Assembly (NCBI GenBank): GCA_002699145.1
Contig: PABK01000060.1
Coordinates: 256,308-320,307, forward strand
Source of the DNA: Halioglobus sp.
Lineage (GTDB): Bacteria > Pseudomonadota > Gammaproteobacteria > Pseudomonadales > Halieaceae
Direction: 5' to 3'
DNA: 64,000 nt
A model generated the notes under the pieces. That model was not told the origin of the DNA, did not search any database, and saw only the letters and a list, made by a program, of their open reading frames with translations. This document shows positions 1 to 64,000 of the stretch, one piece after another (positions within the stretch are counted from its first letter, which is position 1; each line of letters begins with the position of its first letter). The translations under genes and the position numbers were made by a program.

Positions 1-13
1 GAGGATGGCTTCT

Positions 14-164
14 GCTGGATCCCCGCTTGCGCGGGGATGACGGCTTGCGTGGGGAGGATGGCTTCTGCTGGATCCCCGCTTGCGCGGGGATGACGGTGTA
101 AGAGCCCGGCCCTGGTCACTCCCGCGCCCGGCCTTGGTCATTCCCGCGCAAGCGGGAATCCAGC
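14..164. repeat. Three copies of a dispersed palindromic repeat
   Basis: Two direct copies of GCTGGATCCCCGCTTGCGCG followed by GGGATGACGG lie at about 14-43 and 67-96. A third copy, inverted and slightly diverged, lies at about 133-164. The core is a CCCCGC/GCGGGG hairpin. Related copies with CCCCC/GGGGG stems occur at 3346-3494 and 29849-30005. The family resembles the REP-like palindromes found between genes in many proteobacteria. Bases 1-229 show no gene. Confidence 0.85.
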
Positions 165-229
165 CTCCCAGCCAACCCCCCCCCGAAACAGCACAACAAC
201 CCGCCACTGCCGCGCCGGGCGACCGCCGT

Positions 230-877
230 CTACGTGAACTGTGGCATCCAGCCCCCGGACTCTCTCCAGCGATTGACGATCTCGCAGAACAGTTCCGCCG
301 TGCGTTCCGCGTCGTAGGCCGCCGAGTGGGCCTCGTTGTTGTCGAAGCTGACGCCCGCTTCCTCGCAGGCTCGCGCCAGCACGGTCTGCCCGTAGGCCAG
401 ACCGGACAGTGTCGCGGTGTCGAAGTGGGTGAACGGGTGGAAGGGGTTGCGCTTGATGCCGCAGCGTTCCACGGCGGCGTTGACGAAGCCCGCGTCGAAG
501 TGGGCATTGTGTCCCACCAGTATGGCGCGGGTGCAGCCCTGGTCGCGAATTTCCTTGCGGATCACGCGAAACAGCTCGCCCAGGGCCTCCGCCTCGGGCA
601 CGGCTTCGCGGAAGGGGTGATAGGGATCGATGCCGGTAAAGTCCAGCGCGGACTGCTCGATGTTGGCGCCCTCAAAAGGCAGTACGTGAAAGTTGTGCGT
701 GCGGTGCACGCCGAGCACACCGTCGTCGTCCATACGCAGCAGCGTGGCCGCGATTTCGAGCATGGCGTCGGTCGCGGCGTTGAAGCCGCCGGTTTCGACG
801 TCCACCACCACCGGCAGGAAGCCGCGGAAGCGGTCGCGAATGCGCTGCGCCGGGTCTGCGGGGGAGCTGTCCGTCAC
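230..877 (-). CDS. rnt: Ribonuclease T
   Basis: A 3'-5' exoribonuclease of the DEDDh family that trims the CCA turnover site of tRNA and the 3' ends of other stable RNAs in the cytoplasm. The product is 215 aa. Exo motifs are visible: VVDVETGG (Asp and Glu ligands), GHNAHFD, and [15 protein letters not shown], which carries the His general base and last Asp. The start is a GTG at 877 that overlaps the pyrC stop as GTGA, so the two genes are translationally coupled. No longer start is possible without entering pyrC. Length and motif spacing are normal for the family. Confidence 0.93.
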
Positions 878-1917
878 GACTGGCCGGCCACCTGCCACGG
901 GATGTCGGTGCCGGCGCGCAGCGGTGTCAGTTCCAGTTCGCCCAGGGGCAGGCGCTCCTCCACGCGCCAGGCCTGGCGGCGCAGCTCGACCGTGTCGGTA
1001 TTGCGCGGCAGGCGGTAGAAATCCGGCCCGAAGAAGCTCGCGAAGCCTTCCAGCCGCGGCAGCGCGCCGGCCGCGTCGAACACCTCCGCGTACAACTCCA
1101 GCGCGGCGTGCGCGGTGTACACCCCGGCGCAGCCGCAGCTCGTTTCCTTGCTGTCGGTGCTGTGGGGCGCAGAGTCGGTGCCGAGGAAAAACGCCGGTTC
1201 GCCGGAGGTCGCCGCTTCCAGTAAGGCGCGCTGGTGCTCCGCGCGCTTGAGCACGGGCAGGCAGTAATAGTGCGGGCGGATGCCGCCGACCAGCATGTCG
1301 TTGCGATTGAGCAGCAGGTGGTGGGCGGTAATGGTCGCCGCGACGTGGTCGCCGGCGTCGCGCACGAAGGCCACCGCGTCGGCGGTGGTGATGTGCTCGA
1401 GCACGATGCGCAGGCCGGGGAAGCGCGCCGCGATGGGCGCCAGGTGGCGCTCGATGAACACCTTTTCCCGGTCGAAGATGTCGATTTCCGCGTCCGTGAC
1501 CTCGCCGTGCACCAGCAGCGGCAGGTCGAATTTCTCCATCGCCTCCAGGGTCGGGTAGAGGGCGTCGAGCTGCGCCACGCCGGCGGCGCTGTTGGTGGTC
1601 GCGCCGGCGGGGTAGAGCTTCACCGCGTGCACGTGCTCGTCGCCGGCGGCGCGCTCTATTTCCTGCGCCGTGGTCGCGTCGGTGAGATACAGGGTCAGCA
1701 GCGGCTCGAAGGCCCGCGGCAGCCCGTCCATTGCCGCGAGGATGCGCTCGCGGTAGGTGCGGGCCTGCGCCACCGTGGTGACCGGTGGCGACAGGTTGGG
1801 CATGACGATGGCGCGGCCGAAATAGCGCGCCATGTCCGCACAGGTCTGCGCCAGTGCGGGTCCGTCGCGCAGGTGGACGTGCCAGTCGTCCGGGCGGGTG
1901 ATGGTCAGTTCGTGCAC
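874..1917 (-). CDS. pyrC: Dihydroorotase
   Basis: Zinc amidohydrolase that cyclises carbamoyl-aspartate to dihydroorotate in pyrimidine synthesis. The product is 347 aa, like E. coli PyrC. Visible are the metal motif DWHVHLRDG near the N-terminus, the carboxylated lysine in VKLYPAG, the ligands in HGEVTD and EHITTAD, and the C-terminal GTDSAPH. The start chosen is the GTG at 1917, with AAGGTG just upstream; this puts HVHLRDG where the family has it. A longer reading to 2025 adds a low-complexity extension unlike PyrC. The stop overlaps the rnt start by 4 bases, giving a pyrC-rnt operon. Confidence 0.94.
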
Positions 1918-2031
1918 GGGGCACCTTGTGGGGCTGGATCGACGGCAGCATGCTACCACACTCGTGCGCCCGGACCCGAGTGCTCGCGGCATCCCCGCCG
2001 CTGCCGCGGGTATGTCCTGGCGCATCTGTGG

Positions 2032-2037
2032 TAGAAT
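2032..2037 (+). promoter_or_regulatory. Probable -10 element for argG
   Basis: TAGAAT preceded by TGTGG lies 40 bases before the argG start, in the divergent pyrC/argG spacer. No convincing -35 was found, so this is a tentative call based on the -10 hexamer alone. Confidence 0.35.
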
Positions 2038-2076
2038 GCGCCGCCTTTTTCAGCGACCAACCCTGTGGAGCGGAAC

Positions 2077-3300
2077 ATGTCGGCGGACATCAACAAAGTG
2101 GTACTGGCCTATTCCGGCGGACTGGACACCTCGGTCATCGCGCGCTGGCTGCAGCAAACCTATGATTGCGAGGTGGTGACTTTTACCGCCGATATCGGCC
2201 AGGGCGAGGAGGTCGAGCCGGCCCGCGCCAAGGCGGAGGCCATGGGTATCCGGGAAATCTACATCGATGACCTGCGCGAGGAGTTCGTGCGCGATTTCGT
2301 CTTTCCCATGTTCCGCGCCAACACCGTGTACGAGGGCGAGTACCTGCTGGGCACCTCCATCGCCCGCCCGCTGATCGCCAAGCGCCTGATCGAGATTGCC
2401 AACGAGACCGGCGCCGACGCCATCTCCCACGGCGCCACCGGCAAGGGCAATGACCAGGTGCGTTTCGAGCTGGGCGCCTACGCGCTGAAACCGGGTATCA
2501 AGGTGATCGCGCCCTGGCGCGAGTGGGACCTGGGGTCGCGCGAGTCGCTGATGAATTACTGCCGTGAACACGACATCCCGGTCGATTTCGCCAACGCGCA
2601 GAAGAAGTCGCCGTACTCCATGGACGCCAACCTGCTGCACATCTCCTACGAGGGCGACCTGCTGGAGGACCCCTGGGCGGAGCCCGAGGAGGAGATGTGG
2701 CGCTGGAGCGTCAGCCCCGAGGCGGCGCCGGACACGGCGACCTATATCGAGCTGGATTTCGAGCGCGGCGACATCGTGGCCATCGACGGCGAGGCCATGA
2801 GTCCCGCCACGGTGCTGGAGACCCTGAACCGGGTCGGCGGGGCCAACGGCATCGGCCGCGACGATATCGTCGAGAACCGCTATGTCGGCATGAAGTCGCG
2901 CGGCTGTTACGAGACGCCCGGCGGCACCATCATGCTCAAGGCGCACCGCGCCATCGAGTCGTTGACGCTGGACCGCGAGGTGGCGCACCTGAAGGACGAG
3001 TTGATGCCGCGCTACGCCAAGCTCGTATACAACGGCTACTGGTGGTCGCCGGAGCGGAAGATGCTGCAGGCCGCCATCGACGACTCCCAGGCGGTGGTCA
3101 ACGGCAGGGTGCGGCTGAAGCTGTACAAGGGCAACGTGATTGTCGTCGGGCGCCAGTCCGCGGACAGCCTGTTCGACGAGCATATTGCGACCTTCGAGGA
3201 AGATGCCGGCGCCTACGACCAGGCCGACGCCGAGGGTTTCATCAAGCTCAACGCGCTGCGCCTGCGCATCGCTGCGGAGAAGGGGCGCTCTCAGCTGTAG
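2077..3300 (+). CDS. argG: Argininosuccinate synthase
   Basis: Condenses citrulline and aspartate using ATP, the penultimate step of arginine synthesis. The 407-aa protein begins [19 protein letters not shown], which contains the N-type ATP pyrophosphatase P-loop SGGLDTS. Further family blocks follow, including [13 protein letters not shown], the citrulline and aspartate binding regions, and [11 protein letters not shown]. The ATG at 2077 is preceded by GGAGCGG at good spacing; a GTG at 2065 in the same frame lies over the ribosome binding site and is unlikely. The gene is monocistronic, divergent from pyrC, and followed by three palindromic repeats. Confidence 0.96.
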
Positions 3301-3345
3301 GCGGGCTGCGTGCGTCGTTCCGGCGCGGGCGGGGATGCGTTGATG

Positions 3346-3494
3346 GCTGGACCCCCGCTTGCGCGGGGGTGACTGAGAGGGTGTTGGTCGTCACGGCTGC
3401 GGATTGGCTGGACCCCCGCTTGCGCGGGGGTGACTGAGCGGGTGTTGGTCGTCACGGCTGCGGATTGGCTGGACCCCCGCTTGCGCGGGGTGAC
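3346..3494. repeat. Three tandem copies (61-bp period) of the palindromic repeat
   Basis: GCTGGACCCCCGCTTGCGCG with the following GGGGTGAC occurs at about 3346, 3407 and 3468. The copies are separated by near-identical spacers containing GTGTTGGTCGTCACGGCTGC, so the whole 61-bp unit is tandemly duplicated. It lies between argG and pcm, which converge. The hairpins could end transcription from both sides, although there is no U tract. Nothing else is visible in 3301-3586. Confidence 0.85.
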
Positions 3495-3586
3495 AAGCCA
3501 TTCCATAAGCCACTCGTCGGGCCGCTCGTCGGAGCCTCTCCGCGCGGGATCGATGGTTCCAGCACGTGCCTGTCCTGGTGTTGTGG

Positions 3587-4321
3587 CTAGCGTTCCGCGT
3601 CGCCGGTCAGGGGGACGAAGCGCACTGGCAGCACCGAACGGCGGGTCTCCTCGCCGTCTGCGTCGACCTCCACCACCATCAGCTCCTGGTAGCCGGCGTG
3701 CTGGCCCAGCGGGATGACCAGCTTCGCGCCGGGCTTGAGCTGCGCCAGTAGCGGCGGCGGAATCTCCGTGGTGGCGGCGGTGACGATGATGCCGTCGAAG
3801 GGCGCGTGCTGCGGCCAGCCCGCGTAGCCGTCCCCGGCGCGCACGCTGATGTTGTCGTAGCCCAGTTCCTCCAGCAGGCTCGCGGCGCCGCGCGCCAGTT
3901 CCGGGACGATCTCCACGCTGTACACGTGGCTGACCAGCTCCGCCAGCACCGCCGCCTGGTAGCCCGAGCCCGTGCCCACCTCGAGGATGACGCTGTCCGG
4001 CCGCGGTTCCAGCAGTTCGGTCATCAGCGCCACGATCAGCGGCTGCGAGATGGTCTGGCCGTGCGCGATGGGCAGGGCCGAGTTGATATAGGCTGCCGGC
4101 TCCTGCTCGCGCGGCACGAAGCGGTGTCGTGGCACCCTGCCCAGCGCGCCGAGGACCGTTTCGCCCAGTTGCGCCATACCAGTGTAGTCCGCGGTTTCGC
4201 GCACCGATGTGCGCACCGCCTCGACCATGCCGGCGCGTTCAGCGGCCATGTCCCCGGCCGTCGCGGGCAGGCCCAGGGCCAGTAGTAGCAGGGCGCAGTA
4301 GCGCAGCGGCGAGGCAGGCAC
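3587..4321 (-). CDS. pcm: Protein-L-isoaspartate O-methyltransferase, predicted exported
   Basis: Methylates L-isoaspartyl residues of damaged proteins using SAM. The 244-aa product has the PCMT blocks VPRHRFVP, ALPIAHGQTISQP, the SAM motif ILEVGTGSGYQAAVLA, SVEIVPEL, and the GDGYAGWP to FDGIIVTAA region. The first 22 residues look like a Sec signal peptide (PLRYCALLLLALGLPATAG), which the usual cytosolic Pcm lacks. Export would separate the enzyme from cytosolic SAM, so either the leader is a membrane anchor or the true start is internal; no good internal start was seen. It lies 200 bp downstream of the GH79 gene on the same strand. Confidence 0.88.
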   Translation of the reverse strand: MPASPLRYCALLLLALGLPATAGDMAAERAGMVEAVRTSVRETADYTGMAQLGETVLGALGRVPRHRFVPREQEPAAYINSALPIAHGQTISQPLIVALMTELLEPRPDSVILEVGTGSGYQAAVLAELVSHVYSVEIVPELARGAASLLEELGYDNISVRAGDGYAGWPQHAPFDGIIVTAATTEIPPPLLAQLKPGAKLVIPLGQHAGYQELMVVEVDADGEETRRSVLPVRFVPLTGDAER

Positions 4322-4522
4322 CAGGGCTCACCGCCTGCACCGGCAGCATTTGCGTGTACGCGTATCCGCGGGCGGACCCGCGTATGCGCCCTGGCGCGCG
4401 GTGAGCGCCCGTCGTTGGTCAGTGGTCATTGCGCAGCTCCTGCGGCGAGGCCGGGCAATCAAGACATGCGCCTAACTATAGCCCGCTTTGTCGCGACCGC
4501 CATTGTGGCGGGCTGGCGGCGC

Positions 4523-5968
4523 CTAACGCAGGCGCCAGAAGCAGATGCTCTGTGCGGGGATCTCGCCGGCGCCCCCTGTGCGGGCGAACGCCTGCAGGCG
4601 CACGCGTCCCTTGTCGAATCGCGGACGGCTGCCGTTGAGGCGCAGCTTGCGGCTGGTGGGCTTCTTCGCCTGCAGGTGGTAGCGTTCGACCACCTCGCCG
4701 AGATTGTCCAGACTGACCGGTACGGGCTGCGGGTCCAGGTTGAGCAACAGCAGGGTCCTGCCCTGTTCTGCCGGGTGCGCGTGCAGGTAGGCGCGCACCT
4801 GCCGACTGGAGCTTTGCACCGCGTAAACCGCCGTTCCCATCAGCTGGCCCCACAGCCAGCTCGCCCAGAAATCCGGGCGCGGCTTGCGCGTGAGCCGGTC
4901 CACCAGGCCGTAGTCGCCGCCGATGAGTGACTGGCGCACCATGACCTTCTGCCCCAGCCGGGCGCCCTGGCCGAGCTGGTCCAGCCACCAGAAACACGAC
5001 GCCCAGCGGTCCGACAGGTAGGGCTGGCCGCCGCACTGCGCCGAGCCGGTCTCCCCGGTCCACAGCTGCGCCTGCGGCTGGTAACGGTCGCGCAGGTCGG
5101 CCAGGTAGCGCGAGTAGCGCGCAAAGTCCTCGAACGAGGCGGGGTCCAGCATGTGTGCGGTGCGCGCCGCGCGGGTGCGCACCGGGCTGCGGTCGCTCTG
5201 GAACGGGTAGTAATGCCAGTCGATGATATCCAGTTTGTCCGGCAGCTCGCGCAGGAAACCTGGTGTGAGGTTGGTGAAAGGGCGGATGGTTTCGCCCAGG
5301 CGCGGCCAGAAGGCGCTGCCGGGACCGGAAATGCGCGCCTCGGGGTAGTAGCTGCGCACCAGCTGCATGAAGGTTGCGTAGTCGCGTGCCAGGTTGCGCG
5401 GGCCGGGCTGCGCGCGCAGGCCGTGGAAGGCCCAGTAGGCGTTCAATTCGTTGCCCAGCTCGAATACCGCGATGTCGTAGTCGCGCTCGCGCGAGTAGCG
5501 CAACAGCGCCTCCAGCTCGCCGCCGTCCCAGCGGCCGTGGTGCCGGCGGCTGAACAGGCCGTACTTGCAGGTGAATATCAGCTTCAGCTGATGGCGTTGT
5601 ATGAAGGCGTGCAGGTCGTCCCATTGTGCGCGCGTGATCACCAGTGCGTCCGGCTCGTCCGGCGGCGCGCTGAAGTAGTGGAGCTTGTCTGCCTCGGAGC
5701 CGCCGATACGCAGGTAGGCCGGCGCCAGGGCGCGCACGATGCGGTCGAGTTTCTTCGAGTGCAGGTTCAGTGGCGCGACCGGCAGGGTGCCCAGGCCGCG
5801 ACTGGCGCGGTCCGTGCCCTCCCACCAGAAGCCGCCGGCGAACACCGAGATGTCGATGGACCAGGACAGGTAGCGCCGGTCGGTGTGATGCACCGGCTCG
5901 CTGTCGAGCAGGCGGATATCCACCGCCGCCGCTGCGGGCGTCGCGCGTCGCCTGGGGCGAAAAATCAT
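4523..5968 (-). CDS. Heparanase-like glycoside hydrolase (GH79-type)
   Basis: A 481-aa protein with an eight-barrel clan GH-A architecture close to heparanase. The acid/base glutamate is in the block VFELGNELNAYW. The nucleophile is in LWTGETGSAQCGG, followed by heparanase-like WWLDQLGQGARLG, VMVRQSLIGGDYGLVD and PRPDFWASWLWGQLMGT. A C-terminal beta domain carries RAYLHAHP. Family members cleave beta-glucuronidic linkages; the substrate here is unknown. No clear signal peptide is visible, because the N-terminus MIFRPRRRATPAAAAVD is basic but not hydrophobic enough, so location is uncertain. It starts 103 bp after dnaE2 on the same strand, with its own palindromic operator-like site upstream. 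Confidence 0.82.
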   Translation of the reverse strand: MIFRPRRRATPAAAAVDIRLLDSEPVHHTDRRYLSWSIDISVFAGGFWWEGTDRASRGLGTLPVAPLNLHSKKLDRIVRALAPAYLRIGGSEADKLHYFSAPPDEPDALVITRAQWDDLHAFIQRHQLKLIFTCKYGLFSRRHHGRWDGGELEALLRYSRERDYDIAVFELGNELNAYWAFHGLRAQPGPRNLARDYATFMQLVRSYYPEARISGPGSAFWPRLGETIRPFTNLTPGFLRELPDKLDIIDWHYYPFQSDRSPVRTRAARTAHMLDPASFEDFARYSRYLADLRDRYQPQAQLWTGETGSAQCGGQPYLSDRWASCFWWLDQLGQGARLGQKVMVRQSLIGGDYGLVDRLTRKPRPDFWASWLWGQLMGTAVYAVQSSSRQVRAYLHAHPAEQGRTLLLLNLDPQPVPVSLDNLGEVVERYHLQAKKPTSRKLRLNGSRPRFDKGRVRLQAFARTGGAGEIPAQSICFWRLR

Positions 5969-6039
5969 TGCCGGGTGTGTCCCCTCGCATGGTGACCGGG
6001 GCCCATCTGCGTGAGCCTGCGGCCATCATGCCGTGTGAA

Positions 6040-6057
6040 TGTGACAGCGGTGTCACA
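6040..6057. promoter_or_regulatory. Operator-like palindrome upstream of the GH79 gene
   Basis: A perfect inverted repeat TGTGACA-GCGG-TGTCACA lies 72 bases before the GH79 start. The core TGACANCGNTGTCA-type shape with a central CG is typical of LacI-family operators, which often control sugar genes. It differs from a CRP site, which needs six bases between TGTGA and TCACA. Function is inferred. Confidence 0.45.
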
Positions 6058-6071
6058 ATCGCCGCGGCGCG

Positions 6072-9000
6072 CTAGTGAAAATTGCGCGCCTTCACGCGCA
6101 ACTCGCGCAGGGCCTCGGTGTGGTCGTACAGGGCGCCGGCGATGACGTGGATCACGCCGTCCTTCTGCTCCACCACGCCGTTCACCAGCAACAGTTGCGC
6201 CGACATCAGCGCCCGGCGGAAGCGTTCCTGGGTGCGTTTCCACACCACCACGTTGCTGTTGCCGGTCTCGTCCTCCAGGGTGAGGAACAGCACCCCCGAG
6301 GCGCTGCCCGGGCGCTGGCGGCAGGTGACCAGGCCGGCGATGCGCACGAAGCGCCTGTTGCCGATGGCGGCCAGGTCCGCCTGGCGTTTGCAGCGGTCGA
6401 AGGGCGGCGCGTCGCGCAGCAGGCTCATCGGGTGGGCGCGCAGGGTCAGGCCCAGGGCGCGGTAATCGGACAATACTTCCTCGGCCACGCCGGGTGCCGG
6501 CAGTTGCACGCCGTCGTCGAAATGGCGGGCCGGCTGGCGCTGCTCGTCCTGTAGCAGGGGGCGCGGCTGCTCCAGGGCCATGATCTGCCACTGTGACTGG
6601 TGGCGGTGTCCGGCCAGGGACTGCAGGGCGTCGGCGTCCGCCAGCGCCTCCATGTCGCGCTTGTCCAGCCCGGCCTGCCGCCGCAACTGGCTGACCTGGC
6701 GGAACGGTGCGCGCCGCCGCGCCTCCACCAGGCGCCGCGCGCCCTCGCGGCTGAGCCCCCGCACCAGGCGCAGGCCCAGGCGCAGGGGCGGTTGTTGCCC
6801 CGGTGCGGCTGTCAGCAGGGTGTGGTCCCAGTCCGAGTGGTTGACGTCCACCGGCAGCGCCACGACGCCGTGGCGACGGGCGTCCTGCAGCAACTGCGAG
6901 GGCGTGTAGAAGCCCATGGGCAGGCTGTTCAGCAGGCCGGCGAAAAACGCCGCCGGGTGGTGGCGCTTGAGCCAGGCCGAGACCCAGGCGAGCAGGGCGA
7001 AACTGGCGGAGTGCGACTCGGGGAAGCCGTAGCCGCCAAAGCCCTTGATCTGCTCGAACAGGCGGCGCGCGAAGGCCTCGTCGTAGCCGCGCTCGATCAT
7101 GCCGCGGGTGAGCTTCCGCTCGAAGGTGAGCAGCTTCGAGTTCCTGCCCCAGTTGGTGATGGCGCGGCGCAACTGGTCCGCCTCGCCGCCGGAAAAGCCC
7201 GCCGCCACCATGGCCAGGCGAATCACCTGCTCCTGGAAGATGGGCACGCCCAGGGTGCGCTGCAGCACGTCGCGGATCTCCTCGCTGGGGTAGGTGACGG
7301 CCTCCAGGCCCTGCTTGCGCCGCAGGTAGGGGTGCACCATGTCGCCCTGTATCGGCCCCGGGCGCACGATGGCGATCTCGATCACCAGGTCGTAGAAGCA
7401 CGCCGGTTTCAGGCGCGGCAGCATGGACATCTGCGCCCGCGACTCGATCTGGAACACGCCGATCGTGTCCGCCTGCTGCAGCATGCGCCAGGTGGCGGCG
7501 CAGTCCCTGGGGATATCGCTCACCGTTTTGATGGACGGGCAGTAGCGCTGCACCAGGGCCAGCGTCTTGCGGATGGCGGAGAGCATGCCCAGGGCGAGCA
7601 CATCGACTTTCAGCAGGCCCATGGCCTCGATGTCCTCCTTGTCCCACTGGATTACCGTGCGCTCGTCCATGCTGGCGTTCTCCACCGGTACCAGGGTGGA
7701 GATGGGGCTGCGCGTGATGACGAAGCCGCCCACGTGCTGCGACAGGTGGCGCGGGAAGCCCAGCACCTGTTGCACCAGCGAGTAGAACAGTTGCGCCTGG
7801 CGGCTGTGCTGCGCCACGCCCTGTTCCTCGAAGCGTTTGGCGAGGTCGCGCGTGCGGTCCCACCAGGCCATGGACTTCGCCAGGTCGTCGACGAACACCG
7901 GGTCCAGCCCCAGCGCCTTGCCCACGTCGCGCACCGCGCTGCGCGCGCGGTAGGTGATGACCGTGGCGGCCAGGGCGGCGCGCCGCCGCGTGTACCTGGC
8001 GTAGATGTACTGGATGACCTCCTCGCGGCGCTCGTGCTCGAAGTCGACGTCGATATCCGGCGGCTCGTCCCGCTCCCTGGAAATGAAGCGCTCGAATAGC
8101 AGGGAGATCTGCTCGGGGGATACCTCGGTGATGTACAGGCAGTAACAGACCACGGAATTGGCCGCCGAGCCGCGGCCCTGGCAGAGAATGCCGCGGGAGC
8201 GCGCGAAACGCACGATGTCGTACACGGTGAGGAAGTAGTACTCGTAGCGCAGCTCGCCGATCAGCGCCAGCTCGCGCTCGATGCGCGCCTGTATCTGCCC
8301 CGGTACGCCGCCGGGCCAGCGCTGGCGCGACCCCCGCGTCACCAGTTCGCACAGGTAGCTGTTGGCGCTGTGGCCGGCGGGCACGACTTCCTCGGGGTAC
8401 TCGTAGCGCAGCTCGTCGAGGCTGAAATCGCACAGGCCGGCGATGCGCACGCTCTCGGCGAGCAGGGCGGGGGGATAGAGACGCTCCAGGGCGGCCAGCG
8501 AGCGCAGGTGCCGTTGGCTGTTGCCCAGGCGCCGGCTGCCGAGCCGATCGATGCTGGTGTTGTGGTGCAGGGCGGTGAACATGTCGTGCAGGGGCTTGCG
8601 CGTGGCGTCGTGCATGCACACGTCGCCGCAGGCGACCAGCGGCAGGCCCAGTTGCGCCGCCATGGCCTGCAGGCGCAGGTAGCGGCGCACCTCGTCGTTG
8701 CCCAGCAGGTGGCTGACGCCCAGCCAGACGCGGTCGCGGCACAGGCGCCCGAGCTGCTGGCCGTAGGCGCGGGTGGCTTCGCTGTCGTCCCGCGGCAGCC
8801 AGATGAGCAGGCAGCGCTTGAGGTGGAAGATGACGTCGCGCAGGGTGACCCGGTACTCCCCCTTGGGGCTGCGCCGCCGGGCCATGCTGATCAGCCCGGA
8901 CAGCTCCGCATAGGCGGCGCGACTGGGCACCAGGGCCACCAGGCGCAGGCCCTCCTGCAGGCGCAGTTCGCTGCCGATGAGCAGCTTCAGGCGCGTCTCC

Positions 9001-9176
9001 GCCGCCAGCTCGCGCGCCGCCACGTGGGCCTTCACCACCCCCGCCAGGGAGCACTCGTCGGTGATGGCCAGGGCGGCGTAGCCCAGCGCCGCCGCCCGCT
9101 CCACCAGTTCGTGGGGGTGGGAGGCGCCGCGCAGGAAGCTGTAGCAGCTCAGGCAGTGGAGTTCGGCGTAGGACAT
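6072..9176 (-). CDS. dnaE2: Error-prone DNA polymerase DnaE2 (ImuC)
   Basis: Catalytic subunit of the SOS mutasome, which copies past damaged bases together with ImuA and ImuB. The 1034-aa length matches DnaE2 rather than the ~1160-aa replicative DnaE. It opens with the PHP domain (MSYAELHCLSCYSFLRG, then AALAITDECSLAG). The palm carries PPDIDVDFEHERREE with the metal aspartates. FQIESRAQMSMLPRLKP, an HhH region and a C-terminal OB domain follow. A LexA box lies 24 bases before the ATG, so SOS control is nearly certain. imuB is 14 kb upstream and imuA 20 kb upstream on the same strand instead of adjacent. Confidence 0.95.
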   Translation of the reverse strand: MSYAELHCLSCYSFLRGASHPHELVERAAALGYAALAITDECSLAGVVKAHVAARELAAETRLKLLIGSELRLQEGLRLVALVPSRAAYAELSGLISMARRRSPKGEYRVTLRDVIFHLKRCLLIWLPRDDSEATRAYGQQLGRLCRDRVWLGVSHLLGNDEVRRYLRLQAMAAQLGLPLVACGDVCMHDATRKPLHDMFTALHHNTSIDRLGSRRLGNSQRHLRSLAALERLYPPALLAESVRIAGLCDFSLDELRYEYPEEVVPAGHSANSYLCELVTRGSRQRWPGGVPGQIQARIERELALIGELRYEYYFLTVYDIVRFARSRGILCQGRGSAANSVVCYCLYITEVSPEQISLLFERFISRERDEPPDIDVDFEHERREEVIQYIYARYTRRRAALAATVITYRARSAVRDVGKALGLDPVFVDDLAKSMAWWDRTRDLAKRFEEQGVAQHSRQAQLFYSLVQQVLGFPRHLSQHVGGFVITRSPISTLVPVENASMDERTVIQWDKEDIEAMGLLKVDVLALGMLSAIRKTLALVQRYCPSIKTVSDIPRDCAATWRMLQQADTIGVFQIESRAQMSMLPRLKPACFYDLVIEIAIVRPGPIQGDMVHPYLRRKQGLEAVTYPSEEIRDVLQRTLGVPIFQEQVIRLAMVAAGFSGGEADQLRRAITNWGRNSKLLTFERKLTRGMIERGYDEAFARRLFEQIKGFGGYGFPESHSASFALLAWVSAWLKRHHPAAFFAGLLNSLPMGFYTPSQLLQDARRHGVVALPVDVNHSDWDHTLLTAAPGQQPPLRLGLRLVRGLSREGARRLVEARRRAPFRQVSQLRRQAGLDKRDMEALADADALQSLAGHRHQSQWQIMALEQPRPLLQDEQRQPARHFDDGVQLPAPGVAEEVLSDYRALGLTLRAHPMSLLRDAPPFDRCKRQADLAAIGNRRFVRIAGLVTCRQRPGSASGVLFLTLEDETGNSNVVVWKRTQERFRRALMSAQLLLVNGVVEQKDGVIHVIAGALYDHTEALRELRVKARNFH

Positions 9177-9197
9177 GGGGCAAGGCGGGATTATCTA

Positions 9198-9217
9198 TAC
9201 TGTATATACATACAGTA
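9198..9217. promoter_or_regulatory. LexA (SOS) box of dnaE2
   Basis: TACTGTATATACATACAGTA is essentially the gammaproteobacterial consensus, with CTG at 9200-9202, ten bases, then CAG at 9213-9215. It sits 24 bases before the dnaE2 ATG and about 150 bases before the divergent small gene at 9365. Confidence 0.92.
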
Positions 9218-9364
9218 TAGACCATTTCGGCGTTTGCCAATGCCCTGTCGCCGCTTCGTGGCCCGCGCGTGCCGGCAAAGGCGACAGGGCGGATCGGATG
9301 TTCCCGCAGCGCCGCCGGGAGGCTAGCCTCGCCGGTTACACGGCTGAACACAGGGAGGTGTGCC

Positions 9365-9613
9365 ATGGAGACAGCACGGACAGGGCTCGCGGTGGGACTG
9401 GCGCTGGCGCTGGCGGCCGCGTCGCCCGCGAGCGCGCAGGAGGCATCGTTGCAGCAATGCCAGTCGCTCAAGGAACGCATCGAGCGCTACACGGCGCTGC
9501 GCCGCAAGGGAGGCTCGGCCAGCCGCATGGAGGGGTGGAAGAAGCAACTGCGCAAGGCAGAGGCGCGCTTCCGCGAGCTGGACTGCCGGGCGTATGGCCG
9601 CGAGCTGCGGTGA
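9365..9613 (+). CDS. Small exported hypothetical protein
   Basis: An 82-aa product with a clear Sec signal peptide (TGLAVGLALALAAASPASAQ, cleavage near residue 23). The mature ~59-residue helical region has many Arg and Lys residues and two cysteines (LQQCQSLKER and ELDCRAYG) that could form a disulfide in the periplasm. GGGAGG stands six bases before the ATG. It is divergent from dnaE2 and shares the spacer with the LexA box, so SOS influence is possible but unproven. I do not recognise the family. Confidence 0.65.
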   Translation: METARTGLAVGLALALAAASPASAQEASLQQCQSLKERIERYTALRRKGGSASRMEGWKKQLRKAEARFRELDCRAYGRELR

Positions 9614-9878
9614 AGCCCGCCCCCGTGTCGATGCGGGGCGTTCGGGCGGCCGCCCGGAAATGTAATGGCTGACAGTGGGCGTCGTGAGGAGTGTCACGGC
9701 GAATACCCCTCATCCGTGTTTCAATCTGAACACTGGCTGCGTGCCAGCAGCGGACGGTATGCTGTGCACGCCGGGGTAAGTGATTGCCTATCCTGGTTTC
9801 GATTGCCGGGTGGGAGCTGACATGAACTTATTCATTAAAAGTCGCTGTCAGGGGCCTTAAGGAGGTCAGTGACCTGAT

Positions 9879-10130
9879 ATGTTTGAGACAGTACCGATAG
9901 TACTAAAGATTACAGCAATTTCGGTGGCAATATTCGGGCTGCTATTTTGGTTATGGCCGCGAACTGGAAAAATGGGTATCAATATCAAGACAGTACATTG
10001 CCTAAGGTGTGGCCTAAAAGCTCCTATGGTTCGAAAACCAGAGAATGTTCGTCAAGCTATGTGGGGCGGCTGGACCTGCCAAAAGTGTAGCTGCGAGTTC
10101 GACAAGTATGGAAATGAGACCAGCACATAA
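9879..10130 (+). CDS. Small membrane protein with zinc-ribbon-like motif (cassette-type gene)
   Basis: An 83-aa product with one N-terminal membrane helix (about residues 7-26, VLKITAISVAIFGLLFWLW) and a cytosolic or periplasmic tail. The tail has two CxxC pairs, HCLRCGLK and CQKCSCEF, spaced as in a zinc ribbon. Base composition is clearly AT-richer than the neighbours. An AAGGAGG lies about 15 bases upstream of the ATG. The TAA stop lies inside an attC-like sequence (ACATAAC at 10125), the arrangement seen in integron gene cassettes. Function unknown. Confidence 0.6.
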   Translation: MFETVPIVLKITAISVAIFGLLFWLWPRTGKMGINIKTVHCLRCGLKAPMVRKPENVRQAMWGGWTCQKCSCEFDKYGNETST

Positions 10131-10209
10131 CAAACAGCGATACGCCGCCAGCTTCGCTGGCTGGACTCGGCACTGCGTGCCTGGCTAGCCCGTGCGCTGA
10201 GTATTAAGT
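10125..10209 (+). repeat. Degenerate attC-like recombination site 1
   Basis: It begins with ACATAAC (inverse core, consensus RYYYAAC, one mismatch). It contains the hairpin GCCAGC-TTC-GCTGGC and an outer CAGCG/CGCTG pairing. It ends in GTATTAAGT, which is the core GTTAAGT with one inserted A. Its position directly over the stop codon of the preceding small gene supports a cassette boundary. Confidence 0.4.
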
Positions 10210-10495
10210 GTTCTGGAGAACGGCTATAAATATTGACATTGGAGTTCTATTTATAATTTGGGCCATCATTGGTAACGCAGTATGGTATTCAGCGAAGTAT
10301 CTTGCCCATTCAAACGGCTTAAAGGTAAGTTGGTGGTGGAACCACTTATTAGACATACCGAATATGGCTGATCTTTGGCGCAAGAGTCGTGACACAAAAA
10401 CCCGATGGCTAGCAATGCTGCATTTGTTGGCGCTCATTTTTCTGATGGTGTCACCTTTCTTTTTTGCGGCGTTTATTGATGCGACGAACACTTAA
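10208..10495 (+). CDS. Small two-helix membrane protein (cassette-type gene)
   Basis: A 95-aa product with two hydrophobic segments: IGVLFIIWAIIGNAVWYSA near the start and WLAMLHLLALIFLMVSPFFF near the end. A tryptophan-rich loop (KVSWWWNHLLDIPNMADLW) lies between them. The GTG at 10208 is the only usable upstream start in frame and overlaps the preceding attC-like core, so the start is uncertain. The stop TAA is inside the next attC-like sequence (ACTTAAC). AT-rich compared with flanking genes. Function unknown. Confidence 0.5.
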   Translation: MFWRTAINIDIGVLFIIWAIIGNAVWYSAKYLAHSNGLKVSWWWNHLLDIPNMADLWRKSRDTKTRWLAMLHLLALIFLMVSPFFFAAFIDATNT

Positions 10496-10576
10496 CAAGT
10501 ACCAGCACATCGCCCCTGCGCGGCTGGACGCCAGAACTGCTGCGCGGTTTCGGCGCCGCTGCGGTAAGCGTTAGAT
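10490..10576 (+). repeat. attC-like recombination site 2
   Basis: It starts ACTTAAC, a full match to the inverse core RYYYAAC, and contains the stop codon of the upstream gene. It ends GCGTTAGAT, which holds the core GTTAGAT (GTTRRRY) and is the typical attC 3' end. The interior is GC-rich with imperfect pairing (CCTGCGCGGC against GCCGCTGCGG). At about 87 bp it is in the normal attC size range. It is the best of the three sites here. No integrase gene is in the window. Confidence 0.55.
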
Positions 10577-10588
10577 TCTACTGGTGCC

Positions 10589-11436
10589 ATGGCTAACCAT
10601 TGGCTAGATTCCGAGGTCGAAGCAGCTGTTGCAGACTACTTTCATTGCTGCGCTTGGAACTGACCGGCAACCAATACAACAAGACCCAGCATCGCCGAGC
10701 GTTGATGGAGCAACTGAATAATCGCTCCGACGGGTCGGTGGAGCTGAAGCACCAGAACATCAGTGCCGTCCTGATCGAAATGGGGATTCCCTACATCGAC
10801 GGATACAAGCCAAGGTTCAATTATCAGCGGTCGCTTCTCCCTGCGGCGGTTGCTGATTACCTCAAGAGCAATCCCGAGATTCAGCAACTTTTCGCGTCGG
10901 ATTCTGAGGCGGCACCATCAATCCCAAGTGTGGATGATTTTCTGTCAGTCTGGGAGGAGCCACCTGCACCAGAAGATCGAAAAGCTCCCGTCATTGCCGA
11001 AGCTCCCGCCATCTACAATCCGGGCGGCGTCAACTACCTGGAGCGCGAGGCTCGGAACCAAACTCTCGGCGAAGCCGGGGAACAGTTTATTATCAATTTC
11101 GAACGGGCTCGCCTGATCCGTGCCGGGAGGGAGTCACTTGCTGAACGCATCGAGCAAGTATCAGCAACAGTTGGCCCATCCGCCGGGTTCGACATCAAAT
11201 CCTTCGAGGAAAACGGCACCGACCGGTTCATTGAGGCCAAGACCACGAAGTACGGAAAGAGCACGCCTTTCTTCGTTTCGCCGAATGAGCTGCGGTTCTC
11301 ACGGGACAACTCATCAAGATACTACTTGTACCGCCTGTTCAGGTTTCGGAAATCACCGCGCCTTTTCGCCTTGCGTGGGCATGTGGAGGATCGGTGTATT
11401 CTTGAGCCGTCTGAGTTCATGGCGAGGCCGGCGTGA
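10589..11436 (+). pseudogene. DUF3883 domain protein, frameshifted near the N-terminus
   Basis: The reading frame starting at ATG 10589 (MANHWLDSEVEAAVADYFH) breaks after codon 19, near 10645, and stops at 10661. The remainder (LRLELTGNQYNKTQHRRAL onwards) continues in another frame to 11436. The missing base fits loss of the A of an ATG codon. The middle has SVELKHQNISAVLIEMGIPY. The C-terminal DUF3883 domain has AGFDIKSFEENG, RFIEAKTTKYG and FFVSPNELRFS, resembling a nuclease-like fold seen in defence-linked and cassette-borne proteins. A downstream start could still give a shortened protein of roughly 240 aa. Confidence 0.6.
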
Positions 11437-11807
11437 AATCAAACAACACGTTGCAGCTGACATTTGGCCTGCTGCCCATTTTCGCTGCCGCACAAACGGT
11501 AATCGCCTTAAATGTGCTTGTCCCCGTGCCAGGCTGCGGCTTCTTCAAATTCTTCGGCGGCTTCCTTGCCTATCTTTGCCGGCTTTATTTGCCATTTGGG
11601 CGCAGCCTTGCTTGTGCAAGCAATTGCTCAGGCTCCTGGGTCAGGCCTGGGCCGGCCTCTATTTCACTGGTTCTATTGCTAAACTCTAGGTTCCACGCAT
11701 CGGCAAGGCTGGGATCGCCGGGGCCTGGCATGCGAACCACAGCGCGATTTCGCCGCCAGTGGCGGAGACGTTAACTACCGACGGCGTCAGGTGCCCAGGG
11801 AGAGATC
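11437..11807. other. Gene-poor stretch with a weak third attC-like remnant
   Basis: Right after the DUF3883 stop, ATCAAACAACACGTTGCAGC at 11438 resembles an attC left end, and GCCTTAAAT ending at 11513 resembles the core GCGTTAAAT with one mismatch. The open frame through this stretch translates to NNTLQLT and further low-information sequence, as read-through of attC-type DNA often does. I see no convincing gene in these 370 bases. Confidence 0.25.
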
Positions 11808-12266
11808 GTGACAGCCAACGAAATATTCAATTTCAGGAAGTTCACTGACGGGATAGACACGTCGGGCCTGGTCAGTGAAGATCAGCTTCGGGCGCTATCG
11901 CAACAAGGTTATGTGGCGGTAGTAAATTTGCTACCCGATGAGCATGAATACGCGATAAAGCATGAAAGAGAACTGGTTGAGTCCCAGGGGATGCAGTACC
12001 ACTACAGGCCTGTGGACTTTGCTGCCCCATCGGATGAAGACTATGACTGGTACGAAACGACACTCCAGGCTCTCCCCGCGGGGACCTCGCTGGTTCATTG
12101 CGCAGCGAATTATCGGGTGTCGGCGTTTTCATCGATCTACGCTTATCGGAATCTGGGCTGGAGCAGGCGGAAAGCGAGTGCATTCGTTTCTGACGTATGG
12201 GATCCAGGCGAGCATCCGGTTTGGAAGGCGTTCGTCGATAAATGGATGCCGGGTCAGGATAGTTAG
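11808..12266 (+). CDS. Protein tyrosine phosphatase-like protein with altered P-loop
   Basis: A 152-aa cytosolic protein related to the DSP/PTP-like phosphatases often annotated beside beta-lactamase hydrolase-like proteins. It has the family block GYVAVVNLLPDEHEYAI and a P-loop region LVHCAANYRVSAFSSIY. The loop reads C-x4-R (CAANYR) instead of the canonical C-x5-R, so catalysis may differ or be lost. GTG start at 11808 with GGGAGAG upstream. Composition is closer to the chromosome than the preceding cassette genes. Substrate unknown. Confidence 0.65.
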   Translation: MTANEIFNFRKFTDGIDTSGLVSEDQLRALSQQGYVAVVNLLPDEHEYAIKHERELVESQGMQYHYRPVDFAAPSDEDYDWYETTLQALPAGTSLVHCAANYRVSAFSSIYAYRNLGWSRRKASAFVSDVWDPGEHPVWKAFVDKWMPGQDS

Positions 12267-12361
12267 CGGGTACAGGCCGTTGTCAGCGCCAGGCCGCGGG
12301 GCGGTTTCGGAGCTTCAGCGCCCGGCGCAGGCGCGCGTCAAACCACCATTCGGAGGTCGGG

Positions 12362-12784
12362 TTGAAAATCACGGTAGAAGATAGAGTCGAGATAAACGAC
12401 CTGTTGGCAAGTTACTGCTTTAGTCTGGATGACAAGGACTGGGGCCGGTTCTCAGGGCTTTTTCACGAAGATGCAGTTCTGGACTTCACCGCGTTCGGTG
12501 GCCCCAGGGCCGGGACTGATGACCTCATCGCTTTCCTGAAGCCCATTCTCGACGGCCTCCATTGTTCGCAACACACGATATCGACCAGCATGCTGAGGGT
12601 CGTTGGTGAGCAGGTAGAGGCCAGGACCGCTGCGCAAGTGATGATGGTCAGCAAGCCCGATGGTGCTGAGCATGTTGCATTCTATGGGCTTTGGTACAGG
12701 GACAGGCTGGTGAAAGCATCCGGCAGGTGGTTGATCAAAGAGCGGGTGCAGCAACAGGCATGGACTTTTAATGTGCCTGGGTAA
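12362..12784 (+). CDS. SnoaL/NTF2-like family protein
   Basis: A 140-aa cone-shaped NTF2-like fold protein. The opening VEDRVEINDLLASYCFSLDDKDW, FSGLFHEDAVLDF and a closing strand with WYRDRLVKASGRWLIKER are typical of SnoaL_4-type polyketide cyclase or dehydratase-like and ring-hydroxylating dioxygenase beta-type proteins. The specific reaction cannot be told. The start is TTG at 12362 with GGAGG seven bases upstream. It stands alone with unannotated spacers of 95 and 270 bases; the 270-base downstream spacer shows only a TATACT -10-like element near 13017. Confidence 0.7.
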   Translation: MKITVEDRVEINDLLASYCFSLDDKDWGRFSGLFHEDAVLDFTAFGGPRAGTDDLIAFLKPILDGLHCSQHTISTSMLRVVGEQVEARTAAQVMMVSKPDGAEHVAFYGLWYRDRLVKASGRWLIKERVQQQAWTFNVPG

Positions 12785-13054
12785 GCAATCGGGTAGCCTG
12801 CACAGGAAGGAACGCCGTTGAGGCTCCACGCGGGAATCTGAGCAACGCGCGCAGCGGATTTCCTGCCTGGCCCGGGGTATCGGCCATGTTGCGCCCGATC
12901 TGCGCCCCGTCCATGGTTCAGGCGGTACCTGCTCCGCGCCCTGGCGATCGATATTCCTGCCTGTTGTTTCAGGGCATGCGCCTGCTCGCCCAGGATGCCC
13001 TGCCGGCGGCGTGGCGCTATACTGCGTCGATGACTTAACAGGGCTGGTCGAACC

Positions 13055-13411
13055 ATGAACATGAACTACTTTGTCGTCGGTACCAACAACATGGACGCCG
13101 CGACGCAATTTTACGATGCGCTCTTCGAACAATCCGGGCTGGAAAAGATTGTCCCGGCCGAGAGGATGACCTACTGGGTGGGCGAGGGTTTCGCGTTTGC
13201 GGTCGCCGTACCCTTCGATGAACAGCCCGCGACGAATGGCAATGGCACCATGGTGGGTTTCGGCGTCGGGTCAGCCGGGGAAGTCAAGCGGCTCCATGCA
13301 AAGGCGCTCGAACTCGGTGGTGCCTGTGAAGGGGAGCCCGGTCAACGGGGTCCGCGTTTTTCCGCGTATGTCAGGGATCTGGACAACAACAAACTTTGCT
13401 TTGCTGATTAG
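13055..13411 (+). CDS. VOC family (glyoxalase/bleomycin resistance-like) protein
   Basis: A 118-aa single-module vicinal-oxygen-chelate protein: MNYFVVGTNNMDAATQFYDALF at the start, FAVAVPFDEQPATNGNGTMVGF in the middle and RGPRFSAYVRDLDNNKLCFAD at the end. The usual metal ligands (an early His and a C-terminal Glu) are not obvious: position 4 is Tyr and the end is LCFAD, so it may not bind metal in the standard way. Likely acts as a dimer in the cytosol; substrate unknown. A TATACT -10 element about 35 bases upstream may be its promoter. Confidence 0.75.
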   Translation: MNMNYFVVGTNNMDAATQFYDALFEQSGLEKIVPAERMTYWVGEGFAFAVAVPFDEQPATNGNGTMVGFGVGSAGEVKRLHAKALELGGACEGEPGQRGPRFSAYVRDLDNNKLCFAD

Positions 13412-13442
13412 CCGGTAGCACGGCCGGCCGGGAGTGCAGCCT

Positions 13443-13904
13443 ATGGAATCCGCCGTCTCGTTCATTCACAGGGCGAAAAAATGGATGTCGCTCCTGGTCC
13501 TGGTCCTGATGACCCTGGTGGTCGCCCTGTCTATCGTGGAACTGGGCATCATCCTGTACATCGAGTTGTTTGATAAGGCCGACGGCGTGCTGTTCCTGGA
13601 GATCGACGAGCTGTTCAGGCTGTTCGGCTTCTTCTTCATCGTCCTGATAGGCTTTGAGCTGATAGAAACGGTCGAGATGTACTTCAAGGACGATGTCATC
13701 CATGCCGAGGTGGTGTTGCTGGTGGCGGTCATTGCCGTCTCGCGCAAGGTGATCCTGCTCGACCTGGAGAAATACGACCCGCTGGCGATCGTCGGCCTGG
13801 GCGTGATCATCCTGGCCCTGGGCGGTTGCTATTTTCTGATCCGGGCCAGTTACCGGCAGAAAGCCGAGGCGCGGCGGCCCGGGCTCGCTGACGAGGCCGG
13901 TTGA
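13443..13904 (+). CDS. PsiE-like membrane protein
   Basis: A 153-aa inner-membrane protein resembling phosphate-starvation-inducible PsiE. Four hydrophobic helices are visible: KKWMSLLVLVLMTLVVALSI, LFRLFGFFFIVLIGFELIE, VIHAEVVLLVAVIAVSRKV and LAIVGLGVIILALGGCYFLI. The PsiE signature ELIETVEMYFKDD followed by AVSRKVILLDL is present. ATG at 13443 is preceded by GGGAG; a GTG at 13434 in frame overlaps this site. It is 31 bases from the VOC gene and may share its transcript. Role in this organism unknown. Confidence 0.75.
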   Translation: MESAVSFIHRAKKWMSLLVLVLMTLVVALSIVELGIILYIELFDKADGVLFLEIDELFRLFGFFFIVLIGFELIETVEMYFKDDVIHAEVVLLVAVIAVSRKVILLDLEKYDPLAIVGLGVIILALGGCYFLIRASYRQKAEARRPGLADEAG

Positions 13905-13992
13905 GCGCGGGCCGCGGCAGCCCCTGGGACGGCCCGCTCAATCGTCGCTCGCCGTCATGACGCGGCGTACGTAGTCTGGAGGTCAATGAACC

Positions 13993-14259
13993 ATGCTGCA
14001 GCACGCCAGCCACAAGCACGCCGCCGGTAAGTTGAAGCACGCGATCAGGCGTGAACTCGAGGACGAACTGGGCAAGGAAGCGGTGCACGAACTGCACGAG
14101 GTGCTGCGACGTTGCCAGGAGCTCGTGGAGGCCGATTCCCCGCTGGAACTGCGCAGTGTCCTCGGCGACCTGAACGTGGCCGAGCACCTGGGCCTGGAGT
14201 GGGTGGAGTCTCACCCGGCGGTGCTGCCCTATATCGAGGAACTTGAATCCCTGCTGTGA
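13993..14259 (+). CDS. Small helical hypothetical protein
   Basis: An 88-aa charged protein predicted to be almost entirely helical (KLKHAIRRELEDELGKEAV, then LHEVLRRCQELVEADSPLEL). It has no signal peptide or membrane segment and a single cysteine. TCTGGAGGTCA lies upstream of the ATG. Coding composition matches the genome. I do not recognise the family. Confidence 0.6.
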   Translation: MLQHASHKHAAGKLKHAIRRELEDELGKEAVHELHEVLRRCQELVEADSPLELRSVLGDLNVAEHLGLEWVESHPAVLPYIEELESLL

Positions 14260-14384
14260 GCCTGTCACATTAGCGGGCGCGTCGCCGGGCCTGGTGGCGC
14301 GAGGCGGGCCGCGTGCCAAAGCCGGTGTTGCGGCAAGAGGCGCCGCGCCGGTCCGCAACCCGTTTACGACAACAAGGATCTCCC

Positions 14385-14975
14385 ATGTGGGACGAGCGCT
14401 ACAGCACCGCCGAATATGCCTACGGTGTCGAGCCCAACGGTTTTCTCGCCAGTCACTACCAGGCGCTGCCCCGGGGCAGGATACTGAGCCTGGCCGAGGG
14501 CGAGGGCCGCAACGCCGTCTTCCTGGCGCGGCAGGGCTATGAGGTCACCGCGGTGGATGGCTCCGCCGTGGGCCTGCGCAAGGCGGAAAACCTGGCGCGG
14601 GAGAACGCCGTGTCGTTCCACTGCATCCACGCGGACCTGGCCACGTTCGCTATCGCGGCACAGGCATGGGATGGCATCGTGTCGATTTTCTGCCCGCTGC
14701 CCTCGGAACTGCGCGCGCAGGTGCACGCCGGGGTCGTGGCCGGTCTGCGCCCCGGGGGGGTGTTCCTGTGCGAAGCCTACACGCCGCGGCAGGTACAGTA
14801 CGGTACCGGCGGGGGCGACTGCACCGACACCATGCAGTCGCGGGACACGCTGCTCGAAGAGCTGCCGGGCCTGGAGTTCAGTCACCTCGTCGAAACCGAA
14901 CGGGAGGTCGTCGAGGGTGTCTACCACACCGGGCTGGCATCGGTCGTGCAGGCGATCGGCCGCAAGCCCTTGTAA
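14385..14975 (+). CDS. Class I SAM-dependent methyltransferase (TehB-like)
   Basis: A 196-aa cytosolic methyltransferase beginning MWDERYSTAEYAYGVEPNGF. Motif I is ILSLAEGEGRNAVFLARQGY, where AEGEGRN replaces the usual GxGxG as in many TehB/thiopurine-type relatives. Motif II VTAVDGSAVGLRKAE and PGGVFLCEAYTP follow. Tellurite or small thiol/selenium compounds are typical substrates of such enzymes, but none can be assigned. The ATG at 14385 has AAGGA upstream, and homologous sequence begins there; a longer frame to 14313 is less likely. Confidence 0.8.
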   Translation: MWDERYSTAEYAYGVEPNGFLASHYQALPRGRILSLAEGEGRNAVFLARQGYEVTAVDGSAVGLRKAENLARENAVSFHCIHADLATFAIAAQAWDGIVSIFCPLPSELRAQVHAGVVAGLRPGGVFLCEAYTPRQVQYGTGGGDCTDTMQSRDTLLEELPGLEFSHLVETEREVVEGVYHTGLASVVQAIGRKPL

Positions 14976-14998
14976 CTCGTTTTCGCGGAGCTACTGAT

Positions 14999-15409
14999 AT
15001 GCGGCTGACCGGCGAATGTTTTTGCGCAGACGTCCAGTACGAGATAAACGGGCCGTTGCGCGACGCGCGCTCCTGCCACTGTTCACGCTGCAGGAAGGCG
15101 TTCAGTGCCCAGGCCTCGGCCTATGCGCTGGTCAGCCCGGCGGATTTCCGCTGGCTGCGCGGCGAGGAACAGTTGCGCTATTTCGCCAGCGGCGAGGAGT
15201 TTGGCTGGCGTTTCTGCGGCCGCTGCGGCTCAAGCCTGTGCGGTGTCTACCGGGGAGAGGTCCACGGCATCATGCTGGGCTGCCTGAATGAGGACCCGCA
15301 GATCGAGATCGGCCAGCATATTTTCGTCGGCTCCAGGGCGAGCTGGGAAGTCATACCCGCGGGTGTCACACAGTACCAGGAACATGGCCCAGATAGCGCC
15401 GTTGAGTAG
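14999..15409 (+). CDS. GFA family zinc protein
   Basis: A 136-aa glutathione-dependent formaldehyde-activating (GFA/CENP-V) fold protein. Zinc ligands are seen in GECFCADVQY, RSCHCSRCRKAF and WRFCGRCGSSLCG. The end has IGQHIFVGSRASW, the family's C-terminal block. Members bind zinc through cysteines; most have no proven formaldehyde role. It follows the methyltransferase by 23 bases, and its 3' end overlaps the VanZ-like gene by 26 bases, so these three are probably one transcript. Confidence 0.85.
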   Translation: MRLTGECFCADVQYEINGPLRDARSCHCSRCRKAFSAQASAYALVSPADFRWLRGEEQLRYFASGEEFGWRFCGRCGSSLCGVYRGEVHGIMLGCLNEDPQIEIGQHIFVGSRASWEVIPAGVTQYQEHGPDSAVE

Positions 15410-15740
15410 GCTGGTTTTCCTGGTCTACGCCGTCGCCATCGGCTTCGTTTCGCTGCGGCCGGCGGACGGCGTGGCGCTGGAGCCCTGGGACAAGCTGATG
15501 CACTTCGCCGTGTACACGGTGTTCGCGCTGCTGGCTCACCGCGTGGTTCGCACGCGGCGACAGTACATCGTCCTGGCGCTGGCGATCATCGCCTACAGCG
15601 GCCTGCTGGAAGTGGGCCAGTCCTTCATGCCCGGCAGGGTGATGTCCGTTTATGACCTGCTGGCGAATGCGCTGGGCGTCTGGGTCGGCGCTCTGATGGC
15701 GACGATGCGCCGGCCCGGCGGCAGCGAGCCCGACAGGTAG
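15384..15740 (+). CDS. VanZ-like membrane protein
   Basis: A 118-aa inner-membrane protein with three to four helices. The block DKLMHFAVYTVFALLAHRVV, then YSGLLEVGQSFMPGRVMSVYDLLANALGVWVG, is the VanZ-like signature. The name comes from low-level teicoplanin resistance, but chromosomal members like this are of unknown role. ATG at 15384 has AGGA directly upstream and overlaps the GFA gene by 26 bases. Confidence 0.8.
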   Translation: MAQIAPLSRLVFLVYAVAIGFVSLRPADGVALEPWDKLMHFAVYTVFALLAHRVVRTRRQYIVLALAIIAYSGLLEVGQSFMPGRVMSVYDLLANALGVWVGALMATMRRPGGSEPDR

Positions 15741-15764
15741 TCGCGGTACCCGCGGAGGGGAGCA

Positions 15765-16262
15765 TTGGACAAGATAGTCATTTTCGGTAATTCGGGTTCG
15801 GGCAAGTCGACACTGGCGGGGCAGCTGTGTGCGCGGCATGGCCTGGCGCACTTCGACCTCGACACGGTCGCCTGGACGGCGCAGACACCACCGCAACGGC
15901 GGCCCCGGGAGGAATGCTCGCGCGAGATCGGCGCCTTTGTGCAACAGCATGAGGGCTGGGTGATCGAGGGCTGTTACGCGGACCTGGTCGAACTGGCTTT
16001 GCCGGCATCTACCGAGATCATCTTCCTGGACCTGCCCGTGCAACTGTGCACGGACAACGCCAGGCGGCGTCCCTGGGAACCGCACAAGTACGCCTCGAAG
16101 GAGGCCCAGGACGCCAATCTGGACATGCTGCTGGACTGGATTGCACAGTACGAGGAACGCGAGGATACGTTTTCGCGCGCTTCGCACGCCGCCCTGTTCG
16201 AGCGCTACGCGGGTAAAAAGACCCGCTACACCGACAACGCGCGCGGCACCGGGCCCGCGTGA
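15765..16262 (+). CDS. P-loop kinase-like ATPase (adenylate/shikimate kinase-like)
   Basis: A 165-aa P-loop NTPase beginning DKIVIFGNSGSGKSTLAGQL, a perfect Walker A. FDLDTVAW and GWVIEGCYADLVELAL follow, and a lid region RRRPWEPHKYASKEAQD. It belongs to the small AAA_18/topology-modulation-like group of proteins whose substrates are mostly unknown. The start is TTG at 15765 with GGAGGGGAG upstream. It overlaps the MOSC gene by four bases (GTGA), so both are translated together. Confidence 0.75.
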   Translation: MDKIVIFGNSGSGKSTLAGQLCARHGLAHFDLDTVAWTAQTPPQRRPREECSREIGAFVQQHEGWVIEGCYADLVELALPASTEIIFLDLPVQLCTDNARRRPWEPHKYASKEAQDANLDMLLDWIAQYEEREDTFSRASHAALFERYAGKKTRYTDNARGTGPA

Positions 16263-16828
16263 GCCCTGGCGCTCATGGCATGTTCCTGTCTACGGCCGAG
16301 CTTGAGCGCGGTGTTGCCCAGGTACGGCTGTCGCCCGCGGACCAGGGCACGGTGGAGCATATCGTGTGTCGTCCCGCGGTGGGTGAGCGCCAGGTGCTGG
16401 ACGAGGCGCAACTGGACCGCGAGCAGGGACTGCTGGGCGACAACTGGCTGGCCCGCGGCAACCCGAAGTCCGCGCACGGGCGCGCCCACCCCGACACGCA
16501 GCTCAACCTGATGAATGCGCGCGCCATCGCGCTGATCGCCGGCACGAAAGCGCGCTGGCAACTGGCGGGCGACCAGTTCTACCTGGACCTGGACCTGGGG
16601 CCGGCAAACCTGCCACCCGGCACGCGCCTGGCGTTGGGCGATGCGGTGGTCGAGGTCACCGCCGAACCCCACCTGGGCTGCAGGAAGTTCAGCGAGCGCT
16701 TCGGCCGCGACGCGGCGCTGTTCGTCAACTCCGCCCTGGGCCGTTCACTGAACCTGCGCGGCGTCAACGCCAGGGTGCTGGAACCGGGTGCGGTGCGTGT
16801 CGGGGCGATGGTGCGCAAGGTCGGTTGA
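16259..16828 (+). CDS. MOSC domain protein
   Basis: A 189-aa protein with a MOSC fold, related to molybdenum cofactor sulfurase C-termini. The family cysteine lies in EPHLGCRKFSERFGRDA, and RGVNARVLEPGAVRVGAMV closes the domain. DREQGLLGDNWLARGN is also typical of the stand-alone group. Such proteins may handle sulfur or Moco; the actual reaction is unknown. It starts at GTG 16259 inside the stop of the P-loop kinase gene. Confidence 0.8.
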   Translation: MSPGAHGMFLSTAELERGVAQVRLSPADQGTVEHIVCRPAVGERQVLDEAQLDREQGLLGDNWLARGNPKSAHGRAHPDTQLNLMNARAIALIAGTKARWQLAGDQFYLDLDLGPANLPPGTRLALGDAVVEVTAEPHLGCRKFSERFGRDAALFVNSALGRSLNLRGVNARVLEPGAVRVGAMVRKVG

Positions 16829-16948
16829 GCGGGGCCGGGACGCCGGGCGCAGCGGCGCCTGGGCAGCCGGCGGGGCCGGGACGCTGCGGGGTTGTACTTT
16901 GCCGGGTGCGCGGCCTACCCTGTGTCCACGAGCGAGGCGGAGGTTGTC

Positions 16949-17371
16949 ATGAGGCTATTACGAGCAACGGCGCCGGCCTGCCTGCTGGCCCTGGCCGTGG
17001 CCGCGCAGGCGGCGGAACCCCTGATGCAGGCGACGACGTCCTGGGACGGTGGCGCCATCGCCTATCCCGACGGCGACCCGGAGATCACCGCGGTGATCCT
17101 GCGTATCGGCGAGGGTGATGAACCGCCGTTCCACTGTCACCCCGTGCCGACCATGGGCTACGTGCTGCGCGGCGTGCTGGAGGTGGAAACCGCCAACGGC
17201 GACAAGGCGGTGTTCACCCAGGGGCAGTCGGTGGTCGAGGTCATGCGCACGGTGCACCGCGGTGTCGCGCTGCAGGCGCCGGTGGAGGTCATCGTTTTTT
17301 ACGCCGGCGCCAGCGGGCTGCCCAACACGCTACTGCCCGGCGAGGACCCGCACGGCCACTGCGGCGCCTGA
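16949..17371 (+). CDS. Exported cupin domain protein
   Basis: A 140-aa protein with a Sec signal peptide (LLRATAPACLLALAVAAQAA) and a single cupin barrel. Metal-type ligands are visible in EGDEPPFHCHPVPTMGYVLRG and in VMRTVHRGVALQ. The mature protein is periplasmic, may bind a metal, and ends in a His-rich PHGHCGA tail. GGAGG lies six bases before the ATG at 16949. Substrate unknown. Confidence 0.75.
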   Translation: MRLLRATAPACLLALAVAAQAAEPLMQATTSWDGGAIAYPDGDPEITAVILRIGEGDEPPFHCHPVPTMGYVLRGVLEVETANGDKAVFTQGQSVVEVMRTVHRGVALQAPVEVIVFYAGASGLPNTLLPGEDPHGHCGA

Positions 17372-17387
17372 GCGTGGACTGGGCCGG

Positions 17388-17600
17388 ATGAAGCGCGCCA
17401 TCAGCGGCTATCACCGCGACGAGGTCGGCGACTGGGTGGCGGAACTGGTCTGTGGCCACAACCAGCACGTGCGGCACAAGCCGCCGTGGACGAACCGCCC
17501 CTGGGTGGTGACGCCGGCAGGACGGCGCTCCATGCTGGGCCACGAACTGAACTGCAAGCTCTGTGACGCGTCCGGCGACGCGCCCGGCGGCAGCGATTGA
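17388..17600 (+). CDS. DUF3565 family protein
   Basis: A 70-aa small cytosolic protein. The sequence MKRAISGYHRDEVGDWVAEL, then CGHNQHVRHKPPWTNRPWV and a C-terminal LNCKLCD, matches the DUF3565 pattern with Cys/His residues that may bind zinc. Function is unknown in the family. It sits 16 bases after the cupin gene and 13 bases before the next methyltransferase gene. Confidence 0.75.
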   Translation: MKRAISGYHRDEVGDWVAELVCGHNQHVRHKPPWTNRPWVVTPAGRRSMLGHELNCKLCDASGDAPGGSD

Positions 17601-17613
17601 AAACGGAGAGTGA

Positions 17614-18249
17614 ATGGACCGCAGCTACAAGTTCTGGGACCGTATGTCACGGCGTTACTCCCAGCATCCGCTGGCCGACGAGCGCGCCTACCTGCGCAAG
17701 CTGCAGGCCATGCGCGCGGAACTGGACCCGTACCTGGACGTGCTCGAGTTCGGCTGCGGCACTGGCGCTACCGCACTGATCCTGGCGCCGCACGCACGCC
17801 ATTACCGCGCGGTGGATTTTTCCCCGCGCATGATCGAGATCGCGCAGGAAAAGGCCGCGCGCTCGCACATCGAGTCCCTCACTTTCGAGTGCGCCGCCTT
17901 CGAGGCGCTCGAGCTGGCCGATGACTCCGTGGACGTGGTGATCGGCATGAGTGTGCTGCACCTGCAACGCGACTGGCGCGATGTCATCGCCCGGGTCTAC
18001 CGCGCCCTGCGCCCCGGCGGCGTATTCTTTTCCAGCACTGCCTGCATCGGCGATTTCATGCCCGCGCTGCGCTACGTCGCCCCGGCGGGCAGGATGCTCG
18101 GCGCGTTGCCGCGCCTGAACGTGTTCCGGCGCGCGGAGCTGACCCAGTGTATTGTCGACACGGGCTTTATTATTGAGCAGCAGTGGCAGCCGGCGGAAAA
18201 GCAGGGCGTTTTCATTGCCGCGGCCAAGGCCGAGCAGGGCAGGGGCTGA
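17614..18249 (+). CDS. Class I SAM-dependent methyltransferase
   Basis: A 211-aa protein with motif I VLEFGCGTGATALILAPHA, motif II YRAVDFSPRMIEIA and VIGMSVLHLQRDWRDVIARV, followed by RPGGVFFSSTACIG. It is a small-molecule type methyltransferase (Methyltransf_11/25); substrate cannot be inferred. ATG at 17614 with GGAGAG upstream. It is probably co-transcribed with DUF3565 upstream and hspQ four bases downstream. Confidence 0.82.
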   Translation: MDRSYKFWDRMSRRYSQHPLADERAYLRKLQAMRAELDPYLDVLEFGCGTGATALILAPHARHYRAVDFSPRMIEIAQEKAARSHIESLTFECAAFEALELADDSVDVVIGMSVLHLQRDWRDVIARVYRALRPGGVFFSSTACIGDFMPALRYVAPAGRMLGALPRLNVFRRAELTQCIVDTGFIIEQQWQPAEKQGVFIAAAKAEQGRG

Positions 18250-18253
18250 GCGT

Positions 18254-18586
18254 ATGCCCGGCAAGGTCACGCCGATCAGGCGCTCGAAGTTCGCTGTCGG
18301 GCAGGTCATACGGCACAAGCGTTTTGACTACCGCGGCGTGATCGTCGACGTGGACCCGGTGTTCCAGGGCAGCCAGGAATGGTACGACACCGTGGCCCTG
18401 TCGCGGCCGCCGCGCGACAAGCCCTGGTACCACGTGCTGGTACACGAGGCCGTCCACACCACCTACGTCGCCGAGCGCCACCTGGAGGCCGACTCCTCGG
18501 GCGAGCAGGTCAAGCACCCGTTGCTGGGGCAGTTCTTCTCACATTTCGAGAATGGCCGCTACCGGCGCGCGCGGCGCAGCAACTGA
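18254..18586 (+). CDS. hspQ: Heat shock protein HspQ
   Basis: A 110-aa hemimethylated-DNA-binding (YccV) fold protein; in E. coli HspQ acts as a specificity factor for Lon and destabilises DnaA variants. Signature blocks are KFAVGQVIRHKRFDYRGVIV, PVFQGSQEWYD, PWYHVLVHEAVHTTYVAERHL and HPLLGQFF. Start at ATG 18254, four bases after the methyltransferase stop. A lon gene is also in this window (50264), but not adjacent. No heat-shock promoter was noticed directly upstream. Confidence 0.92.
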   Translation: MPGKVTPIRRSKFAVGQVIRHKRFDYRGVIVDVDPVFQGSQEWYDTVALSRPPRDKPWYHVLVHEAVHTTYVAERHLEADSSGEQVKHPLLGQFFSHFENGRYRRARRSN

Positions 18587-18645
18587 TGCCCGCCGCTGGT
18601 CGCCGCCCGGCCGCCGCGCCCGCGGCGCGGCGCTGAGCCGGGCCG

Positions 18646-19068
18646 GTGGACGCCAGCACCTACCGCCTCGCCGCCGACGCGATACTGCTCCTGCACTGCC
18701 TGTTTGTTGCCTTCGTCTTGCTCGGCCTGGCCTATGTCTACCTGGGCGCCTGGCTGGGCTGGCGCGGTGCGCGGCGGCGCGGTTTTCGCTATGCGCATCT
18801 GGCCTGTGTCGCGCTCGTGGTGGTGCAGGCCTGGCTGGGCGTTGTCTGCCCGCTGACGACCTGGGAGATGGCGCTGCGCGAGCGCGCCGGGGACGCCACG
18901 TACAGCGGCGCCTTCATCGCGCACTGGCTGCAGGCTGTGCTGTACTACCGCGCCCCGGCCTGGGTCTTCACGCTGGTCTACAGTGTATTCGGCGCGCTGG
19001 TGTTGTTGAGTTTCCGTCTGCTGCCACCGCGCCCGGCACGTGACCGGCGGCTGGATGATGCCGGCTGA
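18646..19068 (+). CDS. DUF2784 membrane protein
   Basis: A 140-aa inner-membrane protein with four helices: AILLLHCLFVAFVLLGLAYV, a second around LACVALVVVQAWLGVVCPLT, a third near the LQAVLYYRAPAW turn, and a last helix VFTLVYSVFGALVLLSF. CPLTTWE and the block GAFIAHWLQAVLYY are hallmarks of DUF2784. GTG start at 18646. It converges with the alkylsulfatase gene, leaving only eight bases between the stops. Function unknown. Confidence 0.8.
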   Translation: MDASTYRLAADAILLLHCLFVAFVLLGLAYVYLGAWLGWRGARRRGFRYAHLACVALVVVQAWLGVVCPLTTWEMALRERAGDATYSGAFIAHWLQAVLYYRAPAWVFTLVYSVFGALVLLSFRLLPPRPARDRRLDDAG

Positions 19069-19076
19069 ATGCCCTC

Positions 19077-21104
19077 TCAGGGCGTGACGATAGCGAAGAC
19101 CTCGTCCGGCGTATCCAGCAGGGTGAAGAAGCGCAGCAGGTCCAGCTCTCTGCCCTGCAGCGAGACCTCGTCCGAGAACAGCGTCTCGCGCACGCCGGCG
19201 CGCCGCGTCAGCAGCTTGAGGAACATCTCGTGAGTGATGCGCACGGTGGCGTTCGCCGCCGGGTCGGGCGCGCCGCTGCGGTGGTGCAGCACGGCGTTCT
19301 CCAGGCTCAGCACGTGCACCTGCCCCAGGTCGGTGAAGTCGAAGTTGAACACCAGTTCCTCGCCGTCCGCCTTTTGCCCGTCGACCATCACCGCCACCAC
19401 CTTGAAGAACTCCTCCAGCGGCGTCTGCCGCAGCAGGTCCGCGGCGTTGGCAATCCCGATGCCCGCGGACGGCGGTCCCTGGCGCAGCTCCAGGGCGCCA
19501 CTGAGGTAGACGTCGCGCCATGGGCCGGATTCCGCCTGGTAGCCGAGCTGGTCGTAGGTGCGCGCCAGCAGTTCGCGCGCCGCGCGGTTGTCCGGTTGCG
19601 CAAACACCAGGTGGTTGAGCAGTTCCGCCACCCAGCGGTAGTCGCCGGCGTCGAAGTCCGCGCGTGCACGCGCCAGCACCGCCTCGGCGCCGCCCATGGC
19701 GTCCACGTAACGGCGTGCGGACTGCACCGGCGGCAGGGGGTCGAGGTTGGCCGGGTTGCCGTCGTACCAGCCGAAATAGCGCTGGTACACCGCCCTGGCG
19801 TTGTGCTTCACGGTGCCGTAGTAGCCGCGGTTGGGAAAGCTGGAGGCCAGTGAGTCGGGCAGGCGCAACTCGTCGGCGATCTCGCGCGGGGTGTGGCCCT
19901 GCGCGGCCAGGCGCAGGGTCTGGTCGTGAATGTACTTGTAGCCGTCGCGCTGTTTTTTCAGGAAGTCGATGATGTCGGCGTTGCCCCACAGGGGCCAGTG
20001 GTGGCTGCCGAAATACACCTGCGCGTCGGGGAACAGGCCGATGGCCTCGTCGATGTAGTGGCTCCACAGCAGGGCGTCGCGCACCCTGGCGCCGCGCAGC
20101 GTGTACAGGTTGTGCAGGTTGCGCGACACCACCTCGGCGCCGCAGAAGGCCTTTTGCTGCGGCAGGTAGAAGGTCAGCTCCGCCGGCGCCTCCGAGCCGG
20201 GCGCGTTCTGGAACACGAACTCGACGCCGTCGATGACCAGGCGCTGCCCGGTGTGGTCGACGATACGCGTCGGCACCGCGATGCCGGGGCTGCCCAGGGC
20301 CGGGGCCTTGCCCAGGCCGGAGCCCACGTGGCCGCGCGGCGAGCGCTCCAGCTGGCTGCCGTACATGTACATGGCGCGGCGGCTCATGGTGGTGCCGGCG
20401 AGGACGTTCTCGCTGGTCGCCTCCTGCAGGAAGCCCTGTGGCGCGATGACCTCGACGTCCGCCTGCTCGCCGATCACGCCCAGGACGCCGCCGAAGTGGT
20501 CTATGTGGGAGTGGGTGAAGATCACCGCGGACACCGGCCGTGGACCCAGGTGCTCGCGCGCGAAGGCGATGGCGGCCGCGGCGGTCTCGCGGGGGGTCAG
20601 CGGGTCCACCACGATCCAGCCGCGCTCGCCGTCGATCAGGCTCATGTTGGACAGGTCGAAACCGCGCAACTGGTACACGCCCTCGGTCACCTCGAACAGG
20701 CCGTGGATGTTGTTCAGGCGCGCCTGGCGCCACAGGCTCGGGTTGACGCTGTCCGGCGCGGCACTCTCCAGTGCGGCACTCTCCAGTGCGGCACTCTCCA
20801 GTGCGGCACCGTCAATGAAATCATAGGCGGGCATGTTCCACACCGGGGTGCCGTCGGCCATGCGGATGTCCAGCGCCGCTGGCGCGGCGATCAGTCCGCG
20901 CCTGGCGTCCTCGAAATCGCGCTGGTCGGCCAGGTCCAGGCGCTCGGCGAAAGCGGCGTTGGCGCGCGCGGTCGCCGCCGTGGCCGGGCTGTTGCCCTGG
21001 CTGCCGGGACTGGTGTCGCGCGGCGGCTCGTCCTGGCAGGCCAGCAGGGCGCTGCACAGGGTCGCCAGCAGCAGTCTGCGATACGGCGCGGATGGAACGG
21101 ACAT
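19077..21104 (-). CDS. Alkyl sulfatase, predicted lipoprotein (SdsA1/BDS1-like)
   Basis: A 675-aa metallo-beta-lactamase-fold sulfatase that hydrolyses alkyl sulfates such as SDS to alcohol and sulfate. The zinc motif is VIFTHSHIDHFGGVLG, with later ligands around CGAEVVSRNLHNLYTLRG and YFGSHHWPLWGN. A dimerisation helical domain and a C-terminal SCP2-like domain (FNFDFTDLGQVHVLSLENAVLHH) complete the family layout. The start MSVPSAPYRRLLLATLC leads to a lipobox LLAC at residues 18-21, so it should be lipid-anchored. An in-frame 3 x 15-bp repeat lies between the N-terminal segments. Confidence 0.9.
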   Translation of the reverse strand: MSVPSAPYRRLLLATLCSALLACQDEPPRDTSPGSQGNSPATAATARANAAFAERLDLADQRDFEDARRGLIAAPAALDIRMADGTPVWNMPAYDFIDGAALESAALESAALESAAPDSVNPSLWRQARLNNIHGLFEVTEGVYQLRGFDLSNMSLIDGERGWIVVDPLTPRETAAAAIAFAREHLGPRPVSAVIFTHSHIDHFGGVLGVIGEQADVEVIAPQGFLQEATSENVLAGTTMSRRAMYMYGSQLERSPRGHVGSGLGKAPALGSPGIAVPTRIVDHTGQRLVIDGVEFVFQNAPGSEAPAELTFYLPQQKAFCGAEVVSRNLHNLYTLRGARVRDALLWSHYIDEAIGLFPDAQVYFGSHHWPLWGNADIIDFLKKQRDGYKYIHDQTLRLAAQGHTPREIADELRLPDSLASSFPNRGYYGTVKHNARAVYQRYFGWYDGNPANLDPLPPVQSARRYVDAMGGAEAVLARARADFDAGDYRWVAELLNHLVFAQPDNRAARELLARTYDQLGYQAESGPWRDVYLSGALELRQGPPSAGIGIANAADLLRQTPLEEFFKVVAVMVDGQKADGEELVFNFDFTDLGQVHVLSLENAVLHHRSGAPDPAANATVRITHEMFLKLLTRRAGVRETLFSDEVSLQGRELDLLRFFTLLDTPDEVFAIVTP
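20761..20805. repeat. 3 x 15-bp in-frame tandem repeat in the alkylsulfatase gene
   Basis: GCACTCTCCAGTGCG is repeated three times exactly, followed by the first four bases of a fourth. It encodes tandem ALESA pentads just after FIDGA in the sulfatase. Perfect identity suggests recent slippage; copy number may vary between strains without breaking the frame. Confidence 0.9.
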
Positions 21105-21287
21105 GGCGTGTCTCCCTAATGGCGGCTCGCCCGACCCTAGCACCGCGCCGGACGCGCCTCAAGCGGCGGTGCGGGTGGCCAACACCGCCGGGCTGGTGCA
21201 CACTGGCCGCTGTATCCAGGCCGGCGCACGGTGGCCCCGGGCATCCCGGCGCCGGCCGCGGCGAACCAGTGAGTAGGCGATTCGGCG

Positions 21288-21929
21288 ATGAAAATTACCC
21301 TGTTCGGCGCCACCGGCAGCCTCGGCGGCCAGTTGTTGCAGCAGAGCCTGCAGGCCGGCCATGAGGTGACGGCCCTGCTGCGCAGCCCGCAGAAGCTGCC
21401 CGCGCCCCTGCGCGAGCGCATCCAGGTGATAGAGGGCGACGCTCTGCTGGCCGCAGACGTGGAGCGCGCCCTGCCCGAGGGCACCGAGGCCGTCCTGTTC
21501 GCCATCGGCGTCGATGAAAAAACCTCCCCGCCGGACCTGTGCACCGACGTCACGCGGCATATTCTCGAACTCATGCGCCGCCGCGATATCCCGCGCCTGG
21601 TTTGGTGTGGCGGCGGCAGCAACCTGCGCGCGCGGGACCAGGTGACGCTGGGCGCGCGCTTCGTGCGCTGGTACGCGCAGTTGTTCCTGCGCCACCGTCA
21701 CGGCGACAAGGAGCACCAGCTCGAACTGCTGGACGCCAACGCCGACCTGTGCTGGTTGGGGGTGCGCCCCCTGCAGATGAAGGAGGGGCCGCTGACCGGC
21801 ACCTACCGGCTGGGCTACGACGCCTTCAGCGGGCTGTCCAGCATCTCCTTCGCCGACTGCGCCCACGCCATGCTCGGCATGCTGCGCGACGACACCTGGG
21901 TCGGCGAGGCGCCGATCATCCAGTACTGA
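21288..21929 (+). CDS. NAD(P)-binding SDR/NmrA-like oxidoreductase
   Basis: A 213-aa protein with an N-terminal Rossmann motif MKITLFGATGSLGGQLLQQSL, typical of atypical short-chain dehydrogenases that sense or use NAD(P)H. VIEGDALLAADVERAL and WCGGGSNLRARDQ follow. No Tyr-x3-Lys active site is apparent, consistent with the NAD(P)-binding_10 group. It is divergent from the alkylsulfatase gene and starts a short plus-strand run of small genes through 23318. Confidence 0.78.
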   Translation: MKITLFGATGSLGGQLLQQSLQAGHEVTALLRSPQKLPAPLRERIQVIEGDALLAADVERALPEGTEAVLFAIGVDEKTSPPDLCTDVTRHILELMRRRDIPRLVWCGGGSNLRARDQVTLGARFVRWYAQLFLRHRHGDKEHQLELLDANADLCWLGVRPLQMKEGPLTGTYRLGYDAFSGLSSISFADCAHAMLGMLRDDTWVGEAPIIQY

Positions 21930-21940
21930 GGGCGCCTACG

Positions 21941-22324
21941 GTGAAGGCCGCTGTGAAGCATCACGCGCCGCAGGCGGAGTACTATTTCGATGAGGGCTGT
22001 TACATCACCGAGCTGTCCAACTCCGCTGACGACCCCGGGGTATCGATCGCCCGCGCACGCGTGGCGCCGGGGGTTACCACCCGCTGGCACTACCTGCTGG
22101 ACACGGCGGAGCGCTACGTGTTGCTGGCCGGCAGCGGGCGGGTAGAGGTGGAGGGTGTCGCGGCGCAGCCGGTCGGCCCGGGCGACACGGTACTGATCCC
22201 GCCCGGCGCGCGGCAGCGCATCGCCAACACCGGCGAGCAGGACCTGGTGTTCCTCGCCGTGTGTTCGCCGCGCTTCACCGCCGCCTGTTACGTGGATGCG
22301 GAGCCGGGCACCGCCTCCGACTGA
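21941..22324 (+). CDS. Cupin domain protein
   Basis: A 127-aa single-barrel cupin without a signal peptide: GVTTRWHYLLDTAERYVLLAGSG forms motif 1 and GDTVLIPPGARQRIANTGEQDLVFL motif 2. One expected histidine of motif 1 is replaced, so metal binding is uncertain. GTG start at 21941, 11 bases after the SDR gene. Ligand unknown. Confidence 0.75.
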   Translation: MKAAVKHHAPQAEYYFDEGCYITELSNSADDPGVSIARARVAPGVTTRWHYLLDTAERYVLLAGSGRVEVEGVAAQPVGPGDTVLIPPGARQRIANTGEQDLVFLAVCSPRFTAACYVDAEPGTASD

Positions 22325-22358
22325 GGCGCTACCATTTTCTGACGCAAGGAGTTTTACC

Positions 22359-22907
22359 GTGGCGGAACGTTTTACCCAACTGGAAGACAGGCACATCGAG
22401 TTCATCCGGCAGCAGCACCTCTTTTTTGTCGGCACCGCCGGGGCGGAAGGGCTGGTCAATGTCTCGCCCAAGGGCATGGACAGCCTGCGTGTCCTGGACG
22501 CGCGCACGGTGGCCTGGCTGAACCTCACCGGCAGCGGCAATGAGAGCGCCGCCCACGTGCTGGAAAATGGCCGCATGACGCTGATGTTCTGTTCCTTCGA
22601 CAAGCAGCCGCTGATCCTGCGCCTGTACGGTAGCGCCACCGTGGTGCACCCGCGCGATGCGCGCTGGGAGGAATTGGCCACCCTGTTCCCGCGCTACACC
22701 GGCGCGCGCCAGGTGTTCCTGCTGCAACTGGACATGGTGCAGACCTCCTGCGGTTACGCCGTTCCGTACTACGAGTTGCAGGGCGAGCGACCGACGCTGA
22801 CCAGGTGGGCGGACAAGCACGGCCCCGAAGGCGTGCGCCAGTACTGGGCGGACAACAACACGCACAGCCTGGACGGCAGGGACACGGGTATTTTCGAGGA
22901 CGCCTGA
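22359..22907 (+). CDS. Pyridoxamine 5'-phosphate oxidase-like flavin protein
   Basis: A 182-aa split-barrel FMN-binding protein of the PNPOx-like group: RHIEFIRQQHLFFVGTAGAEG, VNVSPKGMDSLRVLD and VAWLNLTGSGNESAAHVLEN match the stand-alone subfamily of putative oxidoreductases. PNPOx activity itself is unlikely. The GTG start at 22359 has AAGGAG ten bases upstream. The stop abuts the ATG of the next gene. Confidence 0.8.
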   Translation: MAERFTQLEDRHIEFIRQQHLFFVGTAGAEGLVNVSPKGMDSLRVLDARTVAWLNLTGSGNESAAHVLENGRMTLMFCSFDKQPLILRLYGSATVVHPRDARWEELATLFPRYTGARQVFLLQLDMVQTSCGYAVPYYELQGERPTLTRWADKHGPEGVRQYWADNNTHSLDGRDTGIFEDA

Positions 22908-23318
22908 ATGACGCAGTCCGCACGCGGTGAACGCGACCTGGCGGCCCTGCTCGCCGGCCTGTCGCCGCGACTGGCGCCGGGGGAGTACGTGTTCTGCACC
23001 CTGGCCGGCGCCGCCTATGGCGACGCCGCGGACCTGGCGCCGCTGGCCGCCTTCGCCGAGGGCGAGGGGCTGAGCCTGGTGGCGCCGCGGGAGCGCGCGG
23101 CGGCGGCGGGCCACCCCTGCGACCAGCCCATGCGCTGCATCACCCTGGGCGTGCACTCCTCGCTGCACGCCGTGGGCCTCACCGCGGCGGTGGCCGCGGC
23201 CCTGGCCGCGCGCGACATCAGCGCCAACGTCATCGCCGCCTACCACCACGATCACGTGCTGGTGCCCGCGGCGCGCGCGCAGGAGGCGCTGCAACTGCTG
23301 CGTGCGCTGTCCGCCTGA
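22908..23318 (+). CDS. ACT domain-like protein (DUF2241-type)
   Basis: A 136-aa protein with two ACT-like halves. GEYVFCTLAGAAYGDAADLAPLA, then CDQPMRCITLGVHSSLHAVGLTAAV and DISANVIAAYHHDHVLVP are typical of the ACT_3/ACT_7 pair found in small stand-alone regulators that may sense amino acids. It starts directly after the previous stop and ends three bases before the convergent imuB stop. Confidence 0.75.
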   Translation: MTQSARGERDLAALLAGLSPRLAPGEYVFCTLAGAAYGDAADLAPLAAFAEGEGLSLVAPRERAAAAGHPCDQPMRCITLGVHSSLHAVGLTAAVAAALAARDISANVIAAYHHDHVLVPAARAQEALQLLRALSA

Positions 23319-23321
23319 GGC

Positions 23322-24740
23322 TCAGGCGAAGATGCCGTGGAGGTACCACTGCCCGGCGAGCCGGTCGCGGAACACCCAGTAGTGCTGCCCGCCGCGGCCC
23401 GTGGCGATGTAGTAATCGCGGCTCACCGCCTCGCGCCACCAGTTGTCCTCGATGCGTTCCGGGCCGTACAGCAGTTGCAGCGCGCCGCGCCAGTGCAGGC
23501 GCCCGTCGCGCAGTCGCAGGCCCCGGGGCTCGGGCAGCAGCCAGAAGGGGCGCTGGGCGCCGGGCGGCGCCGCCTGCCCGGTGCATTCGCCGCCGATCGC
23601 CACCGCCAGCTCCGGCAGGTGCTCGTCGCGGCAGCCGATACCCTGCACCGCCTGCAGGCCCAGGCGGTTGCGCAGCCGGTCGAGCAGGGCGGCCAGGGGC
23701 TCGCGCTGGCTGCGCGGGCTGAACAGGTCGATGTTGTCGAGCTCGCCGGGCAGCAGCTGCCGGCATTCCAGCCCGAGGCCCTCCACGCCGCCGGTCAGGC
23801 TGAGTTGCTCGAAGCGGATACGGCTGAGCTGGTACCAGCTCTCCCGGTCGCTGTGGCTGCTGGCGCTGCCCACGTCGACATCCCGCACGCTGCCGTCTAT
23901 GCCGACCAGGCGCCAGGTGATCCGGGTGCAGCGCAACTGGGTGTTGCGCAGGAAGCGGCACAGGGACTGTAACAGGCGCTGCACCGCCGGCAGCAGTTCG
24001 CCGTTGGTTTTCACCTCGTAACCGAACCAGTACTCGTCGCAGAAGGTGAGCGGTGGGCGGTAGTCGGCGCGCAGGTCCTCGCGCTGTCCCAGCACCTGTT
24101 GCAGGTAGTCGCTGAAGTCGCGGCCGCAACGGCGGCCCAGCGCCGGCGGCGGCAGCGCCAGGATGTCCCCCAGGGTGTGCAGGCCCGCCCGGCGCAGGGA
24201 GTCGACCGTGCCGGGGAATTCATCCAGCCTGTCCAGCGGCAGGGGGGCCAGGCGTTCCTGCAGCGGACGCGCCGGGTCCATGGCCGTCTCGGGCGCCGCG
24301 AAAGACAGCAGCCAGGCGGCCTTCGGCGTGGGTCCGAGGGCGCGGCAGGCGCGGTAGCCGCGGCCGTCGGTGCCCGAGGCCACTTCCCGCAGCAGCGCCT
24401 CCAGGCCGTTGAACAGGCCCAGGCAGCCGCCGATTTCCAGCAGCAGGCAGTCCTCCCGCCAGGTGTGCAGGTTGGGGGTGATGCCGTAGCCCCAGCAGCA
24501 CAACTGCTGCAGGCTGCGCTGCTCGGCCGCGGTGTCCCGCTGCAGCAACTGCAGCGGCCCGTCGCCGACCAGCGCGCGCACGGTGGCGCTGCCCATGCCC
24601 GGGCGCACGCCCAGGGCGGCGGCGCAGTCGTTGGCGCAGAGCACCCGCTGGGCGGCCAGCACCACCACCGGCGTGTCCTCGCAGCGGCTCAGGCATTCCA
24701 GGGGCAGGCGCTCGAAGCGCAGGCATAACCACAGGCTCAT
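23322..24740 (-). CDS. imuB: Mutasome subunit ImuB (Y-family polymerase-like)
   Basis: Non-catalytic Y-family polymerase homologue that bridges ImuA, DnaE2 and the beta clamp in SOS mutagenesis. The 472-aa protein starts MSLWLCLRFERLPLECLSR, where active polymerases have their first catalytic Asp; ImuB proteins lack it. Further blocks are WGYGITPNLHTWREDCLLLEI, LHTLGDILALPPPALGRRCG and the C-terminal YWVFRDRLAGQWYLHGIFA. The ATG at 24740 fits the usual ImuB N-terminus better than the in-frame ATG at 24770. The SOS box 64 bases upstream was split by a transposon but rebuilt at the junction. Confidence 0.93.
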   Translation of the reverse strand: MSLWLCLRFERLPLECLSRCEDTPVVVLAAQRVLCANDCAAALGVRPGMGSATVRALVGDGPLQLLQRDTAAEQRSLQQLCCWGYGITPNLHTWREDCLLLEIGGCLGLFNGLEALLREVASGTDGRGYRACRALGPTPKAAWLLSFAAPETAMDPARPLQERLAPLPLDRLDEFPGTVDSLRRAGLHTLGDILALPPPALGRRCGRDFSDYLQQVLGQREDLRADYRPPLTFCDEYWFGYEVKTNGELLPAVQRLLQSLCRFLRNTQLRCTRITWRLVGIDGSVRDVDVGSASSHSDRESWYQLSRIRFEQLSLTGGVEGLGLECRQLLPGELDNIDLFSPRSQREPLAALLDRLRNRLGLQAVQGIGCRDEHLPELAVAIGGECTGQAAPPGAQRPFWLLPEPRGLRLRDGRLHWRGALQLLYGPERIEDNWWREAVSRDYYIATGRGGQHYWVFRDRLAGQWYLHGIFA

Positions 24741-24803
24741 CGCGGCCCCCGCGATGCCGGGGCGGCCCATGGCGCGGGTCGTCTGCCCGTGTCGCCACTA
24801 ATA

Positions 24804-24819
24804 CTGTACATATATCCAG
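24804..24819. promoter_or_regulatory. LexA box rebuilt at the left transposon junction (imuB side)
   Basis: CTG-TACATATATC-CAG. The CTGT and the 8-bp target copy ACATATAT come from the chromosome; the final CCAG is the transposon tip. The undisturbed site read CTGTACATATATACAG, a perfect LexA box, as shown by joining the two flanks across one target copy. It lies 64 bases before the imuB start. Confidence 0.85.
24808..24815. repeat. Left 8-bp target-site duplication
   Basis: ACATATAT, identical to 27238-27245 at the other end. Eight bases is the usual duplication for IS1595-family elements. Confidence 0.9.
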
Positions 24820-24842
24820 ATATTATACGAGGCGGACCCACT
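24816..24842. repeat. Left terminal inverted repeat of the transposon
   Basis: It begins CCAGATATTATAC and ends GCGGACCCACT. Compared with the right end it differs at positions 14, 15 and 17 only. Similarity continues inward as CACTGT..AA..ATACA.T into a LexA-like box. Confidence 0.92.
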
Positions 24843-24856
24843 GTACAAGAATACAG
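24841..24856. promoter_or_regulatory. LexA box inside the left transposon end
   Basis: CTG-TACAAGAATA-CAG, a full CTG-N10-CAG match flanked by CA and TAA. It lies 100 bases upstream of imuB and starts within the last two bases of the terminal repeat. It could repress an outward promoter toward imuB or the 3' neighbourhood of the 48-aa gene. Confidence 0.65.
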
Positions 24857-24898
24857 TAATTTGGCCTGACCAGAACAGCAGGCCGGTGGGGTAAGAGG

Positions 24899-25045
24899 TT
24901 ATTCGTCCTCTTTGGGGGCGTCTTCCTTATCGGTTTTGACGTTCAGAGAGTCAAGGGCCTTATCGAGCGCGTCCTCGGATTCGTCGCACTCGATGTCGCG
25001 AGCGACGTCCTCAAATTTGTCACTTTTCGAAACCTCACCACCCAT
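24899..25045 (-). CDS. Small acidic transposon passenger protein (48 aa)
   Basis: The product MGGEVSKSDKFEDVARDIEC continues to a C-terminus NVKTDKEDAPKEDE and is strongly acidic with one cysteine. AAAGGTAA lies eight bases before the ATG at 25045. It is read toward imuB, with its stop 43 bases inside the LexA box. No family recognised; it could be an accessory or antitoxin-like peptide but nothing proves this. The clean start, ribosome site and codon use support a real gene. Confidence 0.5.
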   Translation of the reverse strand: MGGEVSKSDKFEDVARDIECDESEDALDKALDSLNVKTDKEDAPKEDE

Positions 25046-25145
25046 AGCCGTTACCTTTTCATTCAAAAGTCACGCGGTTCTCACTCCTAACATTGAGTCA
25101 AACCCACGCGCCCATTGACACAAACTTTTCAATATGGATAATAGA

Positions 25146-25182
25146 GAAATGCCCGGAATCCTTGGGGGAAACCGGGCATTTC
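25146..25182. promoter_or_regulatory. Hairpin upstream of the 199-aa passenger gene
   Basis: An 11-bp perfect inverted repeat, GAAATGCCCGG and CCGGGCATTTC, with a 15-base loop, about 70 bases before the start codon. It may be an mRNA leader structure or an operator. No U tract follows, so a terminator is unlikely. Confidence 0.45.
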
Positions 25183-25250
25183 GGAAGCATTTCAGAGCGG
25201 TATTTTTACCCCCAGATGAAGGCCGGGGAACCGTAGGAGGTGTGCGCTTG

Positions 25251-25850
25251 ATGGGCGACACGTTTCAGAAGATAACGGATTGGGTTGAATTTGTCAACTC
25301 CCAATCTGCCTACCATAAACGCCAGGTCGAGCGCATTTGCCGCCGGAAAGAAAACGGCAAGGTCAAGCCCGAACTGAAGCGCCAAGAAGCAAACCATCAA
25401 CGCGTCGCCGATCAATTTGACCAGCTCGCGTCCTTCCTTGAGTCAATAGGAGAATCACCTGCTAGTAACAGCCCGCAGGATGGTGAAGTTGTGTCGCCAT
25501 CACTTCACTTCATGCCTGAGGATTTAGTGGGCTTACCTCCAGAAATCTTGGACCAGCTGAATATCAGCGAATCCGACGAGCTGGAGCTGGATATTTACGA
25601 GGCCCTTGAAAAAGCAGGTGGAACTCTACCCGTCGACAAAATTCTGATCCAAGTTTTCCGAGATACGAAAAAAGTTCTGCAAAGGGATAAGCTCGCCTCT
25701 AAGCTGTACCGCATGGCGTCCAAGGGCCGTATAGAGGCGTCTACCGAACACCGTGGGGTGTACTCCTTACCCGCTGGCGGGAGGGTGGCCGCCTCACACA
25801 CCATCGTCTACGACATAGAGGGAGGTAGCGAGAGCGCAGATAACGAATGA
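25251..25850 (+). CDS. Transposon passenger protein with C-terminal winged-helix-like region
   Basis: A 199-aa product. Residues 1-65 are basic and helical (YHKRQVERICRRKENGKVKPELKR), a linker follows, and residues ~100-170 read as a winged-helix-like DNA-binding unit (ELDIYEALEKAGGTLPVDK, KLASKLYRMASKGRIEAS, HRGVYSLP). The start chosen is ATG 25251, with TAGGAGG ten bases upstream; an overlapping TTG three bases earlier is also possible. Longer readings run through a hairpin and are unlikely. It is convergent with the transposase gene. It may regulate the element; function unproven. Confidence 0.65.
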   Translation: MGDTFQKITDWVEFVNSQSAYHKRQVERICRRKENGKVKPELKRQEANHQRVADQFDQLASFLESIGESPASNSPQDGEVVSPSLHFMPEDLVGLPPEILDQLNISESDELELDIYEALEKAGGTLPVDKILIQVFRDTKKVLQRDKLASKLYRMASKGRIEASTEHRGVYSLPAGGRVAASHTIVYDIEGGSESADNE

Positions 25851-25898
25851 GACTCTAGTCCGGCTGGTGTAGGCAGCCAAGACCAAGCAGCGGAAACA

Positions 25899-25935
25899 AA
25901 AAAGGGGATACCCCTACCAAGAGCACCCCTTTTCT
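25899..25935 (+). terminator. Terminator after the 199-aa passenger gene
   Basis: AAAAAAGGGG followed by ATACCCC and then CACCCCTTTT gives a hairpin with an A tract before and a T tract after the stem, about 50 bases past the stop. Confidence 0.6.
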
Positions 25936-26075
25936 GCTGACCCGTAACGGATCACTTGCTGTGGATACTGGGGCTTAACCCTCAGCAGCCGTGCGCGTGA
26001 ACGCAATGTCATGTTAGGCTTTGTGGCACGGTTTGGCAAATTCGGCCCCTCGCTTTTTATGTGAGGTATTTCGCG

Positions 26076-26186
26076 ATGTTGCAATGCAATTATCCGAAAG
26101 GCGTTCATGTTCGCCGCTACTTGCGCCGCCGCTTCGGCCGCTGGGAGTGGGTGTGCGAGCATTGCCGCAGTTATCCGAGTCGCTAG
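26076..26186 (+). CDS. 36-aa basic peptide with CxxC motif in the transposon
   Basis: The product starts MLQCNYPKGVHVRRYLRRRF and ends GRWEWVCEHCRSYPSR. It is very basic, with a Cys near the start and a CEHC pair, so a small zinc knuckle is possible. GAGGT stands eight to nine bases before the ATG. It lies between two terminators in the space between passenger and transposase genes. A coding role is plausible but not certain. Confidence 0.4.
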   Translation: MLQCNYPKGVHVRRYLRRRFGRWEWVCEHCRSYPSR

Positions 26187-26216
26187 TCATCTAGCGGTAA
26201 GGGAATTTGCCTAACT

Positions 26217-26246
26217 AAAAGGGGGCGGGACGCCGCCCCCTCTTTT
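26217..26246. terminator. Strong bidirectional terminator before the transposase stop
   Basis: AAAAGGGGGCGG-GACG-CCGCCCCCTCTTTT: an eight-pair GC stem with A and T tracts on both sides, placed four bases beyond the transposase stop. It should end the transposase mRNA and block read-through from the plus strand. Confidence 0.85.
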
Positions 26247-26249
26247 CGT

Positions 26250-27170
26250 TTAGCCGTTAATTCTTTGATAAGTGAGTCGCTTGCCGGATACGCCCAGTAG
26301 AGCAATGTCAGCGCGTTCAGCATCCGTGTACTCGTTTTTGGCTCGATAGTTGTAGCGGAAGTCGTATTCAGCCAGATAGCGGTGTAGGTGCTGTTTACCG
26401 CAATGCTGGTAGACACCACGCATACCGCGCTTGAACACAGAGAAGTAGTTTTCAACGGTATTGGTGTGGTGCTCAGGGTTGGTCTTGCTGACATACTCTC
26501 CTACGCCGTGGTTGACGCTGTGGTGCTCGGCAAAGGTTCGGCCAATTTTCTTGTAATGCTGCGCCTGATCGGTCATCAACTGGGCCTCGCGGGCGATGTT
26601 CTCTTTTACGATGGGGTAAATCTCGCCAATGGTTACTTTGTCGATAACCATAGACCGGGCCTTTTTGGTTTCGCGGTCCACCAGGGAAAGAACCTTAAGT
26701 TTCTTGCTGCCGTGCGGGCCTTTGCCCAGCCCTTTGGTCTTACCCATGTAGGTTTCATCAACTTCAACGATACCGCCGCCAGAACCAAAGGTGGGCAGGG
26801 TATTGTCGCGCATTGCCTCCCGGATGCGGTGTGACATGAACCACGCAGTTTTCAGCGTGACACCCAAGGTGCGATGAAGCTGATTGCTGCTACAGCCCTT
26901 CTTGCTTGAGCACATCAGGTAAATGGCCTGTAACCACAGGTGCATCTTTACGTGGCTGGACTCGAAGATGGTGCCGATCTTGACCGTGAACTTCTTACGG
27001 CATGCACGGCACTTGTAGGTGCCTATGCGGGTACTTTTGCCCTGCATCTTGGTAGTGCGCTCGTTTTCACCGCAGTGAGGGCATACAGGGCCATTAGGCC
27101 AAAGCTTCGACTCTACATAAGCGTATGCGGCTTCTTCATCGTGGAATTCTGGACGGCTCAAAATGGACAT
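26250..27170 (-). CDS. IS1595-family transposase (ISXO2-like)
   Basis: A 306-aa transposase. The N-terminal zinc ribbon has VCPHCGENER and YKCRACRKKF. The DDE core shows GIVEVDETYMGKTKG (first Asp), LMTDQAQHYKKIG (second Asp), HTNTVENYFSVFKRGMRG (third acidic residue, Glu after Asn) and YNYRAKNEYTDAERAD. The ATG at 27170 is preceded by TGAGG at eight bases; an upstream in-frame ATG at 27197 lacks a good ribosome site. The longer open frame to 27614 leaves the element and is not real. A LexA-like site overlaps the upstream region. Confidence 0.95.
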   Translation of the reverse strand: MSILSRPEFHDEEAAYAYVESKLWPNGPVCPHCGENERTTKMQGKSTRIGTYKCRACRKKFTVKIGTIFESSHVKMHLWLQAIYLMCSSKKGCSSNQLHRTLGVTLKTAWFMSHRIREAMRDNTLPTFGSGGGIVEVDETYMGKTKGLGKGPHGSKKLKVLSLVDRETKKARSMVIDKVTIGEIYPIVKENIAREAQLMTDQAQHYKKIGRTFAEHHSVNHGVGEYVSKTNPEHHTNTVENYFSVFKRGMRGVYQHCGKQHLHRYLAEYDFRYNYRAKNEYTDAERADIALLGVSGKRLTYQRING

Positions 27171-27196
27171 GCTAGTTTCCTCAATCAATGGAAACA

Positions 27197-27212
27197 TTGT
27201 ATGTTTAAACAG
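27197..27212. promoter_or_regulatory. LexA-like site in the transposase promoter region
   Basis: TTG-TATGTTTAAA-CAG, one base off CTG-N10-CAG, placed 27 bases before the transposase ATG and mirroring the perfect box at the left end. Binding is uncertain because the mismatch falls in a key position. Confidence 0.4.
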
Positions 27213-27237
27213 TGGGTCCGTCAAGTATAATATCTGG
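27211..27237. repeat. Right terminal inverted repeat of the transposon
   Basis: It reads AGTGGGTCCG to GTATAATATCTGG on the plus strand, the inverted partner of 24816-24842 with 24 of 27 matches. Confidence 0.92.
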
Positions 27238-27249
27238 ACATATATACAG
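27234..27249. promoter_or_regulatory. LexA box rebuilt at the right transposon junction (GH5 side)
   Basis: CTG-GACATATATA-CAG. The CTGG is the transposon tip; ACATATAT and ACAG are chromosomal. It lies 90 bases before the GH5 start. Confidence 0.8.
27238..27245. repeat. Right 8-bp target-site duplication
   Basis: ACATATAT, identical to 24808-24815. Together they mark a single insertion event. Confidence 0.9.
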
Positions 27250-27338
27250 TATTGGTCGGGGTGGCGGTAATGTCCAACCCGGCGGCGCGGACCTGTCGCC
27301 AGACGCCGCACATCGCTTGCCGATATACTGGCGACACC

Positions 27339-28454
27339 ATGACCCTGCCACGACGCTCCGTGCAATTCATCGCCGCGCTGGCCCTGTACTGCGCCGCCGC
27401 CCTCGCCCTGGCCGGTGCGCCGCTGGCGCCGGTCAGCGTCGACGGCGCCGACCTGCGGCGCGACGGCGAGATCTTCCGCGTGTTCGGCGTGCAGAACCTG
27501 GAACACCCCTTCGAGCGCGCCTTCTACCGCGAGGGCACACCGCTGCAGCGCGCCGCGATGCAGCGCCGCATCGACGCCCTGGAGGCGTTGGGCGTGAACA
27601 CCCTGCGCGCGCACCTGCAGTTGTTCGACTTTGTCGGCATGGCACCCTCTGGCGAGCTGTTCGCGCGCGAGCGCGCTTTCGACAACCTGTCGTACCTGGT
27701 GTCGCTGGCGCAGGAGGCGGGCATCTACCTGCTGCTGTCGGCCAATAACGTGTGGACCACGGATGTGCTACCGGCCTGGTACGACGACATGCACTACCGC
27801 GAACGCTGGGAGGTGCAGGCGTTTTTCCTCGGCCAGCTGGCGCTGCGGCTGGCCCCCTCGCCGGCGATACTGGCCTATGAACTGATGAGCGAGCCGGTAG
27901 TGCGGCTGGAGGCGGACGCGCCCTGGTACAGCGGCCAGATCGAGGATTACCGTTTCGTGCAGGCGGTGGCCCGCGGCGTGCCCGAAGACCAGGCGAACGC
28001 GGTGGGGCGGGAGTGGGTCCTGCGCCTGCGTGCGGCGGTGCGCGAACACGACCCGCAGGGCCTGGTGACCTTCGGCGCCATGGGTGGTTTTTACGGCGGT
28101 CCGCTGGGCGTGGACAACGTCGGGCCACTGCTGGACCTGGTGTCACCGCATATCTACCCCAGCGTGGAGGACCCCGGCTACGCCCTGCGGATAGTGCACA
28201 GGTACCTGGCCGCGGGCAAACCGCTGGTGATTGGCGAGACGCACAGTTTTCAATCCAGCCCGGCGCTGTTTGCCGAGTTCCTGCGCGAGGCGGCGCCGCT
28301 GGTCGACGGCATCATTTCTTTCTACCACGGCAGCGGAGACGCGGCGGCGCCCATCGGGCGCTCCCGCTCCGCGCTGATCCTGGACTGGCACGCGCAGAAC
28401 CTGCAGGTGCTGCGCGAGATGCGTGCGTATATCCTGCAGCCGCCGGCTCCCTGA
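27339..28454 (+). CDS. Exported GH5-like (cellulase family) glycosidase
   Basis: A 371-aa clan GH-A barrel protein. The signal peptide is RRSVQFIAALALYCAAALAL, with cleavage near AGA. NTLRAHLQLFDF, AILAYELMSEPVVRLE (acid/base Glu) and KPLVIGETHSFQSSP (nucleophile Glu) mark the retaining catalytic pair. The sugar substrate is unknown; mannan- or glucan-type linkages are typical for relatives. Located in the periplasm or exported. The start ATG 27339 sits just before the signal peptide; earlier in-frame codons reach back into the transposon junction. Before the insertion this gene faced imuB across one LexA box. Confidence 0.75.
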   Translation: MTLPRRSVQFIAALALYCAAALALAGAPLAPVSVDGADLRRDGEIFRVFGVQNLEHPFERAFYREGTPLQRAAMQRRIDALEALGVNTLRAHLQLFDFVGMAPSGELFARERAFDNLSYLVSLAQEAGIYLLLSANNVWTTDVLPAWYDDMHYRERWEVQAFFLGQLALRLAPSPAILAYELMSEPVVRLEADAPWYSGQIEDYRFVQAVARGVPEDQANAVGREWVLRLRAAVREHDPQGLVTFGAMGGFYGGPLGVDNVGPLLDLVSPHIYPSVEDPGYALRIVHRYLAAGKPLVIGETHSFQSSPALFAEFLREAAPLVDGIISFYHGSGDAAAPIGRSRSALILDWHAQNLQVLREMRAYILQPPAP

Positions 28455-28483
28455 GGCGCCCGGCTGGGCCGGCCGCGGCGGAC

Positions 28484-28951
28484 TCAGGCCTGCGCCCGGG
28501 ACTGGCGATAATCCAGCGAGGCCTGCAGCAGTTCCGTCAGGTCCTCGGGCTGGGTTTCGTACTGCGGCACCCCGGGGGCGAGGCTGATCCAGCGCTGGCG
28601 GCTGCGCGTCCACATGTGTACTTCGGGCTCCACCTCGCTGCTGTCGTCCAGCGTGCCCGACTGCAGTTTGCTCAGTGCCGGACTGGCGGCGCCGACCCCG
28701 TGGATGACACTGCCGCATTCGGCGCAACTGAAGCGGCGGTTGATCTCGCCCTTGTCCGACACGCGCTCCAGGGTGACCAGTTCGCCCTCGATGGCGAGGC
28801 CTTCCAGGGGTACGACCAGGGCCACGGCGCAGGCGCTGCCGGTGCGTTTCTGGCAGGTGTGGCAGTGGCAGGCGTAGGTGAACAGGGGCTCGGCGCTGAG
28901 CGTGTAGGTGACGGCGCCGCACTGGCAGCTGCCGCTGGCGGGCAGTTTCAC
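28484..28951 (-). CDS. GFA family zinc protein
   Basis: A 155-aa GFA/CENP-V-type protein. Zinc cysteines appear in GSCQCGAVTYTL, YACHCHTCQKRTGSA and RFSCAECGSVIHG. The C-terminus adds a longer tail (LAPGVPQYETQPEDLTELL) seen in one GFA subgroup. GTG start at 28951; codons further upstream give sequence unlike the family. It lies 86 bases after imuA on the same strand and could be read from the imuA SOS promoter. It is a second, distinct GFA paralogue to the one at 14999. Confidence 0.8.
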   Translation of the reverse strand: MKLPASGSCQCGAVTYTLSAEPLFTYACHCHTCQKRTGSACAVALVVPLEGLAIEGELVTLERVSDKGEINRRFSCAECGSVIHGVGAASPALSKLQSGTLDDSSEVEPEVHMWTRSRQRWISLAPGVPQYETQPEDLTELLQASLDYRQSRAQA

Positions 28952-29037
28952 GACGCGGGCCTGTTGGTGTGCGGTGACAGGTCGTGCATGCTGATCGCTC
29001 TCCGTGCCGGAATCACACCCGCACAGTATACAAAAGA

Positions 29038-29754
29038 CTAGCAGGCGGCGCTGCGCAGGCCCCGCTCCAGCGCCGGCAGTTCCCACAGCTGGGGCTGGTC
29101 CGGCAGGTCTTCCGCCGGCGGCAGCGCCACGTCGATACCCTGGTTGCCGCCGCGCTGCTTGAGGATGTGTACCTTGCGGTACTCGCGTATCGCCAGGCGC
29201 AGGCCGGCGGGGGCGTGGTTGCGCCCGGCCTGCAGGGAGCGGAACAGCACTGCCAGGCTGTCGCTGTCGGCGGCGGCGAGCTGCAACTTGCGCAGTTCAC
29301 CGTAATCGTGGTCGTGATCGCCCAGCCAGCTGAAGACCGCGCTGCAGGTGGTGCTGCGCAGGGCCTGCTCGGTGGCCCAGAGCAGGTCTTTCCTGTTCTC
29401 CGGGTGGACCAGCAATACCTGCCGGGTATCAATTCCCCGGGCCGCCAGCAACGGCGCGTAGGGAATGTAGGGCGGGGCGATGAACACCTGCCAGCGGTCC
29501 TGTTCGCTGAGGCTTTCCATCGCGGGCAGGAAGACCCCCATGGCCCCCAGGCCGCAGCCGTCGCTGAGCAGTTCGATGGCGCCGTCCAGGGGCCAGCCGT
29601 CCTGGCACAGCGCCGCGTCCAGGCTGCTGTAGCCCGTCGGCAGACCGCGTGCGGCGTGGCCTCCGCCGTTGGCGGGCGACGGGGCGGAAAAGTGGCTGTG
29701 GCGGCCGCGCCAGGGGTCGTTGCGGTCGATGACCCGCTGCAGTGCGTCGTTCAT
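29038..29754 (-). CDS. imuA: Mutasome accessory protein ImuA
   Basis: A 238-aa RecA/SulA-like protein that recruits RecA to the ImuB-DnaE2 mutasome. It has RGLPTGYSSLDAALCQDGWP, then DGAIELLSDGCGLGAMGVFLP, where a P-loop-like segment is degenerate, and WQVFIAPPYIPYAPLLAARG. The C-terminal AIREYRKVHILKQRGG is typical. ATG at 29754, 54 bases after a perfect LexA box. imuB is 4.3 kb downstream, of which 2.4 kb is the transposon. Confidence 0.9.
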   Translation of the reverse strand: MNDALQRVIDRNDPWRGRHSHFSAPSPANGGGHAARGLPTGYSSLDAALCQDGWPLDGAIELLSDGCGLGAMGVFLPAMESLSEQDRWQVFIAPPYIPYAPLLAARGIDTRQVLLVHPENRKDLLWATEQALRSTTCSAVFSWLGDHDHDYGELRKLQLAAADSDSLAVLFRSLQAGRNHAPAGLRLAIREYRKVHILKQRGGNQGIDVALPPAEDLPDQPQLWELPALERGLRSAAC

Positions 29755-29805
29755 GGCTGTCTCCCGGATTGCCGTTGCCTGTGGGGGGTGGGCAGTATCC
29801 CAATG

Positions 29806-29825
29806 TACTGTATGTTTATACAGTA
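29806..29825. promoter_or_regulatory. LexA (SOS) box of imuA
   Basis: TACTGTATGTTTATACAGTA with CTG at 29808-29810 and CAG at 29821-29823. Fully consensus, upstream of imuA. Confidence 0.92.
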
Positions 29826-29848
29826 TTTGCGGGAGGAGCTCAAGGGGG

Positions 29849-30005
29849 GCTGGACCCCCGCTTGCGCGGGGGTGACGGGAGAGCGGGGGTGACGGGAGAG
29901 CGGGGGTGACGGGAGAGCGGGGGTGACGGGAGAGCGGGGGTGATGGAGGGGCGGGGTGATGGAGGGGCTCGAGGGGTGCTGGGCCCCCGCTTGCGCGGGG
30001 GTGAC
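29849..30005. repeat. Two palindromic repeat copies plus a 17-bp tandem array
   Basis: GCTGGACCCCCGCTTGCGCG with the following GGGGTGACGG occurs near 29849, and a variant with GGGCCCCC near 29978. Between them GGGGGTGACGGGAGAGC is repeated four times (29868-29935) and then decays. The tandem unit appears to have grown from the tail of the palindrome. Located between imuA's promoter and the 3' end of holA. Confidence 0.85.
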
Positions 30006-30027
30006 GGGGGTGACGGGGTGACGGGGG

Positions 30028-31035
30028 TCAGGCGCGGCAGAGGGAGGTGACCAGGCGCTCCAGGCGGTCCCAGGGGTTGCCGTCGGCGTAGCCCTTGATG
30101 CTGCCGTCGACCCCGCCCGCCTGTTCGATCAGCCCTGCCAGGGAGGCGCTGTCGTGGCGCGACAGGGCCGCCTGCATGCACGGCATACGGCTCTTCCACA
30201 CCTTGTGCGCGCCCAGGGCGCGCTGCTGATTCTGCCCCTGTTCGCAATCGATCTGCACCGCGTAGAGCGTGCGAATCTCGCGTGCCAGCGCCCACAGCGC
30301 GATGGCCGCTTCGGTACCCTCGGCGCGCAGGCCGTGCAGCATGCGCAGGCTGTTGGCCGCCTCGCCCAGCAGCGCGCTGTCGGCCATGCCGAAGACATTG
30401 TAGCGGGCGTTGTCGGATACGGCGGCAGTGACCGTGTCGACGCCGATGCGGGCGTCGTTGGCGAGCAGTTTCAGTTTCTCGATTTCCTGCACCGCGGCGA
30501 GCAGGTTGCCCTCGACACGGTCGCACAGCAGTTGCAGCGCCTCGGGCTCGATCTCCAGGCCCGCCGCGCCGAGGCGGCGCTGCATCCAGCGCGGCAACTC
30601 GCGGCTGCTCACCGGCCATACCAGCACGCTGGCGCCGGCGCTGTCCAGGGCCTTGAACCACTTGCTGTTGCGGGAAGCCTTGTCGATCTTGCCGGCGACC
30701 ACCAGCAGCACGTCCTCGCCGGAGGCGCGCTCCAGGTACTGCAGCAGGGCCTTGCTGCCCTCGGCGCCGGGCTTGCCGCCGGGAATGCGCAGCTCGATGA
30801 GCTTGCGCTGCGCGAACAGGGACATCTCGTCGGCGCAGCCGGGCAGTTCACTCCAGTCGAAGTCCCTGCCGGAGGCTTCGAGAAGGCGGCGCTCCTCGCA
30901 GCCCTCCTGACGCGCCCGCGCGCGCACCAGGTCGCAGCACTCCTGCACCAGCAGGGTCTCTTCGCCGCTGACCAGGTAGACGGGCAGGAGTTGCTTTTCG
31001 AGCTGGCCGGCCAGTTGTTCCGGGCGCATTTCCAC
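30028..31035 (-). CDS. holA: DNA polymerase III delta subunit
   Basis: The clamp-loader delta subunit that opens the beta clamp. The 335-aa protein has LPVYLVSGEETLLVQECCDLV at the start, the block SLFAQRKLIELRIPGGKPGAEG, and ASVLVWPVSSRELPRWMQRR. The C-terminal collar domain has RARYNVF-type VSDNARYNVFGMADSALLGEA. The start may be GTG 31035 or ATG 31029; both lie within ten bases of the lptE stop. Third gene of the conserved leuS-lptE-holA operon. Confidence 0.94.
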   Translation of the reverse strand: MEMRPEQLAGQLEKQLLPVYLVSGEETLLVQECCDLVRARARQEGCEERRLLEASGRDFDWSELPGCADEMSLFAQRKLIELRIPGGKPGAEGSKALLQYLERASGEDVLLVVAGKIDKASRNSKWFKALDSAGASVLVWPVSSRELPRWMQRRLGAAGLEIEPEALQLLCDRVEGNLLAAVQEIEKLKLLANDARIGVDTVTAAVSDNARYNVFGMADSALLGEAANSLRMLHGLRAEGTEAAIALWALAREIRTLYAVQIDCEQGQNQQRALGAHKVWKSRMPCMQAALSRHDSASLAGLIEQAGGVDGSIKGYADGNPWDRLERLVTSLCRA

Positions 31036-31044
31036 GCGCGGCGC

Positions 31045-31581
31045 TCAGGTCGGGTCGGGTGTCGCGCCGCTGTGGGTGGCGGCGTAGAAACCGACCCGGC
31101 GCATGATCTGCCGTGCCAGTTCGGCGCGCATCTCCTGCTGCAGCAGGCGGATCTCCTCCGCCTTGCCGACCACGTTGCGCGGGTCGTTTTCCATTTGCTT
31201 GACTACCGAGGCGGTGGTCGAGGACATCACCTCGGCGCGCTCCCGGTCGCGCACGACGAACTCGGCGCTCATGGTCAGCTCGAATTCCGCGGCGCGCGCC
31301 TCCGAGTTCAGCGACAGGTTGCGCTGGCGGAAGCGTTCCGGCCCCAGCCACAGGGTGTAGTTGGCCTCGCCCTGGTCGACCCAGACCACGCCGTTGCTGG
31401 CGAAGCGGCTGACCAGTTCGCGGCTGAACTCGCTGTTCGGGTTGCCGGTGACCAGCGCCATGCTCTTCCAGTCCTCGGGCAGCAGGGTGGCGCTGTCGCC
31501 GGTACCGCGCAGGCTGAAGCCGCAGCCGGCCAGGGCGGCGACACAGAGCAGGAGGACGAGACGGAGGACGTAGTGGGGCAT
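31045..31581 (-). CDS. lptE: LPS-assembly lipoprotein LptE
   Basis: Outer-membrane lipoprotein that plugs the LptD barrel and delivers LPS to the cell surface. The 178-aa precursor has a lipoprotein signal (LRLVLLLCVAALAGC, lipobox LAGC) followed by GFSLRGTG, the usual LptE opening. ATG 31581 was chosen over a longer frame to 31638 because it places the signal directly at the N-terminus. Between leuS (16-base gap) and holA (9-base gap). Confidence 0.9.
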   Translation of the reverse strand: MPHYVLRLVLLLCVAALAGCGFSLRGTGDSATLLPEDWKSMALVTGNPNSEFSRELVSRFASNGVVWVDQGEANYTLWLGPERFRQRNLSLNSEARAAEFELTMSAEFVVRDRERAEVMSSTTASVVKQMENDPRNVVGKAEEIRLLQQEMRAELARQIMRRVGFYAATHSGATPDPT

Positions 31582-31597
31582 GGGGATTCCGCGCAGC

Positions 31598-34135
<2,538 letters not shown>

Positions 34136-34172
34136 CTAGCAGCTAAAGCGGGCGGCGGCGATGCCCCGTCCC

Positions 34173-35879
34173 TCAGAGGTAATACACCAGCACATAGGCC
34201 GACAGCAGGATGGCGATCCACAGCGCGGTGGTGCCGATCGGCCAGGAGCGGGCGAACAGCCCGCGCTCCTCGCTGTCGGCGGTGTGCGGCTGGCCCAGGT
34301 AGTGCACCGCCAGGTGCGTGAACACGCCCCTGAGCCACTGCAGCAGGCGGCCGGCAGGGCCCTGCAGCGCGTCCGCCCGGCGCCCCAGCCAGCCCAGCGC
34401 CGCGGGCAGGGCGCGGCGCCACAGCCAGTCCACATCCAGGCTCAGGGTGTCGGTGCGCTTCATCAGCGGCAGCAGCAGGAAGAACGCCAGGCCGGAAAAC
34501 AGCAGCAGCTGCAGGTAGAACAGCACCTTGCCGGCGGAGTAGGCCTGGTACTCCATGGGGTAGGGCAGCAGGGCGTAGAGCCACTGCGGGTACACGCCCA
34601 GCAGGATGCACAGCGCGGCGAAGATGAGCATGGCCAGCGCCATGTTCCACGGCGCGTCCTTGGGGCGCAGGCCGGAATCGCGCTGGAAGAACACGAACCA
34701 CGGAAACTTGATGCCGGCGTGCAGGAACACCCCGGCCGAGGCCGCGGTCAGCAGCAGGTAGACCGTGGCCATGCCCTCGTAGGCCGCCGCCTGGGAGATC
34801 AGGCTCTTGGTGGTAAAGCCCGAGGTAAGGGGAAAGCTGGAGATGGACAGGGCGCCGACGATGCAGCATACCGTGGTCAGCGGCATGGTCTGGAACAGCC
34901 CGCCCAGCTCCGTGCACTTGTTCCTGCCGGTGCGGTAGATCACCACCCCGGCGCTCATGAACAGCAGCGCCTTGTAGATGATATGGGCGAAGGCGTGGGC
35001 GGCCGCCCCGTTGAGCGCCAACTGGGTGCCGATACCCACGGCGCAGACCATGAAGCCGACCTGGTTGACGATGGAGTAGGCGAGGATGCGCCGGATGTCG
35101 TTCTCCAGCAGCGCGTAGATGATGCCGTACATCACCATGAACAGGCCCACCCCGACCAGCAGCGGTTCGCCCGGGAACAGCAGTATCAGGGCCAGCACCG
35201 CGGTCTTGGTGGTAAAGGCGGACAGGAACACCGAACCGGTGGGGCTGGACTCGGGGTAGGCGTCCGCCAGCCAGGCCGACAGCGGCGGCGCCGCGGCGTT
35301 GATGAGAATGCCGCACAACACCATGGCGCTGTTGAAGTCCTGGGCCAGCATGGGGGTGATCTGGATCGAGCCGGTGCTCACCACGATGCCCTCGATCCCC
35401 ACCTTGAGCATGACGCCACCGAGCAGGTGCAGGATGGCGTAGCGGATGCCGGCGGCGCGCGAGGCCGCGGTGCCGCCGCACCAGACCACCACGGTGGAAA
35501 ACAGCGCCATCAGCTCCCAGTACAGGAACAGGGTGATGAGGTCGCCGGCGAAACTCACGCCGATGGCGCCGGCGGCGTAGGCGTAGGCGGCGGCCAGTTC
35601 GTGCCAGCGGGCCAGGCGGAAGGCGAACAGCCCGCCGACGAAGGCCATCAGGGCGAAGATCGTGGCGAACAGGCGCCGCAGCGGGCTGCCCTCCACCGGT
35701 TCGATCTGGTAGGACATGAAGCGCAGCGTGTCCTGCACCCCGTCGGGCACCTGCCACACCGCCCACAGGGTCAGCAGTGGCGCGCCCAGCACCAGCGCCG
35801 TGCGCAGGTGGCCGCGCGCCGGGCCGATGGCCAGCGCGGCGGCGAGCATGATCAGCGCCGGGGACATCCACTCAGGCAT
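34173..35879 (-). CDS. Mrp-type antiporter subunit, third D/ND5-like proton channel protein
   Basis: A 568-aa inner-membrane protein of the NuoL/M/N-Mrp proton-translocating family, with about 14 helices. The conserved channel blocks are visible: LYWELMALFSTVVVW, STGSIQITP, SPTGSVFLSAFTTKTAVLAL, RRILAYSIVNQVGFMV and AHAFAHIIYKALLFMSAGVV. A long amphipathic C-terminal extension (HLAVHYLGQPHTADSEERG) resembles ND5/MrpA-type ends. It may stand in for the missing N-terminal part of MrpA. Start ATG 35879 overlaps the preceding small gene by eight bases. Confidence 0.85.
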   Translation of the reverse strand: MPEWMSPALIMLAAALAIGPARGHLRTALVLGAPLLTLWAVWQVPDGVQDTLRFMSYQIEPVEGSPLRRLFATIFALMAFVGGLFAFRLARWHELAAAYAYAAGAIGVSFAGDLITLFLYWELMALFSTVVVWCGGTAASRAAGIRYAILHLLGGVMLKVGIEGIVVSTGSIQITPMLAQDFNSAMVLCGILINAAAPPLSAWLADAYPESSPTGSVFLSAFTTKTAVLALILLFPGEPLLVGVGLFMVMYGIIYALLENDIRRILAYSIVNQVGFMVCAVGIGTQLALNGAAAHAFAHIIYKALLFMSAGVVIYRTGRNKCTELGGLFQTMPLTTVCCIVGALSISSFPLTSGFTTKSLISQAAAYEGMATVYLLLTAASAGVFLHAGIKFPWFVFFQRDSGLRPKDAPWNMALAMLIFAALCILLGVYPQWLYALLPYPMEYQAYSAGKVLFYLQLLLFSGLAFFLLLPLMKRTDTLSLDVDWLWRRALPAALGWLGRRADALQGPAGRLLQWLRGVFTHLAVHYLGQPHTADSEERGLFARSWPIGTTALWIAILLSAYVLVYYL

Positions 35880-36144
35880 CGTCGTTGCGCTCCTGCTGCT
35901 GATAGTAGTCGCGCGGTCGCTTGAGCAGCACACCCAGCGCCTTGGCGAACAGCACCATCAGCAGGCAGCTGAGGAAGCCGAACACGGCGCCGAAGCCGAA
36001 CCAGCCGTCGACCGTGAAATAGCCCTTGACGTAGATCACCAGCTGGCCGAGCACGGTTGCCGCGAGCACGGCGGAGAAGATCCACCACAGGCGGCGTATG
36101 GTCGCGGGGCGGGTGAGGAAGTGTCCCTGCCTGGCGTCGGTCAT
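35872..36144 (-). CDS. Small membrane protein within the antiporter operon
   Basis: A 90-aa protein with two predicted helices: LWWIFSAVLAATVLGQLVIYV and FGFGAVFGFLSCLLMVLFAKAL. The C-terminal tail is basic and charged (KRPRDYYQQQERND). It overlaps both neighbours (4 and 8 bases), so it is surely translated with the complex and probably part of it. No known Mrp letter matches. Confidence 0.7.
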   Translation of the reverse strand: MTDARQGHFLTRPATIRRLWWIFSAVLAATVLGQLVIYVKGYFTVDGWFGFGAVFGFLSCLLMVLFAKALGVLLKRPRDYYQQQERNDDA

Positions 36145-37610
36145 GGCGTCATCCCCTCTACCAGTTGTGTCTCCAGCTCGATGACCGGCCCGTTGAAGAA
36201 GAAAAAGCCGAGTGTGAGCAGGGCCGTGATGAGCAGGGCCAGCACCACCAGCGGCGGCGCCTCACCGTGCTCTACGCCGCCGGCCTCCTCGCGCGCGAAC
36301 CAGGCCATGAAGATAATCGGCAGGAAGTAGGCCGCGTTGAGCGCGGTGCTGGCGATGACAGTGAAGATCGCTAGCAGGTTGTCGGCCTGGAAGGCCCCGG
36401 CCAGGATGTACCACTTGGAGACGAAGCCGCCGGTGGGCGGCACGCCGATCATACTCAGCGCGCCAATGGTGAATGCGCCCATGGTCCAGGGCATGCGCCG
36501 GCCGATGCCGCGCAACTGGTGCAACTCGGTTTTCTTCGCCGCCGTGTAGATCGCCCCGGCGGCGAAGAACAGGGTGATCTTGCCGAAGGCGTGCGCCACC
36601 ATGTGGATCGCCGCGCCGACTTCCGCCAGGGGCTTGAGCACCGCCGCGGCCATTACCACGTAGGAGAGCTGCGACACGGTGGAGTAGGCCAGCAGGCGCT
36701 TGATGTTCTGCTGGCGCAGGGCGACCAGGCTGGCGGTGATGATGGTGAAGGCGGTGGCGAAGACCAGCCAGCCGGAACTGGGCTCGGCGAAGAGGAAATC
36801 GACGCCGAAAATGTAGACGATGATCTTGGTGATGGAGAAGACGCCGGCCTTGACCACCGCCACCGCGTGCAGCAGCGCGCTGACCGGCGTGGGTGCGACC
36901 ATCGCCGCCGGCAGCCAGCGGTGCACGGGCATCACCGCGGCCTTGCCCACGCCGAACACGAACAGCGCCAGCAGCAGGCCCACATCCGCTCCCGCGATGT
37001 TGCCGGCGAGAATGCCGCCGGCGGTGAAATCGCCGCTGCCGGCCACGTGGTAGGTCCAGATGATGGCGGGCAGGAACAGGCCGATGGAGGTGCCCAGCAA
37101 TACGCCGAGGTAGACGCGCGCCGAGCGCACGGTGGCCTCGTCGCCCTTGTGCGACACCAGCGGGTAGGTCGACAGGGTGAGCATCTCGTAGAACAGGAAC
37201 AGGGTGAACAGGTTGGCGGCGAAGGCGATGCCCATGGTGGCGGCCAGGGCCAGCGCGAAGCAGGCGTAGAAGCGGGTCTGTTTGCGTTCGTTGTTGCCGC
37301 GCATGTAGCCGATGGAGTACAGGGAGTTGACGATCCACAGCCCCGAGGCCAGCGCGGCGAACAACATGCCCAGCGGCTCCACGCGGAAGGCGATGGGCAG
37401 TCCGGGCAGCACCTCGCTCAGCGTCACCTGCGGTCGTGCGCCCGCGAACAGGTCCGGCAGCAGGCCCCACACCACCCAGGCCAGGCACAGGGCGCCGCCC
37501 AGGGTAACCGCCTCGCGCAGGTTGTCGGCGACGCGCCCGGCCAGCACGATGCCCAGCGCCACGAGCAGCGGCAGGCCCAGGGCGACCAGCACGGCGGTTT
37601 CGGCGCTCAC
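36141..37610 (-). CDS. mnhD: Mrp-type antiporter subunit D (second copy)
   Basis: A 489-aa polytopic proton channel subunit. Key residues sit in FLFYEMLTLSTYPLV (TM5 Glu), FGVGKAAVMPVHRWLPAAMVAPTPVSALLHAVAVVKAG (TM7 Lys block), RLLAYSTVSQLSYVV and VAHAFGKITLFFAAG. It overlaps the previous D subunit by four bases (ATGA-type). Part of a cation/proton antiporter. Confidence 0.9.
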   Translation of the reverse strand: MSAETAVLVALGLPLLVALGIVLAGRVADNLREAVTLGGALCLAWVVWGLLPDLFAGARPQVTLSEVLPGLPIAFRVEPLGMLFAALASGLWIVNSLYSIGYMRGNNERKQTRFYACFALALAATMGIAFAANLFTLFLFYEMLTLSTYPLVSHKGDEATVRSARVYLGVLLGTSIGLFLPAIIWTYHVAGSGDFTAGGILAGNIAGADVGLLLALFVFGVGKAAVMPVHRWLPAAMVAPTPVSALLHAVAVVKAGVFSITKIIVYIFGVDFLFAEPSSGWLVFATAFTIITASLVALRQQNIKRLLAYSTVSQLSYVVMAAAVLKPLAEVGAAIHMVAHAFGKITLFFAAGAIYTAAKKTELHQLRGIGRRMPWTMGAFTIGALSMIGVPPTGGFVSKWYILAGAFQADNLLAIFTVIASTALNAAYFLPIIFMAWFAREEAGGVEHGEAPPLVVLALLITALLTLGFFFFNGPVIELETQLVEGMTP

Positions 37611-39097
37611 AGCGTGTGCCCCAGCAGCAGTTGCGCCGCCGCCGACGACAGCGTCAGCGGGAACTGCGGCGCCAGGCCGAAGCCGATATTGGCCAGTGCC
37701 ACCAGCCAGGTCACCAGCAACAGCGACAGCGGCGCCTCGCCCGGGGACGAGGGTTGCGCCACGGCGGGCCTGAAGTACAAGGTTTCCACCACGCGCCAGA
37801 TATAGACCACCGCCATCAGCGAACTGACCAGTACGATGGCCACCAGCACCCAGGCGAAATCACCCTGCTCCAGCGCCGCGCTGATCAGCAGCCACTTGCT
37901 GATAAAGCCGGCGGTGCCGGGTACGCCGATCAGGCTCAGGCCGCAGACAACGAAGGCCGCCGACGTGAAGGGCATGGAGCGCGCCGCCCCGGCGAGCTGG
38001 TCGATGCGCAGGTCGCGGTAGTGACAGGCCAGGCAGGCCACGGCGAGAAACAGGCCGCCCTTGGCCAGCGCGTGGTTGAACAAATGCGTGCCCGAGGCCA
38101 GCAGGCCGGCCTCGGTGGCGAAACTCGCGCCGAGGATAATGTAGCCGATCTGCGCTACCGAGGACGTCGCCAGCCGCCGTTTCAGGTGCCCCTCGAACAT
38201 GGCGACGGCGGAGGCGACCAGGATACCCAGCACCGCCAGCGGCAGGAGGAAAAACGTCGACTGCAACTCATGGCCGGGCAGGTTCGCCTGGAAGACGAAG
38301 AAGTCGAAGCGGATGAGGACGTAGACCGCCACCTTGGTGCCGCAGGCGGCGAGAAATACCGTCACCATGTGCGGCGCATGGGTGTAGGCGTTGGGCAGCC
38401 ACACGTGCAGGGGGAATACCGCCGCCTTCAGCGCCAGCCCGATGGTGATGAAGCCGGCGGCCACCAGCACCGGGTTGGTGTGGGCGACCTCGCCAATGCG
38501 CGCCTCCATATCGGCCAGGTTCAGCGTGCCGGTCATCATGTAGATCATGCCCACGCCGATGAGGTAGAACGTCGCGCCCAGGGTGCCCATGATGAGGTAC
38601 TTGAACACCGCCGGAAGCGCCCGGCGGTCCGGCCCGCCGGCGATGAGCACGTAGCTGGCCAGGGAGGATATCTCCATGAACACGAAAATATTGAAGGCGT
38701 CCGCGGCGACCGCGATGCCCGCCAGTCCCGCCAGGGCCAGCAGCCAGGCGGAGTAGAACAGCGGCTGGCGCGCCGCGTCGATCTGCCGGTTGACGCTGGT
38801 GCGGGCGGCGATGATGGCCACCAGGCCGGCGCCGGTGATGATCAGCAGCAACAGTGCGCTGAACGGCCCCACCGCCAGCTCGATGCCGTAGGGCGCGCTC
38901 CAGCCGCCCATGTCGTAGCGCAGCACCGCGCCCGCGGAGACCGCCCTGGCCATGGCCAGGGCGATGCAGAACGCCAGTCCCGCCACCGCCGAGGCGCCGG
39001 CCCAGGCCAGTCCCCGCGGCTTCAGCAGCACGACGAGGGGGGCCGCCAGCAGTGGGGCGACGACTTGAAGCGCCGGCAGGTGGGGAGTCAGGTCCAT
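37607..39097 (-). CDS. mnhD: Mrp-type antiporter subunit D (first copy)
   Basis: A 496-aa proton channel subunit with FVFMEISSLASYVLIAGG, GLALKAAVFPLHVWLPNAYTHAPHMV, RRLATSSVAQIGYIILG and FNHALAKGGLFLAVACLA, in which charged residues of the family are kept. The start MDLTPHLPALQVVAPL at ATG 39097 leads straight into the first helix; upstream sequence belongs to subunit C. It lies four bases after the C gene. Confidence 0.9.
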   Translation of the reverse strand: MDLTPHLPALQVVAPLLAAPLVVLLKPRGLAWAGASAVAGLAFCIALAMARAVSAGAVLRYDMGGWSAPYGIELAVGPFSALLLLIITGAGLVAIIAARTSVNRQIDAARQPLFYSAWLLALAGLAGIAVAADAFNIFVFMEISSLASYVLIAGGPDRRALPAVFKYLIMGTLGATFYLIGVGMIYMMTGTLNLADMEARIGEVAHTNPVLVAAGFITIGLALKAAVFPLHVWLPNAYTHAPHMVTVFLAACGTKVAVYVLIRFDFFVFQANLPGHELQSTFFLLPLAVLGILVASAVAMFEGHLKRRLATSSVAQIGYIILGASFATEAGLLASGTHLFNHALAKGGLFLAVACLACHYRDLRIDQLAGAARSMPFTSAAFVVCGLSLIGVPGTAGFISKWLLISAALEQGDFAWVLVAIVLVSSLMAVVYIWRVVETLYFRPAVAQPSSPGEAPLSLLLVTWLVALANIGFGLAPQFPLTLSSAAAQLLLGHTL

Positions 39098-39101
39098 CAG
39101 T

Positions 39102-39461
39102 TCAATCCGCGTCCAGGATCTCGTGTTCCTCGATGGTGCCGTAGCATTCGCGGATGCGCACCACGATGGCCAGGCCCAGGGCCAGGGTCGATACACCGAC
39201 CACGATCGCGGTGAGGATCAGCACCTGGGGCAGGGGGTTGGAGAACACCGGGTTCTCCACGCCCTGCTGGAAGATCGGCGCGGTGCCCCCCTCGACCTTG
39301 TCCATGGTGATGTACATGAGGAAGACGGCGGACTGGAACAGGGACAGTCCGATCAGCTTCTTCACCAAGTTGACCTTGGCGATGACCGTATACAGCCCCA
39401 CCGAGAGCACGATGGCGAACACCCAGTAATTGAAGTAGCCAAGCAGCTCGAGCAGGGTCAT
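39102..39461 (-). CDS. mnhC: Mrp-type antiporter subunit C (NuoK-like)
   Basis: A 119-aa protein with three helices resembling NuoK: FNYWVFAIVLSVGLYTVIAK, KKLIGLSLFQSAVFLMYITM (Glu/Lys positions varied) and LILTAIVVGVSTLALGLAIVV. The ITMDKVEGGTAPI loop and NPLPQVLILTAIVVG are family hallmarks. Starts with ATGA overlap on the previous gene. Confidence 0.88.
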   Translation of the reverse strand: MTLLELLGYFNYWVFAIVLSVGLYTVIAKVNLVKKLIGLSLFQSAVFLMYITMDKVEGGTAPIFQQGVENPVFSNPLPQVLILTAIVVGVSTLALGLAIVVRIRECYGTIEEHEILDAD

Positions 39462-40438
39462 GCGCGCACCGGCCGGCTGGCGAAGGCGTGGAAGATACTC
39501 AGCAGCGCACCGCAAACCGCCATGCCCACGCCCGCTTCGATGACCAACAGGCCCACCTGTTGCCCCAGGACGGGGTCGTCGAACAGCACCGAGTAGTCGA
39601 GGAAGTTGCCGCCCAGCACTATGCACAGCAGGCCCACCGCGCCGTACAGGCTGGCGCCGCCGACCACCAGGGTGATCAGCACCGGCCGAGGAATGGCCCG
39701 CAGGGCCGCGTCCTCGCCCTCTAGCAGGGCGTAGAGAATGACGCCGGTGGCGATCAGCGCGCCGGCCTGGAAGCCGCCCCCGGGGCTGTATTCGCCGTGG
39801 AACTGTACGTACAGGCCGAACAGCACGATAAACGGTATCAGCAGGCGCCCCACCACCTGGGGAATCAGGTGGTGGCGCAGGCCCTGGCTCTGGGTACTCG
39901 CCCGGGGTGCGGCATCGGTGGGCTTGACGGAGAAAATGAACAGCACGCCGATGCAGGCGGAGAACACCACGAAGACCTCGCCGAGGGTGTCGTAGCCGCG
40001 GAAGCTGCCCAGCACCGCGGTGACCACGTTGGGGATGTCGATGTACTCGGGGGTCTTTTCCAGGTACCACGGTGCGATGTGCTGGTGCACCGGGGCCTCG
40101 GGATCGCCCAGGCGCGGCTGGTCGAAGGTGGCGTAGATGAGCAGCGTGGCCAGTATCGCCACCACCACCAGGGCCAGGCGCCCGCCGGTGCGTGCGTACT
40201 GCTCGCGCTCGGCGGTCAGTGTCAGTGCGCCGAGGAAGATCACCGTGGTGATGCCGGCGCCGACGGCGGCCTCGGTCAGCGCCACGTCGGCCGCGTCGAG
40301 TACAAAGAAGTTGGTGGCCATCAGCAGGCTGAAAATGGAGGTGAGCATCACCGCCACGAACAGGTTGTCGGTGCGCACCACCGCCAGCGCCGTGATTACC
40401 AGCAGCGACAGCAGGAATACCGCGAACACGATGATCAC
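39458..40438 (-). CDS. Fused MrpA C-terminal (MbhD/E-like) and MrpB subunit
   Basis: A 326-aa protein in three parts. Residues 1-80 are MbhD/DUF4040-like (DAADVALTEAAVGAGITTVIFLGAL). Residues ~85-180 are MbhE-like (PNVVTAVLGSFRGYDTLGEVFVVFSACIG). The remainder is MnhB-like (LLIPFIVLFGLYVQFHGEY, SPGGGFQAGALIATG). In standard Mrp systems the first two parts end MrpA and MrpB is separate. Here MrpA's large N-terminal channel half is absent. ATGA overlaps on both sides. Confidence 0.85.
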   Translation of the reverse strand: MIIVFAVFLLSLLVITALAVVRTDNLFVAVMLTSIFSLLMATNFFVLDAADVALTEAAVGAGITTVIFLGALTLTAEREQYARTGGRLALVVVAILATLLIYATFDQPRLGDPEAPVHQHIAPWYLEKTPEYIDIPNVVTAVLGSFRGYDTLGEVFVVFSACIGVLFIFSVKPTDAAPRASTQSQGLRHHLIPQVVGRLLIPFIVLFGLYVQFHGEYSPGGGFQAGALIATGVILYALLEGEDAALRAIPRPVLITLVVGGASLYGAVGLLCIVLGGNFLDYSVLFDDPVLGQQVGLLVIEAGVGMAVCGALLSIFHAFASRPVRA

Positions 40439-40773
40439 CGGGCGTCTCCTTCGTCGTTCTCCTCCAGGCCGCGGGCGCCGGGGCGCATGCCCGATTGCAG
40501 CGCCGCGTTGGCCACCGCGTAACTGGCCACCGGGCCGGTGAGCAGGAGAAACACCATGATCGCGGCCAGCTTCGGGGTCGCCAGGGTGAGGCCTGCCTGC
40601 AACATCATGCCGCTGAAGATGAGGATGGTGGCCATGGTTTCGGTCAGGCTGGCGGCGTGCAGGCGGGTGTAGAACTCGGGCAGGCGCAGGGCGCCGATGC
40701 CGCCGATGAGGACGAAGGCGCCGCCGGTGGCCATCAGCACCCAGCTGACGATTTCCAGCACGCTGTCAATCAT
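40435..40773 (-). CDS. mnhG: Mrp-type antiporter subunit G
   Basis: A 112-aa three-helix protein with the PhaG_MnhG signature FVLIGGIGALRLPEFYTRLHAAS, followed by ETMATILIFSGMMLQAGL and AIMVFLLLTGPVASYAVANAAL. It overlaps subunit F by eight bases and the next gene by four. Confidence 0.9.
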   Translation of the reverse strand: MIDSVLEIVSWVLMATGGAFVLIGGIGALRLPEFYTRLHAASLTETMATILIFSGMMLQAGLTLATPKLAAIMVFLLLTGPVASYAVANAALQSGMRPGARGLEENDEGDAR

Positions 40774-41047
40774 GTCGCGGCTCCTGTTCGCGGCTGGAGC
40801 GTTCCTGCAGGAATTCCAGCACCGCGAGAATGCCCACCAGGTTGATCAGGGCGTAGGCCAGCGCCAGGTCGAGGAAGTCCGGGCGGCCGATGAGATAGGC
40901 GATCACCGACAGCAGCAGCGCGGTCTTGGTGCCGAACATGTTCACCGCCAGCACGCGGTCGTAGCGCGTGGGGCCGCGCAGGGCGCGCACCAGGGCCAGC
41001 ACCATGGTGACCAGGATGGCCAGGGCGACGACGAGGTACATGCTCAT
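40766..41047 (-). CDS. mnhF: Mrp-type antiporter subunit F
   Basis: A 93-aa three-helix protein. VVALAILVTMVLALVRALRG, PTRYDRVLAVNMFGTKTALLL and YALINLVGILAVLEFL match MrpF/PhaF. It starts at ATG 41047, overlapping the subunit E stop as ATGA. Confidence 0.88.
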   Translation of the reverse strand: MSMYLVVALAILVTMVLALVRALRGPTRYDRVLAVNMFGTKTALLLSVIAYLIGRPDFLDLALAYALINLVGILAVLEFLQERSSREQEPRHD

Positions 41048-41538
41048 CCCAGCCCCAGGCGCGCGGTTTGCCGCTGCGCCTCCTGCTCCTGCAGGGCCTG
41101 CGCCGCCTCGCGGGTGAGACAGTGCACCTGCAGCGTGTCCTCGTGCATGTCGATGGTCACGGTGCCCGGTGACAGGGTGATGGCGTTGCCCAGTATCACC
41201 TTGCCCGACTCGGTGGACTCGTCCGTGGTCAATGTGACCAGGGTCGGGCTCACCGGCAGGGAGGGACTGAGGACGATGCGCGCCACCTCGAGGCTGGACT
41301 TGATGACCTCGCGCAGCAACCAGAGCCAGAAGGCGGGCAGGCGCAACAGCGTGCGCAGCGGCAGTTGCAGGCGGAAAAAGCCCATGCGCCGGGCCAGCCA
41401 GGCGCTGAGCAGGCAGGAGAACAGGCCCAGCCACAACAGCAGCGGCTTGAACATGCCGGACCACAGCGTCCAGCTGAGCAGCAATATCAGGATCAGTCCC
41501 AGCAGCGGCAGTAGCTTGAGTGTGCCTCGTCGCGGCAT
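41044..41538 (-). CDS. mnhE: Mrp-type antiporter subunit E
   Basis: A 164-aa protein with two N-terminal helices (LLPLLGLILILLLSWTLWSG and KPLLLWLGLFSCLLSAWLA) and a cytosolic domain with LLREVIKSSLEVARIVLSP, GNAITLSPGTVTIDMHEDTLQVHCL, the MNHE signature. First antiporter gene proper, four bases after the exported leader gene. Codes through to the 34173 end of the operon. Confidence 0.9.
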   Translation of the reverse strand: MPRRGTLKLLPLLGLILILLLSWTLWSGMFKPLLLWLGLFSCLLSAWLARRMGFFRLQLPLRTLLRLPAFWLWLLREVIKSSLEVARIVLSPSLPVSPTLVTLTTDESTESGKVILGNAITLSPGTVTIDMHEDTLQVHCLTREAAQALQEQEAQRQTARLGLG

Positions 41539-41542
41539 GACG

Positions 41543-42043
41543 CTATTCCTCCTCGCAGGGGAAATGCGCTTGCAGGGAGCGGTACACCGCGTCGCGCGCC
41601 GGCGACCCGGCGTCGGCGCCGCTGTCCAGCTGCCGCAGGTCGCCGACCACCGCTGCGACCACCGCGCTCAGCGGCAGCGGGCTGCCGAGGCAGAAGCCCG
41701 CCAGCTGGGCCGCGCGCGAGCGCTCCGCGTGGCTGGGCAGGCGCGTGCGCAGGGCGCGTTCGGTGAAGGACTCCTCGCGCTGCGCCGCGCCCTCGACACC
41801 GAGCATGACCTGGGCGTCGGTGGCCACCGCGCCGTCGATGAAGCCCTGGATATAGCGCAGACAGTACTGCGCGTCGGCGCCTTCCGGGGCCGCGGCCAGG
41901 TGTGCGCAGTGCGCCGCCAGCTCGTGCACGCTGAGTACTTCCAGCGTGCGCGCCGGTGCGGCCTGCAGCAGCGCGGCACACAGCGCGGCGAGGGACAGGC
42001 AGGTCCGGAGGCGGCGGGGAACGGGCGGGGATGGGCTGCGCAT
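41543..42043 (-). CDS. Small exported protein heading the antiporter operon (Rap1a/Tai-like?)
   Basis: A 166-aa protein with a signal peptide (RRLRTCLSLAALCAALLQAA). The mature part has SVHELAAHCAHLAAAPEGAD and YCLRYIQGFIDGAVATD, then LAGFCLGSPLPLSAVVAAVVGDL. The spacing of cysteines and the GFIDGA block recalls the Rap1a/Tai fold, which also occurs in many housekeeping periplasmic proteins. ATG 42043 was chosen over longer frames. Only four bases separate it from mnhE, so it is in the operon; a role in antiport is unproven. Confidence 0.6.
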   Translation of the reverse strand: MRSPSPPVPRRLRTCLSLAALCAALLQAAPARTLEVLSVHELAAHCAHLAAAPEGADAQYCLRYIQGFIDGAVATDAQVMLGVEGAAQREESFTERALRTRLPSHAERSRAAQLAGFCLGSPLPLSAVVAAVVGDLRQLDSGADAGSPARDAVYRSLQAHFPCEEE

Positions 42044-42174
42044 GGGCAAACAGGGAACGCGTCGGGTGATACGGGACCGGTACGGTACCACGCCCTGAAT
42101 AAATCAGGCAATCGGCGCTGGCGCACCGCGGCGGCTGGCGGGTGGAACCGTGGCCTGCGCGCCGCGCCGCGCTC

Positions 42175-43698
42175 TCAGGCGGCGCGCTCCTCGTCGCGCC
42201 AGAAACCGATGTACATCAACGCCATCAGCGCCAGGCCGCCGCCGCAGGCGGTGATAATCGGCGTGTTGCCGAAGCTGCCGAAGGGCGTCTCGCCGAGCAT
42301 GACCTCCGCCTCGCCCACCAGGGTCTGCTGTTGGAAACGTTCGGTGCGCGCGATGATCCGGCCCTGGTGATCTATGATCGCCGAGACGCCGTTGTTGGTG
42401 GCGCGCAACACATAGCGGCCGTTTTCCCGGCCGCGCATACGCGCGATCTGCAGGTGTTGCAGCGGGCCGATGGAGTTGCCGAACCAGGTGTCGTTGCTCA
42501 CCGTGACCAGCAGGTCGGTGTCGCGCGCCTGCTCTGCCACCAGGGAGGCGTAGGCGATCTCGTAGCAGACAAAGGGGGCGACGCGGTAGGCGCCCGCGCG
42601 CAGCGGCTGTTGCCGCGCCGGCCCCTGGCTGAAAGCGGACATCGGCAGGTCGAAGAACTCGATCGTCCCGCGCAGCCAGTCTTCCAGCGGCACGTATTCG
42701 CCGAAGGGCACCAGGCGCTGCTTGTGGTAGGCCCCCTGGCCGTAACCGAGGGCGACCATGCTGTTGTAATAGTCGCGGCTGCCGGGCGGGCGGTAGGGGA
42801 TGCCGCTGATCACGGTGGTGCCCGCGGCCTCGGCGCGCGCGGCGAGCGGATCGAGGAAATCGCGCGCGCGCTGGTAGAAATTGGGCACCGCGGACTCGGG
42901 CCAGACAACGATGTCCTTGCCGACCTGCGGGTCCGTGGCCTGCGCCAGCTGTTCGATGATGGACTGGTAATAGCGCCGGTCCCACTTCTGCTCCTGCGCC
43001 ACGTTGGGCTGGATGATGGCCACCTGCAGCGGCTCCTCGCTGGCGCGCGCGACCCACTGGGTGGGCTTGAGCACGGCGCCGCCGCCCCACAGGGTGATGA
43101 CGATGACCGCGTAGGTGCTGCGCGCCACCGCCGCGGGACTGCGCCAGGCCAGGAACAGGCAGGCGCCGGTGAGGGCGCAGATGAAGGACAGGCCGAACAC
43201 GCCGGTCACCGGCGCCCAGCCGGAAATCCACGTGTCCAGGTGTGCGTAGCCCAGGTACAGCCAGGGAAAGCCGGTGAGCAGCCAGTCGCGCAGCCACTCG
43301 AACAGCACCCACAGCGCCGGGAAGCCGTCCAGCATGCCGCCGGGCAGGGGGCGGACCAGGCAGGCGTAGCACCAGGCGAACAGCGAGTGCAGCAGTGCGA
43401 GGGCGGCGCAGAATACGGCGGTCAGCGCCAGCGCCAGCGGCACGCTGGCGTTGCCGTGCACGTGGATGCTGACGTAGACCCAGGACACGCCGCTGCCGAA
43501 CAGGCCCAGGCCGAACAGCCAGCCGCGCCACAGCGCCTGTCCCGGGGAGCAGGTGCACAGCAGGTAGGAGTACAGCGCGCAACTGAGAATGCCCGCCGGC
43601 CACAGGTTGAATGGCGCCAGGGAGAGGGTCACCAGGGCCCCCGCCAGCGGTGCGAGCCACAGCACTCGACGCGGATTGAGACCGGATTCCACGTGCAT
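42175..43698 (-). CDS. lnt: Apolipoprotein N-acyltransferase
   Basis: Inner-membrane enzyme that adds the third acyl chain to lipoproteins. The 507-aa protein has about six to seven N-terminal helices and a periplasmic nitrilase domain with the catalytic triad: Glu in VVWPESAVPNFY, Lys in AYHKQRLVPFGEYVP and Cys in APFVCYEIAYASL. NDTWFGNSIGPLQHLQIAR is also conserved. Starts 12 bases after corC. Confidence 0.95.
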   Translation of the reverse strand: MHVESGLNPRRVLWLAPLAGALVTLSLAPFNLWPAGILSCALYSYLLCTCSPGQALWRGWLFGLGLFGSGVSWVYVSIHVHGNASVPLALALTAVFCAALALLHSLFAWCYACLVRPLPGGMLDGFPALWVLFEWLRDWLLTGFPWLYLGYAHLDTWISGWAPVTGVFGLSFICALTGACLFLAWRSPAAVARSTYAVIVITLWGGGAVLKPTQWVARASEEPLQVAIIQPNVAQEQKWDRRYYQSIIEQLAQATDPQVGKDIVVWPESAVPNFYQRARDFLDPLAARAEAAGTTVISGIPYRPPGSRDYYNSMVALGYGQGAYHKQRLVPFGEYVPLEDWLRGTIEFFDLPMSAFSQGPARQQPLRAGAYRVAPFVCYEIAYASLVAEQARDTDLLVTVSNDTWFGNSIGPLQHLQIARMRGRENGRYVLRATNNGVSAIIDHQGRIIARTERFQQQTLVGEAEVMLGETPFGSFGNTPIITACGGGLALMALMYIGFWRDEERAA

Positions 43699-43710
43699 TG
43701 GCCCCGGCCC

Positions 43711-44556
43711 TCAGGCGTTCAGGGGGCGCATGCGCAGGCTGTGTATCTTGCGCTGGTCGGCATTGACCACCTTGAACTCGAAGTCGTTGATCCTGGTGGT
43801 TTCGTTGCGCGTGGGCATGTGGCCGAAGGCGTTGATGACCAGTCCGCCGATGGTGTCGAATTCCTCGTTGCTGAACTGGCAGTCGAAATACTCGTTGAAG
43901 TCCTCGATCGGCGTCAACGCCTTGACCAGGAAGTCATCCGTGGAAATCTTGCGGATGAAGCGGTCCGCCTGGACATCGGTCTCGTCCTCGATCTCGCCGA
44001 CGATTTCCTCCAGCACGTCCTCGATGGTCACCAGGCCGGCCACGCCGCCGTACTCGTCGATTACGATCGCCATGTGGTTGCGGTTCTCGCGGAATTCCCG
44101 CAGCAGCACGTTCAGGCGCTTGCTCTCTGGCACCACCACCGTGGGGCGCAGCAGGTTCTGTATATCGAAGTCGTCGTGGTCCGGCTCGAGTATCTGCGGC
44201 AGCAGGTCCTTGGCCAGCAGGATGCCCAGCACGTCGTCCGGGCTGTCGCCGATCACCGGGTAGCGCGAGTGAGCCGACTCGATGATCTGCGGCAGGATTT
44301 CCTGCAGCGTACACTCCGCCTTGATGACGCGCATCTGCGCCCGGGGCACCATAATGTCGCGCGCCTGCATGTCACTGACCTGCATGGCGCCTTCCATGAT
44401 GTTGCGCGCCTCTTCGTCGATCACCTCGTTGTCCGCGGCGACGCCGAGCACGTCCTGCAGGTCCTCGCGGTTGCGCGGTTCGGAAGAGAACAGCAGGGCG
44501 ATCTTGTCCAGCCAGGTCCGGTCGTTGCTGTCGGAAGCGGAACGTTCTTCGCTCAT
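43711..44556 (-). CDS. corC: CorC/HlyC-type CBS protein (YbeX)
   Basis: A 281-aa cytosolic protein with paired CBS domains (MQARDIMVPRAQMRVIKAEC, SRYPVIGDSPDDVLGIL, VLLREFRENRNHMAIVIDEYGGVAGLVTIEDVLEEIVGEIEDE) and a C-terminal CorC_HlyC domain (EFDTIGGLVINAFGHMPTR). YbeX has been linked to ribosome and ion homeostasis. Overlaps ybeY by four bases. Confidence 0.93.
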   Translation of the reverse strand: MSEERSASDSNDRTWLDKIALLFSSEPRNREDLQDVLGVAADNEVIDEEARNIMEGAMQVSDMQARDIMVPRAQMRVIKAECTLQEILPQIIESAHSRYPVIGDSPDDVLGILLAKDLLPQILEPDHDDFDIQNLLRPTVVVPESKRLNVLLREFRENRNHMAIVIDEYGGVAGLVTIEDVLEEIVGEIEDETDVQADRFIRKISTDDFLVKALTPIEDFNEYFDCQFSNEEFDTIGGLVINAFGHMPTRNETTRINDFEFKVVNADQRKIHSLRMRPLNA

Positions 44557-45053
44557 GGGGTCGATTGCTCCACGCCGTCGCCGTAGGGGCAGTCGAAATC
44601 CAGCCTGCCGAGAATGGTCGTCTCCAGGGATTCCATGACCGTGGCGTCGGCCTCCTCGATATGGTCGTAGCCGAGCAGGTGCAGTGTGCCGTGCACCGCC
44701 ATGTGCGCCCAGTGCGCCTGCAGCGCCTTGCCCTGCTGCCGCGCCTGCGCGCGCACCACCGGCGCGCAGATCACGATGTCGCCGAGCAGCGGCTGGCGCA
44801 ATTCCGGCGGCAGTTCCGCGGGAAAGGACAGCACGTTGGTGGGGCCGTTGGCGCCGCGGTACGCGCTGTTGAGCCGCGTCATCTCCTGGCTGTCCACCAG
44901 GCGCACGGCGATCTCCATGTCCGCGCCGGGGTCGGGCTGCTTGCCGCGCAGGCGGGGCGCGCCGTCCACCGCCGCCGCGACCCAGCCACGCAGATCATCC
45001 TCTGCGGGTACGGGTTCGCGACTGGCACACTGGATATCCACGAGCAGGCTCAT
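44553..45053 (-). CDS. ybeY: Endoribonuclease YbeY
   Basis: Zinc metalloprotein needed for 16S rRNA 3'-end maturation and 70S quality control. The 166-aa protein has the zinc site HMAVHGTLHLLGYDHIEEAD (H-x3-H-x5-H) and VRLVDSQEMTRLNSAYRG, TNVLSFPAELPP. Overlaps the phoH-like and corC genes by four bases each. Confidence 0.95.
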   Translation of the reverse strand: MSLLVDIQCASREPVPAEDDLRGWVAAAVDGAPRLRGKQPDPGADMEIAVRLVDSQEMTRLNSAYRGANGPTNVLSFPAELPPELRQPLLGDIVICAPVVRAQARQQGKALQAHWAHMAVHGTLHLLGYDHIEEADATVMESLETTILGRLDFDCPYGDGVEQSTP

Positions 45054-46081
45054 ACCTTGCCCCGGTCAAGGGGGGTGGTGCTGTCCTCGGCCGCGTCGTA
45101 GGCCTCCACGACCCGCTGTACCAGCGGGTGGCGCACCACGTCCTTGTTGCCGAAGTAGGTGAAGCCGATACCGTCGACCCCGGCGAGGATGTTGCTGACG
45201 TGGGTGAGGCCGGACTGGGCGCCGCGGGGCAGGTCGATCTGCGTGGCGTCGCCGGTGATCACCGCGGTGGAGCCAAAGCCGATACGCGTGAGAAACATCT
45301 TCATCTGCTCGCGCGTGGTGTTCTGCGCCTCGTCGAGAATGATAAAGGCGTTGTTCAGGGTGCGCCCGCGCATAAAGGCCAGCGGCGCGACCTCGATGAT
45401 ATTGCGCTCGATGTACTTGTTGACCGTATCGAAGCCCAGCATCTCGTAGAGCGCGTCGTACAGGGGGCGGAGGTAGGGGTCTATCTTCTGCGCCAGGTCG
45501 CCGGGCAGGAAGCCGAGCTTCTCGCCCGCCTCGACCGCCGGACGCACCAGCAGGATGCGCCGCACCCGCTCTTCCAGCAGGGCCTCGACCGCGCAGGCCA
45601 CGGCGAGGTAGGTCTTGCCGGTGCCGGCGGGGCCGATGCCGAAATTGATGTCGTTGTGCTTGATGGTGCGCACATAGCCCTGCTGGTTGCGGCCGCGCGC
45701 CTTGATGGAGGCGCGCTTGGTGCGGATGACCGCGATGGCCTCGACCGGCGCGTCGCGACCGCTGGCCACCAGGTGCTCCAGTCCCGCTTCCTGCAGCTGC
45801 AGGTGCAGGGATTCCGGGCTCAGGCCCACGCCCTGGCAGACCTCCGCGTAGAGGTGGATCAGCAGGCGTTCGCCGGTGGCCACGTTGACCGCAGGGCCGT
45901 CCAGGATGAACTGGTTGCCGCGCGCGGAGATGCGGATGCCCAGGCGCTCCTCGATCTGGCGCAGGTGACTGTCCAGGTGGCCGCATAACATGGCCAGGTG
46001 GCGCGCGTCATTGGGTTCCAGGGTGAGAGTCTGTTGCGTCGACGGGGTCGCCGGCGGTTCAGGGGGAGGTTCGCTGTTCAA
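45050..46081 (-). CDS. ybeZ: PhoH-like ATPase (YbeZ)
   Basis: A 343-aa cytosolic P-loop ATPase. Walker A is GIGPAGTGKTYLAVACAVEAL, Walker B AFIILDEAQNTTREQMKMFL, and GDATQIDLPRGAQSGL follows. The N-terminal KH-like part has RQIEERLGIRISARGNQF. YbeZ works with YbeY in rRNA processing. It lies 63 bases after miaB. Confidence 0.94.
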   Translation of the reverse strand: MNSEPPPEPPATPSTQQTLTLEPNDARHLAMLCGHLDSHLRQIEERLGIRISARGNQFILDGPAVNVATGERLLIHLYAEVCQGVGLSPESLHLQLQEAGLEHLVASGRDAPVEAIAVIRTKRASIKARGRNQQGYVRTIKHNDINFGIGPAGTGKTYLAVACAVEALLEERVRRILLVRPAVEAGEKLGFLPGDLAQKIDPYLRPLYDALYEMLGFDTVNKYIERNIIEVAPLAFMRGRTLNNAFIILDEAQNTTREQMKMFLTRIGFGSTAVITGDATQIDLPRGAQSGLTHVSNILAGVDGIGFTYFGNKDVVRHPLVQRVVEAYDAAEDSTTPLDRGKV

Positions 46082-46144
46082 GGTGTCCTGTCGCCCCGCG
46101 GGGCAGTGGATTCAAGGTTAAGGATATACGGGTTTTGCGGGCCG

Positions 46145-47509
46145 TCAACCGCCCGCCGCCCGCGCCGACGGGGCCTGTAGCCGGCCGCGCAGGGAGTTGG
46201 GCAGCGCCTCGAGGATATCCACCTCGACGAACTGGCCGACCAGGGCGCGGTCGTCGCAGCGGAAATTCACCACGCGATTGTTCTCGGTGCGGCCCTGCAG
46301 TTGCCCCGGGTCTTTCTTCGCCGCGCCGGTGACCAGGATGCGCTGGCTGCTGCCGACCATGGCGCGGCTGATCCGCCCGGCGTTGGCGGCGATGCGCGAT
46401 TGCAGGATCTGCAGGCGCTGCTTCTTGGTCTGCTCGTCCGTGTCGTCGGGCAGTTCCGCCGCTGGAGTGCCCGGGCGCGCGCTGTAGACGAAGCTGAAGG
46501 AGGTGTCGAAACCGACATCGTCGATCAGTTGCATGGTCGCGGCGAAATCCGCCGCGGTTTCGCCGGGAAAGCCGACGATGAAATCCGAGGATATGCTGAT
46601 CTGCGGGCGAATGGCGCGCAGGCGGCGAATCCTGGACTTGTATTCCAGCGCCGTGTGGCCGCGTTTCATCGCCGCCAGCACGCGGTCCGAGCCACTTTGC
46701 ACCGGCAGGTGCAGGTGGTCCACCAGTTGTGGGATGTGCGCGTACGCCTCGATCAGCGCGTCGGAAAACTCCAGCGGGTGCGAGGTCGTGTAGCGGATGC
46801 GCTCGATACCGGGGACCTTCGCCACCAGGTGCAGCAGTTCCGCGAAGTCGACCGTCTCGCCGCGGTGATCCTCACCGCGGTAGCCGTTGACATTCTGGCC
46901 CAGCAGGTTGATTTCGCGCACGCCGCCGGCGCTCAGGTGGGCGATCTCCGCGATCACGTCGTCTACCGGTCGCGACACCTCTTCCCCGCGCGTGTAGGGC
47001 ACCACGCAGAACGTACAGTACTTGCTGCACCCCTCCATGACCGAGACGAAGGCGCTGGGGCCGTCGACCCGCGGTTCGGGCAGGCGGTCGAATTTCTCGA
47101 TTTCCGGGAAGCTGACGTCGACCACCAGGGTGCCGCCGGGCCCCTCGCCCGCCGCGTTGCGCGCCATCATGTCGGGCAGGCGGTGCAGGGTCTGGGGACC
47201 GAAGATGAGATCCACGTAGGGCGCCCGGCGGGCGATTTCCTCGCCCTCCTGGCTGGCCACGCAGCCGCCGACACCGATCACCAGCCCCGGTTTGCGCGCC
47301 TTCAGGCGCTTCCAGCGGCCCAGCTGGTGGAACACCTTCTCCTGGGCTTTTTCCCTTATGGAGCAGGTGTTTAGCAGCAACACGTCGGCCTCTTCCGGGT
47401 CCTCGGTGGGGACCAGGTCATGGCTCTCGCGGAGCAGGTCGCGCATGCGGGACGAGTCGTACTCGTTCATCTGGCAACCGTGGGTGACTATGTGCAGTTT
47501 CTTGCTCAC
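46145..47509 (-). CDS. miaB: tRNA-2-methylthio-N6-dimethylallyladenosine synthase
   Basis: Radical-SAM methylthiotransferase acting on A37 of tRNAs reading UNN codons. The 454-aa protein has the auxiliary-cluster N-terminal domain ([33 protein letters not shown]), the radical SAM motif CSKYCTFC and a C-terminal TRAM domain ([20 protein letters not shown]). It is first in the miaB-phoH-ybeY-corC-lnt run and divergent from the DUF1820 gene. Confidence 0.96.
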
Positions 47510-47697
47510 CGGTCCGGGGGCGGCGCTGGCGCCGCTGCTGGCAAATGGGCGGGCGATTATACAGGCATGCCCCCGGCAAACCTAGGGCCCGTGCAGGTCG
47601 CCGATGTACGCGACGATGCTGGTTAACCCCCCCGCGGGACTGGTATTCTGTCGTCCCGGTGGTATATTTCCGCCCCCCCTGCGAACTTCAGAGAGCG

Positions 47698-48042
47698 ATG
47701 TCTTACCAACCTGTCTACAAGGTGATCTTCCAGAACGGCGGCCAGGTGTTCGAGGTGTTCGCGCGCCAGATCTACCAGAGCGACATGTGGGGCTTTATCG
47801 AGATCGAGGAGTTCCTTTTCGGTGAGCGCTCGCAGATCCTTGTCGATCCGGGTGAGGAAAGGCTGAAGAACGAGTTCAACGGCGTGCGTCGCAGCTACAT
47901 CCCCATGCAGGCCATCATCCGCATCGACGAGGTCGACAAGCAGGGCACCGGCAAGGTGTCCGACGCCGCGTCGGCGGAAGGCAACGTGGCCAGTTTCCCC
48001 TTCGCCGGCATGCCCCCCGGGCAACAGGGCAAGGAAGAGTAA
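47698..48042 (+). CDS. DUF1820 family protein
   Basis: A 114-aa cytosolic protein: MSYQPVYKVIFQNGGQVFEV, then MWGFIEIEEFLFGERSQILV and RRSYIPMQAIIRIDEVDKQG are the DUF1820 blocks. The 188-bp spacer to miaB holds its promoter. Seven bases separate it from the cytochrome gene. Function unknown. Confidence 0.85.
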   Translation: MSYQPVYKVIFQNGGQVFEVFARQIYQSDMWGFIEIEEFLFGERSQILVDPGEERLKNEFNGVRRSYIPMQAIIRIDEVDKQGTGKVSDAASAEGNVASFPFAGMPPGQQGKEE

Positions 48043-48049
48043 TCCCGCG

Positions 48050-48745
48050 ATGCGCGCGCTGGTCGCGACGCTTGTAGCCCTGTGTTGCACGGCGCCGGCG
48101 GCGCTGGCCAACCCGGTACCGGCAGACGAACTGTCACTGCTCAGCGGCGCCAGCGCTTTCGAACGGCTGTGCACGGACTGCCACGGCTGGGACCCCTCAC
48201 GACAGTACGAATCCCTCTACGACGAAGACCCCGTGGATGCGCCTGATCCCCTGTTCGACACGGACGGGGACGAGGAGGCAGAGCCCGATCTGCTGGTGCT
48301 GGAGGAAGAGGAAGACGACGACTGGCCGGAGTGGGCGGACCCGCTGCCGGAGGACCTGGAGGACGAGGAGGCGGACCTGCGCGCATCGCTGCTCGGCGAC
48401 CTCACCAGCGCCATCGATGACGCCTACCTCGATGACGAATACGCCTACGACTGGGACCGGGAGGAGGCCGCGCCGGAGGTGGCGGCGGACGATGAGCTGG
48501 CGCCGCTGGAGGAGGTATTCGGCGAGAACCGCGACGGTACGCTGGAGCGCGCGCCTGGAGCGACGGACCTCACCGACCCAGACAGCTTCGTCTACGGCAC
48601 CACCGAGATGGACCTGTTCTTCAACATCGCCAACGGCACCGGTCCGGGCATGCCGGGGTTCATGGACCAACTCGGCAGCGAGGCGGAGGTGTGGAACCTG
48701 GTGAACTACATCCGCTCGCTGTGGGGCGAGGACTGGGTGGATTGA
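48050..48745 (+). CDS. Cytochrome c-type protein with a long acidic insert
   Basis: A 231-aa exported protein with a signal peptide (RALVATLVALCCTAPAALA). A single heme-binding motif CTDCH lies at about residues 41-45 in SAFERLCTDCHGWDPS. A region of about 110 residues follows (about 58-155) made mainly of Asp and Glu (EEEEDDDWPEWADPLPEDLE, DDAYLDDEYAYDWDREEA). The C-terminal part returns to a cytochrome fold: MDLFFNIANGTGPGMPGFMD with a likely Met ligand, then WNLVNYIRSLW. So the class I fold is split by the insert. Electron-transfer role is inferred. Confidence 0.75.
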   Translation: MRALVATLVALCCTAPAALANPVPADELSLLSGASAFERLCTDCHGWDPSRQYESLYDEDPVDAPDPLFDTDGDEEAEPDLLVLEEEEDDDWPEWADPLPEDLEDEEADLRASLLGDLTSAIDDAYLDDEYAYDWDREEAAPEVAADDELAPLEEVFGENRDGTLERAPGATDLTDPDSFVYGTTEMDLFFNIANGTGPGMPGFMDQLGSEAEVWNLVNYIRSLWGEDWVD

Positions 48746-48845
48746 CACGGCCCGGCGCCCCGGCCGTCGCCATTGCGCCGCCTGCCCTGCGCCGTGCAAC
48801 GGCGTTTCCCCTCTCCGGCACTCCGTGTTTTGTGCGCCAGCGCCG

Positions 48846-50123
48846 CTAGGCCGCCGCTTTCTGCCGCAGTGTCGCCAGTTGCACGCAGGTGACGAAGGCC
48901 CGGGCGGCGGCCTCCACGTCCTGCTGTGACGGGAAGGTGGGCGCCAGGCGGATATTGCTGTCCCGGGGGTCTTCGCCGTAGGGGAAGGTGGCCCCGGCGG
49001 GGGTCAGGCTGACGCCCACCTCCGCGGCCAGGCGCACCACCTCCCGCGCCAGGCCGGGCAGGGTGTCGAAGGCGATGAAGTAGCCGCCGCGCGGCGTCTC
49101 CCAGCGGCCCATGCCGGTGCCGCCCAGACCCTCCTCGAGTGCGCGCAGCACCGCCTCGAATCGCGGGCGGATAAGCGTCGCGTGGGCCTCCATGTGGGCC
49201 GCGATGTTCTCCGCGTCGCGCAGGAAGCGCACGTGGCGCAGCTGGTTGACCTTGTCCGGGCCGATGGTCTGGTAGGACAGGTGACGCGACAGCGTATCGA
49301 GGTTGCCCGTCGTGGAGGCCATGAACGCGACCCCCGCACCGGCGAAGGTGACCTTGGAGGTGGAGCCGAACTGGAACAGGCTGTCGGCGGTTCCGGCGCG
49401 CGCACAGGCCGCCCGCACCGAGGCCAAGCGCGGCGCGTCCGGGTAGAGCGTATGGACCGCGTAGGCGTTGTCCCACATGACGACGAAATCACCGTCGGCC
49501 AGGTTGGCCAGGCCGGCGATGCGCTCGACCGTGGCGTCGCTGTAGACACAGCCCGTGGGATTGGAAAAACGCGGTACACACCAGATTCCGCGAATCGACG
49601 GATCGTCGCGCAGCAGGGCCTCCACGGCGTCCATGTCCGGGCCCTCGGCGAGCATGGGGACAGTGAGCATCTCGATGCCCAGGTACTGGCAAATGGAAAA
49701 ATGGCGGTCGTAGCCGGGCGCGGGGCAGAGGAAACGCACGCGCTCGGCCTGGCCCCAGGCGGAGCCTGGCCCGCGCAGCCCCTCGTTGAGGGCGCAGTCG
49801 ATCACCGTGTACATCAGGCTCAGGCTGGCGTTGCCCCCCACCAGCGTTTCCGCGGCGGGGGCGTCCAGCCAGGCGCCGAACAGCTCGCGCGCCTCGGGCA
49901 GGCCGAACAGGCCGCCGTAGTTGCGCACGTCGGTGCCGTCGGCGGCGCGGTAATCTCCCTGCAGGATCCCGTCCAGCGCGTCGGACAGGGCTACCTGCTG
50001 GGCGCCGGGCTTGCCCCGGGTGAGGTCCAGGGACAGCCCGCTGGCGGCGAGCGCCGCGTAGTCGCTCTCGGCGCTAGCCAGGCGCTGGGCCAGTTCGGCG
50101 TCAGATAGTTGGTCGATATGCAA
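48846..50123 (-). CDS. Class I aminotransferase of the MocR-like aspartate aminotransferase type
   Basis: A 425-aa PLP enzyme of the group PF12897 (sometimes called type Ic aspartate aminotransferase). Blocks are LDLTRGKPGAQQVALSDAL, NYGGLFGLPEARELFGAWL, CPAPGYDRHFSICQYLGIEM, CVPRFSNPTGCVYS, VMWDNAYAVHTLY and the PLP lysine in FGSTSKVTFAGAGVAF. The start is uncertain: TTG 50123 has GAGGA seven bases upstream; TTG 50144 is also open. Convergent with the cytochrome gene. Likely aspartate or related substrate. Confidence 0.85.
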   Translation of the reverse strand: MHIDQLSDAELAQRLASAESDYAALAASGLSLDLTRGKPGAQQVALSDALDGILQGDYRAADGTDVRNYGGLFGLPEARELFGAWLDAPAAETLVGGNASLSLMYTVIDCALNEGLRGPGSAWGQAERVRFLCPAPGYDRHFSICQYLGIEMLTVPMLAEGPDMDAVEALLRDDPSIRGIWCVPRFSNPTGCVYSDATVERIAGLANLADGDFVVMWDNAYAVHTLYPDAPRLASVRAACARAGTADSLFQFGSTSKVTFAGAGVAFMASTTGNLDTLSRHLSYQTIGPDKVNQLRHVRFLRDAENIAAHMEAHATLIRPRFEAVLRALEEGLGGTGMGRWETPRGGYFIAFDTLPGLAREVVRLAAEVGVSLTPAGATFPYGEDPRDSNIRLAPTFPSQQDVEAAARAFVTCVQLATLRQKAAA

Positions 50124-50198
50124 GGGTGGGTCCTCGTGCAACAATGTACGGCAGCACCGAGTATACCGGTACAGCGCAATGGGCGGCGATGCCCGGCG

Positions 50199-50227
50199 CT
50201 TGAAAAATCGGCCCCAGCGCCCATATT
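50199..50227 (+). promoter_or_regulatory. Heat-shock (sigma-32 type) promoter of lon
   Basis: CTTGAAA at 50199-50205, 14 bases, then CCCATATT at 50220-50227. This is close to the sigma-32 consensus CTTGAAA-N11-16-CCCCATNT. Transcription would start near 50234. Confidence 0.65.
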
Positions 50228-50263
50228 GGGTGAATGCAAGACGACAGGCGTAACCAGACCAGC

Positions 50264-52696
50264 ATGAAAGAACGGGACGACGCGGTGGAAGCCGGCGAGA
50301 CGGATGTGCTGACCGGCGAGGAGGATGCCCACGCGCCGGCGGTGGCCGATGACGTCCTGCCCGACACCCTTTACCTGATGCCCGTGCCCAGGCGTCCGTT
50401 TTTCCCCGGGCAGGTGCAGCCGGTGGCGATCAACCCGCAGGAATGGGGCTCGACCCTGGAGGCGGTGGGCAACAGCGGCGGTGGCGTCATCGGCCTGTCC
50501 TACGTGGAGCGCCCCGACAACGGCGCCGTCGAACCGCGCCAGTTCCCGGAAATCGGCTGCGCCGTGCGCCTGCACCGGCCGCCGATGGCCGCCGACACCC
50601 CGACCCAGTTCCTGGCCCAGGGCATCAAGCGCTTACGCATCGTGCGCTGGCTGAACGAAAAACCACCCTACCTGGTGCAGGTCGAGTACCCGCGCAGCCA
50701 GGGCGACAAGGACTCTGACGAGATCAAGGCCTACGCCATGGCCCTGATCAAGGAGATCAAGGAACTGCTGCCGCTGAACCCGCTGTACAGCGAGGAACTC
50801 AAGCAGTACCTGGCCAATTTCAGCCCGGCCCAGCCCAGCCTGCTGGCGGATTTTTCCGCCGCCCTGACCACCGCTTCGGGAGAGCAGTTGCAGGAGATTC
50901 TCGACACCCTGCCGCTGCGCTCGCGTATGGAGAAGGTGCTGACCCTGTTGCGCAAGGAGCGCGAGGTGGCGGAGTTGCAGGGGCGTATCACCAGCCAGGT
51001 GAACGAGAAGGTCTCCGACCAGCAGCGCGAGTTTTTCCTGCGCGAACAGCTGAAGATCATCCAGAAAGAGCTGGGCATCTCCAAGGACGACCGCACCTCG
51101 GACGTGGAGATGTTCCAGCAGCGGATCGCCGAGCTGGACCTGCCCGAGGCGGCGGCCGGGCGCATCGACGACGAACTGCGCAAGTTGTCGGTGCTGGAGA
51201 CCGGCTCGCCGGAGTACGGCGTCACGCGCAATTACCTGGACTGGGCCACGTCGGTGCCCTGGGGTGTGCTGTCGGACGACAACCTGGAGTTGCAACACGC
51301 GCGCGGCGTACTCGACGAACACCACGAGGGTCTCGAAGACGTCAAGAAACGCATACTGGAATTTCTCGCCGTGGGCTCCTTTCGCGGCGAGATCGCCGGT
51401 TCCATCCTGTTGCTGGTGGGCCCGCCGGGGGTCGGCAAGACCAGCATCGGGCGCTCCGTGGCGGACGCCCTCGGTCGCGAGTTCTACCGCTTCAGCCTGG
51501 GCGGCATGCGCGACGAGGCGGAGATCAAGGGACATCGGCGCACCTATATCGGCGCCATGCCCGGCAAATTCGTGCAGGCGCTGAAAGAGGTCGGCGTGTC
51601 CAACCCGGTGATCATGCTCGACGAGATCGACAAGATCGGCGCGTCCTACCAGGGCGATCCCGCCTCGGCGCTGCTCGAGGTACTGGACCCGGAACAGAAC
51701 GGCGAATTCCTGGACCATTACCTGGACCTGCGCGTGGACCTGTCCAAGGTGCTGTTCGTCTGCACCGCCAACCAGCTCGATACCATTCCGGGCCCGCTGC
51801 TGGACCGCATGGAGACGCTGCGCCTGTCCGGTTACGTGGCCGAGGAAAAACTGTCCATCGCGCGCAAACACCTGTGGCCGAAACAGTTGCGCCGCCACGG
51901 CCTGAACGACGAGCAGCTGAAGATCAACGACGCAGCGCTGAAATACGTGATCGACTCCTACTGCCGCGAGGCGGGCGTGCGCACGCTGGAAAAGCAGCTA
52001 GCGCGCATCATGCGCAAGTCGATCGTCACCCTGCTCGAAGAGGGCGAGGAAAAGCTGCGCGTGGGCAAGAAGGATATCGACGACCTGCTGGGCAAGCCGC
52101 CGTTTTCGCCGGAGAAGCCCCTGCGCGGGCTGGGCGTGGCCACCGGGCTGGCCTGGACTGCCATGGGCGGCGCCACGCTGCCTATCGAATCCTCCCAGGT
52201 GCACACCCTGAACCGCGGTTTCAAGCTCACCGGCCGTCTCGGTGAGACCATGAAGGAGTCGGCAGAGATCGCCTACAGCTACGTCGTTGCCCACCTGAAA
52301 GACTACGGCTGCGACCTGGATTTCTTCGACATGAGTATGGTCCACCTGCACGTGCCCGAGGGCGCCACGCCGAAGGACGGCCCCAGCGCCGGCATCACCA
52401 TGGCCACGGCGCTGGTGTCGCTGGCGCGCAAGGAGCGCATCAAGCGCCCCCTGGCGATGACCGGCGAGCTGACCCTGACGGGACAGGTGCTGCCGGTGGG
52501 CGGCATTCGCGAGAAAGTCATCGCGGCGCGGCGCAGCAAGATCATGGAGTTGATCCTGCCCCACGGCAACCGCCGCGACTTCGACGAACTGCCCGACTAC
52601 CTGCGCGAGGGCATCAACGTGCATTTCGCGCGCAGTTACCGCGAGGTGTTCGAGTTCGTGTTTCACGAGCACCGGGTGGAGACGGCTCTGCATTGA
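50264..52696 (+). CDS. lon: ATP-dependent protease Lon
   Basis: AAA+ serine protease. The product is about 810 aa from ATG 50264 (an in-frame ATG at 50234 is also open, but would lie at the predicted transcription start). The N-terminal LON substrate domain has LYLMPVPRRPFFPGQVQPVA. The AAA+ module has LLLVGPPGVGKTSIGRSVA (Walker A), PVIMLDEIDKIG (Walker B) and a sensor region. The protease domain has the catalytic Ser in PKDGPSAGITMATAL and Lys in REKVIAARRSKIME. The N-terminus begins with an unusual acidic lead (KERDDAVEAGETDVLTGEED). It may be a second Lon type. Confidence 0.94.
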   Translation: MKERDDAVEAGETDVLTGEEDAHAPAVADDVLPDTLYLMPVPRRPFFPGQVQPVAINPQEWGSTLEAVGNSGGGVIGLSYVERPDNGAVEPRQFPEIGCAVRLHRPPMAADTPTQFLAQGIKRLRIVRWLNEKPPYLVQVEYPRSQGDKDSDEIKAYAMALIKEIKELLPLNPLYSEELKQYLANFSPAQPSLLADFSAALTTASGEQLQEILDTLPLRSRMEKVLTLLRKEREVAELQGRITSQVNEKVSDQQREFFLREQLKIIQKELGISKDDRTSDVEMFQQRIAELDLPEAAAGRIDDELRKLSVLETGSPEYGVTRNYLDWATSVPWGVLSDDNLELQHARGVLDEHHEGLEDVKKRILEFLAVGSFRGEIAGSILLLVGPPGVGKTSIGRSVADALGREFYRFSLGGMRDEAEIKGHRRTYIGAMPGKFVQALKEVGVSNPVIMLDEIDKIGASYQGDPASALLEVLDPEQNGEFLDHYLDLRVDLSKVLFVCTANQLDTIPGPLLDRMETLRLSGYVAEEKLSIARKHLWPKQLRRHGLNDEQLKINDAALKYVIDSYCREAGVRTLEKQLARIMRKSIVTLLEEGEEKLRVGKKDIDDLLGKPPFSPEKPLRGLGVATGLAWTAMGGATLPIESSQVHTLNRGFKLTGRLGETMKESAEIAYSYVVAHLKDYGCDLDFFDMSMVHLHVPEGATPKDGPSAGITMATALVSLARKERIKRPLAMTGELTLTGQVLPVGGIREKVIAARRSKIMELILPHGNRRDFDELPDYLREGINVHFARSYREVFEFVFHEHRVETALH

Positions 52697-52699
52697 GGC

Positions 52700-53290
52700 G
52701 GGTCCGCCGGTCGGACCCTGTCCAGGGCGGCTTCGACGTCGGACGGGTTCATGCCAGGCGGCTTCTGTCGGGTTCACGCCAGGCGGGTCCGGCGCAGGCC
52801 CCGGCGTCACCGCGCGGCCGCAGCTGCGCAAACCAGAATGGCTGCTGCGCAACTCGACCGTTTTTCGCTGCGCGAAAAACCGGGACTCGGACAGTGCTCG
52901 CAGAAAGCCCCATTCTGGTTTGCTCCGCTAAACGCGGCCTGATTGCGCCGTGACGCCGGGACCAGCACCGGTCCCTCGTGCGGATATGCGCCGCCAACCC
53001 GTGTTGCGTGCAACGATGTCCTTGTCCAAGAGCGGTAGAGGTGGCTTGCCGAATGCCTGTGCTGCAACAATCAGGGCGCGCCTGGCGGAGCGTGCGAACG
53101 CGGGGCTTTCCGCGAGCACTGTGCGAATCCCGATTTTTTTCGCGCAGCGAAAAAAATGGTTGAGTTGCGCAGCGGCCGCGTTCGCACGCGGAGCCGCGAC
53201 CGTTGCAGCACAGGCATTCGGCAAGCCGCCGGCCGGGACTTGTGCAGGACAGCCTCAATGTCGGACGGGTTCACGCCGGTCCGCTCGCTG
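52700..53290. repeat. Nested palindrome region between lon and cmoB
   Basis: About 590 bases without a gene, between convergent genes. Hairpin A: arms GCAAACCAGAATGG (52828-52841) and its complement (52910-52923) around a central TTTTTCGC-TGC-GCGAAAAA (52861-52879). Hairpin B: 26-bp perfect arms (53043-53068 and 53202-53227), inner 14-bp arms GCGTGCGAACGCGG (53090-53103 and 53176-53189) and a central ATTTTTTTCGC-GCA loop (53133-53157). The ~70-bp interior of A and of B are about 90% alike in opposite orientation. GTCGGACGGGTTCA-type direct repeats occur at 52739 and 53260. Confidence 0.85.
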
Positions 53291-53293
53291 GAA

Positions 53294-54262
53294 CTACGCC
53301 GCCGTCGCCGTAACGATCGCGCGCCGCGGTGCGGGATAGCCCTCGATGGTCAGGCAGGAGTCCCCGGGGTCGAGGAAGTCGGCAAGGGAGTGGAAGGTCA
53401 TCCAGTCGGTGCTGCGCTGTTCCTCGATGGAGGTGACATTCACGTCGATGACCTCGGGCGAGCGGAAGCCCAACTTGCGCAGCCACGACAGCAGCGTGTC
53501 GCAGCTGGGCAGGAACCATACGTTGCCCATGCGCGCATAGCGGCCCTCGGGCAGCAGTGTGGCGCCCGGACCCCCGTCGATGACCAGTGTTTCCAGCACC
53601 AGCTGGCCGCCGGGACGCAGGCAGTCTTTCAGTTCCTGCAGGTGGTCCAGCGGCGAACGGCGGTGGTAGAGCACGCCCATGGAGAACACCGTGTCGAAGG
53701 CGCGCAGCGACGCCGGCACGCCCTCGATGCCGGTGGGCAGCACCCAGACGTGGTCCTGTTGCAGGTATTTCTGCAGCGCCCAGAACTGCATGACGAACAG
53801 CGGGGTCGGGTCGATGCCGATGACCTCGGCGGCGCCCGCGCCGGCCATGCGCCAGCAGTGGTAGCCGCTGCCGCAGCCGACGTCCAGTACGCGGCGCCCG
53901 GCCAGCGGCTCCAGTCCCGGCAGCAGCCGCTGCCACTTCCAGTCCGAACGCCACTCCGTGTCGATGTGCAGGCCGAACAGTTCGAAGGGCCCCTTGCGCC
54001 AGGGGTGCAGGCCCATCAACGCGTCGCGCAACTGTTGTTGTTGCGCCGCGTCCGCCGCACCGGCGACACCGACGCGGGGGCAATGCAGGTGCGGCTGCCC
54101 CGGCGGCAGCGCCGGCAACGCCTGCAATGCATCCATCCAGCGCGGCAGGTCGCCGTAACGCTGCGGCGACAACCCCGCCTCCACCTGCCCGGGCAGCATC
54201 TGTGCCCAGGCGTCGAGTTCGCCGCCGCGCCAGCGCCCGCCCAGGGGGGTGTAGTCGATCAT
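53294..54262 (-). CDS. cmoB: tRNA U34 carboxymethyltransferase
   Basis: Transfers the carboxymethyl group of carboxy-SAM to 5-hydroxyuridine-34 of tRNA. The 322-aa protein has HPWRKGPFELFGLHIDTEWRSDWKW, the SAM motif RVLDVGCGSGYHCWRMAGAG, FSMGVLYHRRSPLDHL and the C-terminal TSIEEQRSTDWMTFHSLADFLDP, all CmoB hallmarks. Ten bases after cmoA. Confidence 0.95.
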   Translation of the reverse strand: MIDYTPLGGRWRGGELDAWAQMLPGQVEAGLSPQRYGDLPRWMDALQALPALPPGQPHLHCPRVGVAGAADAAQQQQLRDALMGLHPWRKGPFELFGLHIDTEWRSDWKWQRLLPGLEPLAGRRVLDVGCGSGYHCWRMAGAGAAEVIGIDPTPLFVMQFWALQKYLQQDHVWVLPTGIEGVPASLRAFDTVFSMGVLYHRRSPLDHLQELKDCLRPGGQLVLETLVIDGGPGATLLPEGRYARMGNVWFLPSCDTLLSWLRKLGFRSPEVIDVNVTSIEEQRSTDWMTFHSLADFLDPGDSCLTIEGYPAPRRAIVTATAA

Positions 54263-54272
54263 CGGGCGGCCG

Positions 54273-55004
54273 TCACTTCAGTGCGATCATGGAGGCGAAG
54301 TTGAAGCACTGGAACCAGACGTCGCAGCTGCCAAAGCCCGCGCCGGCGATGCGCCCGCGGTGCGCCGCCAGGGTCTCCGGCAGCAGCACGTCCTCCAGGG
54401 CGCTGCGCTTGCGCGCGATCTCCAGCTCGCTGTAGCCGTTGTCGCGCTTGAACTGTTCGTGCAGCTCGATGTTCAGGGTATCCAGGCGCGGGTCCTCGAA
54501 GGTGACTTTTTCCGACAGCACCATGATGCCGCCGGGGCGCAGGCCCCGGTAGACGCCGGCGAGCACCGCGTCGCGCCGCTCGAGGTCGATGAACTGCAGG
54601 GTGAAATTCAACACCACCACCGAGGCGTCCTCAATGGCGATGTCGGCGAGATCGGCGCAGAGCATTTCCACCGGGGTGTCGTGGGTGTCCGTATCGATGA
54701 CGGCGCGGCAGCGTTCCAGCATCGCCGCCGAGTTGTCCACGGCGAGAATGCGACAGTCCCCGGGCAGCCGCTGTTGGCGCATGGCCAGGGTGGAGGCGCC
54801 CAGCGAACAGCCGAGATCGTACAGGCGGCTGCCGGGGAGGGCGTACCTGCCCGCCAGCAGGCCCGTCATGGCCACGATGGTGGCGTAGCCGGGCACCGAG
54901 CGACGGATCATGTCCGGGAATACCCTGGCCACGGCGTCGTCGAAGCGAAACGCGCCGGCGCCCGCCAGGGGGTCGCTGAAGAGAGTGTCACGGGGTTCGT
55001 TCAA
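54273..55004 (-). CDS. cmoA: Carboxy-SAM synthase
   Basis: Makes carboxy-SAM from SAM and prephenate for CmoB. The 243-aa protein has FDDAVARVFPDMIRRSVPGY, SRLYDLGCSLGASTLAMRQ, VVLNFTLQFIDLERRDAVL and GGIMVLSEKVTFEDP, typical for CmoA. First gene of the pair; 135 bp of shared spacer with the divergent hydrolase gene. Confidence 0.95.
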   Translation of the reverse strand: MNEPRDTLFSDPLAGAGAFRFDDAVARVFPDMIRRSVPGYATIVAMTGLLAGRYALPGSRLYDLGCSLGASTLAMRQQRLPGDCRILAVDNSAAMLERCRAVIDTDTHDTPVEMLCADLADIAIEDASVVVLNFTLQFIDLERRDAVLAGVYRGLRPGGIMVLSEKVTFEDPRLDTLNIELHEQFKRDNGYSELEIARKRSALEDVLLPETLAAHRGRIAGAGFGSCDVWFQCFNFASMIALK

Positions 55005-55139
55005 GGGTTCGCTGTCGCAGGATGTTCGCCAAGGCCAAAAATTCTAGCATAAAATATTAAACCGCCGCCCCGAGGTTTCGCTGTATTCCCCGGCCCTTTG
55101 GGGGCACTATGGGAGGCGTATTTGCCACCGGGAGCCATT

Positions 55140-55970
55140 ATGCAGGCCGCGCAGCAGCAGTTCACCCCGGACCTGCGTCCACCGCGACTCCGCCACAGCA
55201 TGTCGGAACTGGGCAGGGTTTTCCTGGAAATGGGCTGGAGCACGGTGCTCCGCCCCGTCCTGAGTAGCCTGCCGCGCGGCGACGGGCACACGGTGATGAC
55301 CATCCCGGGTTTTATGGGCGCGGACGGTTCCACCGCCAGCCTGCGCCGGTTTCTCGGTGAGCGCGGCTACAATGCCGTGCCCTGGGGCCTGGGCCGCAAT
55401 GCCGCCGAGGTGCGCTCGCGCAACCTGGACGACTTTCTTGAACATCGCGCGCACATGGAGGACGTCATCGCCAGCCGCGTGGAGCGGGAATTCATCGCCA
55501 GCGGCCGCAAGGTCACCCTGATCGGCTGGAGCCTCGGCGGGCTGTACGCGGTCGCCCTGGCGCACCGCTTGCCGCGGTTGGTCAGGCAGGTCATTACCCT
55601 GGGCACCCCCTTCGGCGACCCCCGCGGCACGGCACTGTACAGTGTGATGGGCAGCCTGTACGACAATGATGTCGACGAACAGGCCCTGCAGCGCTGGGTG
55701 GCGCACACCTATCGCGGCGGCCCGCTGCGCGTGCCGGTACTGGCCCTGTTCAGCAAGTCGGACGGTATCGTCGGGCCGGGCATCGCCCGCTGCGAGGGTG
55801 ACCCGGAGTATGTGACCAATATGGCGGTCATGGCCAGCCACGTGGGCTTCCCGTTCAACCCGCTGGTCTTCGCCATTATCGGCAACCACCTGGCGCAGCC
55901 GGATGACCGCTGGGCCATCTGCCGCAGCGAGCGCATCGGCCCCTTCGTCGAGGTGCAGCCCGCCGGCTGA
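55140..55970 (+). CDS. Alpha/beta hydrolase (esterase/lipase-like)
   Basis: A 276-aa hydrolase. TVMTIPGFMGADGSTASLRRF carries the oxyanion loop region, and the nucleophile elbow is LIGWSLGGLYAVALAHRL (GWSLGG). LFSKSDGIVG supplies the acid and ASHVGFPFNPLVF the histidine. Likely a cytosolic carboxylesterase or lipase of unknown substrate. The start at ATG 55140 has GGGAG upstream; a more upstream reading to 55098 is possible. Followed by a clear terminator. Confidence 0.8.
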   Translation: MQAAQQQFTPDLRPPRLRHSMSELGRVFLEMGWSTVLRPVLSSLPRGDGHTVMTIPGFMGADGSTASLRRFLGERGYNAVPWGLGRNAAEVRSRNLDDFLEHRAHMEDVIASRVEREFIASGRKVTLIGWSLGGLYAVALAHRLPRLVRQVITLGTPFGDPRGTALYSVMGSLYDNDVDEQALQRWVAHTYRGGPLRVPVLALFSKSDGIVGPGIARCEGDPEYVTNMAVMASHVGFPFNPLVFAIIGNHLAQPDDRWAICRSERIGPFVEVQPAG

Positions 55971-55988
55971 CGCGGCTCGGCCACAACG

Positions 55989-56018
55989 CAAAAAGGCGGG
56001 ATCTACCCGCCTTTTTTC
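55989..56018. terminator. Rho-independent terminator after the hydrolase gene
   Basis: AAAAAGGCGGG-ATCTA-CCCGCCTTTTTT: a strong stem with A and T tracts on both sides, serving the plus-strand hydrolase and, in reverse, the small minus-strand gene at 56055. Confidence 0.92.
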
Positions 56019-56054
56019 TCGTTGCCGCCTGCGTACCCGGGGCCGCGCGGGCGT

Positions 56055-56234
56055 TCAGTTCGCGCTGCGCACCAGGGAGTGGTCTTCGGCATTGGCGGCC
56101 CTGGGCTGCCGCGCCTGCGGGTGTAATTCGGCGAAGTGGCCGGATACCTTGCCCGGTCGCCGCGCCTGGCGGTGGAACTTGATGGAGCGCATGAACTCCA
56201 CCAGGCTCGCTTTGCCTTCATCTCTTCGTTTCAT
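56055..56234 (-). CDS. Small basic hypothetical protein
   Basis: A 59-aa product, MKRRDEGKASLVEFMRSIKF then HRQARRPGKVSGHFAELHP, rich in Arg, Lys and His and without membrane or signal segments. GAGCGGAAC precedes the ATG at 56234, and the bidirectional terminator follows the stop. It may bind nucleic acid or the ribosome; there is no firm family. Confidence 0.45.
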   Translation of the reverse strand: MKRRDEGKASLVEFMRSIKFHRQARRPGKVSGHFAELHPQARQPRAANAEDHSLVRSAN

Positions 56235-56349
56235 GTTCCGCTCGAGCAAATTCGCTGTCTTCGCCTGTAGTATAGGCGCTGCGCGGCGCCGCGGGGCGTG
56301 AAAAGTACCCGCGGCGCGTGTGAAAAATGCCGACTGCGGGGCGCTGGGG

Positions 56350-56355
56350 TATAAT
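56350..56355 (+). promoter_or_regulatory. TATAAT -10 element for the aromatic-type aminotransferase
   Basis: A perfect TATAAT preceded by GGGG lies 74 bases before the ATG at 56429. The -35 region is weak. The leader between them is GC-rich and includes CGCGCCTTTTTGCGCC. Confidence 0.5.
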
Positions 56356-56428
56356 TGCGCGCCTTTTTGCGCCCTGGCGGGGGTTTTATGCACTGCCCGG
56401 GTGCCCCTGTCACTGTCACGAGAGAGCG

Positions 56429-57616
56429 ATGCTGCAAGCACTGGAACAACTTCCCGTCGACCCGATACTGGGTCTGTCCGCCGCCTGTCGCGCGGACCCC
56501 AACCCGGACAAGGTCGACCTGACCATCGGTATCTACATGGACGACAGCGGTGTCTGCCCGGTGTTCGAGGCCGTGCGCCGCGCCCAGCTCGAGCTGGAGC
56601 AGGAGGAGGTCACCAAGGCCTACCTGCCGCCGGCGGGGGACGAGGCTTTCACCAGCGGTATGCAGCGCCTGGTGCTGGGCGCCGACTGCGCGGCCCTGGC
56701 CGACGGCCGCGTCAGCAGTATCCAGACCCCGGGGGGCTGCGGCGCCCTGCGCATCGGCGCCGAGGTCATCCACGCCGCCGCGCCCGGCGCGCGGGTGTGG
56801 GTGTCGGACCCGACCTGGCCGGTGCACATCCCGCTGATCGGCAGTGTCGGCCTGGCCTTCGAGTCCTACCGCTATTACCAACCCGCGACCCACAGCGTTG
56901 ACTTCGACGGCATGGTCGCCGACCTGCGCCAGGCCGGCGCCGGCGACGTGGTGCTGCTGCACGGCTGCTGCCACAACCCCTGCGGCGCCGACCTGGACCT
57001 GGAACAGTGGGGCGTCATCGCCGACATGGCCGAGGCGCAGGGATTCACCCCGTTTATCGATATCGCCTACCAGGGGCTGGCCGATGGGCTGGAGACGGAC
57101 GCCGCGGGGCTGCGCCTGCTGGTGTCGCGCCTGCCAGAGGTGGTGATCGCCGCGTCCTGTTCCAAGAACATGGGCCTGTACCGCGAGCGCACCGGGGCGG
57201 CGATCTTTGTCTGCAACGACGCCGCCAACGCCGGGGCGGTACTGGGCCAGGCCAAGGCGGCGGCGCGGCGCGTCTACTCCATGCCGCCGGCCCACGGCGC
57301 GCTGCTTGCAGGGCGCATCCTGGGCAACGCGGAACTGGAAGCCCTGTGGCGCGGCGAGCTGGACACCATGTGCGCGCGCATCAACGGCCTGCGCGGCGAG
57401 TTGCGCGCGGCCCTGGAGCAGGCCAGCGGCGCGGACTTCGCCTTCATCGAGCACGAGCGGGGAATGTTTTCCTTCCTCGGCCTGTCGGCGCAGCAGGCGC
57501 TGCGCCTGCGCGAGGAATTCAGCGTCTATATGCTGGACTCCTCGCGCATCAACGTGGCCGGCGTCAACGCGGGCAATATCGACTACGTGGCGCGGGCGGT
57601 CGCGGCGGTGCTCTAG
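56429..57616 (+). CDS. Aromatic amino acid/aspartate aminotransferase
   Basis: A 395-aa PLP aminotransferase of the AspC/TyrB group (family I-alpha). Blocks are DKVDLTIGIYMDDSGVCPVFEAV, KAYLPPAGDEAFTSGMQRLVLG, VWVSDPTWPVHIPLI, LLHGCCHNPCGADLDLEQW, FIDIAYQGLADGLE and the PLP lysine in AASCSKNMGLYRERTGA. The C-terminal SRINVAGVNAGNIDYVARAV carries the substrate arginine region. Cannot be told apart as AspC or TyrB from sequence alone. Confidence 0.9.
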   Translation: MLQALEQLPVDPILGLSAACRADPNPDKVDLTIGIYMDDSGVCPVFEAVRRAQLELEQEEVTKAYLPPAGDEAFTSGMQRLVLGADCAALADGRVSSIQTPGGCGALRIGAEVIHAAAPGARVWVSDPTWPVHIPLIGSVGLAFESYRYYQPATHSVDFDGMVADLRQAGAGDVVLLHGCCHNPCGADLDLEQWGVIADMAEAQGFTPFIDIAYQGLADGLETDAAGLRLLVSRLPEVVIAASCSKNMGLYRERTGAAIFVCNDAANAGAVLGQAKAAARRVYSMPPAHGALLAGRILGNAELEALWRGELDTMCARINGLRGELRAALEQASGADFAFIEHERGMFSFLGLSAQQALRLREEFSVYMLDSSRINVAGVNAGNIDYVARAVAAVL

Positions 57617-57635
57617 GTCCGGGCCCGCCGCGCGT

Positions 57636-58388
57636 TCAGCCGGCGAATAGCCGCGGCAGGTAGCTGTCCGCCAGCCAGCTCGGGTAGCCGATGATCTCCA
57701 CCAGTCGGCGCCGGCACTCGGCCTGGCCGGCGCCGCGCTCACGCCATACCGGCACCCGCTTGACCAGCGTTTCCACCATTTCCCGCGGGGTGATGATCCA
57801 GGTGTCCTGCTCCACCTCGCCGAAGTGGAAGTCCGCGGGGCACACCTCCAGCGCCGTGGGCTTCATGTACAGGGCCAGCGTGAGCACCGTGCCGGCGCCC
57901 TGGCCGGCGATGTAGTCCTTGAGGAACGCCATGGTGCCGCCGCGGTCGCCGAGGTCGTCGATGACCAGGGTTACCCGGCCGGCGATGTCGATGTCGATGG
58001 CCTGCTGCACCAGCGGCTCCGCGTAGCGTTCGTTGGGCCCCTTGTACAGCGACACGCCGATCGTGCCGAACTCGATGCGCGGATCGCCGTCGCGCCGCCC
58101 GTGGACGAGGTGGTCGTAGAGCAGGATGCCCGGCAGCATGCCGCCCATCGTCGCCATCAGCGCGGCGCTGATCGGCGCCGCGGCGTCGGCCTGGTAACCG
58201 TGGACCTGGCGCGCGACCTCGGCGACGGCCATGGCCTCGACGGCGTCGGGCACCAGCAGGAAATCCAGTTCGTCGTCGGGGACGCTCACCCCGCGGGGTT
58301 TTTTCCAGAAGTCGATGTCGATCTGCGCCGCCGGGCAGGTCACCTGGTGGTGGTAGTCGCTGTTCAAGATTGCGTTCTCCGCTGGCAT
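57636..58388 (-). CDS. Phosphoribosyltransferase-fold protein
   Basis: A 250-aa protein with the PRPP-binding motif RVTLVIDDLGDRGGTMAFL and a type I PRTase core (DELDFLLVPDAVEAMAVAEV, then SAALMATMGGMLPGILLYDHLVHG). A longer C-terminal tail (WIITPREMVETLVKRVPVW) resembles xanthine-guanine-type members. Base substrate unknown. Nine bases after glycerate kinase in the same operon. Confidence 0.75.
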   Translation of the reverse strand: MPAENAILNSDYHHQVTCPAAQIDIDFWKKPRGVSVPDDELDFLLVPDAVEAMAVAEVARQVHGYQADAAAPISAALMATMGGMLPGILLYDHLVHGRRDGDPRIEFGTIGVSLYKGPNERYAEPLVQQAIDIDIAGRVTLVIDDLGDRGGTMAFLKDYIAGQGAGTVLTLALYMKPTALEVCPADFHFGEVEQDTWIITPREMVETLVKRVPVWRERGAGQAECRRRLVEIIGYPSWLADSYLPRLFAG

Positions 58389-58397
58389 CGGCGCGCC

Positions 58398-59660
58398 TCA
58401 GGGTAACACCAGCACGGCGCGAAAATCATTGACGTTGGTGCGGGTCGGGCCGGTGATTACCAGGTCGCCCAGGGCGTGGAAAAAACCGTAACCGTCGTTG
58501 TTGTCGAGCATGGCCCGCGCGTCCAGGCCCTGTGCGGTGGCGCGCGTCCAGGATTCCGGGCGCAGCAGCGCGCCGGCGTTGTCCTCGGAGCCGTCGATGC
58601 CGTCCGTGTCCGCGGCCAGCGCGTGAATGCCCGCGGCGCCGCGCAACTCGTTCGCCAGCGCCAGCAGGAACTCCGCGTTGCGCCCGCCGCGACCCGAGCC
58701 GCGCACGGTTACCGTGGTCTCGCCGCCGGACAGGATCAGGCAGCGCCGGCCCTCTCGCGCATACGCCAGGGCCATGTCGGCCTGTGCGGCGGCGACCTCG
58801 CGCGCCTCGCCCTCCACCTCCGCGCCCAGGTCCATCACTTCCAGGCCGGCGTCGCGCGCCGCGGCCGCGGCGGCCTGCAGCGCGCTGGCGGGCGTGGCGA
58901 CCAGGCGGCTGTCGTTGGCGGCGAAGGCCGGGTCGCCGGGCTTTGGCGTCTCTGCGCGCTCATCGCGCAGCCAGGCCAGTACGCGCGGGTTGGCGTCGAT
59001 ACCGTGGGTGGCGAGAATCTCCAGCGCCTGGGCGCTGCTGCTCGGGTCCGCTACCGTGGGACCGGAGGCGATCACCGCGAGGTCGTCCCCGGGCACGTCG
59101 GAGATGGCCAGGGTCAGCACCCGGGCCGGTTGGCAGGCGAGGGCCAGGCGACCACCCTTGATCGATGACAGGTGTTTGCGCACGCAGTTCATGGCGTCGA
59201 TGGGGGCCCCGCTGCGCAGCAGCTGGCGGTTTACCGCCTGCTTGTCCGCCAGGGTCAGGCCCGGAGCCGGCAGGGCGAGCAGGGAGGAACCGCCGCCGGA
59301 GAGCAGGCAGATGACCAGGTCGTCGGCGCCCAGCCCCGACACGCTTTGCAGCATGCGGCGCGCGACCGCCTCGCCCTGGTCGTCGGGCACCGGGTGGGCC
59401 GCTTCCACCACCTCGATAAGCTTGCAGGGTTCGCCGTGGCCGTAACGCGTCACCACCAGGCCGGACAACTCGCCCTGCCAGTGGGTCTCCAGGCTGGCGG
59501 CCATGGCGGCCGCGGCCTTGCCGGCGCCGATGACCACGGCCGGACGCCGCGTATCGTCGGGCAGGTGCCGGGCCAGCACCTGGTGGGGGTTCGCCGCCGC
59601 CACCATGACCTCGAACAGCTCGCGCAGGAACTGGTCGGCGTCGGCGGGGCTAGCGCGCAT
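58398..59660 (-). CDS. Glycerate 2-kinase (GckA/TtuD type, MOFRL)
   Basis: Phosphorylates glycerate to 2-phosphoglycerate. The 420-aa protein has the glycerate kinase N-terminal domain (PAVVIGAGKAAAAMAASLE, LICLLSGGGSSLLALPAPGL, VRKHLSSIKGGRLAL, ISDVPGDDLAVIASGPTV) and the C-terminal MOFRL domain (CLILSGGETTVTVRGSGRGGRNAEFLLAL, AADTDGIDGSEDNAGALL). Start at ATG 59660; an earlier frame to 59852 reaches into the divergent spacer and looks wrong. Confidence 0.92.
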   Translation of the reverse strand: MRASPADADQFLRELFEVMVAAANPHQVLARHLPDDTRRPAVVIGAGKAAAAMAASLETHWQGELSGLVVTRYGHGEPCKLIEVVEAAHPVPDDQGEAVARRMLQSVSGLGADDLVICLLSGGGSSLLALPAPGLTLADKQAVNRQLLRSGAPIDAMNCVRKHLSSIKGGRLALACQPARVLTLAISDVPGDDLAVIASGPTVADPSSSAQALEILATHGIDANPRVLAWLRDERAETPKPGDPAFAANDSRLVATPASALQAAAAAARDAGLEVMDLGAEVEGEAREVAAAQADMALAYAREGRRCLILSGGETTVTVRGSGRGGRNAEFLLALANELRGAAGIHALAADTDGIDGSEDNAGALLRPESWTRATAQGLDARAMLDNNDGYGFFHALGDLVITGPTRTNVNDFRAVLVLP

Positions 59661-59742
59661 GTCCGCCGCGTGGTGTGCAGCGAGTGATCCCTGGCGCCTG
59701 CATCTCTTCCTCCGGGGGCAAAGCGTCCAGTGTAACGCAATC

Positions 59743-59759
59743 CGGACGCGTTGCGTCCG
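59743..59759. promoter_or_regulatory. Operator-like palindrome between glycerate kinase and aacS
   Basis: CGGACGC-GTT-GCGTCCG, a perfect 7+3+7 inverted repeat in the 170-bp divergent spacer. A regulator of unknown identity could bind it and control one or both genes. Confidence 0.4.
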
Positions 59760-59830
59760 CACTGGCGGTATCCGCGGCCAGCGCGTAGAGTAGCGCACTG
59801 ATTTTTTTGGCGCCGCGGAGCCCCGAGCCC

Positions 59831-61780
<1,950 letters not shown>

Positions 61781-61859
61781 GCTCTGGTCGCCGGCGCGCC
61801 TCACAACCGCACGGCGAATTCGGTTATCATTCCGCCTCTTTCACCAGTGGCCCGGACCT

Positions 61860-62894
61860 ATGCATCCTATTGAGCAAGCACAGCGAGACCGCCAGGTGGC
61901 CCTGTGGCTGGTGTTCTGCGCCGCGGTGGTGTTCGGCATGGTGCTGCTGGGCGCGGTCACCCGGCTCACCGGGTCGGGTCTGTCCATGGTCGACTGGAAG
62001 CCGCTGATGGGCGTCGTGCCGCCCCTGTCGGAGCAGGCCTGGCAGGCCAGCTTCGAGCAGTACCAGCAGTACCCGGAGTACCAGACGGTCAATCGGGGCA
62101 TGGACCTGGCCGGGTACAAGCGTATCTTCATGTTCGAGTACCTGCACCGGGTGCTGGGGCGCCTGATCGGTGTCATCTTCCTGCTGCCGCTGTTGTACTT
62201 CGCCTATCGCCGCATGCTGCGCCCGGGCCTCGCGCCCCGGTTGTCTTTCCTGTTCGTACTGGGCGGCCTGCAGGGGCTGCTCGGCTGGTACATGGTGCAG
62301 AGCGGGCTGGTCAATATGCCGCGGGTGAGCCAGTACCGCCTGACCTCGCACCTCGGCCTGGCCGTCGCCATTTACGCCTATATGCTGTGGCTGGTGTTCG
62401 ACCTGGTGCGCGCGCGTGCGGATGTGCCGGCGAACCCGGCGGGCGGCCTGCGCGGCAGTTCGCTGCTACTGGCCGGACTGGTGTACCTGATGATCCTCAG
62501 TGGCGGCCTGGTTGCCGGCACCCGCGCGGGGTTCGCCTATCCGACCTGGCCGTTGATGGGCGACAGTTTCGTCCCCCCTGGCCTGTACGCGACCAGCCCC
62601 TGGTGGCTGGCGGCGTTCGAGAATATCACCACGGTGCAGTTTAACCACCGCCTGTTCGCCTACCTGCTGTTCGTGCTGATCAATGTTCAAGCCTGGCGGC
62701 TGTGGCGGCTGGACGACGCGGCGTCGCGCCGCGCCGCGCTGCTGCTGGCGCTGGCCCTGAACGTCCAGGTCGTGCTGGGTATCAGCACGCTGCTGCTGCA
62801 GGTGCCGGTCGCCCTGGCCACCGCGCACCAGGGGGGTGCGCTGCTGCTGCTCACCGCCGCCCTGTACGCGGCCCACGTGCGCCTGCGACAGTAG
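61860..62894 (+). CDS. ctaA: Heme A synthase (COX15/CtaA)
   Basis: Inner-membrane enzyme that converts heme O to heme A for cytochrome oxidase. The 344-aa protein has eight helices and the four family histidines in EYLHRVLGRLIG, LTSHLGLAVAIY, VQFNHRLFAYLL and LATAHQGGALLLL. GAVTRLTGSGLSMVDWKP is diagnostic. This is the COX15 type without the CtaA cysteine pairs. Starts at ATG 61860, 79 bases after aacS. Confidence 0.93.
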   Translation: MHPIEQAQRDRQVALWLVFCAAVVFGMVLLGAVTRLTGSGLSMVDWKPLMGVVPPLSEQAWQASFEQYQQYPEYQTVNRGMDLAGYKRIFMFEYLHRVLGRLIGVIFLLPLLYFAYRRMLRPGLAPRLSFLFVLGGLQGLLGWYMVQSGLVNMPRVSQYRLTSHLGLAVAIYAYMLWLVFDLVRARADVPANPAGGLRGSSLLLAGLVYLMILSGGLVAGTRAGFAYPTWPLMGDSFVPPGLYATSPWWLAAFENITTVQFNHRLFAYLLFVLINVQAWRLWRLDDAASRRAALLLALALNVQVVLGISTLLLQVPVALATAHQGGALLLLTAALYAAHVRLRQ

Positions 62895-62933
62895 AGCGAG
62901 AAATAACCGGGGCCGGGCTCTGCAGCGGCCGCG

Positions 62934-62973
62934 CTGGTAAGCGGGCGCCTCTTTAGCCGGAGTCGCTTACCAG
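62934..62973. terminator. Possible terminator hairpin between convergent genes
   Basis: CTGGTAAGCG and CGCTTACCAG form a perfect 10-bp stem with a 20-base loop containing CTTTA. The right arm overlaps the minus-strand gene's stop codon. No U tract, so weak. Confidence 0.35.
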
Positions 62974-63188
62974 AAATCGGGCCTGAGATCGTCCTCGCGA
63001 CGGCCCGGATTGCAGCGTCGATCCATCTTGCTCAGCTCAAAGCGAACCTCGGTGCGCCGGTCCTGCGCCTGGCGGCGATTGACGTGGCGGCGCTCCGGGC
63101 CGTTGTAAACCTGCCGGCCCGTGGCGTCCCGTACCAGGAACGTGGATTGGCCCGGATCTCTCGAATGAAAGCTTGCTCGTTCCGCCAT
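62967..63188 (-). CDS. Small basic hypothetical protein with RR motifs
   Basis: A 73-aa cytosolic product with a repeated arginine-rich pattern: VYNGPERRHVNRRQAQDRR, EVRFELSKMDRRCNPGRRED. Similar small proteins with NGPERR and GRR.DD patterns occur in related bacteria, but their role is unknown. GGAGG lies six bases before the ATG at 63188. Confidence 0.65.
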   Translation of the reverse strand: MAERASFHSRDPGQSTFLVRDATGRQVYNGPERRHVNRRQAQDRRTEVRFELSKMDRRCNPGRREDDLRPDFW

Positions 63189-63335
63189 GCTGTTCCTCCC
63201 GCGTTCCGGCAATACACCTGTGACCAGTGTAGTCTGCTTGAAAGCAGGCGTCATGGCAGCCGCGGCGCCGGGGTTGGCGTACGGAATTGGCGGGTTCTGT
63301 GATCGCGGTCACAATTGGCCGCCGCCGTGCCGCGC

Positions 63336-64000
63336 TCAGACGGACAGCGCGGCGATGCGACTCATGTGGGCGTAGGGCAGGCCGCTCTGTTCGCGCCAGG
63401 CGTTGAAGGTGTCCTGGATACGCCGCATCTCGCGTGCTGAGCCGGGGTTGTCGCGGATGTCCACACCGGCGCGCTGCAGGCAGCGCACCACGTCGCCGGT
63501 GACGATAAAGGTGTCGCGGCCCATGTTGCGCAGCACGCGCTGCCCGGTCATGCCGCCGAGCCGGGCGCCGCGCGTCTTCAGTGTTTTGAACAGGCCGATG
63601 AGGTCGTCGTCGGGCCAGCGTCCGGCGAAGCGGCCGAAGCTGCCGTATTCGCGTGCGATATCGAGAATGAAGTGCGCGTTCTCCTGTACTGTGAGCACCT
63701 TCTGCCGGTTGCGCACGATACGCGTGTTGGTGGCGAAGCGGTCCAGCTGCTCCGGGCTGAGCATGACGATGCGTTCCGGGGGAAAGCCGAAGAACAGGTC
63801 CTCGAAGCCGTCCCACTTGTTGTCCACCACCCGCCACACGAAGCCTGCCTGGAATACGCAGCGGGACATCTGCGACAGCCAGCGGTCATCGCGCGTACGC
63901 GCCAGGGCCCTGGGCGTGCGCACGGCCGGCAGCAAGCCGGCCAGGGCCTGTGCGCCGCCGTGGCGCTCGCAGGCGATGTGATAGATGGCTTCGAAGGGCG
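63336..64000 (-). CDS. DNA-3-methyladenine glycosylase I family protein (5' end off window)
   Basis: At least 221 residues, open to the right edge with PFEAIYHIACERHGGAQALAG at the edge. Base excision repair glycosylase of the Tag family. GFVWRVVDNKWDGFEDLFFGF, NTRIVRNRQKVLTVQENAHFIL and TFIVTGDVVRCLQRAGVDI are shared with Tag-like proteins. The tag-like zinc ligands are not clearly seen. It is partial because the start lies beyond position 64000. Confidence 0.8.
   Translation of the reverse strand, partial: PFEAIYHIACERHGGAQALAGLLPAVRTPRALARTRDDRWLSQMSRCVFQAGFVWRVVDNKWDGFEDLFFGFPPERIVMLSPEQLDRFATNTRIVRNRQKVLTVQENAHFILDIAREYGSFGRFAGRWPDDDLIGLFKTLKTRGARLGGMTGQRVLRNMGRDTFIVTGDVVRCLQRAGVDIRDNPGSAREMRRIQDTFNAWREQSGLPYAHMSRIAALSV

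Follow-up and report, generated by a model that had tools for sequence, protein, structure and literature searches.

What placed a transposon at the exact centre of the LexA box in front of an imuB-like gene, and is this position luck or the choice of a transposase that targets SOS boxes? The window considered here is the whole stretch of 64 kb that was analysed, and a base-by-base check shows that positions 24816-27237 are a 2,422-bp transposon of the IS1595 family, present as a single copy according to a genome search. We propose that it is a low-copy element of a small clade whose transposase quite probably selects LexA operators as its target. The features on which the argument is based are as follows.

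24816..27237, no strand: IS1595-family transposon, 2,422 bp, with inverted repeats and an 8-bp duplication, one copy in the genome
24808..24815, no strand: target duplication ACATATAT, imuB side
27238..27245, no strand: target duplication ACATATAT, far side from imuB
24816..24841, plus strand: inverted repeat, imuB-facing end, away from the transposase gene
27212..27237, minus strand: inverted repeat, transposase end
26250..27170, minus strand: transposase, 306 aa, zinc ribbon and DDE domain (Pfam and NCBIfam matches)
25251..25850, plus strand: passenger ORF, 199 aa
23322..24770, minus strand: imuB-like Y-family polymerase gene (PF00817), whose box is split by the element
27339..28454, plus strand: divergent gene, named GH5 in the original prediction (coordinates approximate, family unconfirmed)
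29808..29823, no strand: intact LexA box upstream of imuA (start 29754, minus strand)
9200..9215, no strand: intact LexA box upstream of a gene (6072-9176, minus strand) that we take, from its translation, to be dnaE2/imuC-like

The transposase is of the IS1595 DDE type with an N-terminal zinc ribbon (PF12762, E 2.3e-32, and PF12760, E 2.1e-13, both above cut-off; NF033547, E 2.6e-58, 197.4 bits against a cut-off of 75), the terminal inverted repeats are identical at 21 of 24, 24 of 27 and 26 of 30 bases, and ACATATAT flanks both ends as the 8-bp duplication characteristic of the family. The DDE architecture and duplication length of the original prediction are backed by NF033547, PF12762 and the duplication itself. 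Some IS1595 relatives carry passenger genes; family searches assigned no family to the passenger ORF here, and reading it from the longer start at 25134 adds no more than a MazE match below threshold (E 0.0068). The imuB-like gene matches PF00817 (E 2.9e-06) and has ImuA nearby (NF033429), and the NCBIfam search gave no family for it. The name GH5 for the divergent gene is not supported, as it has no Pfam family at E≤0.001 and no NCBIfam family, the best being a sub-threshold TIM-barrel match (E 0.041); nor did any evidence point to SOS control of this gene.

When the flanks are joined over one duplication they give CTGTACATATATACAG, that is CTGT-ACATATAT-ACAG, a full match to CTGT-N8-ACAG, the motif of the gammaproteobacterial SOS box (LexA operator), and this empty site lies upstream of an SOS gene, imuB. 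The insertion at the centre of the imuB box, with the duplication (24808-24815 and 27238-27245) as the middle of the 16-bp site, is confirmed to the base; the site had also been called a perfect LexA box, and it is complete as CTGT-N8-ACAG but imperfect as a palindrome (7 of 8 dyad pairs by eye). The uninterrupted 16-base site precedes imuB in four congeneric genomes, as on the window's shown strand in G010 and G015 and as the reverse complement in G002 and G014. The motif occurs at 51 places in the 5.2-Mb whole genome, compared with 24 for the reversed control pattern, or at about one position per 100,000.

To place the insertion in its family, relatives were picked by transposase similarity alone, blind to insertion site. 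The best 80 of 207 were kept and, with the window's element (OWN), ends were found in 58 and not in 23; 54 of the 58 passed a stricter cut, and five later copies (X287, X871a, X871b, X617, X016) gave 59 sites. Two resolved ends were not obtained for X647, X426 and L044. The empty sites of OWN, L031, L033 and X287 agree with CTGT/ACAG at 8 of 8 positions and that of L032 at 6 of 8, and the remaining 54 of the 59 resolved sites agree at 0-5 of 8. LexA-type boxes are thus occupied by 5/5 resolved clade members and by 0/54 elements outside the clade (among the best 80 of 207 relatives, OWN and the five later copies), with a chance of ~2e-7 (1/C(59,5)) if sites are exchangeable. The same five resolved clade members have C-N-N-G tips at both ends, and X287, which turned up after the pattern was noticed, conformed to it. 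It should be noted that the sample is small, with five sites, L032 at 6/8 (CTAG/ACAG), and four different operators, since two of the five share one orthologous operator. These same-type sites suggest a mobile element able to recognise SOS boxes, and the contrast with the other 54 supports the earlier claim of targeting over luck. Copies in unrelated targets, named in the original prediction as evidence against targeting, exist in the wider family; the one possible such case in the clade is L111 on a viral contig, whose transposase lies within the clade (100/99 support in the transposase tree) and whose single visible junction has TATC where CTGT is expected, the other junction being off the contig.

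On the transposase tree (106 rows, leaving out L114, L115, L136 (7 stops) and matches <780 bases) the LexA group requires 2 changes. Identity to the query is by itself no marker of target: L034, L035 and L036 (69-70%) and L044 (71-74%) lie elsewhere, and L033 (70%), whose transposase carries a stop codon, and X287 (68%) are in boxes despite similar identity. L044, the sister element on the tree, has different tips and a site after a hairpin, in a T-tract. Searches for further clade copies gave 44 plasmid and 4 phage records, all <60% identity; in the family of L032's genome only L032 and L033 were found among 48, and in that of X287's genome only X287 among 15. A second class sample probably mostly repeats the first, because two genomes shared contig coordinates. 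Viral end-pattern searches yielded nothing, then L111 alone, then nine stretches that were judged to be chance as they do not have the family's TTGACG continuation. By eye, CTGT/ACAG flanks were seen in none of the viral loci with exact duplications, which stand outside the counts (L113, L116, L120, L121, L123, L126, L127, and L134/L135 with equal ends).

The genes behind the five operators are imuB-like (OWN, L031), recA (L032; PF00154, E 4.5e-143), integron-integrase-like (X287; PF00589, E 5.3e-08; TIGR02249, E 1.6e-20, 73.7 bits, below the cut-off of 265; IntI4 the sole PDB match) and, in L033, a CYTH gene, which is not among the SOS genes known to us. Integron integrase genes are described as widely LexA-regulated (PMC8876359).

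We consider it likely that the SOS boxes are read directly by the transposase, because the whole family favours 4-8-4 dyad sites, the geometry of the LexA box. Specifically, in the 50 sites without the LexA group, pairing at flank positions 1-4 is 0.40, 0.48, 0.50 and 0.46 compared with 0.25, 0.33, 0.25 and 0.30 when flanks were shuffled 10,000 times (p 1e-4 for the four summed), with no excess pairing at positions 5-10 of the same sites. By these counts, the family preference is for a 4-bp dyad on each side of the duplication. Matching of tips to flanks gave p 0.0003 over 54 sites, but p 0.018 once the LexA group was removed (50 sites), and is visibly driven by L105 and L058; it was therefore rejected as a family-wide rule and is not part of the main evidence. 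We propose that the transposase acts as a complex with two-fold symmetry and reads four bases on either side of the staggered cut. In this clade the four-base preference may have shifted to CTGT/ACAG around an A+T-rich core, a combination that in a genome of this kind would mean largely LexA boxes. As these are conserved, intergenic and near-palindromic, they would provide a portable safe site.

Bound LexA might instead recruit the transposase complex, with CTGT/ACAG not read by the transposase. LexA sits on such operators in undamaged cells, all five resolved clade sites are LexA-type, and four lie before SOS-type genes (imuB twice, recA, integron-integrase-like), as guidance by LexA would have it. 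However, relatives favour the identical 4-8-4 geometry at 50 non-LexA sites, and joining at the operator's exact centre would be expected to compete with the bound repressor, and we therefore consider LexA guidance unlikely. We also assign only a small probability to the proposal that many A+T-rich palindromes are hit and that insertions in LexA boxes persist, LexA control being restored there. This is in keeping with the family's A+T-rich sites with 4-bp dyad flanks, and with the same gene-facing end in 5/5, but 95,750 host positions (five loci) contain 11 places where perfect 4-bp arms enclose a core with 7 or more A/T. Two of the 11 are CTGT/ACAG, and both come from this window, where the imuA and dnaE2 boxes lie. 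Such a core is found in 8 of 50 listed CTGT-N8-ACAG places (51 counted in the genome). LexA-type boxes are thus expected to make up little of the pool of such palindromes, and since relatives occupy terminator-like sites, clade members would be expected at these as well if survival were all that mattered. That one old imuB event and chance hits on A+T-rich intergenic DNA explain everything was already unlikely, and we give it almost no credence, for although OWN and L031 share an operator, an orientation and sister transposases, and a single event is compatible with their four-fold divergence, the hosts are non-sister, the tips differ in concert, the cargo differs, and three more operators are occupied in other genomes, and a CTGT-N8-ACAG place turns up in this genome at ~1 per 100,000 positions.

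Indeed, the imuB insertions of OWN and L031 look independent. In an imuB tree of 16 rows (omitting two G011 fragments) the host genomes G000 and G001 are non-sisters, united in 0% of 200 bootstrap trees; the tips have changed in concert at both ends (CCAG/CCAG in OWN, CATG/CATG in L031); and the interiors more than ~220 bp past the transposase have a single 34-base match in common. At four-fold sites the transposase divergence is 0.59 and that of host genes 0.43-0.56, near saturation, so this test cannot separate one insertion from two. One ancestral insertion is therefore disfavoured by the imuB tree, the four-fold divergence being neutral.

The element itself also has LexA-like sequences. 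They were scored with a matrix trained on 17 boxes of this genus, among them the window's imuA and dnaE2 boxes and one natural CTGG variant.

24804..24819, no strand: imuB-side junction CTGTACATATATCCAG, LexA-like, score 23.2
27234..27249, no strand: far-side junction CTGGACATATATACAG, LexA-like, score 23.2
24841..24856, no strand: internal LexA-like box CTGTACAAGAATACAG, score 14.7, 26 bases from the imuB-facing tip
27197..27212, no strand: LexA-like near-match CTGTTTAAACATACAA over the putative transposase promoter, 26 bases from the tip
24822..24827, minus strand: TATAAT pointing out of the element toward imuB

The junction score equals that of the lowest-scoring box in the training set. 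Only the dnaE2 box, the imuA box and both junctions outscore the internal boxes at 24841-24856 and 27197-27212, which went unmentioned in the original prediction and come 5th and 6th in the 64 kb; the 7th-ranked site scores 3.2. The rebuilding of CTG-N10-CAG at each junction was borne out for this element and X287, is confined to the gene side in L032 and L033, and is seen at neither junction of L031, the closest relative, so rebuilding by CCAG tips was rejected as an essential feature. What the five elements have in common, as far as their sequences tell, is a LexA-like box inside the gene-facing end. L031 and L032 also have the box at base 26, as does L033 at one mismatch; far ends with CTGT-N8-ACAG at ≤1 mismatch number 4 of 58, each of them in the LexA group and at base 26, with none among the other 54, and X287, examined separately, has its box at base 44. 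The internal boxes score poorly in L032 (2.9), L033 (-2.1) and X287 (7.0), the matrix being drawn from a single genus, so that two of the five gene-facing boxes score well and three poorly. The operator's gene is faced by the same transposon end, away from the transposase, in 5/5, which by arithmetic is 1 in 32, one-sided.

By eye, the putative transposase promoter consists of TTGACG (27219-27224), a 17-base spacer and TACAAT (27196-27201). A consensus scan passed no outward sigma-70 promoter at the imuB-facing end, and a promoter there was rejected on that basis. We suggest, with less assurance, that the downstream gene stays under LexA control through the internal box, together with the outward-pointing TATAAT and the almost complete junction box, such that insertions in this orientation would survive, and that the box over the transposase promoter (OWN, L031) may render transposition damage-inducible. 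An element built around the SOS response, in which the transposase recognises LexA operators, the gene-facing end supplies a LexA-controlled promoter that replaces the broken operator, and the transposase is damage-inducible, is a tentative proposal that we hold to be possible rather than probable.

Among nine cargo proteins searched with PADLOC (a subset of the cargo ORFs), two from L031 match well (a metallopeptidase, E 8.5e-20, and a DUF5343 protein, E 4.8e-10), six have no match, and a weak Cas13c match in L032 (E 0.0088) was disregarded; the reading of the cargo as defence was rejected.

Known systems resemble parts of this one. IS1595-family IS such as ISApl4 and the IS1016 group have the same type of DDE transposase and A/T-rich 8-bp duplications, and the passages on ISApl4 give its sites only as such duplications, mentioning neither operator targeting nor internal LexA-like boxes (PMC12561309). 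IS30 likewise has near-palindromic targets, its favoured non-IR hot spots being nearly palindromic and the LHS hot spot being hit at its central 2 bp, but it belongs to another family with a 2-bp duplication, and a regulator's operator does not figure as a target in the sections concerned (PMC9333248). ISPsy8, ISPa11, ISPpu9, ISPpu10, ISRm22 and ISRm19 also select a class of extragenic palindromes, in their case REP repeats rather than a transcription-factor operator (PMC1525189). In ISCR1, ISCR2 and ISCR8 LexA controls the transposase promoter, which resembles the putative box over the promoter here, whereas LexA boxes are not mentioned as an insertion target in the relevant part of that report (PMC13393415).

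A transposase that reads the operator of a global regulator could cross species by way of a switch that is conserved, and it would lend itself naturally to marking SOS genes. The contrast between the clade and its sister L044 makes directly testable how DDE transposases gain target specificity.

The transposase of the window's transposon is of the IS1595 family in profile searches (NF033547, E 2.6e-58; PF12762 and PF12760), and the element is bounded by inverted repeats and an exact 8-bp duplication, ACATATAT. This duplication is the core of CTGTACATATATACAG, a LexA-type box upstream of imuB, which bears out the original observation of an insertion at the centre of that box. In gammaproteobacteria the LexA box has the form CTGT-N8-ACAG, and the SOS genes include imuA-imuB-dnaE2 and recA. 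The features are:

24816-27237: transposon, 2,422 bp, inverted repeats matching at 24 of 27 bases, with the duplication ACATATAT
24804-24819: imuB-side junction of the LexA-type box that the transposon splits
29808-29823: intact LexA-type box before imuA
9200-9215: intact LexA-type box before a dnaE2-like gene

The imuA, imuB, and dnaE2-like genes are separated in the window, and every one of the three has a LexA-type box of its own. Since the boxes at imuA and the dnaE2-like gene are intact, the transposon occupies one of the window's three, and a genome search found no second copy of it.

Matches to imuB were found in 17 of 18 genomes of the genus, with upstream boxes counted by hand. A box without insertion lies near imuB in 12 of the 17 (including G009, with CTGG for CTGT, and G011, on a fragment) and solely further upstream in three (G003, G004, and G017); it is inserted in two, the window's genome and G001, Halioglobus japonicus BC5_1. 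The uninserted operator of G009 (locus L187, about 1425-1440) reads CTGGATATATGTACAG and has the same T-to-G change as a transposon junction box; either a point mutation or the trace of an excision would account for it.

Relatives were selected by transposase alone, their ends being located by matching inverted repeats and duplications. The copy in G001 (L031, 3,553 bp, tips CATG), with an 82% identical transposase, occupies the same imuB operator and carries different cargo. Two copies from Granulosicoccaceae lie upstream of recA (L032, 73%) and of a CYTH-domain gene (L033, 70%), and that of genome G287 (X287, 68%) lies upstream of an integron-integrase-like gene; LexA is reported to control integron integrases (PMC8876359). 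Scored by matches to CTGT/ACAG in the flanks of the duplication, the window's element, L031, L033, and X287 reach 8 of 8 and L032 reaches 6, while the remaining 54 of the 59 sites resolved stay at or below 5. The two duplications differ by one mismatch in L033 and likewise in X287, as old insertions would. These five elements and the viral copy L111 group together in the transposase tree (support 100/99), with L044 as sister (98/94; GGCG at its visible tip, in a T-tract after a hairpin read by eye). L111 is the sole in-group case at odds with the pattern; it has a CATG tip and TATC in place of CTGT at the one junction on its contig. The target does not follow from identity to the query alone: L034, L035, and L036 (69-70%) sit elsewhere. 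It should be noted that the L031 cargo includes two candidate defence genes, an ImmA/IrrE-like metallopeptidase, capP-like by PADLOC (8803-9330, minus strand), and a DUF5343 protein (7328-8140, minus strand).

We favour two separate insertions at imuB. The two host genomes are not sisters in a 16-row tree of imuB and are united in 0% of 200 bootstrap trees. The repeats of the two elements differ at positions 2, 3, and 7, with both ends agreeing within each element. The elements can be aligned over the transposase end, as far as ~220 bp beyond the transposase, and again at the far end; in between, only 34 bases match. Divergence at four-fold sites (0.59 for the transposase, 0.43-0.56 for five host genes) is too saturated to discriminate.

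How the site is found is suggested by the target geometry of the family. Across 54 family sites and 5,000 flank shuffles, flank positions 1-4 pair at 0.43, 0.50, 0.54, and 0.50 versus 0.25, 0.33, 0.26, and 0.29 when shuffled (p 0.0002-0.004). Pairing is marginal at position 5 (p 0.10), and from 6 to 14 it does not differ from the shuffles. The pairing persists without the LexA group (50 sites, sum p 1e-4). Because the duplication is flanked by four pairing bases on either side, the target read by the family is a 4-8-4 dyad, and the LexA box, CTGT-8-ACAG, shares this geometry. We propose that the transposase complex would read CTGT-(A/T-rich)8-ACAG directly, which is the most likely mechanism; it is possible that LexA guides the complex to the site, but the 4-8-4 geometry of the family makes such guidance unnecessary.

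Members outside the LexA group insert at A+T-rich sites of other kinds; at 17 of the 59 resolved sites, the duplication consists almost wholly of A or of T. In 8 of these 17 the hairpin before the T side beats single-base shuffles (z < -2; median of the 17, -1.7), as if intrinsic terminators were often the target of out-of-clade relatives. L035, L045, L048, L049, L055, L057, L061, and X871b (L176) lie in an A/T tract adjoining a hairpin, as does L044 by eye. In the alphaproteobacterial copy L105 the tips (CCCA/CCTA) are identical to the four target bases that flank them on either side, which makes both junctions perfect 4-8-4 palindromes. Sphingomonad copies (L068, L077, L088, and L089) occupy TGTCA-N8-TGACA-like or TGTCA-N8-TTACA-like sites, perhaps the operator of another regulator.

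Among the matches listed, judged by titles and abstract openings and mostly outside subscription journals, no report of an insertion sequence targeting LexA boxes was found. The nearest published ideas found are LexA control of ISCR transposases (PMC13393415), insertion hot spots of IS30 (PMC9333248), and insertion sequences targeting REP elements (PMC1525189).

The elements of the LexA group also contain LexA-like boxes. That of the window's transposon, CTGTACAAGAATACAG, begins 26 bases from the imuB-facing tip; at the same base lie CTGTACAAATAAACAG in L031, CTGTGATTAAAAACAG in L032, and CTGTACGCAATACCAG (one mismatch) in L033, and in X287 a box with one mismatch lies at base 44. Of the 58 far ends covered (those away from the transposase gene), the other 54 have no such internal box. 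Against a matrix from 17 boxes of one genus, the scores are fair for the window's element (14.7) and L031 (18.8) and poor for L032 (2.9), L033 (-2.1), and X287 (7.0). At the transposase end, CTGTTTAAACATACAA overlies a putative promoter in the window's element and L031, and L032, L033, and X287 have no box there at one mismatch or fewer. Read by eye, the gene-facing end carries an outward TATAAT in the window's element, L032, and X287, TATAAC in L031, and TATGAT in L033; a promoter scan of this end of the window's element passed none, and the wider family has the repeat's ATTATA as well, so the outward TATAAT is not peculiar to the LexA clade. By eye, the L032 sequence read between the element and the recA start has no further LexA-like box. 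In five of five cases the box-bearing end faces the operator's gene. It is plausible that the downstream gene would stay under LexA control after insertion.
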